The notes under the pieces are model-generated. The model was not told the origin of the DNA. It saw only the letters and a program-made list of their open reading frames with translations, and made no database searches. Shown piece by piece: positions 1-39,228 of a stretch of DNA of 39,228 nucleotides. Both the position numbers and the translations under genes were made by a program. The DNA is from Clostridia bacterium DTU084 (GTDB taxonomy: Bacteria; Bacillota; DTU084): positions 1-39,228 of the forward strand of contig LFTB01000087.1 of NCBI GenBank assembly GCA_001512905.1, in the 5' to 3' direction. Position 1 is the first letter of the stretch. Every line of letters begins with the position of its first letter.

Positions 1-49
1 ACGGCTAACCCCACCCATACTCCGTATTGGGTGGGGAATGCGCCGTTTT
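1..49. terminator. Putative intrinsic terminator/hairpin beyond the 3' end of rex
   Basis: CCCCACCCA (9-17) pairs with TGGGTGGGG (28-36); outer ACGGC/GCCGT also complementary; TTTT follows on the + strand. Left context is cut by the window edge. Confidence 0.45.
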
Positions 50-57
50 AAATTCGT

Positions 58-693
58 TCAAGCTTTGGTTCGATGCTCTGCTGATAGGTAATGGGAAAGG
101 GTTGCAAGTCCTACTGCTAAATCCTCGTTGCGGAGAATGATCTCAGGCGGGACTTTGAGATTGACTGGCGCAAAATTCCATATGGCGCGCACTCCTGCGG
201 AAATTAACATCTTCGCTATCCTCTGTGCTGCTTCTGCAGGAGTTGTGATGATCCCGATTTGAATGCCTAATTTTTTCACAATAGACTCCAACCGCTCAAG
301 GGGAAAAACCTCAAGTCCATCTACCTGCTGGCCGATTTTGTTGGGATCAACATCAAATAAAGCAACGATTTTAAGCCCATAGCGGGCAAAGCCTGGATAG
401 TTGCAGATAGCCATCCCCAATTTGCCGGCACCTACCAAAACGGCTTCATTTGGGTTGCGAAGGCCCAAAATTTGTTCAAGAGCCATTAGAAGGTTCGAAA
501 CGTTGTATCCTACCCCAGGTCTGCCGAACTGGCCGAAATATGTCAGGTCCTTCCTTACTTGCGCAGAATCGACCCCTGCGCTCTCCCCAAGCTCAGCAGA
601 AGAGATGATCTCCAGACCAGCTTCTGATGCTGCAAGCAAGGAACGGTAGTATAAAGGGAGCCTTCCTAAGGTGGGTTTGGGAATTTCCAGCAT
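58..693 (-). CDS. rex: Redox-sensing transcriptional repressor Rex
   Basis: 211 aa; Rex-type winged-helix N-terminus (RLPLYYRSL...SSAELGESAGVDSAQVRKDLTYFGQFGRPGVGY) and Rossmann domain (VLVGAGKLGMAICNYPGF). Confidence 0.97.
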   Translation of the reverse strand: MLEIPKPTLGRLPLYYRSLLAASEAGLEIISSAELGESAGVDSAQVRKDLTYFGQFGRPGVGYNVSNLLMALEQILGLRNPNEAVLVGAGKLGMAICNYPGFARYGLKIVALFDVDPNKIGQQVDGLEVFPLERLESIVKKLGIQIGIITTPAEAAQRIAKMLISAGVRAIWNFAPVNLKVPPEIILRNEDLAVGLATLSHYLSAEHRTKA

Positions 694-791
694 CCTCTAG
701 CCTCCTTACCCATTTCCTACCCTTAAAATTCAAGATCAAGGAGAAAAATCCTTCTCAGTAATTGTCTGAATTATTAGTCAGTCACTTTGAA

Positions 792-843
792 TTGCTTGAC
801 TTTTATTCCCCTTTATGATAACATAAGCTAAATTTATTGTAAA
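792..843. promoter_or_regulatory. Overlapping divergent promoters for rex (-) and the citrate synthase-like gene (+)
   Basis: Minus: TTTACA (838-843) - 17 bp - TATCAT (815-820). Plus: TTGCTT (792-797) - 16 bp - TATGAT (814-819), or TTGACT (796-801) - 17 bp - TAACAT (819-824). Inverted repeat TTATG-ATAA-CATAA at 813-826 covers both -10 regions. Confidence 0.5.
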
Positions 844-847
844 TCCC

Positions 848-873
848 ATCGAAACCAGCAATCGAAACCAGCA
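848..873. repeat. Two perfect tandem copies of a 13-bp unit ATCGAAACCAGCA in the 5' leader of the + strand gene
   Basis: Direct reading: atcgaaaccagca|atcgaaaccagca. Confidence 0.85.
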
Positions 874-898
874 ATACTAACCAAAGGAGGGTGATTAG

Positions 899-2140
899 AT
901 GTCAAAAAAAGGGACTATCTATCTAATCGATGTAACCAATCGTGATGGTGTCCAAACTTCAAGACTTGGCCTTGCCAAGCTGCAGAAAACCATCATCAAT
1001 GAAATGCTCAGCGAGATGGGAATCTTTCAGAGCGAATTTGGCTTCCCAATCACAAGACATGAGACAAACTACCTGCGCGCAAATCTAGAGCTGGCTGAGA
1101 TGGGCGCCCTCGGCTCCATCAGATTAGGCGGCTGGCTGCGGGCAATTTCAAGCGATGTTGAGCGCAGTTTTTCCATGGTCCCAGAGATCAGGCATTTGAA
1201 TATGTCCATTTCCACCTCGGATCAGATGATCCAGGGCAAATTCCAGGGCCGGAAAACCAGGCAAGACATAATTGACGAAATGGTCGCTGCTGTGAAGCTC
1301 GCCAAAGAAAAGGGAGCCCTTTCCATTGGTGTCAACGCAGAGGACGCTTCCCGCACTGATCTTTCCTTTTTAATCGATTTTGCCTGTGCAGCCCGGGATG
1401 CTGGTGCAGATCGGTTCCGCTACTGCGACACCCTTGGCTATGACGATCCCTTCACCATCTACGATCGGATCAACAAACTTGCCAGTGCAGTTCAGATCCC
1501 AATCGAATTGCACTGCCACAACGATTTAGGCATGGCAGTTGCCTGCAGCGTGGCAGGAGCAAAAGGAGCTGTTGATGCAGGTGTGGATGCATATATAAAC
1601 ACCACCATCAATGGCATGGGAGAGCGGGCTGGCAACTCTGATCTCGTTTCTACGATTTTGGCGATCAAAAAATCCAGCGGCATGGCTGACAAATATCAAT
1701 TAGATCCTAATGTAGATCTCTCTAAATCATGGGAAATAGCCAAATACGCATCCTACGCTTTCGGAGTGCCAATTCCTGTCAACCAGGTGGCAGTTGGCGC
1801 CAATGCTTTTGCTCACGAGTCCGGCATTCATGCTGACGGCGCTTTGAAAGACCGCCGCAACTACGAGCTCTTTGACTACGAAGAGCTGGGCCGAGGGGAA
1901 CCAGAAATCATTGAAACAGGCCGGATGATCACAACTGGCGAATACAGCGGCATTAAGGGCTTCCGCAACGTCTACGAAAAGCTTGAAATTGAATTCAAAG
2001 ACGACAAAGAAGCTGAAAAAATCCTCGAACTGGTTCGCTATGCAAACGTCCACACCCAAAAGCCACTTACAGACCGCGAACTGCGCTTTATAGCTGCCTA
2101 TCCAGAGATAGCCAGAAAGATTATGACCGTCACGCCTTAA
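899..2140 (+). CDS. Probable Re-type citrate synthase (homocitrate synthase/isopropylmalate synthase superfamily)
   Basis: 413 aa; DRE-TIM metallolyase motifs (DVTNRDGVQTSRLGLAKLQKT, ELHCHNDLGMAVA, NTTINGMGERAGNSDL). QSEFGFP and IRLGGWLRAI resemble clostridial Re-citrate synthase from memory. RBS AAAGGAGGGTG upstream. Confidence 0.75.
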   Translation: MSKKGTIYLIDVTNRDGVQTSRLGLAKLQKTIINEMLSEMGIFQSEFGFPITRHETNYLRANLELAEMGALGSIRLGGWLRAISSDVERSFSMVPEIRHLNMSISTSDQMIQGKFQGRKTRQDIIDEMVAAVKLAKEKGALSIGVNAEDASRTDLSFLIDFACAARDAGADRFRYCDTLGYDDPFTIYDRINKLASAVQIPIELHCHNDLGMAVACSVAGAKGAVDAGVDAYINTTINGMGERAGNSDLVSTILAIKKSSGMADKYQLDPNVDLSKSWEIAKYASYAFGVPIPVNQVAVGANAFAHESGIHADGALKDRRNYELFDYEELGRGEPEIIETGRMITTGEYSGIKGFRNVYEKLEIEFKDDKEAEKILELVRYANVHTQKPLTDRELRFIAAYPEIARKIMTVTP

Positions 2141-2161
2141 CAGCTGACGGTCATAATTTTC
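2120..2161. terminator. Convergent hairpin terminator overlapping both coding ends
   Basis: Perfect 13-bp stem ATTATGACCGTCA (2120-2132) / TGACGGTCATAAT (2145-2157), 12-nt loop, TTTT tract on + strand. Confidence 0.75.
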
Positions 2162-2648
2162 CTTTCCCTGAAGCTATGGCTTCCAAAATCTGCGTTGTCG
2201 AGATTCCATCTGCTCCCGGAAGCAGCTTTATTTCTCCCCCATATTTCATCACAGCCCCTGCCTCAGGCAAACTTTCCACTTTTTTGTAATCCCCGCCCTT
2301 TACATACACTTCAGGTCTGAGCGCTTCTATCAACTGACAAGCTGTAGGTTCGCTGAAGACAGTGACATAATCAACACAAGCTAGGGCTGCTATCAGTTCT
2401 GCCCGATGTCCTTGGGAAAAAATAGGCCTCGCCGGACCCTTTAATCCTTCCACCGATTCATCGCTGTTTATGCCCACCACTAAAAAATCTCCTAAACTCC
2501 TCGCTCCTTCTAAATAACGGACATGTCCCCAGTGCAGGAAATCAAAACAGCCATTTGTGAACACCATCCGCTTCCCTTGGGCTTTCTTCCGCTCAACTTC
2601 CTGGCAGAGCTGGGAAAGGGACAGAACTTTACTGTTGGCCTGGTACAT
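2151..2648 (-). CDS. rfaE2: Stand-alone RfaE2/HldE-type nucleotidyltransferase (D-glycero-beta-D-manno-heptose 1-phosphate adenylyltransferase-like)
   Basis: 165 aa; cytidylyltransferase-fold motif NGCFDFLHWGHVRYLEGAR, YVKGGDY, C-terminal GISTTQIL. Confidence 0.85.
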   Translation of the reverse strand: MYQANSKVLSLSQLCQEVERKKAQGKRMVFTNGCFDFLHWGHVRYLEGARSLGDFLVVGINSDESVEGLKGPARPIFSQGHRAELIAALACVDYVTVFSEPTACQLIEALRPEVYVKGGDYKKVESLPEAGAVMKYGGEIKLLPGADGISTTQILEAIASGKGKL

Positions 2649-4305
2649 AGCCTAACTCCTCCTCAGGTTCTGCGGCAGTTCCACTGCTGACCACCAGATT
2701 AACTACAGTCCCCATCGGCACCTCTGCTCCAGGCAGAGGGCTCTGCTCGATGACCTCTCCAGAAGGCACCTTTGCCTCTCTTTCCGTCACAGAGCCCAAC
2801 CTCAAGCCGATTCTGGCCAGCTCTAAAACAGCCTCCTGCTGCTTTTTGCCCACAAAAGCGGGCACAGTAACAGTTTGCGGCTGGGGTTCAGGCCCTTTGC
2901 TCACTACAAGATCCACGCTGCTGTTCCGCGCAAGTCGGGATCTGGAAGGAGGATTCTGCGACATGATAACACCAGCTGCCACATCATTGCTGTGCTGCTC
3001 CTGAACGACCCCTACTTTCAGGCCAGCTTGCCGCAGAAAGCGCTGAGCGTTCTCTAAAGATTGGCCAACTAGATCCGGGACAGTCAGGTATTCTGGTCCT
3101 TTGCTGACAGTCAGCCACACTGTGCGGTTTATTTTTATTTTCCTGTTGGGTGCAGGCTCTTGGCTAACCACGTGGTTCGCCGCTATCTCGGAAGAGTAAA
3201 CCTGGCTGCGGACTTCAGCTTTCAGCTTTTGCTCAGCCAATAGCTGCTCAGCTTCCTCCAAGCTGAGGCCCACAAGATCCGGCACCACCACTTCTGGCAC
3301 CTGGGGCAGGAGCTCCGGCAGCATAAAAGCTAGTGCTGCCAAGGCAAACAAAGCGATGAAGGTGCCTGCTATCCACTTGAGCCACCTGCTGCCTTTTGGA
3401 TTTCTCTTCTTTGCCTGCTCCTGGCGGTATGGGCTGACTGTTTTCAAAACAGTGGTGGCATCCTCACCCACTGCCTGCCAGCGCCTCAGATCCTGCAACA
3501 TCTCCTCTGCTGACAAATAACGTGCCTCGGGGTCTTTGTGCATGGCCTTGAGAATAATTCCCTCCAGCCATCCAGGCAGTTGGGGGTTGTGTTTGTGCGG
3601 AGGCACAGGTTCTTCTTGAATTTGCTTAAGTGCAATGGCGATGGGAGTATCACCTTCAAAGGGAAGCTTGCCTGTGACCATCTCGTAAAGCAAAACACCT
3701 AAAGAATATAGATCGCTTTGAACGCCCACCGCCTGGCCTTTAGCCTGTTCCGGTGAAAAATAATGCACTGAGCCCAAAACTATGCCTGTTTCTGTGATGC
3801 CGCTGCCGCTGGCAGCCCGGGCAATGCCGAAATCCGTTACTTTAACCCTTCCATCAGTGGTGATGAGTATATTATGAGGCTTCACATCCCGATGAACCAG
3901 GCCCCGCTCGTGTGCGTGCCGCAGCGCAAGGAGGATCTGTTCCGCAATGTTCACAACCTGGCCTGTGGAAAGCGGCGCATGCTGTACTACCACCTGCTTT
4001 AATGTTTGGCCTGGGACGTATTCCATCACAATATAGTGGGTTTCGCCATCGCGGCCCACATCGTACACATTGACAACATTCGGGTGGGATAATCTTGCTG
4101 CCGCCTGGGCTTCCCTTAGGAACCTTGTGACAAACTCTTCATCGCTTGCATATTGAGGGCGCAGAACCTTAACGGCCACAGTCCGATCTAAAAGGGTGCA
4201 TTGGGCTTTGAAGACCTGGGCCATTCCTCCTTCTCCGATCTTTTCGATTATCTTGTAACGGCCGCCTAAAACAGTTCCCTCCACGTCCGATTTCCCCTCC
4301 CTCAA
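2629..4305 (-). CDS. prkC: PASTA-domain Ser/Thr protein kinase, PrkC/PknB family
   Basis: Kinase motifs (IGEGGMAQVFKA, VHRDVKPHNIL, DFGIA, GSVHYFSPEQA), TM segment, three C-terminal PASTA-like repeats (VPDLVGLSLEEAEQLL, VPDLVGQSLENAQRFL, VPAFVGKKQQEAV). Confidence 0.95.
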   Translation of the reverse strand: MREGKSDVEGTVLGGRYKIIEKIGEGGMAQVFKAQCTLLDRTVAVKVLRPQYASDEEFVTRFLREAQAAARLSHPNVVNVYDVGRDGETHYIVMEYVPGQTLKQVVVQHAPLSTGQVVNIAEQILLALRHAHERGLVHRDVKPHNILITTDGRVKVTDFGIARAASGSGITETGIVLGSVHYFSPEQAKGQAVGVQSDLYSLGVLLYEMVTGKLPFEGDTPIAIALKQIQEEPVPPHKHNPQLPGWLEGIILKAMHKDPEARYLSAEEMLQDLRRWQAVGEDATTVLKTVSPYRQEQAKKRNPKGSRWLKWIAGTFIALFALAALAFMLPELLPQVPEVVVPDLVGLSLEEAEQLLAEQKLKAEVRSQVYSSEIAANHVVSQEPAPNRKIKINRTVWLTVSKGPEYLTVPDLVGQSLENAQRFLRQAGLKVGVVQEQHSNDVAAGVIMSQNPPSRSRLARNSSVDLVVSKGPEPQPQTVTVPAFVGKKQQEAVLELARIGLRLGSVTEREAKVPSGEVIEQSPLPGAEVPMGTVVNLVVSSGTAAEPEEELGYVPGQQ

Positions 4306-4354
4306 TTTTCAACCTTGCCAGCCGAGCTCAGGCGGAGCAAGCATTGGAGATCAA

Positions 4355-5734
4355 TCATAAATAACCATTTTTCATGGCTTCCTCAAAGACCAGCCTGGCA
4401 ATTGGCGCAGCAAATCTGCCCCCTTCGCCAGCGTTTTCGACAACCACAGCTAGCGCTAAACGGGGGTTTTCAACTGGTGCAAACCCCACAAACCAGGCAT
4501 GAGGCCTGCCGTGGGGATTATCTGCAGTGCCGGTTTTCCCTGCCACAGAGAGCCCCGGGATCCCGGCAGCCTGTCCTGTCCCCTGCTCCACAACATAGCG
4601 CAGGGCGTTCTTCAAGGAGGCAGAGACAGTTTCAAGTTCCAGCTGCCAACTGCTCTCGTTCTTCTGCAGAACCACATCGCCGGATTTAATCTCCCGGACA
4701 AGATACGGCGAACGGACTGTGCCTGAAGCCAGGGCTGCAGTCAGCATGGCCATCTGTACAGGTGTCACAAGAAGCGCTCCCTGACCGATTGCCAGTTGTG
4801 ATAGAGAGGAAGCTCCTGCTCCCTTTTGAGGCGGAATCCTGCACATACTCACAGGAACTCCAAGATCCGGCTTGCGAGCCAAGGCAAAAAATTCGATTAG
4901 CTCGTAAAACCTTTCTCTGCCCAGCCTCTGCGCCAGCTGGACAAAAGTTACGTTGCAAGATTTTGCTAACGCCTCGTCGAAGTCCAGCCGACCGTGTGCT
5001 TTCCCCTGATAACAGCTGATGGTGTGTCCATCTATTTCAATCTTCCCAGAACAAACAAATTGTTCTCCTGGTGCTACCAGCTCCCATTTTAGGACCCCGT
5101 AAGCTGTCAGGAGTTTAAAGATGGAGCCAGGAGGATACAGCCCCTGCAGGGCTCTGTTGAGAAGAGGGCTCTTTTTGTCTGCTGTCAAAAGTTCCCAGTC
5201 CTCTGCAATCCGGTTGGGTGAGAAATTGGGGCTGGTGGCAATGACCAAGATTTCCCCTGTCTGTACATCAAGGCCAACCACTGCACCAGCTCTTCCTGCC
5301 AAAGCTTTTTCTGCTGCTTCTACTAAAGACAGGTCCAAGGTGAGGTAGAGATCGGAACCTGTAGGAACAAGGCCTAAAAGCCCGCGGGTGAAATTGCGAA
5401 AGCGCTGGACAGGCAGCTGACCTAAAAGTTCACTGCTGTATGCCAGCTCCAATCCGCTCTGGCCCCTTTGAGCCTGGGTATAGCCGACAAGTGGCGCAAT
5501 GGCACGGGGCCCTTGATAAATTCTCTCTTTGTTTTCAGTAAAGCTGATTACTCTTCCCTTACGATCTAAAATTCTCCCTCGAAGGAGCTTTTCCTCCTGT
5601 TTCAACAATCTGGGATTTTCCGGCCTTATGGCGAGGCTGGGACCTGTGATGATCTGCCAATAGGAAAGGGCTAGAATTAACACCACAATCCCCAACCGGA
5701 AAAGGAAGAATGTTTTCTTAAGGTTTGCCTTCAT
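4355..5734 (-). CDS. pbpA: Class B penicillin-binding protein (PbpA/FtsI-like transpeptidase)
   Basis: Transpeptidase motifs SxxK (PPGSIFKL), SxN (KSCN), KTGTAD; N-terminal TM. Starts 4 nt inside the ftsW stop (ATGA). Confidence 0.92.
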   Translation of the reverse strand: MKANLKKTFFLFRLGIVVLILALSYWQIITGPSLAIRPENPRLLKQEEKLLRGRILDRKGRVISFTENKERIYQGPRAIAPLVGYTQAQRGQSGLELAYSSELLGQLPVQRFRNFTRGLLGLVPTGSDLYLTLDLSLVEAAEKALAGRAGAVVGLDVQTGEILVIATSPNFSPNRIAEDWELLTADKKSPLLNRALQGLYPPGSIFKLLTAYGVLKWELVAPGEQFVCSGKIEIDGHTISCYQGKAHGRLDFDEALAKSCNVTFVQLAQRLGRERFYELIEFFALARKPDLGVPVSMCRIPPQKGAGASSLSQLAIGQGALLVTPVQMAMLTAALASGTVRSPYLVREIKSGDVVLQKNESSWQLELETVSASLKNALRYVVEQGTGQAAGIPGLSVAGKTGTADNPHGRPHAWFVGFAPVENPRLALAVVVENAGEGGRFAAPIARLVFEEAMKNGYL

Positions 5735-6933
5735 AGCAGCACCCTCGGCTCATTTTGGCAGCTTGAGATGCCTAAAATCAGGCCTAAAATGAGGTAATTG
5801 CTCACAAGGGAACTCCCTCCGTAGCTGACGAAAGGAAGAGTGATCCCAGTAAGCGGAATGACTTTTATCGTCCCCCCGACAATGATCAGCGCTTGGGTGG
5901 CGAAAATGGAAACCAATCCGGCAAGCAGCAGAAAACCAAGGGGGTCTTCTTTTTGGGCAGCCAGCTGCCAGCCCCTGGCCACCAAAAAAAGAAAGCCGCA
6001 CAAAACTGCCACTGCTCCCAAAAGGCCCAACTCTTCGGCGATGGCAACGAAAATGAAATCAGTGTGTGCTGCAGGCACAAAGTGGGGATATCCTGCAGCC
6101 AGCCCCCTGCCCACAAGTCCCCCTGAGGCTAAAGCAAACAAGGCTTGCCCGATTTGGTAGCCTGTACTGGAAAGTTTATCCCAGGGATTGAGCCAGATTT
6201 CAATTCTAGTGCGGACGTGTGGAAACAGCAAAGTGGAAAGCACTGCAGCAATGCCGCAGAAAAGGAGGCTGGCTCCCACCAACATCCCTTGGCCTGTAGC
6301 CAGGTACAACATGATGGTAAAGATGCCGATCAGAAGCAGTGCTGCTCCCAAATCCCGCTGCAAAAAAAGGAGCAGCAGGGAAAGTCCCCACAAAAGCAGC
6401 ACTGGCCCTGCTGCTGGAAGGGAGAAAAACCTGCTGAAAGCCAGGGAAGCGTTTTCCTGAAGGTAGCCTGCCAGGAACAAAACCAAAAGCACCTTCACAA
6501 TTTCCACAGGCTCAAATTGCCAGCTGCCGATCCGCAGCCAGGCTTTAGCCCCGCCCACCTCTCTGCCGAAGATAATGGTGATAGCCAAAAGCAAGAGCCC
6601 TGCTGTCCCCAATAAATATTTGTAGCGCTCTACCCACCGATAACTGCGCAGCCTTGCAGACACCACAAGCACCAAAATTCCAAGTGCAATCCAGCCAAGC
6701 TGCTTGGCTGCAAGGTCCGGGTTGAGCCTGTAGATTTCCACAAAACCCACTGTAGTGAGGAAGAAAACAGCTGCCAAGAGGATTCTGTCCCGCCTGTTTA
6801 CCAAGAGCTTTGCGCCAAGATAAAAGAGGGCCAAGAGGATTGGACCGTAGAATAGCTCAACAAGAGGCCTTGCCAGGGACAAGTTAACCACTGCCACCCC
6901 AACTAGAGCTGCACAGCTTAAAGAAGTCCACAT
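5731..6933 (-). CDS. FtsW/RodA/SpoVE (SEDS) family protein
   Basis: Polytopic; SEDS motifs (LQRDLGAALLL, GLAAGYPHFVPAAHTDFIFVAIAEELG, PLTGITLPFVSYGGSSL). Confidence 0.93.
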   Translation of the reverse strand: MWTSLSCAALVGVAVVNLSLARPLVELFYGPILLALFYLGAKLLVNRRDRILLAAVFFLTTVGFVEIYRLNPDLAAKQLGWIALGILVLVVSARLRSYRWVERYKYLLGTAGLLLLAITIIFGREVGGAKAWLRIGSWQFEPVEIVKVLLVLFLAGYLQENASLAFSRFFSLPAAGPVLLLWGLSLLLLFLQRDLGAALLLIGIFTIMLYLATGQGMLVGASLLFCGIAAVLSTLLFPHVRTRIEIWLNPWDKLSSTGYQIGQALFALASGGLVGRGLAAGYPHFVPAAHTDFIFVAIAEELGLLGAVAVLCGFLFLVARGWQLAAQKEDPLGFLLLAGLVSIFATQALIIVGGTIKVIPLTGITLPFVSYGGSSLVSNYLILGLILGISSCQNEPRVLL

Positions 6934-7734
6934 CTAGCAAACACCCACAGGAGCCTGAAATTTTTCCAAGAGTTCATCCAGCTCCATTGAGAATTCGTGA
7001 TCTACAATATCTCCTTCGTGATTCTGGATCACAATCACAGTTATGTTGTCCTGGCCTCCTGCAAGGAGTGCTGCTTCCACAAGGCGATCTGCAGCCTGCT
7101 GGGGATCCGCTGCTTCTTTAAGAATTTCCTCAATTTGGCTTTTGCTCACTTTGCCGTGCAGCCCATCTGTACAGAGAAGCAAAAGGTCCCCAGCACCAAA
7201 ACCCAACTGAGACGTATCAACGTCTATCTCACTTGCCACTCCTAAAGCCTGGGTAAGGACATGACGCTGGGGATGGGTTTCTGCCTCTTCTTCTGATAAT
7301 TCCCCTTGTCTGTACAGCTCTGCAGGAAGGGAGTGATCTCTGGTCAGCTGGATGAGCTCGCCTGCGCGAAAAAGATAGGCACGGCTGTCGCCCACATGCC
7401 CGAGGATTATCCGATCCTGCCAAATGTGGGCAGCGGTCAGAGTGGTGCCCATCCCTTGATATTGAGGATTGGCGTTGGCTAACTGGCAAATTGCTTCGTT
7501 GGCCTTCTGAAAGACTTCCTCCAGCTCTTTTAGATCCACCAATTGTTTTCCAGAAAGTGCCTTAACCAGCTCTTCAATCGCCAGTTTGCTAGCTACCTCG
7601 CCAGCCAAGTGGCCGCCGAGGCCATCGGCTACAGCAAAAAGGTGTTCGCAGACGCAGTAGGAATCCTCATTCCGCTGTCTTACTTTTCCTTTATCGCTTT
7701 TGACCCCTACCTTGAGCATAACTTTCCTCCTCAA
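6934..7734 (-). CDS. prpC: PP2C-type Ser/Thr phosphatase (PrpC/Stp/PstP)
   Basis: PPM motifs VRQRNEDSYC, FAVADGLGGHLAGEVAS, GHVGDSRAYLF, LLLCTDGLHG, GGQDNITVIV. Confidence 0.95.
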   Translation of the reverse strand: MRRKVMLKVGVKSDKGKVRQRNEDSYCVCEHLFAVADGLGGHLAGEVASKLAIEELVKALSGKQLVDLKELEEVFQKANEAICQLANANPQYQGMGTTLTAAHIWQDRIILGHVGDSRAYLFRAGELIQLTRDHSLPAELYRQGELSEEEAETHPQRHVLTQALGVASEIDVDTSQLGFGAGDLLLLCTDGLHGKVSKSQIEEILKEAADPQQAADRLVEAALLAGGQDNITVIVIQNHEGDIVDHEFSMELDELLEKFQAPVGVC

Positions 7735-8177
7735 TTAGCAGAACGCTCTTTTTCCGGCTGCAAGCTCAACTGTGTTGTCCCGATCATGATCTTTGTCCCA
7801 GGCTTTATTTCCACAGGTGTCCTTTTGGGCAGCGGCGTGCCAGCTACAAGGGTGCCGAAGGAAGTGTCCAGTTCCTCCACGAACACTTTCTCACCTTTCC
7901 GCCACAGGCGCAGATGTCTGTCTGAACAGTACGGATCATTTAAGCAGATGTCGTTACTGCTGCTGCGGCCAACTGTCAGCTGAGTTATCAGCTTGTAGCT
8001 GTGGCTTTCCGAAGGCTCGCTCAGGTCCGTCACCACCAGAACCAAACCATCACCTTCAGCATCGAGCAGACCACTGGTCACTTTCAGAAGCTGCCACAAA
8101 AACCTGTAGAGCAAAAAGAGAAAGAAATAGCGCCCGATTGTAATCAGCAAATTCAACAAGGCTGCTAATCGTTCCAC
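7731..8177 (-). CDS. Membrane-anchored FHA-domain protein (FhaB/FipA-like)
   Basis: N-terminal TM then C-terminal FHA domain (LTVGRSSSNDICLNDPYCSDRHLRL...); downstream of an FhaA-like gene. Confidence 0.85.
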   Translation of the reverse strand: MERLAALLNLLITIGRYFFLFLLYRFLWQLLKVTSGLLDAEGDGLVLVVTDLSEPSESHSYKLITQLTVGRSSSNDICLNDPYCSDRHLRLWRKGEKVFVEELDTSFGTLVAGTPLPKRTPVEIKPGTKIMIGTTQLSLQPEKERSAN

Positions 8178-8893
8178 GACTCCACGCTCTCCCAGGCAAT
8201 TATGCTCTCACCAACTGCGATCAAATCTCCCAGCTTGAGCTTTTCCTGCTGTACTTTTTGGCTGTTGAGGTATGTGCCATTGGTGCTGCCCAGATCTGTT
8301 AAGTAAAATTCCTCAGCCCGCTGTTCTATTTTAGCGTGTTCCCTCGACACGTTCTGGTCAGTCAGGCACAGGCCGCCACTGACTGCCCTGCCTATGTACA
8401 GGACCTCTCCCTGCCAAGGGACAACCTTGCCCCGGTCAGGGCCCTCAAGAACTCGCAATTGAAAGGAAGGTTTCAAGGCTTTTCTGCTCCACCGCTTGGT
8501 GTCGTCAGATTCTTCAGGTTCCTCCTGCTTTTTAAAAGCAACGGCAACAACTTTCCATTTTCCCGATTCGATTTCGGGATTAGGCTCGATTTCCACCTTA
8601 AAGGGGCCAACTACGCTATAGCCACGATCTGCAGCCTTTCTAGCTAAGGTTTGCTCCCACTCCTGGGAAAGGGCGCTTAAAAGGTGCGCCAGCTCTTGGT
8701 ATTCTTCTTGTGCGATCTGAACCTGGAAAAGGTTGGGAACGTATAAGTTCTCCACCCCTCGCCTTGCCTCCTGCTGCATGGTGCGGATAAGAGAACGGGC
8801 CAAAGACAAAGGCTCCAGCTTTCCCCTATTTCGCTGAAAGAGCCCTTCAGACAGTTTCCCTATGGCGTCTTCAAGCCTTTCCATGATGTTCAT
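8165..8893 (-). CDS. FhaA-like protein: DUF3662 N-terminus plus C-terminal FHA domain
   Basis: True start likely ATG at 8893 (MNIMERLEDAIGKLSEGLFQRNRGKLEPLSLARSLIRTMQ = DUF3662); FHA signature YIGRAVSGGLCLTDQNVSREHAKI...DLGSTNGTYLN. Confidence 0.9.
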   Translation of the reverse strand: MNIMERLEDAIGKLSEGLFQRNRGKLEPLSLARSLIRTMQQEARRGVENLYVPNLFQVQIAQEEYQELAHLLSALSQEWEQTLARKAADRGYSVVGPFKVEIEPNPEIESGKWKVVAVAFKKQEEPEESDDTKRWSRKALKPSFQLRVLEGPDRGKVVPWQGEVLYIGRAVSGGLCLTDQNVSREHAKIEQRAEEFYLTDLGSTNGTYLNSQKVQQEKLKLGDLIAVGESIIAWESVESWND

Positions 8894-9905
8894 GCCTCTC
8901 TCTCCTTCCCCGAAGCTGACCGCAGGCAGCTGCAACATCCCTGCCCATACTTGCCCGGACAGAAACTGCAATGTTCTGTGCTGAAAGCTGCTGGGCAAAA
9001 GTGCGGAGCTTTTGGATACTGGCTGGCCTGTAAGAGATTCCCTCCACAGGATTGAGCTGGATTAGATTCAGGTGACATGGCCAGCCCCGTAATAGCTGCA
9101 CAAGGGCTGCGAAATCCCCTTTCCCATCGTTTACCCCCTCGATTAAGGCATATTCCAAGGTCACTCTTCTTCCTGTAATGGCTGCATATTCCCTGCAGGC
9201 AGGAATAAGCTCGGTCAGGGGATATTTATCGTTTATCGGCATCAGCCTGCTGCGCAGAGAATCGGTTGCAGCGTGAAGGGACACTGCCAGCACAAGCTGC
9301 AATCTCAATTGGCCAAGGTGCCTGATCTGAGGCACAAGGCCGCAGGTTGAAATGGTGATCTGCCGCATGCCGATGTTCCGGCCCTGTGGATGATTTAGGA
9401 TCCTTATAGAGTGGATCGTGTTTTCGTAATTTGCCAAAGGCTCGCCCATGCCCATGAAAACGAGATTGGTTGCACTTCTTCCGGCTTTTCTCTCTGCCAG
9501 GCGCACCTGTTCTGCGATCTCGCCTGCAGAAAGCTGTCTTGTAAAACCGCTCTGCCCAGTTGCACAAAAGCCGCAGCCCATAGCGCAACCCACCTGGGTT
9601 GAGAGGCAGATGGTGAGGCGCTTGTTTTGCGGCAGAATCACAGTTTCAACCAGGGCACCGTCTGCCCAGCGGATCAAAAGCTTCTCAGAACCGTCTTTGG
9701 AGGTGTGGGCAGCTTCAACAGTGCCAAATTGAAGGTGCGGCGCTATAATTTTTTTGAGCCGCTGGGGCAGGTTTGTCATTTGGGCGACATCATCAGCTCC
9801 CTGTTTGTGCAGCCAGCTGAAAACCTGCTGTGCCCTATATTTTGGCTCGCCCAGCTCAACAAGCCACTTTTCGAGCTCGCCGGGCAGCATGCTTTTCAGA
9901 TCCAG
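8871..9905 (-). CDS. rlmN: Dual-specificity 23S rRNA A2503 / tRNA A37 methyltransferase RlmN
   Basis: Radical SAM CxxxCxxC (GCAMGCGFC), GMGEPLANYENT. The ORF track starts at 9890 (MLPGEL); upstream in-frame codons from CTG at 9905 give (L)DLKSMLPGEL, with AGGAGG 9 nt ahead of the CTG. Confidence 0.93.
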   Translation of the reverse strand: MDLKSMLPGELEKWLVELGEPKYRAQQVFSWLHKQGADDVAQMTNLPQRLKKIIAPHLQFGTVEAAHTSKDGSEKLLIRWADGALVETVILPQNKRLTICLSTQVGCAMGCGFCATGQSGFTRQLSAGEIAEQVRLAERKAGRSATNLVFMGMGEPLANYENTIHSIRILNHPQGRNIGMRQITISTCGLVPQIRHLGQLRLQLVLAVSLHAATDSLRSRLMPINDKYPLTELIPACREYAAITGRRVTLEYALIEGVNDGKGDFAALVQLLRGWPCHLNLIQLNPVEGISYRPASIQKLRTFAQQLSAQNIAVSVRASMGRDVAAACGQLRGRRERHEHHGKA

Positions 9906-9957
9906 TTACAAGCTCCTCCTCAAAACTTTTTATCATTATCTTATGTGAACGGTGCCC

Positions 9958-10992
9958 TTAATAAACCAAGAGCAGAAGCAGGGGCACTGCAACAGCGCCG
10001 AAAGCCAGGGCCAACTTATTCATTTTTTCGTTCTGAGCTCGCTGCATGGCAAGCTGATTCTGCTGGCTTTCGATTTTAGCTTGAAAGATCTTCAGGTCTT
10101 CCTCTAGCCGCTTCAGCTGCAGCTTGGTTTCTTCCTCCTGCTCCTGGATTTTTTTCTCAGTGCTGCGGAGTGTCGAAGAGATAGAAGCTAGATCCAGCTG
10201 CAGCTGGTTAACGTTCTGGTATAATGCCGCTTCTGTTGTTTCCAGCTGTCCGCCTAATTGCTTGCTCCGCTCTTCAACAGCCCGGATGAATCCCTCAAGC
10301 TCCTGGGCCTGCCTGCGCAAAGCATCTGCCCGCTCTTCCAGTTCCGAAAGAAGTTCCCCCTGTCTTTGAAAGGTTGCCTCTGTGATTTTCATTGCTTGAG
10401 AGATTTGCTCTTGTACCAGTTCCAATTGACTCTGGTTGGCAGCCAATTCTTTCTGGAATTCAGCCCTTGAAGCCTCGATTTCCCCTGCCAAATTCTGTGA
10501 ATTCAACTCAAGTTCCTTGAGGCTGGCTTGAAAAGCACCATAGCTTGAATCAATGGCTGCGATATTCTGCTCCAGTTCTTCCAGTTTCTGATAAGTTTCT
10601 GTAATTTCTGCTGCCAATTTCTGGCTTTGGGCGGTTATTGCCACCAATTCATCTTGAGCGATTGCCGAGGCTCCTTCCAGCCGTTCTAAAGACTCCTGGA
10701 ATTGCTTGGCCTGAGAAACCATTTTGGCTACCTCGCCCTGCAGTTGGACAGTAAGGTTTCGCAAAAGTTCCTCTTTTGCTTCTGGAGTGTTTGCTTGGAT
10801 TTCAGCAAGGAGCTTTGCAATTGCGTTTGCGAAAGTCTTGCGGTCTACCGGCTCGTTTTCAGCGAGATCGCCATCAGCCATGGCCGGCAGGTATCCTGCG
10901 TCAATGAGCTTCTCTAGATTAGCATTGGGATTTGCCGAGATGGATACACAAATGCTAAAGCAGAGAATGAAAACCAAGAGATTAGCTCTCAC
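9958..10992 (-). CDS. Secreted SLH-like / long coiled-coil / C-terminal transmembrane protein (Omp-alpha-like architecture)
   Basis: GTG start at 10992 preceded by AAGGGGGAG; signal peptide; SLH-like LEKLIDAGYLPAMADGDLAENEPVDRKTFANAIAKLL; heptad-like E/Q/L/A-rich coil; terminal hydrophobic segment LALAFGAVAVPLLLLLVY. Confidence 0.7.
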   Translation of the reverse strand: MRANLLVFILCFSICVSISANPNANLEKLIDAGYLPAMADGDLAENEPVDRKTFANAIAKLLAEIQANTPEAKEELLRNLTVQLQGEVAKMVSQAKQFQESLERLEGASAIAQDELVAITAQSQKLAAEITETYQKLEELEQNIAAIDSSYGAFQASLKELELNSQNLAGEIEASRAEFQKELAANQSQLELVQEQISQAMKITEATFQRQGELLSELEERADALRRQAQELEGFIRAVEERSKQLGGQLETTEAALYQNVNQLQLDLASISSTLRSTEKKIQEQEEETKLQLKRLEEDLKIFQAKIESQQNQLAMQRAQNEKMNKLALAFGAVAVPLLLLLVY

Positions 10993-12904
10993 TGTTCTCC
11001 CCCTTAACCTCGAGCCCATGGCGGATTTCCGGAAGAGCAGATGGTGCTTCCGGAATAATCCTGATCTCCCCTGCCCCTTCGGCCAAAGCCTCGAAGTTCA
11101 ATATTGCCAGGGTCTCCTTCACTAGATCTCGCAGCTCTGCCTGCGAGCTTATTCGGACCCTTCCTGGTCCTTCTTCCTTCCAGGTGAAGGAGTCAGGCCT
11201 TGCCGCTGTGCCACGCCAGACGCTGACGAGCCTTACAAAGTCTGGGTATGAAATCACAAGGGAATATTCATCCAGCTGTGGAACGTTCTGCGCCCAAATT
11301 TCAACGCTGAAAGTACTGTTTTTTGCAACCTCTGCCTTTCTTTGTGCTGTGAAAAGCCTCGGTTTAAGCCCTGGGTAAGAAAAGGTGCCTGTGTGCTGCT
11401 GGCTGCGACCGTGATACCTTGCTGTGACCTGAAACCTGCCTATACCGCCACCGAAGCCATGAGGTGCAAAATACCAGACGAAATCAAAGCTCTCCTGCGG
11501 GTTTAAGGTGCCGATGTATTTGTAGTTGTCGTAAGGAAGGGCAAGGCTTAATGCTTCGGTTTCCCCGCAGACCAATTCAACAACAGTTGCGCTGTCGCCT
11601 GTGTTTTTCACAGTCACCTTCACTGGAAAAATCCTGATTTCAGAAGTCGGATCCTCTGCCAGGAACCAGCGTTCATTGTGTTTTGTTATGTTGGGGAGAA
11701 CAAAACTCACATCGATCCTGGGAGGACCAATGATGATCACTTTTCTGCTCACGCTCACAGGCTCGCAATTGTCTCCTCCCACAGTTACCTGAAAGCTGCT
11801 GCCGCTTTGGGCGGTTTCCCTGGCAACTACGACCCATTCAACTGTCCGCGCCTGCCCGCCGCCAATCTCTCCCAAATTCCGCTCCTGCTGGCTGGCTTCA
11901 AAGCCAGGCGGAAGCTGAAGTCTCACCCAGCTGTTTGCAACTGGGGTTTGCTCTTTGTTTTCGATATAGGCAACTACTTTGAAGGGTTCTCTGCGGATAA
12001 CCTCTCTGGGCGAAGTTACCCCCAAGCTCAAGCGCCCTCTGCTGATGGTTACACCGCCCAAACCATATTGGGTGCAGTACTGCCTTGTTTCTCCAGGCGC
12101 AAGGCTGCCTTCCCAAAAGAGGGCAAAGGCAGTATCAGGCTCGTCCTCACCTTTCCTGATAAACCCTGCTGTTGGATCAACGCTTACTTTCCAGCTTTTA
12201 TCTGCCAAAGTCCCCCAGTTGGCAATCAATACTTCGCTGGGAGGAGTCAGCGAACCGCCTCTTAAGGTGCCCTGAGCAATAACCCGCGGCTCTTGAAGGT
12301 TGTCGAAGGCCTGCCAGAAGTCCGGAATCAAATTGCCCCTGAGCGCTGTTTCAGTTGTAATCACTCTGTTGCCCAAGCGAATTGGCGCACCGTCTTCTTC
12401 CCCAAGCTTAGTGTCCAAAAGGAGCCGCACGCCAACGCTGTGAGCTGCACTACCTTTATTTTTGAGGAAATATTGAATTTGCAGGGCATCCTCAAGGCCT
12501 GTGGTACTTGTGCGGGCGAAAGATAGAACCTGGGTAACTTCGATGTCGCCAATTTGATAGATGGTATAAATGGCATTTCCTCGCCTCTCGGGGCCTGAGA
12601 TGTGTTCACCCGAAGGCAGATCAAAGCCAGCCCTGGTTTGGGTGGGGCCGCCAAAGACGTAGTCTGTGCCGTCTATACGGATGGTGGTATAAGAGCTCCA
12701 CGGATCTGCGCCGCCGAAGAGGAGCTCTGCATTGTCATCATCAGCCCTGGCAGGATCTCCGCCTGTTGTCTGAAGGGTAAAGCGGCCTGTATCGTAAGGC
12801 CCAGGATTGACGATCACTTTAATGTACTCGTTCTCGAGTACAGCAGCAAAGGAGCTGCTGAACAATAACAAGCAAAAGGTGAGCAGGGGGAAAAACTTTC
12901 TCAT
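10982..12904 (-). CDS. Large secreted protein with N-terminal beta-rich domain, CARDB-like middle and cohesin-like C-terminus
   Basis: Signal peptide MRKFFPLLTFCLLLFSSSFAA; internal repeats of bacterial Ig/CARDB style (NKEQTPVANSWVRLQLPPGF, VKNTGDSATVVELVCGE); C-terminal cohesin-like AEVAKNSTFSVEIWAQNVPQLDEYSLVISYP. Confidence 0.6.
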   Translation of the reverse strand: MRKFFPLLTFCLLLFSSSFAAVLENEYIKVIVNPGPYDTGRFTLQTTGGDPARADDDNAELLFGGADPWSSYTTIRIDGTDYVFGGPTQTRAGFDLPSGEHISGPERRGNAIYTIYQIGDIEVTQVLSFARTSTTGLEDALQIQYFLKNKGSAAHSVGVRLLLDTKLGEEDGAPIRLGNRVITTETALRGNLIPDFWQAFDNLQEPRVIAQGTLRGGSLTPPSEVLIANWGTLADKSWKVSVDPTAGFIRKGEDEPDTAFALFWEGSLAPGETRQYCTQYGLGGVTISRGRLSLGVTSPREVIRREPFKVVAYIENKEQTPVANSWVRLQLPPGFEASQQERNLGEIGGGQARTVEWVVVARETAQSGSSFQVTVGGDNCEPVSVSRKVIIIGPPRIDVSFVLPNITKHNERWFLAEDPTSEIRIFPVKVTVKNTGDSATVVELVCGETEALSLALPYDNYKYIGTLNPQESFDFVWYFAPHGFGGGIGRFQVTARYHGRSQQHTGTFSYPGLKPRLFTAQRKAEVAKNSTFSVEIWAQNVPQLDEYSLVISYPDFVRLVSVWRGTAARPDSFTWKEEGPGRVRISSQAELRDLVKETLAILNFEALAEGAGEIRIIPEAPSALPEIRHGLEVKGENSES

Positions 12905-12941
12905 TCATTTCACCAACTGAATATGGTATTTGTCAGGGCAG

Positions 12942-13823
12942 TTAATTTACAATCTGAAAAGTCATTTGCCCCTGATTGTTCCGAGGATAAAAGTTGAACT
13001 CTATCTTCAACCGATATGGTTTGTTGAGGCCTGCAAATTCTTTCCTTAGCTTCTCAAGTTCTCCCATAAATTCTTTCTCAGCAATACTGACAGCATCTTT
13101 CTCAGCCCTACTTGCAGGATTTGGTTTTGGAAGGGGCTGGACGATTGTATACGAACCATTCGGCCTGAATTCAACCACTGTAGATAAAGTCAGGGGACGA
13201 GGGTGGTTCGTCAAGTTTTTTGAACTGCTGATGATTTTAGGTCCTGGCAGAGACGGGCCGCGGCCACCTCCGCTGCCTGCACTAGTTCCCCCATCGGAAC
13301 TTCCACTTGATCCGCTGTGCCCCGCACCGCGGTCTCCACTTCCTTGAGCAGGAGCTGGAAGCTGCGGTGTTCCGCCTTCCTGCTGGCTGGCAGTAGAAGG
13401 GCTGGACTGGATGGGATCAGTCGGAGCAACTTTGTGCGCCGGCGGAGAAGTGCTCTGCTGCGGTGCCTCAGGCACAACAAGCACCTGCGCTAGCTCTGTT
13501 GTGCTTGTAGGGGTTTCTTCTGTTGGCATAGCCACTTCTTCACTGCTGGGCAGATTTTCCTTTTGGGAGGATGCAGCTGTGGTGGTGCTTGGAGGAGATA
13601 TAGACTGGGTTTGCGGCAGGGAGATGGGAACCGGAGGCTGCTCTGCTGCCAAACCCTCACCACCGAAACCAGCACCTCCCATTTCCACAAGCTCAATAAC
13701 GCGCCTTCCAGGCGCCTCCCCTCCCCCGGGAGAAAGAAGGGGAATCAGCAAGATTAAAAAATGTAGCAAACAGGAGATAAAAAGCCAAAGCGGCGAACCC
13801 CTGTATTTTGCTGAATCCAACAT
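12942..13823 (-). CDS. TonB/TolA-like energy-transducing protein with divergent C-terminus
   Basis: Single N-terminal TM (SPLWLFISCLLHFLILLIPLLSPGG), P/S/T/G-rich low-complexity linker, small C-terminal domain; immediately downstream of ExbB and ExbD homologs. No canonical TonB C-terminal motif seen. Confidence 0.6.
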   Translation of the reverse strand: MLDSAKYRGSPLWLFISCLLHFLILLIPLLSPGGGEAPGRRVIELVEMGGAGFGGEGLAAEQPPVPISLPQTQSISPPSTTTAASSQKENLPSSEEVAMPTEETPTSTTELAQVLVVPEAPQQSTSPPAHKVAPTDPIQSSPSTASQQEGGTPQLPAPAQGSGDRGAGHSGSSGSSDGGTSAGSGGGRGPSLPGPKIISSSKNLTNHPRPLTLSTVVEFRPNGSYTIVQPLPKPNPASRAEKDAVSIAEKEFMGELEKLRKEFAGLNKPYRLKIEFNFYPRNNQGQMTFQIVN

Positions 13824-13835
13824 AAAACTACCCCT

Positions 13836-14246
13836 CTAGTACGAGCTTTCAAGAGGCTGCACTGCCAAAGCAACTTGCGTGCCACCTGCAAGCCTCGCCC
13901 TGTCTAGTACCTTTACCAGGTCATCATATTGAATTGTCCGATCCGCCTGCACAATGAATCTGCTTTGGGGATTTTCCTGCAGCTGCATTTTTATCATGGA
14001 CTCGAGTTCTGCCAGGGCTATTGGCTGGCCCTGCCAGTACAGCTGCCGGTCAGCGTCAACAGAAATGATAAAGTCCTCAACGGCAGTGGCTTCCCCGGTT
14101 TCAGCTTGGGGAAGCTTTACATCCATGCCTTTCTGCTGAGAATGGAAAGTTGTAAAGAGCATGAAGAAAATCAGCATGAAAAACATGATGTCTATGGCAT
14201 TAGTGATCTCTAACCGCGGCTGTTGTCGCGGAACTTGGATATTCAT
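13836..14246 (-). CDS. exbD: ExbD/TolR family biopolymer transport protein
   Basis: RLEITNAIDIMFFMLIFFMLFTTF TM motif, then VKLPQAETGEA...IQADRTIQYDDLVKVLDRARLAGGTQVALAV. Preferred start ATG at 14246 (ORF track GTG at 14255). Confidence 0.93.
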   Translation of the reverse strand: MNIQVPRQQPRLEITNAIDIMFFMLIFFMLFTTFHSQQKGMDVKLPQAETGEATAVEDFIISVDADRQLYWQGQPIALAELESMIKMQLQENPQSRFIVQADRTIQYDDLVKVLDRARLAGGTQVALAVQPLESSY

Positions 14247-14913
14247 GCTCGTCACCTCGCTTTGTCTTGAGGACTCTCAGAAACTCATCTCCCCAGCGGT
14301 TGAGCTCGCTGACGTTTCTCTCCACAAGAGTGTTGAGATAGGTATAGCATAACAGAGCAGGAATGGCTACAATCAAGCCTGCAGCTGTAGTGATTAACGC
14401 TTCTGCAATGCCGACACTGAGCCTGAGAGGATCCGTAGCACCAGCCAAGGCGTTGAGCACGTTGAAACTATTGATAATACCGGTTACAGTCCCCAGTAAT
14501 CCCAGCATGGGAGCGATGGTTATGATCACACTTAAAATGGGGAAGTGCTGCCGCATCCGGTCCACTTCCTGCCTGCCCTGCGATTCCATAGCCTCTTCAA
14601 CAGAATCTAAAACCTCTTGTTCAGAGGGATTGTCCACATCAAAGCGCCAATTGCCGCCAGTTATGGTTAAAAACTCTGCAAAACCGGCTGCAATAACTTT
14701 TTCCACAGGAGTATCTGCTTCATCTATGAGAGAGGAAGCCTCCACCCATCTTCCCTGGCCCATGGCCCAGGCCAATCTTCTCAGGAAGCCAGAAGGATCT
14801 TTTCTGCTTCGCAAAAGGAAAAACAGCCTTTCCAAAACGATCGCCAGGGCGAGCACAGAACAAAATAAAATTGGCCACATTACCGGCCCACCCTTGAGAA
14901 AAGTCTGCCACAC
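14200..14913 (-). CDS. exbB: ExbB/TolQ/MotA family proton channel protein
   Basis: LLGLLGTVTGIINSFNVL and EALITTAAGLIVAIPALLCYTYL conserved segments; GTG start with AGGAGGGG RBS. Confidence 0.95.
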   Translation of the reverse strand: MWQTFLKGGPVMWPILFCSVLALAIVLERLFFLLRSRKDPSGFLRRLAWAMGQGRWVEASSLIDEADTPVEKVIAAGFAEFLTITGGNWRFDVDNPSEQEVLDSVEEAMESQGRQEVDRMRQHFPILSVIITIAPMLGLLGTVTGIINSFNVLNALAGATDPLRLSVGIAEALITTAAGLIVAIPALLCYTYLNTLVERNVSELNRWGDEFLRVLKTKRGDEHEYPSSATTAAVRDH

Positions 14914-15030
14914 AACTGTCCCCTCCTAAACATTACAACTTGCAAGATCTATCTAGTATTTCGTCACTGAGATCCCAAAATCCTCCTGTTTTACAAGCTC
15001 CTGGCAGAAAGAAAAAATATACCCTAAATT

Positions 15031-15072
15031 ATTATAACCAACTGGCAAGAGCTTATTGCAGAATTATTCTGC
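15031..15072 (-). promoter_or_regulatory. Putative promoter of the exbB operon with palindromic operator
   Basis: TATAAT (15031-15036, minus) with no good -35 at 16-18 bp; perfect palindrome GCAGAAT-T-ATTCTGC at 15058-15072. Confidence 0.5.
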
Positions 15073-15094
15073 CAACTCCCCCGAAAAAAAGGCG

Positions 15095-15123
15095 TTGCTT
15101 TTTTCCCAGTCTTCATGTATACT
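15095..15123 (+). promoter_or_regulatory. Sigma-A-type promoter of tRNA-Pro
   Basis: TTGCTT (15095-15100) - 17 bp - TATACT (15118-15123), 11 nt before the tRNA. Confidence 0.7.
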
Positions 15124-15134
15124 ATTTGTGTCAG

Positions 15135-15211
15135 CGGGGCGTAGCGCAGCTTGGTAGCGCGCACGGTTCGGGACCGTGAGGCCCCGGGTTCAAATCCCGG
15201 CGCCCCGACCA
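15135..15211 (+). tRNA. tRNA-Pro (anticodon CGG)
   Basis: 77 nt cloverleaf: acceptor CGGGGCG/CGCCCCG, D stem GCGC/GCGC, anticodon stem CACGG/CCGTG with loop TTCGGGA, T arm CCGGG TTCAAAT CCCGG, encoded CCA. Confidence 0.97.
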
Positions 15212-15217
15212 TTCAGC

Positions 15218-15254
15218 AAAAAACCTCTTCCTGTGGGAAGAGGCTTTACTTTTT
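15218..15254 (+). terminator. Intrinsic terminator after tRNA-Pro
   Basis: CCTCTTCC (15224-15231) - TGTG - GGAAGAGG (15236-15243) followed by CTTTACTTTTT. Confidence 0.75.
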
Positions 15255-15269
15255 AAGGGCGGTGACGAG

Positions 15270-15947
15270 GTGCGCACCTATTTGGAATTGCTTTATGAGT
15301 TTTTAAACGCCATCGGCGTGATTTCCTTTGCAATCTCCGGAGCCATCACTGCGCTGAAAAAGAAGATGGATCTCATCGGCATTTTCCTTTTGGCCTTCTT
15401 AACTTCTTTCGGCGGCGGACTGCTCCGGGACCTGATTATCGGCCGCATTCCTCCCTCATTTTTGGAGAACACCCTCTACTTATTCATAGTCGTCATCGTA
15501 ACCACTTTCGCCACTATTTTCGTCAGCCATATTCTGAAGCACATGTACATCCTTACCATCTTCGATACCATGGGCCTCGGCATTTTCACCGCCATAGGCA
15601 CCTTTGAGGGTTTTCTGGCAGACTTCAATTTTGCTGGCTGCATTCTCACCGGCTTTCTCACTGCCACTGCCGGCGGCATGCTCAGAGACATTTTTGCAGC
15701 AGAAATCCCCGCCGTCCTCAGGCGGGGAATTGGTCTGTATGCCACAGCTGCCATTTGCGGAGCAGTTGTCCTTACTTTCCTGTTGAAAGCCGGGATGCCT
15801 GCAGATTGGGCAATGCTCCTGTGCGTGATTATTGTCGCTGCTGTGAGATTCATTTCCATCCTCAAAAACTTGGAGCTGCCGGAAGTCCCCTATCCTGCTC
15901 CACCCTCAGCTGACCCTTTTCAGAAGCGCAAAGAAAAATCCGTCTAA
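15270..15947 (+). CDS. TRIC / UPF0126 family membrane protein
   Basis: Two repeats of the family: FLNAIGVISFAISGAITALKKKMDLIGIFLLAFLTSFGGGLLRD and IFDTMGLGIFTAIGT...GFLTATAGGMLRDIFAAEIPAVL; GTG start. Confidence 0.9.
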   Translation: MRTYLELLYEFLNAIGVISFAISGAITALKKKMDLIGIFLLAFLTSFGGGLLRDLIIGRIPPSFLENTLYLFIVVIVTTFATIFVSHILKHMYILTIFDTMGLGIFTAIGTFEGFLADFNFAGCILTGFLTATAGGMLRDIFAAEIPAVLRRGIGLYATAAICGAVVLTFLLKAGMPADWAMLLCVIIVAAVRFISILKNLELPEVPYPAPPSADPFQKRKEKSV

Positions 15948-17228
15948 GTCATCTTCTGAAGGAAGCAGCTGCAGTGTTGATGTTTTGGGAAGGTCCGCCA
16001 CAGGCACTCTTTCTCCCGGCGGCTCGAGCTGAAAATTGGGATGGGCGGCTAAAAATGCCTCAACTACTTGCTGGTTTTCGGCTCTGTTTATGGTGCAGGT
16101 TGAATAGCAGAGCTCCCCGCCAGGAGCCAAAACTGATGCTGCAGCAGCCAGAAGCTCAAGCTGCAAGGAAGGAAGCTTCTCAAGCTCGGCAGGAGATTTG
16201 TGCCACCTCAGATCAGGCTTGCCCCTCATTACCCCTAAGCCTGAACAAGGCGCATCCAAAAGCACCTTGTGAAACTCTTCCTGAACGTGTTCCCTAATCT
16301 GCCTGCCGTCTGCGCATAAGGTTTTCACAATCTTGATGCCTAACCTCTGACAATTCTCCTCCACCAGCTTCAACCTCTGCTGATAAAGGTCGCAGGCAAG
16401 GATCTCACCCTGGTTTTCCATCAGCTCTGCCAAGTGCGTGGTTTTGCTGCCAGGAGCAGCAGCCAGATCCAAGACCCGCTGGCCTGCTTTTGGTGCCAAA
16501 ATGTGAGCTGCCAGCATGGAAGCCTCGCTTTGGATGAGAAAAAGCCCCTCCCGAAAAGCTGGAGTTCCAGCAGGCCTACCGCTTTTGATCCGCAAGGCTT
16601 CAGGGAGCCTTCCCGCAACACTTTGGACCCCCTCTTTCTCCAAAGCTTCCCTGAGCTTTCGGGCATCTGTGCGGAGGGTGTTCGCCCTGATGGAAAGAGG
16701 TGAGGGCTGTTGGTTTGCTTCCAGAAGCTTCCGCGTCTTATCCAGGCCCAATTGCTCGAGCCACAGATCCACCAGCCACCTGGGGTGGGAAAACCGGGTG
16801 GCAAGGTAGTCAGAAGAACCGTCATCTTCAGGCAGAGCAAAAGGATCCTTTTTTCTAAGGACGGCCCGCAGAGCCCAGTTCACAAACCCAGCTGCCTTGG
16901 GCACAAACTTTTTTGCCAAAAGGACTGCCTGGTCCACAGCAGCGTGCTTGGGGATTGAAGAAGAAAAGGCACACTGGTACAGAGCCAAACGCAAAATAGT
17001 AAGCACACTTGCAGACTGCTTGCCCGGCTCCTTTCCAGTTCCCCTCTTCAGCCACCAATCCAACAGGGATCGCTCCCTGAGGGTGCCGTAGACGAGCTCT
17101 GTAGCCAGGCGCAGCTCCCGCTCTGCCAGTTTCGCTTTCTGGAGATAGAGGCTGGCAAAAGCTCCCTCTTTTTCAACTGCAAGCAGGGTCTTGAAAGCCA
17201 AAACCCTAGCTGGAGAAGGGCTAGTCAT
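15906..17228 (-). CDS. rsmB: 16S rRNA (cytosine-967-C5)-methyltransferase RsmB
   Basis: NusB-like N-terminus and Rossmann methyltransferase with VLDLAAAPGSKTTHLAE, DAPCSGLGVMRGKPDLRW, YSTCTINRAENQQVV. Confidence 0.95.
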   Translation of the reverse strand: MTSPSPARVLAFKTLLAVEKEGAFASLYLQKAKLAERELRLATELVYGTLRERSLLDWWLKRGTGKEPGKQSASVLTILRLALYQCAFSSSIPKHAAVDQAVLLAKKFVPKAAGFVNWALRAVLRKKDPFALPEDDGSSDYLATRFSHPRWLVDLWLEQLGLDKTRKLLEANQQPSPLSIRANTLRTDARKLREALEKEGVQSVAGRLPEALRIKSGRPAGTPAFREGLFLIQSEASMLAAHILAPKAGQRVLDLAAAPGSKTTHLAELMENQGEILACDLYQQRLKLVEENCQRLGIKIVKTLCADGRQIREHVQEEFHKVLLDAPCSGLGVMRGKPDLRWHKSPAELEKLPSLQLELLAAAASVLAPGGELCYSTCTINRAENQQVVEAFLAAHPNFQLEPPGERVPVADLPKTSTLQLLPSEDDLDGFFFALLKRVS

Positions 17229-17907
17229 TCCGACTTCCTCTTAAAAACAACAAGCGCAAAAGCTGCATGGCTGCCATGGCAGTTGCTGCCACGTAAGTGA
17301 GGGCTGCAGCTGAAAGAACGTTTCGGGTCGCTGCAACTTCGCCCTGCCCGATAATGGCGTTTTCGTGCAGCATTTTGATGGCTCTGGAGCTTGCGTTATA
17401 CTCAACAGGCAGTGTGATCAGCTGGAAGACAACTGCCAAAGTAAAGAGAATAATCCCCGCATCCATGAGGGTCCTCCCGCCGAAGAGGAAGCCCAGGAAA
17501 AAAAGGGGGAAAGCCAGCTGCGAGCCAATGCTTGCCAAAGGCACAATGGAAGTACGCAGGACTAAAGGTTTGTAACCTTGAGCGTGCTGCATGGCATGAC
17601 CAGCTTCGTGAGCTGCTATGCCCAAAGCGGCAATGCTGGTGCTGTCGTACACTTGCGGAGAAAGGCGCAGTACTTTCTTCTGCGGGTCGTAGTGATCCGA
17701 GAGCATGCCTTGGGTTGGCTCTACAGCCACATCATGGACGTGGTAGCGGCTTAGAAGCCTTCTGGCCACCTCAGCGCCTGTCAGTCCGCTTGAACCCGGC
17801 ACTTGACTGTACTTATGAAAAGCGCTCTGCACCTTGGCCTGAGCGTAAAACGCTAAAATGAGGGCAGGAATTAAAAAAATAAAAGTTGGATCCCCAAAAT
17901 AAAACAC
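17221..17907 (-). CDS. YugP-type membrane zinc metallopeptidase
   Basis: HEAGHAMQHAQGYKPLVLR (HExxH), LRLSPQVYDSTSIAALGIAAHE, multiple TM segments. Confidence 0.92.
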   Translation of the reverse strand: MFYFGDPTFIFLIPALILAFYAQAKVQSAFHKYSQVPGSSGLTGAEVARRLLSRYHVHDVAVEPTQGMLSDHYDPQKKVLRLSPQVYDSTSIAALGIAAHEAGHAMQHAQGYKPLVLRTSIVPLASIGSQLAFPLFFLGFLFGGRTLMDAGIILFTLAVVFQLITLPVEYNASSRAIKMLHENAIIGQGEVAATRNVLSAAALTYVAATAMAAMQLLRLLFLRGSRND

Positions 17908-17911
17908 CTCA

Positions 17912-18646
17912 CTACCTCCCTTTCAAAAATAATTGCAGTGCCTCCTCTATCTTCGCCAAATCCACCTGGGTATTATGACAAGGCCCCTGGGGCCTGTCGT
18001 TTAAGATGCCGTAAACAGGCAGGGGACTCGTTTCCATGATTCCACTCAGCAGATCCCGCTCGCAGGCCACTGCCACAACGCAGCTGGGCTTCAGCTGGGC
18101 AACAGCTTGCCTGGCTAGGGTCCCGCCTGTGGCAAAGGCAACTCTGACGCCGTAGTTTTCCACAAGAGCCAAAAGCTCACCTAGCTGGCAGCGGCCACAC
18201 CTTTTGCAGCCCACAGCGTCAAGGTTCAGCTTATGAGGGCATTGACTCCACTGCAGACAGTGGGGAAGCAGAAGGAGGAGCTTCCCTGGCTCTGAGGGTT
18301 CTGCTTTTAGCTTCACCAGCCGGTTGTTCACGGCAATAAAAGACTGGGCAAGGGAATCTGAGCCTATGCCGCCCAGCTGACACAATTTCTGTGCCACTGG
18401 ATACAGAAACCCCACAGCCCAAGCTGCGATTCTCTCAAGAAAAGGCCAGGGCCTGTTCCAGAGAAGAAGCAGGACAAGAGAGCTGACGCCCACAAAAAGG
18501 GCTGCGAGAAGCGCAACAGCTGAGGCTGCTAAGAGAAGCTGCAGGATCCTGCTTTGCTTTGAGAGGAGCCACAGCATAAGGGCAGCCGAAGCTGCTAGGA
18601 AAACCAAAGCTGCGCCGAGGGCCACCAGCACCAAACGTTTATTCAT
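17912..18646 (-). CDS. DUF116 domain membrane protein
   Basis: N-terminal TMs; C-terminal Cys-rich domain LLLLPHCLQWSQCPHKLNLDAVGCKRCGRCQLGELL...ATGGTLARQAV...VAVACERDLLSGI. Preferred start ATG at 18646. Confidence 0.88.
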   Translation of the reverse strand: MNKRLVLVALGAALVFLAASAALMLWLLSKQSRILQLLLAASAVALLAALFVGVSSLVLLLLWNRPWPFLERIAAWAVGFLYPVAQKLCQLGGIGSDSLAQSFIAVNNRLVKLKAEPSEPGKLLLLLPHCLQWSQCPHKLNLDAVGCKRCGRCQLGELLALVENYGVRVAFATGGTLARQAVAQLKPSCVVAVACERDLLSGIMETSPLPVYGILNDRPQGPCHNTQVDLAKIEEALQLFLKGR

Positions 18647-19574
18647 CTCGCCTGAAAAAATCCCCTCTAGCCAAGGAATAGCCGTTAAGGAAGGCACCTG
18701 CAGGCATCTTCCCGCCCCCTGCCCGCTGGATTTCCTCGATCAGCAATGCATCATCCTTGGCCTGGACTACAATCCCAGTTTTGGAAAGGGAAAGAATCTG
18801 GCCTGGCTCTCCACCCTCTCCCCGCACCACCTTTCCCCGCCAGATGCGGAGAAGGGTTCCGTTGTGGTAGGTTCTGGCACCTGGGTAGGGATTTAAGGCT
18901 CTGATCTGCCGCTCCACCGCTTCTGCTTTCCGGTTCCAGTCGATGAGGAGGCTCTCGCCGGTGAGTTTGGGAGCATAGCAGGCGCCTTCTTCCGGCTGCG
19001 GTGTGCGGGTAGCCTTTCCTTCAGCTAAAAGCCGAATTGCGTTAAGAAGGGTTTCTGCTCCCAGCTTTGCCAGTTTGTCGTGGAGGCTGCCCCCGGTTTC
19101 CGCCGGTTCGATCTCCACTTCCCGCTTGAGAATAATATCCCCTGTATCCCAGCCTTCATCCATATACATAATGCTGACGCCTGTTTCCGCATCTCCCGCC
19201 ATAATGGCTGCCTGGATAGGAGCTGCTCCCCGCCAGCGTGGGAGAAGGGATGCATGAACGTTTATGCAGCCGTAAGGGGGAAGCTCTAAAATTTCCGGTG
19301 GAATCTTTTGGCCAAAGGCAACTACCACAATGAGATCCGGCACCAAAGCTTCAAGCTGCCGCTGGAAAGATTCCTCACGGACGCTTTGAGGCTGCAGCAC
19401 CCTGAGGCCCGCTTTTTCAGCCACCATTTTCACAGGAGAAGGCTGCAGCCTCTGCCCCCGGCCCCTGGGTCTGTCCGGCTGAGTGACCACAGCCAAGATC
19501 TGGTTGGGCGAAGCTAAGAGAGCTTCCAGGGAAGCTGCTGCGAAATCCGGGGTGCCCATAAAGACAATGCGCAC
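18639..19574 (-). CDS. fmt: Methionyl-tRNA formyltransferase
   Basis: MRIVFMGTPDFAAASLEAL; NVHASLLPRWRGAAPIQAAIMAGD; MDEGWDTGDI. Confidence 0.98.
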   Translation of the reverse strand: MRIVFMGTPDFAAASLEALLASPNQILAVVTQPDRPRGRGQRLQPSPVKMVAEKAGLRVLQPQSVREESFQRQLEALVPDLIVVVAFGQKIPPEILELPPYGCINVHASLLPRWRGAAPIQAAIMAGDAETGVSIMYMDEGWDTGDIILKREVEIEPAETGGSLHDKLAKLGAETLLNAIRLLAEGKATRTPQPEEGACYAPKLTGESLLIDWNRKAEAVERQIRALNPYPGARTYHNGTLLRIWRGKVVRGEGGEPGQILSLSKTGIVVQAKDDALLIEEIQRAGGGKMPAGAFLNGYSLARGDFFRRDE

Positions 19575-19577
19575 AGT

Positions 19578-20030
19578 TTAAGCCTCCCTAACTTTAATTG
19601 CTCTGTCTATAAACAAGATCCCGTCCAGGTGATCCACTTCGTGCTGCAAGCAGCGGGCCAATAGGCCTTCGGCAATAAAGCGCACCGGCTTGCCGTTTTC
19701 GTCCAGTGCCTCCACCCTTACCTTCGCTGCCCTCCGCACATCGCCTACAACCCCAGGCAGGCTCAAGCAACCTTCCTGATCCAGCTGGGTTCCCTCAAAC
19801 TGATCCAGCACTGGATTGACCAAACACAGCGGCCCTTCCCCTACATCCACTACCACAAGCCGCAGGTTCTTTCCCACCTGCGGAGCAGCAAGCCCCACAC
19901 CTTGGGCGCTGTACATGGTATGGAGCATATCTTTCAGGAGCTTGTTGATTTTTTTGGTAACTTTGGGTACAGGTTTCGCTCTCTGTCTGAGGATCCCATC
20001 TGTCCCTTTCTTTATAGGAAGCTGTGCCAT
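19578..20030 (-). CDS. def: Peptide deformylase
   Basis: GVGLAAPQVG, EGCLSLPG, LQHEVDHLDGILFIDR. Confidence 0.98.
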   Translation of the reverse strand: MAQLPIKKGTDGILRQRAKPVPKVTKKINKLLKDMLHTMYSAQGVGLAAPQVGKNLRLVVVDVGEGPLCLVNPVLDQFEGTQLDQEGCLSLPGVVGDVRRAAKVRVEALDENGKPVRFIAEGLLARCLQHEVDHLDGILFIDRAIKVREA

Positions 20031-20064
20031 CTGTTACGCTTCACCTCTGCTGTTCCTTAACTAT

Positions 20065-20093
20065 ATTATAAACTTTATTCAAGCCCTATGCAA
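20065..20093 (-). promoter_or_regulatory. Internal sigma-A-type promoter for def-fmt-DUF116-yugP-rsmB
   Basis: Minus strand TTGCAT (20088-20093) - 17 bp - TATAAT (20065-20070) in the priA-def gap. Confidence 0.65.
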
Positions 20094-20099
20094 TAAAAC

Positions 20100-22283
20100 T
20101 CACAGCATGCTGACCGGATCCACATCTACGCTTATTTTCACTCCGCTTGCAGTGTAATTGAGGGTGGTGAGGGCCTCCAGCCAGTCCTCTGGTACTGCTT
20201 CATCTGGCCGAAAGCGAGCCATGATCCGATAGCGCCACTCACCTCTGAGGAGGGCAAAGGGTGCAGGCAGTGGTCCTGTGATGGAACCTGTAAGCTTTCC
20301 AGCCAGTTCCTTGGCAATTTTAAATGCCACACCAGCCTCACGACCGCTGACAGTTATGTTCACCAGCCTGCTGAAGGGAGGGTAGGCTTGCCTTTTGCGA
20401 TAAGGGAGCTCCCGGTTGAAAAAGGACAGATAATCGTGGCGGGCTGCTGCCTGAATGCTGTAGTGTTCAGGCAGGTAGCTCTGAATTAACACCTTCCCGG
20501 GCCTCTCTCCCCTTCCTGCCCTACCAGCTACCTGGGTCAGGAGCTGGAAGGTGCGTTCTGCTGCGCGGAAATCAGGAAGGTTCAAGGTGAGGTCTGCCAT
20601 TACCACACCTACTAAAGTGACATTGGGAAAATCTAGTCCTTTGGCCACCATTTGCGTGCCCACCAAAATCTGTGCGCTTCCTTTACGGAATTCTCCCAAG
20701 ATCCTCTCGTGAGAGCCTTTTGTTCTAGTTGTATCAACGTCCATGCGGGCTATTTTGGCGCCTGGAAACAGCTTGCCCAGCTCTGCTTCCACTTTTTCCG
20801 TGCCAGTACCGAAGTGGCGAATCCTCTTGCTGCCGCAGTTGGGACAGAGCCCTGGCGGCAGGCGGTGGTAGTCGCAGTAGTGGCAGCGGAGCTGATGCTG
20901 ATTGAAATGGAAAGTCAGGGGAAGATCGCATTTTGGGCAGCGCACTGCCTGACCGCATTCCCGGCAGAGGACAGTGGTGCTGTACCCCCTGCGGTTGAGG
21001 AAGAGAATGGCTTGCTGCCCAGCTGCAAGGCACTCTTTCAGGCTCTCCTGCAGGCTCCAGCTGAACATGCTGCGGTTGCCGTCCTTCAGTTCCTGACGCA
21101 TATCAACCAGCTGAATTTGAGGCAGCTTTTGGCCTGTGGGCCTCTGGGTCAGGGAGACAAGCTGAAAATCGCTTCTTTGAGCCTTGTAGAAGCTCTCGAG
21201 GCTGGGAGTTGCGCTCCCCAGGACAACCTGGGCGCCAGCAAACTCTGCCCGCTTGATGGCGCACTCCCTTGCATGATAGCGGGGCGGCGCCTCTTGTTTG
21301 TAGGAAGGCTCGTGTTCCTCGTCTATAATGATGAGGCCAAGGTCATCTATAGGAGCAAACAAAGCTGATCTGGGGCCCAGAACCACCCGTGCTTCTCCTG
21401 TGCGCACCCGCTCCCATTCGTCTCTGCGCTCGCCCGCGCCCAGTTGACTGTGAAGCACAGCCACCTGGTCGCCAAAACGGCTGCGGTATCTCGCAACCAT
21501 CTGCGGGGTGAGGGCGATCTCCGGTACCAGGGTGATGGCTGCTTTACCCGAATCTAGTTTCTGCTGAATCAAATTCAAGTAAACTTCGGTTTTGCCGCTG
21601 CCAGTTATCCCCCACAAAAGCCCCACCCCACCTTCCGGCAGCTCGGCAAGGGTTTCAATTGCCTGCTTCTGCTGGCCGGTTAACGTGGGGCGGCAGAAGG
21701 TACTGCTTACTTTTGCCATGGCATGCCTGCGCTGGGGCTTTAAGGCCAGCTGAACTTTACCCTTTTTCGCCAGGGAATGCAGGGGAGCAGCAGTACAATC
21801 TGCAAGCTCTATCAGCTCCTGCACTGACAGCGGGCCGTGTTCTGAGAGCGCTTTCAAAATGGCAGCCTGCTTGGGAGAAGTTTTTGTCATCTGGGCAACT
21901 TCTTCCTCGCTTATGGGAGAGGCGAGGGCAGCAGTTTTCACTTTTCGTTCAGTAGTCTGGGTCCAGGCAGGCAGCACGAGCCGCAGGGCATCCAGGTACA
22001 GACATTGATAAAAGCTGGCCAACCAAGTTGCCAGCTTAAGAAGTTCCAAAGGAATAGGCTGAGCATCCTGCGCTACAGCCCGAATAGTCTTTATTTTTTC
22101 AGGATCAACTTTGGTGCTGTCATTTAAACCCACCACATAACCCTCTACGGTTTTCGAACCGAAAGGGACCTCTACCTTAGTCCCCAGCTGCACTTCTGCC
22201 TCTAAGGCTTGAGGGATGGCATAATCAAAGGGCCGGTCTATTTGGCGCGTCGGAATGGATATGATAACCTGGGCATACTTCAC
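20100..22283 (-). CDS. priA: Primosomal protein N' / replication restart helicase PriA
   Basis: GITGSGKTEVYL, IIDEEHEPSYKQE, eight-Cys zinc region CRECGQAVRCPKCD...CHYCDYHRLPPGLCPNCG. Confidence 0.98.
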   Translation of the reverse strand: MKYAQVIISIPTRQIDRPFDYAIPQALEAEVQLGTKVEVPFGSKTVEGYVVGLNDSTKVDPEKIKTIRAVAQDAQPIPLELLKLATWLASFYQCLYLDALRLVLPAWTQTTERKVKTAALASPISEEEVAQMTKTSPKQAAILKALSEHGPLSVQELIELADCTAAPLHSLAKKGKVQLALKPQRRHAMAKVSSTFCRPTLTGQQKQAIETLAELPEGGVGLLWGITGSGKTEVYLNLIQQKLDSGKAAITLVPEIALTPQMVARYRSRFGDQVAVLHSQLGAGERRDEWERVRTGEARVVLGPRSALFAPIDDLGLIIIDEEHEPSYKQEAPPRYHARECAIKRAEFAGAQVVLGSATPSLESFYKAQRSDFQLVSLTQRPTGQKLPQIQLVDMRQELKDGNRSMFSWSLQESLKECLAAGQQAILFLNRRGYSTTVLCRECGQAVRCPKCDLPLTFHFNQHQLRCHYCDYHRLPPGLCPNCGSKRIRHFGTGTEKVEAELGKLFPGAKIARMDVDTTRTKGSHERILGEFRKGSAQILVGTQMVAKGLDFPNVTLVGVVMADLTLNLPDFRAAERTFQLLTQVAGRAGRGERPGKVLIQSYLPEHYSIQAAARHDYLSFFNRELPYRKRQAYPPFSRLVNITVSGREAGVAFKIAKELAGKLTGSITGPLPAPFALLRGEWRYRIMARFRPDEAVPEDWLEALTTLNYTASGVKISVDVDPVSML

Positions 22284-23476
22284 AGGCTTTCCGCCTCCTC
22301 TAAGAGAGAGGCGATTTTTTTCCAGAGGCGTCTTGCCACTTCTTCTTTGCTCAAGAGGGGCCAGCTGTCTGTGCCCTGCCGGGTGATTACGGTAACTTGG
22401 TTGGTTTCGCTGCCGAATCCTGCATCAGGCCTGCCGATTGGGTTGGCCACGATCAGATCTGCGCCTTTGGCTAGCAGCTTCTCTTTGGCGTACTCTTCCA
22501 GGTTTCCCGTTTCAGCAGCAAAGCCCACGATCAATTGCTTGCCTTTCCGCTTTCCAAGCTCTAAAAGGATGTCTGGTGTCGGCACAAGCTTCAAGACCAG
22601 CTCCTTCTGCTCTCCCTTTTTCAGCTTCTGGGGGCTGTAGGCTGCGCTCTGCCAATCTGAAACAGCTGCAGCCTTCACCACAACATCAACATTGGGAAAA
22701 TGGTGGAGCACTGCCTGGTACATTTCCGCTGCGCTCTCCACAGAAATTCTCTGCACGCCTTGGGGACACGGGAGGTTGGTTGGGCCTGAGATCAAAACCA
22801 CCTCTGCACCAAGATGGGCTGCAGTCTGCGCTATTGCATAGCCCATTTTCCCAGAGGAATAATTGGAAAGAAAGCGGAACGGATCTATGGCCTCCCGGGT
22901 GGGTCCTGCTGTTACCAAAACCCTTTTGCCGGAAAGCTCCTTGGGCGCAAGGAGCTCCTCGATTTTGGCCAAAATCTCTTCCACAGGGGCAAGTCTGCCT
23001 ACCCCCTCCTCACCGCAGGCTAAAAAGCCTGATGCCGGCCCTACAAACTGCACCCCCCGGCTTCTGAGGACTTCCAGGTTGGCCTGGGTTGCAGGGTGAA
23101 GATACATCTGTGAGTTCATGGCAGGGGCGATCAAAAGCTGAGCAGTAGTGGCCAGAGCCGTTGTGGTGAGGAGATCGTCTGCAATGCCATTGGCAAGCTT
23201 TGCGATGATGTTGGCTGTAGCTGGCGCGACGACAAACAAATCAGCCCAGCGGGCAAGGGAGATGTGTTCCACTTGCCAATTTTTTGGCTCTGCGAACATA
23301 TCCAGATGCACCGGCTGGCCTGTGAGCTCCCGAAAAGTGAGGGGCGCCACGAACTGTGCAGCTGACCTCGTCATCACAACCTGCACTTTAAAGCCAGCCT
23401 GCCTCAGTTTGCTGGCCAGATCAGCTGCCTTATAGACAGCAATGCCGCCAGTTACGCCTAAGAGAATGTTTTTCAT
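22280..23476 (-). CDS. coaBC: Bifunctional phosphopantothenoylcysteine decarboxylase/synthetase
   Basis: [59 protein letters not shown]. Confidence 0.98.
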
Positions 23477-23679
23477 TTAATCCCCGTCTTTGTTGATTGA
23501 TAACTTATTTTCCCTTCACTGATTTCGTGCAAAGCTATGGTAACATGTTTATTAGAACCGGTGTCCACCTTTGGGGTGGCACCTTCCAAAAGCTGCCGCG
23601 CACGTTTTGCTGCGGCAATAACCAAACTGTAGCGGCTGTCCGCTACCTGCAATAAATCATCTAGAGAAGGCTTATTCAA
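23473..23679 (-). CDS. rpoZ: RNA polymerase omega subunit
   Basis: 68 aa; [26 protein letters not shown]; between gmk and coaBC. Confidence 0.95.
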
Positions 23680-24296
23680 TTCCCAATGGTACCTCCTTCA
23701 GTCAAGATATCGATCAAATAAGCCTGTCTTGAAAGGCGCAGTTTCTCTGCTTCAACGATACAGATCAGCTGGTCCACAGCCCGGCTTACCTCACAGTTCA
23801 CGACGAGGTAATCGTAGGAGCGGGCGCTGGCAATCTCCTCCTGGCAAGCTTCCAAGCGCTTGTCCATGTCCTGGGCGCTTTCTGTCCCCCGCTTGATGAG
23901 CCTTGCTTTCAAGGCTGCAATAGAAGGCGGCAGCAGAAAAACCAGCACCGCCTCTGGCAGCCTCCTCTTCACCTGCAGAGCTCCCTGGACGTCCAAATCC
24001 ATCACTATTACCTGCCCGCTCTCTAAGCCTTCCAAAATGGGAGCAAGGGGAGTCCCATAGTATTCATCGTATACTTTGGCCCATTCCAGGAATTGGTTTT
24101 GTTCCAGGAGGCTCTGAAACTGCTCCCGGCTGTAAAAATAGTAATTTTTTCCTGGAATCTCACCAGGCCGCGGCTTGCGGGTTGTGGCTGAAATGGAATA
24201 GCGAGAGTTGGGATAACGGACAAGGAACTGGGAAAGGACCGTGTTTTTCCCTACAGCTGATGGTCCTGAAACCACCACCAAAAGTCCTTTGTTCAA
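23676..24296 (-). CDS. gmk: Guanylate kinase
   Basis: [53 protein letters not shown]. Confidence 0.98.
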
Positions 24297-24298
24297 CC

Positions 24299-24568
24299 CT
24301 ACTCTCCTGCCTGCTCGCCTGTTGGTTTGTTGGTCAAGACGCGGTGGACAACTGTTTCCGGCTGCACAGCAGATAGAATTACGTGATCGCTGTCTGTGAG
24401 GATCACAGCACGGGTTCGTCTGCCGTATGTTGCATCGATGAGCATACCCCGATCTCGCGCCTCTTGAATGATTCTCTTGATGGGAGCAGATTCCGGAGCG
24501 ACTATGGCAATAATTCTATTGGCAGCAACGATATTGCCAAAGCCAATGTTGATCAGCATCACTTCCAA
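24299..24568 (-). CDS. remA: RemA/DUF370 family regulator
   Basis: 89 aa; [64 protein letters not shown]. Confidence 0.95.
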
Positions 24569-24580
24569 TTTGCTCTCCCC

Positions 24581-24928
24581 CTATGCTTCTTTCTTGTCTT
24601 CAAAACGCTGGGCAAAGGCCAAAAGCTCTGCCCGCTGCCGTGCGCTCAGTCCACCTAGACGTTTGCTGGTGGCGATCCCTATTTCAGCCATTATTTTATC
24701 AGATGTCTTTTTCCCCACAGTAGGCAAAGATTGCAGGACGTGATCCACTCGCATCCTGGCAATTACTTCGTCTGCTTCCTGGGTCAACAGTTGGGATAGA
24801 GACAGTTCTCCTTCTTTCAGTTTGCGCCTGATTTCAGCTCTCGCTTTCCGCAGCTTTTGTGCTTTTTCTAATGCGATACGACGCTCCTGCAGCGTCAAGC
24901 TGGGTGGCTTAGGTTTAGCCTGAGACAC
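24581..24928 (-). CDS. Actinobacterial-type integration host factor (mIHF)-like nucleoid protein
   Basis: 115 aa; basic helical N-terminus plus H2TH/HhH-like ADEVIARMRVDHVLQSLPTVGKKTSDKIMAEIGIATSKRLGGLSARQRAELL; upstream of gmk as mihF is in actinobacteria; GTG start with AAAGGGGG RBS. Confidence 0.8.
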   Translation of the reverse strand: MSQAKPKPPSLTLQERRIALEKAQKLRKARAEIRRKLKEGELSLSQLLTQEADEVIARMRVDHVLQSLPTVGKKTSDKIMAEIGIATSKRLGGLSARQRAELLAFAQRFEDKKEA

Positions 24929-25004
24929 TTGTAGTTCCCCCTTTAATGTTGTTGCATGTTTTGGTATTTCATGTTCGCTAGAAAAGCTACTGCTTAGTTA
25001 GTTC

Positions 25005-25088
25005 GTCCTTTTCTAAGTTTTTCCTCCCTCAAGCTCAGAAAAACAAGGACTTAGACCTTATTTTACCATATTCTTTCGCTCTAAACAA
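25005..25088 (-). promoter_or_regulatory. Promoter and structured 5' leader of the mihF-remA-gmk-rpoZ operon
   Basis: Minus strand TTGTTT (25083-25088) - 17 bp - TAAAAT (25060-25065); then GTTTTTC (25038-25044)/GAAAAAC (25017-25023) hairpin with two competing outer helices. Confidence 0.6.
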
Positions 25089-25093
25089 TCCTT

Positions 25094-27793
25094 CTAGACT
25101 TTAACCACGCTCCAGTGCCTTCTGGCAGATGTGATAAGCTCCATAACCCACTGGCACAACAGCACCGGCCACGATGAGAGGAAGAAGACCACCAGCCAAT
25201 CAGAGGCCTGAAGAGGCACGGTTTTAAAAAGCGCTGCCAAGGGCTGCCAGGTTAAAACCAGGTACTGCATTGCAGTGGAGAGGAAAACAGAAAAAAGCAA
25301 ATGAGGGTTCCCCTGCCAGGCCAAAGGGATGTGGTATTCAGAGCGGCAGCGGAAGGAAAAGGCCAGCTGGCTGAAAACCAAGGTGCTGAACGCCACAGTC
25401 CTGGCAAGAGCCAGATCCCAGTTGGAATTGTGCAAAGTGATGATGAAAGCGGCCATGGCGCCACCGCCCACAACCAAACCTTGCCCGAGAATTTTCCGCA
25501 GCAGCCCCTGGGAAAATATGCCTTCGTCCGGACTGCGGGGCGGCTCTTCCATCAGCTCCCGCTCCGGTGGCTCCATCCCCAGAGCCATGGCAGGAAGTCC
25601 GTCTGTGACCAGGTTCAGCCACAGAAGCTGAATAGGAAGAAGGGGTGCTGGCAGGCCTAAAATCGCAGCCGCAAGCATCACCAGGATTTCTCCGACATTG
25701 CAGCCTAAAAGGTAGCGGATGAATTTGCGGATGTTTTTGTAAATGCCCCTGCCCTCTTCAATGGCAGCAACAATGGTGGCGAAGTTGTCGTCTGTGAGTA
25801 CCACCTCTGCAGCTTCCCGGGCAACATCTGTCCCATCCCTGCCCATGGCAACACCTACGTGGGCTTCCTGCAGGGCTGGTGCGTCGTTGACTCCATCTCC
25901 TGTCATGGCCACGATCTCTCCAGCTTCTTTCAAGGCCTTGACTATGTCCAGTTTGCGTTTTGGCGTAACCCGGGCAAAGACCTTGGCATTCCTTGCCACC
26001 TTCCGCAGCTCGTCTGGACTCAACTTTGCAAGCTGCACCTCTTCCCAAACCTCGCCTGCTTCCACTTTCATCCCCAGTTTGTTCGCTGTGGCTGCTGCAG
26101 TGCCTGCATGGTCCCCTGTGATCATGACAGTGCGGATGCCTGCCCTTTCGGCTTTGGCAATGGCAGAGCGCACTCCTTCTCTTGGGTGATCAGCCATCCC
26201 CACAAGGCCCAGGAAAACCAGATCCTCTTCCAGATATTCCTCTTCTTTTCCAGACCAGGGTCTGTAGGCTAAAGCCAATACCCGCAAAGCCTCATCTGCA
26301 AACTGCTCTTGGGCTTGACGAATTTTTTTCCTTGCAGAGTCGTCCAGGGGCAGAATCCGGTTCTGGTGGTGTATTTTGCTGCACTTTCCTAAGATCACCT
26401 CAGGAGCGCCTTTTGCCATAACCAAAAGTTCCCCTCGGGGGGTGCGGCAGAGGACGCTCATCATTTTGCGGGTTGAATCAAAGGGCTTTTCCCCGCATTG
26501 CCTGTAGCCGGACGCCTCCAGTTTTTCGCGAAAGACGCCCCCCTTCCCTCCCAAAGCCAGGAGAGCAACCTCTGTGGGATCGCCCCTTCGCTCCCACTTG
26601 TCCTTCTTCAAAAATCCTCCCTTTCTGCGCAGCTCTGCTTTATTGCACAGTACAGCGACCCTCAGGGCCAACTGGAGATCAGAGGTGTCAGCGAGCTTTC
26701 TCCCTCCTACATAGAAGTCTCCCACAGGCTCATATCCTATCCCGCTGACTGTGATTTTCCTCCCAGCTAGATAAAGAGCCTGTACAGTGAGGGCGTTTGC
26801 AGTCAAAGTTCCTGTTTTATCGGCACAAATCACGCTCACACAGCCCAAAGTTTCCACAGCCGGCAGCTGCCTGACGATGGCCCTTCTCTGGCTCATCCGC
26901 TGTACGCCCAAGGCCAAAGCAATGGTGACGATGGCAGGCAGTCCTTCTGGAATGGCAGCAACTGCAAGGCTGATGCCGATCATAACCATTTGTTCCACAG
27001 GTTCCCCGCGCAGCAGTCCCAAAGCCACAACCAGGCCGCAGACTGCTCCGCAGAAGAGGACCAGGTACTTGCCCAATTGGGCAAGCCTCTTCTCAAGAGG
27101 AGTTTCCTGGCTGCCTGCGCCGAGGAGGCTTGCGATCTGCCCCATCTGGGTTTCCATGCCTGTGGCAACAACAAGGCCCAAAGAATCACCTTTGGTGACC
27201 AAGGTGCCCATCCAGGCCATGTTGCTGCGTTCAGCCAAGGGAACTTCCACGTTAAGCAGGCTGCTGTATTTGTGAACTGGCATCGATTCGCCTGTAAGAG
27301 TTGATTCATCTATTTCAAGCTCAGTCCCACTGATCAATCTCAGATCTGCAGGCACTCCATCGCCTGCAGACAGAAGCACCAGATCCCCAGGTACTAATTC
27401 AGCAGCTGGAATTTTCACCACTCTGCCGCCTCGCTTCACCTTGGCAGTTGGTGCAGACAGACGCCTGAGGGCTGCCAGGGACTTTTCAGCTCTGTATTCT
27501 TGGATAAAGCCCAGCACTGCATTTAAAACCACAATGCTCAAGATAGTTACTGCATCGCTCCACTCTCCCAGCCAGCCAGAGAGAAGGGCAGCTCCCATGA
27601 GGACTAAAACCATAAAGTCGCTGAATTGATTGAGAAAAATCGCCACTGGCCCTGGTCCCTGTTGTGCAGAGAGGCAGTTTTCGCCAAAACGGGCCAAACG
27701 ACGCTTCGCTTCACCATGGCTCAGGCCCTTTTGGGGATCTGTTCCCAGCCCCTCGATTAGTTCCACCAGTTCTATTGCATGGGCATCCTTCAC
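25094..27793 (-). CDS. P-type (P2A, Ca2+-type) cation-transporting ATPase, YloB/LMCA1-like
   Basis: 899 aa; DKTGTLT, TGES, MTGDGVNDAPAL, PEGLPAIVTIALALGVQRM; C-terminal cation ATPase domain. Confidence 0.95.
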   Translation of the reverse strand: MKDAHAIELVELIEGLGTDPQKGLSHGEAKRRLARFGENCLSAQQGPGPVAIFLNQFSDFMVLVLMGAALLSGWLGEWSDAVTILSIVVLNAVLGFIQEYRAEKSLAALRRLSAPTAKVKRGGRVVKIPAAELVPGDLVLLSAGDGVPADLRLISGTELEIDESTLTGESMPVHKYSSLLNVEVPLAERSNMAWMGTLVTKGDSLGLVVATGMETQMGQIASLLGAGSQETPLEKRLAQLGKYLVLFCGAVCGLVVALGLLRGEPVEQMVMIGISLAVAAIPEGLPAIVTIALALGVQRMSQRRAIVRQLPAVETLGCVSVICADKTGTLTANALTVQALYLAGRKITVSGIGYEPVGDFYVGGRKLADTSDLQLALRVAVLCNKAELRRKGGFLKKDKWERRGDPTEVALLALGGKGGVFREKLEASGYRQCGEKPFDSTRKMMSVLCRTPRGELLVMAKGAPEVILGKCSKIHHQNRILPLDDSARKKIRQAQEQFADEALRVLALAYRPWSGKEEEYLEEDLVFLGLVGMADHPREGVRSAIAKAERAGIRTVMITGDHAGTAAATANKLGMKVEAGEVWEEVQLAKLSPDELRKVARNAKVFARVTPKRKLDIVKALKEAGEIVAMTGDGVNDAPALQEAHVGVAMGRDGTDVAREAAEVVLTDDNFATIVAAIEEGRGIYKNIRKFIRYLLGCNVGEILVMLAAAILGLPAPLLPIQLLWLNLVTDGLPAMALGMEPPERELMEEPPRSPDEGIFSQGLLRKILGQGLVVGGGAMAAFIITLHNSNWDLALARTVAFSTLVFSQLAFSFRCRSEYHIPLAWQGNPHLLFSVFLSTAMQYLVLTWQPLAALFKTVPLQASDWLVVFFLSSWPVLLCQWVMELITSARRHWSVVKV

Positions 27794-27860
27794 CCGGCAT
27801 CTCCTCCCCTTCTGTTCTTTCTATTCATATTCAAGGTGAGGAGATGTTTATGCTTTGAAA

Positions 27861-28700
27861 TTAATCTTGTTCTTTTTCTGCTGCTGGGTTTTTGCCGAAC
27901 AAGAAGGAGAAAAAGGAATTGCCTGCAAAAAGAGCCTGGTGCGCTTCTGTTGGCATTGAAAAAGGAATGCCGGTATACGGCTTTGTTCTGGCAGCGCCTA
28001 AACTGGCATCCTTCAGCAGGTGGACGGCAAGTCCGGTCCACATGCCGCTGACCAGGACGTTTTCGTTTTTCTCGAGGAAAATTGCGATTTTTTCAACCTG
28101 CTTCCAGATCAGGCTCTTCTCCTGAGGCAGGTATTCCTTTCCCGCCCTGAAGAGGCCGACAGCTAACCTCAGCAGGAATTCCAGAAACAGTCCCAGGAGG
28201 ATGGTGTGGGAGATGAGGTTTCTGTGCTGGCCTATACCGCCGACTTTAATATCCAGATCAGGTGCTCCGCCTTCAAAATCTAATCCTCCGCCTACTAAAA
28301 AGAAGGTGCCAAGCCACAGAAAACCCGAAACTACAATATCCTTTTTCTCAGCAATGGATAATGCACGAAAGGCGGCTAGCTTCGAGAGGGCGTTCTTCCG
28401 TAAAGCCCTTCTCCAAATCCTGCCAGTTCTTTCGAATCTAGGCCCTATGTTTTGAAGATAAAGCTCTCGCTCCTCATTGAGCGTACAGGCTTCATGCTTC
28501 AGAAAAACCCAGATTTGTTTCCCCAGCTTTACAGTAAGTTTGCCTGCTTCACGAATAGCGATTTTCTTGCTGTGGAAAGTTGCCCATAAGGCTTGTGATA
28601 AAGCAGCTGCGATTATTTTTCCCACTTGTTCTTTGGGAAGGTTTGTCAAAACCCGCCAGGTTTCTCCTGAAAACTGTCTAGCTTCAGACGCAGCCCTCAT
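27861..28700 (-). CDS. Uncharacterised helical membrane protein with DUF457/YdjM-like spaced His/Asp motif
   Basis: 279 aa; PDLDIKVGGIGQHRNLISHTILLG and later GLAVHLLKDAS; hydrophobic stretches. Confidence 0.45.
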   Translation of the reverse strand: MRAASEARQFSGETWRVLTNLPKEQVGKIIAAALSQALWATFHSKKIAIREAGKLTVKLGKQIWVFLKHEACTLNEERELYLQNIGPRFERTGRIWRRALRKNALSKLAAFRALSIAEKKDIVVSGFLWLGTFFLVGGGLDFEGGAPDLDIKVGGIGQHRNLISHTILLGLFLEFLLRLAVGLFRAGKEYLPQEKSLIWKQVEKIAIFLEKNENVLVSGMWTGLAVHLLKDASLGAARTKPYTGIPFSMPTEAHQALFAGNSFFSFLFGKNPAAEKEQD

Positions 28701-28715
28701 TTCTCCCCTCCTAGC

Positions 28716-29543
28716 TCAGATTTTTTGGTATACCAGAAGCTTAAAATCCACCTCAATCTGCAGCGCCTCTATTCTCTCAAATTCAGTGCCTTCTGCGTGC
28801 CGGCAGTACGGCGTCATTCTAAAAAGATGCAGCAGATCTTCTTTCTGCCTGAGCTCCACCTCATAACTCACATGGCGTTCTGCCAGAAGCTTAAATCCTT
28901 CCCCCACTGTCCCCCTCTCGCCTATGGGAGGAGGATCTTTATAGAGGACCTGCCTGAAGCTGAACAGGTGGTCCGGGCCTGGAGCTGCCACCAGCAATAA
29001 GCCTTTGGGTTTGAGGACCCTGGCGAACTCTCCCTCGTGGCGAGGCGCAAAGATGCAGAGCAAATAGTCCAGGGATTCGTTCACAATTGGCAGGTGGTAG
29101 CTGCTGCCCACAGCAAGCTGGAGGTTCCTATCTCGACTTGCTGCATAGTTAATAGCCCTTTTTGAAATGTCTATACCGTACAGCTCTGCTTTTTCACTTA
29201 AATTCTCCCGCAAGCAGCTTGCTAGCCTTGCCAGATAGTAGCCTTCGCCGCAGCCTGCGTCCAGCAAGGCGAGCCGTTCCCTCTGCAGAGTTCTGAGCAC
29301 AGTTTCGTTTAAAACATCGGAAAAAGGCTGGTAATAGCCCTTGTTCAAAAAGGCTCTGCGACTTTGCAGCATCTGTTTGCTGTCCCCAGGTTCCCGTGAG
29401 CGGGTGTGGCTGGGAAGGAGCAGGTTTACGTATCCCTTTCTTGCAAGATCGAATGTGTGGCCACCAGAGCAGTAATACTGCTTCTCTCCTCTTATCAATG
29501 CTTGGTGACAGTTTGGGCAGCGAAACAAGGTTTCCTTGGTCAA
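28716..29543 (-). CDS. RlmA(RrmA)-family 23S rRNA guanine-N1 methyltransferase
   Basis: N-terminal zinc finger FRCPNCHQALIRGEKQYYCSGGHTFDLARKGYVNLLLPSHTRSREPGDSKQMLQSRRAFL; SAM motif LLDAGCGEGYYL. Confidence 0.9.
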   Translation of the reverse strand: MTKETLFRCPNCHQALIRGEKQYYCSGGHTFDLARKGYVNLLLPSHTRSREPGDSKQMLQSRRAFLNKGYYQPFSDVLNETVLRTLQRERLALLDAGCGEGYYLARLASCLRENLSEKAELYGIDISKRAINYAASRDRNLQLAVGSSYHLPIVNESLDYLLCIFAPRHEGEFARVLKPKGLLLVAAPGPDHLFSFRQVLYKDPPPIGERGTVGEGFKLLAERHVSYEVELRQKEDLLHLFRMTPYCRHAEGTEFERIEALQIEVDFKLLVYQKI

Positions 29544-29603
29544 AAGAACACCTCGCCAAAGCTTTTTCTACCACAATTATAACAAATTCCCTCAAATTTA
29601 CCA

Positions 29604-29628
29604 GCAAAAACCCCACCTTCCGGTGGGG
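29604..29628 (-). terminator. Intrinsic terminator of the fusion gene
   Basis: Minus strand CCCCACC-GGAA-GGTGGGG followed by TTTTTGC. Confidence 0.8.
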
Positions 29629-29641
29629 CATAATTTAGCCG

Positions 29642-32167
29642 CTAGGCAGTATCGATCCCGGCGGCACCCTGCAGCTTCAGCTTTTCCACAGCCCATTCCC
29701 TCATTTTGTATTTTAAGACCTTGCCTGCAGCATTGAGGGGGAACTCGTCAACAAATTCCACGTAGCGAGGGGTTTTATGCTTCGCCATATGGGAGCGGAC
29801 GTATTCCTTCAGCTCATCTGCAGTGAGGCTGCAGCCTTCCTTGAGGATGACGCAGGCCATGATCTCCTCGCCGTACTGCTCATCTGGAACGCCAATTACC
29901 TGGACATCCTTGACACTGGGATGAGTGTAGATGAAGTCTTCTATTTCTTTGGGATAAATATTCTCGCCTCCCCGGATGATCATATCCTTGATCCGGCCGG
30001 TTATCTTGAAGTATCCGTTCTCGTCCATCCTGGCGAGGTCCCCTGTGTGCAGCCAGCCGTTTTCATCGATGACCGCTGCAGTTGCTTCAGGCATTTTGTA
30101 GTAGCCTTTCATAATGTTATAGCCTCGCGCCACAAACTCTCCGTCTGTGTTTGGCGGCAAGTCTTCACCAGTGACTGGATCGACGATCTTGCATTCCACA
30201 CCAGGCAAAGCCCTGCCCACAGTATTGACGCGCAGTTCAATGGAATCATCAACCCTGCTCTGGGTGCAGCCTGGGGAAGATTCTGTTTGCCCGAAGACGA
30301 TGGTGATCTCCTTCATGTTCATTTTGTCAACTACATCCTGCATCACTTTGATAGGACAAGGGCTGCCTGCCATGATACCAGTGCGCATGTGGGAAAAATC
30401 CGTGCGTTTGAAATCCTCGTGCTCCAGCATGGCGATAAACATGGTGGGCACACCGTTGCAGCAGGTGATCTTTTCTTGATTGATGCAAGCCAGTGCGGTT
30501 TTCGGCGAAAAATAAGGTATTGGACAGAGAGTGGCGCCGTGGGTCATGGCGGCTGTCATGGAGAGCACCATGCCAAAACAGTGGAACATGGGCACTTGAA
30601 CCAGCATTTTATCAGCTGTGGAAAGGTCCATGCAGTCCCCAATGCACTTGCCGTTGTTGACCACGTTGTAGTGGGTCAGCATGACGCCTTTGGGAAAACC
30701 TGTAGTGCCTGATGTATATTGGATGTTGCAAACATCGTGCCTGCTGATTGCCTGAGCTCGCCGCTGCACTTCCGCAAGGGGTACTTTATCAGCTAAAGCT
30801 AACGCTTCCTCCCAGGTTAAGCAACCTGGCAGCTTGGAATCGACGGTGATGATGTTCCTCAAAAAGGGCAAACGTTTTATCCGAAGGGGCTTTCCAGCCT
30901 CGCTGGTTTCAAGCTCTGGACAGAGCTCTCTGATGATGCTCAGGTAATCCACATCTTTATAGCCGTCGATCATCACCAAAGTGTGGGTGTCCGACTGGCG
31001 GAGGAGGTATTCCACCTCGTAAATCTTGTAGGCTGTATTGACAGTGACTAGGACTGCGCCGATTTTCACTGTTGCCCAGAAGGTAATGAACCACTGGGGA
31101 ACGTTAGTTGCCCATATGGCTACATGATCTCCGGGTTTGACGCCCAAGGCGATCAAAGCCCTGGCAAACTCATCAACATCGTCGCGGAATTCAGAATATG
31201 TTCTGGTGTAGTCGCAGGTGGTGTAGCGGAAGGCATATTGGTCTGGGAACTCTTCCACAACCCTGTCCAGCACCTGGGGAAAGGTTAAATCAATCAAGAG
31301 GTCCTTTTCCCAGATATATCTTCCTGTCTTGGCCTTGTTGTCAAACAGCCTGCCTCTTGCCGGAGTCCCCTTGATATATCTGCGCATGAAATTGGCAAAG
31401 TGGGGAAAAACCACACCAGCATCGCTGAGCTCGCTGGCCCAGCGCTTCACCCACTCCAGGGAAATGTAGCCGTCGTAATTGATGGAGTCGAGGGCCAGCA
31501 TGATCTGGTCCACAGGCAGGTCCCCTTCGCCCATGAGCCTGTACTGAATCTTGCCGTCCTCCACCACCGAATCTTTTATGTGAACGTATTTGATATATGC
31601 ACCAAGATTTTGCACGGTCTGCTCTGGGGTTTCGCCCATAAACCGGTAAGGATGGTGGGTATCCCAGAGCACTCCCAGAGCATCGCTTGCTGCCTCGTCC
31701 ATCAGCCTGCACAGCCGGGCAGTGTCTGCAAAGACGCCGTTTGTTTCAACGAGGAGGGTGACGCCTGTCTCTTCAGCCAAGGGAAGCACGCGGCGCAGGG
31801 AGGCTAAGACTACCTCTTCATCAACCTCAGACTGCGGCTGGGGCTCCAGATCAGCCAGCACCCTTACGTACGGCGTGCCTAGCTTTGCGGCAAGCTCTAT
31901 ATATTCTGCGATCTCCTGGTAATTTTCTTCGTTCTCTTCAGCCAGGCAGCAGCCTGAAGATAGGCAGGGGATCTCGAGCCTTAATTCTTTGAGTTTCTTT
32001 AAGGTCTGGGGCAGTTCCGAATCTGTGAAGGGCTGCGCCTTTGATGCTTTGATTTCACTTCCAAGGCCGCGAATTTCAATGCCGTCAAAGCCTAGATCTT
32101 TGGCCATGGAATAGATCTCCGGCCAAGTAAAATTAGGGCAGCCTAGTGTAGAAAAGGCAAGCTTCAT
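29642..32167 (-). CDS. Fusion of AP-endonuclease-2/sugar-phosphate isomerase-like TIM barrel with AMP-forming acyl-CoA synthetase
   Basis: Residues ~1-270: MKLAFSTLGCPNFTWPEIYSMAKDLGFDGIEIRG...WDTHHPYRFMGETPEQTV...YDGYISLEWVKRW. Remainder: ANL-superfamily motifs YTSGTTGFPKGVMLTHYN, GYNIMKGYYKMPEAT, GWLHTGDLARMDENGYFKITGRIKDMIIRGGENIYPKEIE. Start ATG at 32167 after GGAGGATAC. Confidence 0.88.
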   Translation of the reverse strand: MKLAFSTLGCPNFTWPEIYSMAKDLGFDGIEIRGLGSEIKASKAQPFTDSELPQTLKKLKELRLEIPCLSSGCCLAEENEENYQEIAEYIELAAKLGTPYVRVLADLEPQPQSEVDEEVVLASLRRVLPLAEETGVTLLVETNGVFADTARLCRLMDEAASDALGVLWDTHHPYRFMGETPEQTVQNLGAYIKYVHIKDSVVEDGKIQYRLMGEGDLPVDQIMLALDSINYDGYISLEWVKRWASELSDAGVVFPHFANFMRRYIKGTPARGRLFDNKAKTGRYIWEKDLLIDLTFPQVLDRVVEEFPDQYAFRYTTCDYTRTYSEFRDDVDEFARALIALGVKPGDHVAIWATNVPQWFITFWATVKIGAVLVTVNTAYKIYEVEYLLRQSDTHTLVMIDGYKDVDYLSIIRELCPELETSEAGKPLRIKRLPFLRNIITVDSKLPGCLTWEEALALADKVPLAEVQRRAQAISRHDVCNIQYTSGTTGFPKGVMLTHYNVVNNGKCIGDCMDLSTADKMLVQVPMFHCFGMVLSMTAAMTHGATLCPIPYFSPKTALACINQEKITCCNGVPTMFIAMLEHEDFKRTDFSHMRTGIMAGSPCPIKVMQDVVDKMNMKEITIVFGQTESSPGCTQSRVDDSIELRVNTVGRALPGVECKIVDPVTGEDLPPNTDGEFVARGYNIMKGYYKMPEATAAVIDENGWLHTGDLARMDENGYFKITGRIKDMIIRGGENIYPKEIEDFIYTHPSVKDVQVIGVPDEQYGEEIMACVILKEGCSLTADELKEYVRSHMAKHKTPRYVEFVDEFPLNAAGKVLKYKMREWAVEKLKLQGAAGIDTA

Positions 32168-32228
32168 CACGTATCCTCCTTGTTCCATCTCTCTGGTCCA
32201 GCTTTGCAGGCAGCTAAGGAAAGGACTC

Positions 32229-32265
32229 TTAACTTATCGTTAAAAGTCCTTTAACCTTTAGTTAA
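32229..32265. promoter_or_regulatory. Two tandem operator-like inverted repeats TTAAC-N5-GTTAA
   Basis: TTAACTTATCGTTAA (32229-32243) and TTAACCTTTAGTTAA (32251-32265); centre-to-centre 22 bp. Confidence 0.7.
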
Positions 32266-32281
32266 CCTTTTGCCAATACTA

Positions 32282-32310
32282 ACTATACCCTTTCCGCAAA
32301 GGAGTGTCAA
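32282..32310 (-). promoter_or_regulatory. Sigma-A-type promoter of the fusion gene
   Basis: Minus strand TTGACA (32305-32310) - 17 bp - TATAGT (32282-32287). Confidence 0.8.
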
Positions 32311-32343
32311 GATTTGTTGAAATTTTGAAAACCTAAGAAAACC

Positions 32344-33117
32344 TTATCTCCCCAGCCTTAAAACCACAAGTTCAGGCAGGCAAAAGAGCCTAAACGGCAG
32401 ACCGCTGGTGCCTACGCCCCGGGTGATTACGAGTTTTGCATTGTCCAGAGAAAAAAGGCCTGAATCGTATTTGGGGCCCAGCTTGCTGTGGGTGATTACG
32501 GCCTGGCCAGTTGGCAGGCAAATTTGTCCTCCGTGGGTGTGGCCGGAGAGGATCAAATCAACTTTTTGGTCGGTTAATTGGTTGATGATTTCAGGAGAAT
32601 GGGAGAGCAGAATCACGCAGTCGCCAGAGGCGGCCCCAGCAAGGCCTGAAAGGCTGGGTTTGCCTGCCCTCACATCTTCTACACCATAGATGTAAATGTC
32701 GCCTTGCTGGAAAGAGAGCCTAACTCCCTGGTTTTGTAAAATTGTCAGGCCTGCCCTTTCCAGCTGCCGGACTAGCTCGGGACTGGTGTCGTTATTGCCC
32801 AGGACCCCAAAGGTTGGAGCTAAAGATGCCAGGGAACTGAGATAGGCAAGCTCGTGCTGGTCAAGGGGGCGTTCGCTGAAATCGCCCAAGGCAAACACCA
32901 AGTCCGGTTCAAGATCTGCAAGAGCTTTTTTCAGCTTGGCCAAGGGTGCTCTGCCTTTGGCAAGGTGGAGATCTGAATAAACAGCGATAGTTGCTTGCGG
33001 GCCTTCTGGCAGAGCAATTTCTGTAACAGCCAGCTGGGTTGGCTCAAAAACCCCTCGTGTCAAGAGCAGCAGGGCTGTGATGCCCAGGCCAATTTTAAGC
33101 ATCTGTCGTAAGTGCAC
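32344..33117 (-). CDS. Membrane-anchored metallophosphoesterase (YkuE-like)
   Basis: [39 protein letters not shown]-terminal hydrophobic anchor. Confidence 0.9.
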
Positions 33118-33580
33118 TGTCGTGAGCCATGACTTTTGCGGCTTGCTTCGCTCTGTATAAGATGAGCTGTTCTGCTAATACAGGATCGCTCAAAGCCATA
33201 ATCTCTATTGCTAAAAGGGCTGCATTTTGAGCATTGTCGATTCCCACAGTGGCCACAGGAATGCCTGGAGGCATCTGGACGATGGAAGCCAGCGCATCCA
33301 GGCCGCCAAGGGCTTTGCTGGACAAGGGAACGCCGATTACAGGCAGGGTGGTCCAGCTGGCCAAAACTCCAGGCAGGTGGGCTGCAAGGCCAGCGCCGGC
33401 AATAATCACACTGAAGCCGCGCTCTTTTGCCTGCCGGGCAAACTCGCCAGCTTCCTCTGGTGTCCGGTGGGCGGAGAGAATGCGCATTTCATAATCCAAG
33501 CCAAACTCTGAGAGAATTTCTGCTGCTTTTTCCATGATGGGCAGATCCGATTTGCTGCCCATGACTATTGCTACTTTCAT
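33095..33580 (-). CDS. purE: N5-carboxyaminoimidazole ribonucleotide mutase
   Basis: [70 protein letters not shown]. Preferred start 33580. Confidence 0.97.
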
Positions 33581-34164
33581 GATTTTCCTCCTTTCAAGTA
33601 GCGGCTGCCCCGCTGTGTGAGAGGAATGCCGTTTTTGCAGAGAGGACAATCTGAAGGCTCGTAGACAGGGATGGACAGGTGCAGCAGAGCCTCAGTGGGC
33701 AGATTGAAATTGGCCTTGCCGCCGCTCCGATCTACAAGGAGCCCGACGCCAACCACGTCTGCCTCCAGCTCAGAGAGGACAGCTAACACTTCGTGCACAG
33801 AGCCGCCTGTGGTAACAATATCTTCCACCACCAGCACCCGCTCCCCCGGTTGGATTTGAAAGCCGCGACGCAGGGCCATTTGGCCGTTTTCCCTTTCTGT
33901 AAATAATGCTCTTGCGCCAAGCTTTCTTGCCACCAGCTGGGAGAGAATGATGCCGCCTGTGGCAGGGCCTACAACAGTTTGGATGTTTTGTCCTTGAAAG
34001 CGGGCAGCAAGCTCCCCGCAGAGCTTTTCGGTAAGCTCAGGGTATTGCAAAACTTGAAATTTTTCTACGTAATGGCCGCTGTGTTTGCCTGAAGTAAGGA
34101 GAAAATGTCCTTCCAGATACGCACCGGCATCTTTGAATATCTGTAGTACTTCAGCTTCTGTCAT
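33577..34164 (-). CDS. pyrE: Orotate phosphoribosyltransferase
   Basis: [35 protein letters not shown] (PRPP motif). Confidence 0.97.
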
Positions 34165-34871
34165 CCTTCTTCCCTCATTTCTGCTAAAATTTGTTCTGCA
34201 GCTGCCAGGGGATCCTCAGCCCTGGTAATAGGCCTGCCCACGATCAAAAAGTCAGCGCCTGCCTTTACAGCCATGGCGGGGGTGGAGATCCGCTTCTGGT
34301 CACCAAGACTTGCAGAGGCTGGCCGAATACCAGGGGTGACGAGGAGAAATTCTCCTCCCAGCTCTCGCCTGAGGGTTTCAGCTTCCAGGGGAGAGCAGAC
34401 AACTCCATCGAGCCCCTCTTCTTTGCAGAGCCTTGCGAGGCGCAAAACCTGCTTTTTGGGGGGCTCGTCGATTCCAACCTCAAGCAGGGCTGCTTGATCC
34501 AAACTTGTAAGCACTGTCACGCCCAGAAGGTGCGGCCGGGGAAGGTTATTCTCATCAGCACCGCTGTCTGCACCTCGTCTTGCAGCTGCCAGCATCGCCC
34601 TGCCGCCTGAGGCGTGGACGTTGAACATGCCAACCCCAAGGGCTGCTAAGACCTTTGCTGTTCTCTCCACTGTCTGGGGAATATCGTGGAGCTTGAGATC
34701 AAGGAAGATCTCAGCTCCCAACCCCTTGATTTTTTCTACGATCTGAGGGCCTGCCAGGTTGAAAAGCTCCATGCCCACCTTAAACCACTTAACTTGTGGG
34801 GTCAGCTGCCGGACGAGGGCTATGGCCTCGTCTGCATGGGCGAAATCCAAAGCTACACACAAGTGCGCCAT
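34161..34871 (-). CDS. pyrF: Orotidine 5'-phosphate decarboxylase
   Basis: VALDFAHADEAIALV; FLDLKLHDIPQTVERT; LVTPGIRP; DFLIVGRPITRAEDP. Confidence 0.97.
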   Translation of the reverse strand: MAHLCVALDFAHADEAIALVRQLTPQVKWFKVGMELFNLAGPQIVEKIKGLGAEIFLDLKLHDIPQTVERTAKVLAALGVGMFNVHASGGRAMLAAARRGADSGADENNLPRPHLLGVTVLTSLDQAALLEVGIDEPPKKQVLRLARLCKEEGLDGVVCSPLEAETLRRELGGEFLLVTPGIRPASASLGDQKRISTPAMAVKAGADFLIVGRPITRAEDPLAAAEQILAEMREEG

Positions 34872-35791
34872 CTGTCTCCTCCTTTTCCCACCTGACCGAT
34901 AAGCTGCTGGACAGTTGTCAGCTGGTGGGTGGTCAAATATTCATCGAGTTCGCCGACTAGATCTCTTGCCAGGGTAGGCTGGCGGAAATTGCCTGTCCCC
35001 ACAGATACTGCGGTAGCGCCGGCCAGCAGAAACTCCACCACGTCCTCAACAGCCACGATCCCGCCCATGCCGATGATGGGGACGTCTACAGCCTGTGCCA
35101 CTTGCCAGACCATCCGCACAGCCACAGGCTTGATGGCAGGACCTGACAGGCCTCCGACTATATTGCCCAGCTTCGGCTGCCAGGTTTCAGGATCAATGGC
35201 CATGCCGGTGATGGTGTTGATGAGGGAAAGGATCTCTGCACCTGCCTCCACCACAGCCCGGGCCAACAGAGCGATATCTGTCACGTTTGGCGACAGCTTT
35301 ACAATCAAGGGTCCGGGCCAGACTTCCCGCACTGAGGCAGTGACCCTTTGGGCCATTTGCGGCTCTGTGCCGAAAGTGATCCCCCCTTCTTTCACGTTGG
35401 GGCAAGAAATATTAACTTCCAAAGCTGCAATTCCCTCTGCTTGAGAGAGGCGCTCTGCAACAGCTCTGTACTCCTCCACTGTCCTGCCTGCTATGTTGAC
35501 GATGACAGTAGCGCCACTTCTCTGCAGGTAGGGCAGGTCTTCCTGCAGAAAATGCTCGACTCCAGGGTTCTCAAGGCCAATGGAGTTGAGGATTCCAGCA
35601 GGGGTTTCTGCGAGCCGCGGCGGCTTGTTGCCCACTCGCTTTTCCAAAGTCACTGCGCTTGTAATAACGGCACCCAGCTCGCTGAGGGAATAGTAAGACG
35701 CATATTCTCGGCCAAAACCAAAGGTGCCGGATGCTACTGTGATCGGGTTTTTCAGCTTCAACCGTCCCAGACTAACTGTCAAATCAGCCAT
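34853..35791 (-). CDS. pyrD: Dihydroorotate dehydrogenase B, catalytic subunit
   Basis: KNPITVASGTFGFGREYASYYSLSELGAVITSAVTLEKRVGN; LEVNISCPNVKEGG; IIGMGGIVAVEDVVEF. Confidence 0.97.
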   Translation of the reverse strand: MADLTVSLGRLKLKNPITVASGTFGFGREYASYYSLSELGAVITSAVTLEKRVGNKPPRLAETPAGILNSIGLENPGVEHFLQEDLPYLQRSGATVIVNIAGRTVEEYRAVAERLSQAEGIAALEVNISCPNVKEGGITFGTEPQMAQRVTASVREVWPGPLIVKLSPNVTDIALLARAVVEAGAEILSLINTITGMAIDPETWQPKLGNIVGGLSGPAIKPVAVRMVWQVAQAVDVPIIGMGGIVAVEDVVEFLLAGATAVSVGTGNFRQPTLARDLVGELDEYLTTHQLTTVQQLIGQVGKGGDRWRTCV

Positions 35792-36578
35792 TTTTTTCTC
35801 CCCAATCTAAGACTTCGTATGGGAAAACAGGCCCGTCTGCACAGACCCTGGCCATGCTGCCGTCTTTCAGCTGACACGCACAGCCAAAACAGGCGCCAAC
35901 ACCGCAGGCCATTGCTGCCTCAAGGGAAACATCCAAGGGTAGGGCTGCTTCCTTTGCAAAGGCTGCAAGGCTTGCCAGCATCGGATTGGGCCCGCAAGCG
36001 TAGAGTTTGGGACGGACCTTGAATTGAGCTGCCACCTCTGGCACAAAATCAGTGACAAGCCCCCGCCTGCCCACCGAGCCGTCTTCTGTGACTAAGAACA
36101 GGTCCTGTGTGTATTTGGCAAAATCACCAGCGTGGGCAAGCTCCTGGGCAGTGCGGGCGCCCAGCAAAACAACGAACTTTTGCTGTTTTTCTTTGAGCTT
36201 GTGGGCGAGGAAAAGCAGCGGCGCTGCCCCCACCCCTCCTCCGATCAAAAGGGCTGGGTCTTGTGTAATTTGAAAGCCTCTGCCCAAAGGGCCCAATAAA
36301 TCTATCTTTTCCCCTGGTCTGCGGTTGGCCAGTTGTTTTGTGCCTCTCCCCACTATTCTGTAGAGAAAGGAAGCTTTTTCCTCTTCCAGATCGTAAACAC
36401 TCAGCGGCCTGCGCAGGAGGGGATCCCAGGTGGGAGGCTCTGCCTGCGACTGGACGAGAAAATGAACAAACTGGCCGGGCACTGCTTTCTGCAGGCTCTG
36501 GCTTTCCAGGACGAGTCTGTACAAATTTCCTCCTAAAGCTTTGTTCTGGATAATTTTTGCGATCTCAGGCATCTTCAT
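35784..36578 (-). CDS. pyrK: Dihydroorotate dehydrogenase B, electron transfer subunit
   Basis: FAD/NAD domain (RRPLSVYDLE, LLIGGGVGAAPLLFLAHKL) and 2Fe-2S cysteines (AMACGVGACFGCACQLKDGSMARVCADGPVF). Confidence 0.95.
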   Translation of the reverse strand: MKMPEIAKIIQNKALGGNLYRLVLESQSLQKAVPGQFVHFLVQSQAEPPTWDPLLRRPLSVYDLEEEKASFLYRIVGRGTKQLANRRPGEKIDLLGPLGRGFQITQDPALLIGGGVGAAPLLFLAHKLKEKQQKFVVLLGARTAQELAHAGDFAKYTQDLFLVTEDGSVGRRGLVTDFVPEVAAQFKVRPKLYACGPNPMLASLAAFAKEAALPLDVSLEAAMACGVGACFGCACQLKDGSMARVCADGPVFPYEVLDWGEKNG

Positions 36579-37857
36579 TCTCCAATCTATAAACAACTTT
36601 TCCTGCCGCAACAGTTTCTACAACCCTGCCCTGGAGTGACCAGTCGGCAAAGGGTGTGTTTTTCCCTTTGGAAGCAAACTCTTCCGGATCCACTTTCCAG
36701 CTTGCGTCTGGATCGAAGACCACCAAATCTGCCCTTGCGCCGACTTTTAAGCTGCCGCCATCTATTCCTGCGATCTGACATGGTTTGGTGGAGAGGGCTT
36801 CGATTGCCCTTTTGGCAGGCAAAACGCCCGTCGCCACAAGCTTTGTCCAGATCACGCTGAGGGCTGTTTCCAAACCAACCATACCGAAAGGAGCTGCGTC
36901 GAATTCCACCTCTTTTTCGTGGCGTGCCCAAGGAGCGTGGTCTGTAGCAATGCAGTCGATGGTTCCGTCTGCTAACGCAGCAATTAAAGCTTGCCTGTCC
37001 TCTTCTCCGCGCAGGGGGGGATTTACCTTCATATTTGTATCGTAACTTGCTGTTGCTTCTTCTGTTAAAGTGAGGTGATGGGGGGTTACCTCTGCAGTGA
37101 CTTTAATGCCGCGGGCTTTGGCGCTGCGCAGAAGCTCCACGCTGCCTTTAGTGCTCAGATGGGCAAGGTGGAGGCGAGCGCCTGTCTCTTCAGCCAGCAG
37201 CAGATCCCTGGCTACAATCACTTCCTCTGCCAAGGCAGGCAAAGGAGGCAGGCCTAGTTTGGTGGAGGTTTCGCTCTCGTTGACAGCACCGCCATGGGCC
37301 AGATTTGCATCTTCGCAGTGGTCGCTGATTACAAGCCCGAACATTTTAGCGTACTGCATGGCAAGGCGCATTAACCTCGCATCAGCAACTGAGGAGCCGT
37401 CATCAGAGAGTACCTTCACACCAGACTTTGCCAGCTGCCCGATTGGTGCAAGCTCCTCTCCCCTTCTGCCCTTGGTGATGGCTGCGATAGGCTCAACCCG
37501 GATGGTGCCTTTTGCTTTCGCCTGGGCCCGGACGAACTCTACCAATTGAGGGTTGTCCACTGCAGGGTCAGTGTTGGGCATGGCAAAGACTGTGGTGAAT
37601 CCGCCTCGGGCTGCAGCTGCCATGCCTGTGGCAATGGTTTCACGGTGTTCTCCTCCTGGCTCCCGCAGGTGTGTATGTAAATCCACAAGTCCTGGGAAGA
37701 TGAGCATTCCAGTTGCATCCCGAACTTCTGTTGCCTGCCAGGATTCATCAGCCTTGCCAACAGCAACAATAGTGCCGTCTGAGATCAGGATATCTGCCAG
37801 CCCTTGAAAGCCGGAACCTGGGTCTATGAGCTGGGCGCCTTTATATAACAAGCTCAT
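36565..37857 (-). CDS. pyrC: Dihydroorotase
   Basis: LLYKGAQLIDPGSGFQG; FPGLVDLHTHLREPGGEHRETI; IATDHAPWARHEKE. Preferred start 37857. Confidence 0.97.
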   Translation of the reverse strand: MSLLYKGAQLIDPGSGFQGLADILISDGTIVAVGKADESWQATEVRDATGMLIFPGLVDLHTHLREPGGEHRETIATGMAAAARGGFTTVFAMPNTDPAVDNPQLVEFVRAQAKAKGTIRVEPIAAITKGRRGEELAPIGQLAKSGVKVLSDDGSSVADARLMRLAMQYAKMFGLVISDHCEDANLAHGGAVNESETSTKLGLPPLPALAEEVIVARDLLLAEETGARLHLAHLSTKGSVELLRSAKARGIKVTAEVTPHHLTLTEEATASYDTNMKVNPPLRGEEDRQALIAALADGTIDCIATDHAPWARHEKEVEFDAAPFGMVGLETALSVIWTKLVATGVLPAKRAIEALSTKPCQIAGIDGGSLKVGARADLVVFDPDASWKVDPEEFASKGKNTPFADWSLQGRVVETVAAGKVVYRLENEDA

Positions 37858-38785
37858 TTTCTTGTCCTCCTCCCAAAAGCAAATACAAGGCTGCCATTCG
37901 CACTGCCACACCGTTTGTCACTTGCTGATTTATGGCAGAGCGCTTGTCCTCAGCAGCTTTAGGGGTAATTTCAACCCCTAAGTTTGTGGGACCTGGGTGG
38001 ATGATCAGCGCGTCGTCGCGGATGAGCTTGAGCCTCTCCTCGTTTATTCCGTAAAGTTCCGCGTATTCAGCAAGACTGGGAAAGTGCCCTCGCTCCTGGC
38101 GTTCCTTTTGGATGCGCAGTAAGCTCACCACATCTGCCTTAGGCAGTTCTTCCTCTAAAGAGGTGCCCACCTTCACTCCAAAAGATTCAATTCCTTTGGG
38201 AATAAGGGTGCTGGGTCCCAAAACCGTGATTTCTGCGCCCAGCTTTTGGAGAGCGTAAATTTGTGAACGGGCTACGCGGCTGTGGAGAATGTCGCCGACG
38301 ATGAGCACCTTCAGCCCCTGGATCCTGCCGAGCCGCTCCCGAATTGTATATAAGTCCAGTAAAGCTTGGGTTGGATGTTCGTGGGCGCCATCGCCTGCAT
38401 TGATGACGCTGCAGCTCAAGAGTTTAGCCAAGGTGTGAGGCACTCCCGCTGACCTGTGCCTTACCACAACCAGATCCGTGCCCATGGCTTCGATGGTTCG
38501 AGCAGTATCGTAGAGGCTTTCGCCTTTCACAACACTGCTCTGTGCAATTGAAACATTCACAAGGTCTGCGCTCATCCATTTGCTGGCAATCTCAAAGGAG
38601 GTTCGGGTTCTGGTGCTGGGCTCGAAGAAGAGCAGGACTACTGTTTTCCCTCTGAGGGTGGGAAATTTCTTGATCTGGCGCTGGTAGATCTGTTTGCAGG
38701 AACTGGTCAGATCGAGAATGGTTTCGATTTCTTCTGCTTTTAAGTCTTTGATATCGAGTAAATCTTTATGGTACCACTTTGCCAT
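37841..38785 (-). CDS. pyrB: Aspartate carbamoyltransferase catalytic subunit
   Basis: FFEPSTRTRTSFEIASKWM; GDGAHEHPTQALLDLYTI; HPGPTNLGVEI. Confidence 0.98.
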   Translation of the reverse strand: MAKWYHKDLLDIKDLKAEEIETILDLTSSCKQIYQRQIKKFPTLRGKTVVLLFFEPSTRTRTSFEIASKWMSADLVNVSIAQSSVVKGESLYDTARTIEAMGTDLVVVRHRSAGVPHTLAKLLSCSVINAGDGAHEHPTQALLDLYTIRERLGRIQGLKVLIVGDILHSRVARSQIYALQKLGAEITVLGPSTLIPKGIESFGVKVGTSLEEELPKADVVSLLRIQKERQERGHFPSLAEYAELYGINEERLKLIRDDALIIHPGPTNLGVEITPKAAEDKRSAINQQVTNGVAVRMAALYLLLGGGQENELVI

Positions 38786-38802
38786 ACATAAGGCCTCCTC
38801 TC

Positions 38803-39228
<426 letters not shown>

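Follow-up and report, generated by a model that had tools for sequence, protein, structure and literature searches.

Motors of the ExbB-ExbD family power diverse tasks in the cell envelope, and among the systems built on them Tol-Pal has been reported in Gracilicutes only (PMC12204202), with pal and tolB reported lacking in atypical diderms (PMC8871954). In 2025, a survey of force transducers found that, among Firmicutes, Ton systems were detectable in the diderm Negativicutes only, suggested artefact, contamination or vestigial transfer for Ton genes in clostridial genomes, and held that similar outer-membrane-stabilising systems were still to be revealed (PMC12204202). Prior work noted just a receptor-less ExbB-ExbD-TonB set in Halothermothrix orenii, where the genes lie together on the chromosome, receptors were undetected and the function was considered possibly different; the passages found in that account say nothing of an exported beta protein, of an SLH rod, or of a five-gene unit with the distribution described below (PMC2626281). 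Related wall-facing architectures are known from Omp-alpha (OmpA1) of Thermotoga, which combines an N-terminal SLH domain, a long coiled coil and ~20 C-terminal hydrophobic residues (PMC3387000), and from OmpM of Negativicutes, Halanaerobiales and Limnochordia, whose SLH domain faces the wall in diderm Bacillota (PMC5007114, PMC10628300).

The locus compared here with these systems lies in the window, by which we mean the whole 39,228-nucleotide stretch analysed, and comprises five genes on the minus strand that run from 14913 to 9958. These had been predicted to form a compact same-strand unit, which the open reading frames and their operon-like spacing (overlaps of 56 and 38 nt, gaps of 12 and 37 nt) bear out; AGGAGG lies upstream of the exbB GTG start, and promoter and terminator scans gave matches at chance level. 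The predicted placement between rsmB and rlmN is right as to the flanks, although a tRNA-Pro and a UPF0126 gene intervene on the rsmB side, and the cassette adjoins rlmN, FHA, PP2C, FtsW/RodA, PBP and PASTA kinase genes. The features are as follows.

14200-14913, minus strand: exbB/tolQ-type proton-channel subunit, 237 aa, GTG start (Pfam MotA_ExbB, 1.5e-33)
13836-14255, minus strand: exbD/tolR-type subunit, 139 aa (Pfam ExbD, 3.3e-32)
12942-13823, minus strand: TonB/TolA-type transducer, 293 aa, with an N-terminal TM helix, a P/S/T/G-rich linker and a folded C-terminal domain
13761-13775, minus strand: putative motor-docking motif SxxxH (S17-H21) of the TonB-like TM helix, conserved in relatives
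12951-13238, minus strand: C-terminal alpha-beta-beta-alpha-beta-beta domain, residues 196-291 of the TonB-like protein (AlphaFold2)
10982-12904, minus strand: exported all-beta protein (sec640), 640 aa, with a signal peptide, a ~280-aa conserved head, two Ig-like domains and a cohesin-type C-terminal domain
12005-12844, minus strand: conserved head of sec640, residues 21-300 (position-wise conservation)
9958-11019, minus strand: SLH-like/coiled-coil/C-terminal hydrophobic-helix protein (the rod), 353 aa, in the pal position, homologous and syntenic with relatives
10795-10917, minus strand: degenerate SLH-like segment of the 353-aa protein, GYLP..DG...EPVDR.TFA..IA.LL (alignment to relatives)
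9964-10020, minus strand: C-terminal hydrophobic helix, residues 334-352 of the 353-aa protein, with almost no residues after it (Kyte-Doolittle)
15135-15211: tRNA-Pro, between rsmB and exbB
15270-15947, opposite strand to the cassette: UPF0126/glycine-transporter-like gene, between rsmB and exbB

The Pfam matches agree with the ExbB-type channel and ExbD named in the original prediction, and the residues of a proton-driven motor are kept, namely the equivalents of E. coli ExbB T148, E176 and T181 and the proton-carrying Asp of ExbD (E. coli D25), in keeping with the pmf-driven envelope machine that had been proposed. Domains, pore threonines and the TM aspartate together place both proteins, on sequence grounds, in the ExbBD/TolQR motor superfamily. 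Within that superfamily, the window ExbB scores higher against the NCBIfam TolQ model (120.1 bits) than against the ExbB model (64 bits), with both scores under their cut-offs (221 and 206), and the window ExbD reaches 66.1 bits against the TolR equivalog, below its cut-off of 127.3. An ExbB tree revealed that ExbBs linked to TonB-dependent receptors (TBDRs) fall largely in clades of their own; the cassette ExbBs do not form one clade (4 label changes instead of 1), with the ExbB of one cassette (L062) grouping among the TBDR-linked ones.

Relatives and the TM motif assign the 293-aa protein to the TonB family, as had been predicted. S17 and H21 are invariant in 36/36 relatives, which recalls the SHLS/His motif described for TonB and TolA (PMC12204202), and a profile of the family hits TonB domains of solved structure at 2e-13. 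Pfam TonB_C was found in 35/36 family members, the sole exception being the window's own protein, whose C-terminal domain is modelled by AlphaFold2 at pLDDT ~85-97 within an otherwise mostly disordered model that returned only unrelated folds in Foldseek (E > 0.05), with TonB absent from the top 50. Because it has neither a Pfam TonB_C match nor TonB among its top Foldseek hits, we regard this C-terminal domain as diverged, and since the model is mostly disordered, the window's protein is identified from its synteny, its SxxxH helix and its relatives. For the family, the single N-terminal TM helix with S-x3-H and the TonB_C-type domain point to a transducer of the TonB/TolA type.

The fourth protein, sec640, is modelled as all-beta (pLDDT 90.7), and NEW3, CARDB and Cohesin matches occur throughout its family, with the cohesin-type domain detected by a PDB profile search. 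Conservation is concentrated in the head, where 86/281 positions are at least 90% identical across 37 sequences, compared with 22/336 in the remainder. Foldseek with the whole protein returned only generic Ig-type multidomain matches (integrins, macroglobulins; TM ~0.2). The architecture is Ig-like; a beta-propeller is lacking, and the TolB fold was not matched. In Omp85-negative genomes the head also turns up as part of large surface proteins, of which one (L028, 2245 aa) ends in SLH repeats.

Among relatives of the rod, 33/36 carry Pfam SLH, which was not found in the window's 353-aa protein; its degenerate segment aligns with GYLAVYEDGTFQG..PVDRYTLA of relatives, the HWAY and RY hallmarks being missing. 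The C-terminal hydrophobic tail is common to the window rod and its relatives (Kyte-Doolittle maximum of 2.78 over 17 residues in the window), so that the family, as read from its sequences, shows the succession of SLH, coiled coil and C-terminal hydrophobic helix. This is the domain order of Omp-alpha, a likeness of architecture compared by description, from which the rod differs in being encoded with a pmf motor and in the degenerate SLH of the window member. With OmpM the rod shares an SLH domain in diderm Bacillota, but it has no porin barrel, continues as a coiled coil and then a single helix, and is tied to ExbBD-TonB. Hydrophobicity gave no assignment of the tail helix to the inner or the outer membrane, its value being slightly under that of the TonB TM helix (2.21 vs 2.48); the tail could be inserted in the inner membrane, and the outer membrane is most likely its site by analogy with the proposal for Thermotoga Omp-alpha. 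Rods range from 200 to 840 aa, and their lengths do not co-vary with those of the TonB linkers (rho 0.07), though this would be expected if both span one gap.

Turning to the host, Omp85 (6.7e-37) and LpxC (1.6e-94) were found on one contig (C34), where a 741-aa frame encodes another SLH protein. The original prediction had read the genome as clostridial while allowing for a diderm envelope, and had named RemA, a YugP-type protein and DUF116 in support; these are present (the YugP type as Zn_peptidase_2), yet judged by its envelope genes the host is an LPS-diderm member of the Bacillota and not a monoderm clostridium. Nor is the set unexpected there, as had been thought, since going by the genomes surveyed it is the rule among diderm Bacillota such as the host, and a receptor-less ExbB-ExbD-TonB had already been noted in H. 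orenii (PMC2626281). Relatives were taken as the best 80 of 204 matches, and the neighbourhood survey suggested earlier revealed the complete five-gene order in 58/61 evaluable related loci, so the cassette is not a chance assembly; both exported proteins are obligate motor neighbours in dozens of lineages. Besides the host, 10 cassette genomes of the 61-genome set were found to have LpxC. Full-length sec640 occurs in 77/349 genomes of the phylum, 77/77 of which are Omp85-positive, and in 0/258 Omp85-negative ones (Fisher 2e-63, with kinship of genomes ignored). That the cassette is an artefact, contamination or a vestigial Gram-negative fragment acquired horizontally might be argued from the fragmented window assembly (144 contigs, 86.5% complete) and from the survey's suggestion for clostridial Ton genes. 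We give this next to no chance and reject misassembly and contamination, as the composition is uniform, the host has its own LpxC and Omp85, the gene order is conserved, the Halanaerobiales form one clade in the sec640 tree (support 100/100), and the same cassette recurs in dozens of independent MAGs and, with identical architecture, in isolates of Halanaerobacter, Orenia, Halonatronum and Halanaerobium.

The cassette is like the Ton system in having ExbB, ExbD and a TonB with a TonB_C domain, and differs in its two additional obligate exported proteins and the lack of an adjacent receptor. The absence of a TonB-dependent receptor predicted for the window extends to the host, where no TBDR plug was detected across the genome and the cassette ExbD is the only ExbD found. 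A plug was likewise undetected in 52/77 cassette genomes, controls being positive, and present in 25/77. Fifteen cassette genomes hold a second ExbD, which lies within 4.2 kb of a TBDR in 14/15, and therefore receptors in cassette lineages usually have an ExbBD motor of their own; the cassette ExbD was never found beside a TBDR. In ~11 of these 25 the TBDR has no second ExbD found beside it, and the cassette motor might therefore also serve receptors there. These genomes, the canonical TonB_C of the relatives, and cohesin-, NEW3- and CARDB-type domains that are common in extracellular carbohydrate-active proteins would fit Ton-type import, in which the receptors would lie elsewhere in the genome, perhaps diverged beyond detection, sec640 would be an accessory protein that binds glycans or nutrients, and the rod would be a scaffold. 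Given the undetected plugs, the separation of the cassette ExbD from receptors and the obligate SLH-rod linkage, which pure import does not predict, we consider this reading unlikely.

Recurrent in outer-membrane-bearing Bacillota and usually without a TonB receptor, the cassette instead looks like an unstudied counterpart of Tol-Pal. Motor classes and the SxxxH-type transducer are the same, and the order parallels E. coli tolQ-tolR-tolA-tolB-pal by role, with the beta protein fourth and the SLH tether in Pal's place. It differs from Tol-Pal itself in the missing TolB propeller, Pal lipoprotein and OmpA domain (TolB_N in 0/61 genomes; Pal TIGR02802 above cut-off in 0/61), an absence that we count in favour of a counterpart, and in the TonB_C type of the transducer domain; weak Pal-profile matches, which occur in B. 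subtilis as well, are probably other OmpA-domain proteins. Points against a Tol-Pal-like reading are the lack of a TolB fold in sec640, the ExbB and ExbD scores below the TolQ/TolR equivalog cut-offs, the degenerate SLH and TonB_C of the window's family, the possible inner-membrane site of the rod tail, the ~11 genomes in which the cassette motor might also serve receptors, and the unrelated lengths of TonB linkers and rods.

We put at roughly 0.5 the probability that the cassette is a self-contained, pmf-driven outer-membrane force-transduction system of Halanaerobiales, Limnochordia and kin, similar to Tol-Pal with different outer parts. In such a system ExbB-ExbD would be the proton-driven motor in the inner membrane, on which the TonB/TolA-type protein would dock with the side of its TM helix that bears SxxxH before spanning the periplasm. 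Its C-terminal domain would then pull or relocate a complex of sec640 (TolB position) and rod (Pal position) that would link a membrane, most probably the outer one, to peptidoglycan; the motor's load is plausibly this pair of exported proteins, as originally predicted. The output may be an outer membrane actively held, positioned or constricted against the wall, for example at division. More tentatively, and at somewhat less than even odds, Ton and Tol-Pal would here be joined by a third system that acts on the outer membrane by means of the pmf: an SLH-rod tether worked by a motor ('Tol-SLH'), handed down from early in the history of the Bacillota, independently built on a TonB-type motor and serving diderm Halanaerobiales and Limnochordia as Tol-Pal serves Gracilicutes. 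Linked strictly to the outer membrane, independent of receptors and found in cultured Halanaerobiales, the cassette is a concrete candidate for the systems anticipated by the 2025 survey. With it, the ways in which terrabacterial diderms power and stabilise their outer membrane become accessible to experiment, and it has a bearing on whether pmf-driven outer-membrane tethering had more than one origin and on what diderm-to-monoderm transitions lose.

The diverse envelope tasks of such motors (PMC12204202), the multi-Ig architecture of sec640 and the presence of its head in the large surface proteins noted above for Omp85-negative genomes, including the SLH-ended one, would also suit a pmf-driven machine for export, assembly or work at the cell surface (on an S-layer, surface glycan, lipid or adhesin) that moves or displays sec640 and uses the rod as wall anchor. 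This seems quite improbable to us, as exporter, secretin and glycosyltransferase genes were not found as constant cassette neighbours and the rod is short-tailed and rod-like, unlike a surface protein.

The neighbours that do occur differ among genomes. In many MAGs the cassette sits between a sigF-like gene or PHP gene and spoVAC-spoVAD, and a cell-wall hydrolase (Hydrolase_2) follows it in 7/7 Halanaerobiales loci inspected (directly in 6, after one gene in L063), which could be taken to indicate that the cassette remodels peptidoglycan as part of sporulation or engulfment in spore-forming diderms. We hold that explanation to be very unlikely, as the surroundings of the cassette change from genome to genome and in some, the window among them, are unrelated to sporulation, as it is the outer membrane with which the cassette strictly correlates, and as Halanaerobium, which is generally not spore-forming, retains the cassette (L095, L109). 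The peptidoglycan-remodelling neighbour in Halanaerobiales also counts for the Tol-Pal-like reading, under which it would be analogous to CpoB.

Evaluating the window, we found the five open reading frames exactly as originally predicted on the minus strand between rlmN and rsmB (14913 to 9958: exbB, exbD, a tonB-like gene, sec640, which encodes an exported 640-aa protein, and an SLH/coiled-coil gene), except that the rsmB side is not a direct junction, as a tRNA-Pro and an opposite-strand gene of the glycine-transporter family lie between rsmB and exbB. The cassette's surroundings include:

15270-15947, plus strand: UPF0126/glycine-transporter-like gene that with the tRNA-Pro breaks the rsmB-cassette junction
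2629-8998: cell-wall control block beside the cassette, adjoining rlmN, with two FHA genes (one of them FhaA-type) and genes for PP2C, FtsW/RodA, a PBP transpeptidase and a PASTA kinase

The window's sister genome has a same-size opposite-strand ORF at the position of the former (locus L030), and FhaA_N in the latter is reminiscent of actinobacterial gene clusters. The window ExbB and ExbD matched MotA_ExbB (1.5e-33) and the ExbD domain (3.3e-32); searched alone, the 293-aa, 640-aa and 353-aa proteins gave no confident family match, the second showing weak NEW3 and cohesin matches and the third coiled-coil noise.

A first search of relatives recovered sec640 in 15 of 61 genomes, mostly with exbD upstream and a coiled-coil gene downstream. 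Scanning the sec640 alignment against genome contigs yielded 204 relatives, and the best 80 of these, examined by title, were Bacillota-type or unclassified bacterial, including Halanaerobiales isolates (Halanaerobacter jeridensis, Orenia metallireducens, Halonatronum saccharophilum, Halanaerobium saccharolyticum and Candidatus Frackibacter), Limnochordia and unclassified MAGs. Where a locus had sufficient flanking sequence, exbB and exbD were present in 67/67, tonB in 66/67 (the sole miss, the sister genome, carries a diverged tonB), the SLH gene in 70/72 and the complete order in 58/61, upholding the proposed co-conservation. The genes flanking the cassette differ between loci (rsmB/rlmN; PHP with a sigF-like gene and spoVAC-spoVAD; or Gate-domain pairs and PHP), which makes the five genes themselves the unit.

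The motor residues ExbB T148 and T181 and ExbD D25 (E. coli numbering) are kept in every aligned sequence, and ExbB E176 varies in some Halanaerobiales. By sequence, the third protein belongs with the TonB/TolA-type transducers, an assignment that stood for the family (S17 and H21 invariant in 36/36, TonB_C in 35/36, profile match to solved TonB at 2e-13) and less fully for the window member, which has no TonB_C sequence match and a confidently predicted alpha-beta-beta-alpha-beta-beta C-terminal fold. Sec640 is predicted to be all-beta (pLDDT 90.7), with a head, a pair of Ig-like domains and a domain of cohesin type; conservation of 90% or more is reached at 86/281 positions in the head versus 22/336 in the rest. 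The fifth protein combines a single SLH motif (33/36), degenerate in the window, with a coiled coil of widely differing length and a hydrophobic helix stopping 0-8 residues before the C-terminus. TonB_C (window 12942-13823) and SLH (9958-11019) signatures degenerate together in the window's own family (G000, G001/UBA5473 and L030), which suggests that transducer and tether co-evolve.

The suggestion of a diderm host was confirmed by Omp85 and LpxC on host contig C34, which also carries a 741-aa frame encoding an SLH protein. Omp85 and ExbD mark the identical 14 of the 61 relatives, 13 with full-length sec640 and one (G030) with ExbD beside a TonB receptor. Across 349 phylum genomes, all 77 with full-length sec640 have Omp85 and 258 lack both (Fisher 2e-63, relatedness not corrected); ExbD lies within 4 kb of sec640 in 72/77, being undetected or on a separate contig of a fragmented assembly in the other five. 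Omp85 without the cassette occurs in 14 genomes, most with receptor-linked ExbD and presumably Negativicutes-like. Where Omp85-negative genomes match part of sec640, the match is mostly a head domain within a large to very large surface protein, with no outer membrane detected in these genomes; one such protein (L028 9571-16308) ends in SLH repeats. An export or surface machine seems to us improbable. One 98% complete genome (G036) has cassette and Omp85 with LpxC not detected, possibly an outer membrane without LPS.

No TonB-dependent receptor plug domain was found by domain search in the host genome, nor in 52 of the 77 cassette genomes. Extra ExbD copies occur in 15 cassette genomes and lie within 4.2 kb of a plug in 14 of them; no cassette ExbD lies that close to one. 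Receptor-linked ExbBs fall largely in separate clades of the ExbB tree, which gave no single clean clade of cassette ExbBs. In about 11 cassette genomes with a plug (e.g. G026, G141, G154, G167, G242) no second ExbD sits next to it, so receptors there may share the cassette motor; that the cassette is itself a Ton-type importer is a doubtful reading, though the strongest competitor.

The most likely working is instead Tol-Pal-like, in which the motor would pull or position a complex of sec640 and the SLH rod between the wall and the outer membrane; we put this at about 0.5 because we infer the interactions, tail location and phenotype. The cassette matches E. coli tolQ-tolR-tolA-tolB-pal by role and order, but has a rod of Omp-alpha architecture (described in PMC3387000) where Pal stands. 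TolB_N and curated Pal were each found in 0/61 genomes, in agreement with atypical diderms reported without pal and tolB (PMC8871954). ExbB-ExbD-TonB without a receptor was already noted in a 2009 Halothermothrix orenii report (PMC2626281). A 2025 force-transducer survey (PMC12204202) finds Tol-Pal nowhere outside Gracilicutes, names Negativicutes as the sole diderm Firmicutes with Ton systems, considers the complete Ton sets of Clostridia probably non-functional and anticipates more outer-membrane-stabilising systems. We found no published description of the five-gene unit in the open-access literature searched. As defining features both of Tol-Pal and of the Ton system were looked for and not found, we file the cassette under pmf-driven TonB/TolA-type force transduction, as a variant outside both.

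Gene neighbours make a sporulation link possible: in many MAG loci (e.g. L031 5489-14874) the cassette has a sigF-like sigma factor/PHP gene on one side and spoVAC-spoVAD on the other, and in Halanaerobacter (L081) a Gate-domain gene pair (SpmA/SpmB-like) and PHP precede it. With these neighbours differing among loci, a sporulation-linked wall machine is a very unlikely reading. All seven Halanaerobiales loci inspected (L056, L063, L072, L081, L090, L095, L109) encode a cell-wall hydrolase (Hydrolase_2) downstream of the cassette's SLH/coiled-coil gene, immediately after it in six and one gene away in L063; the hydrolase is likely a sixth member there.
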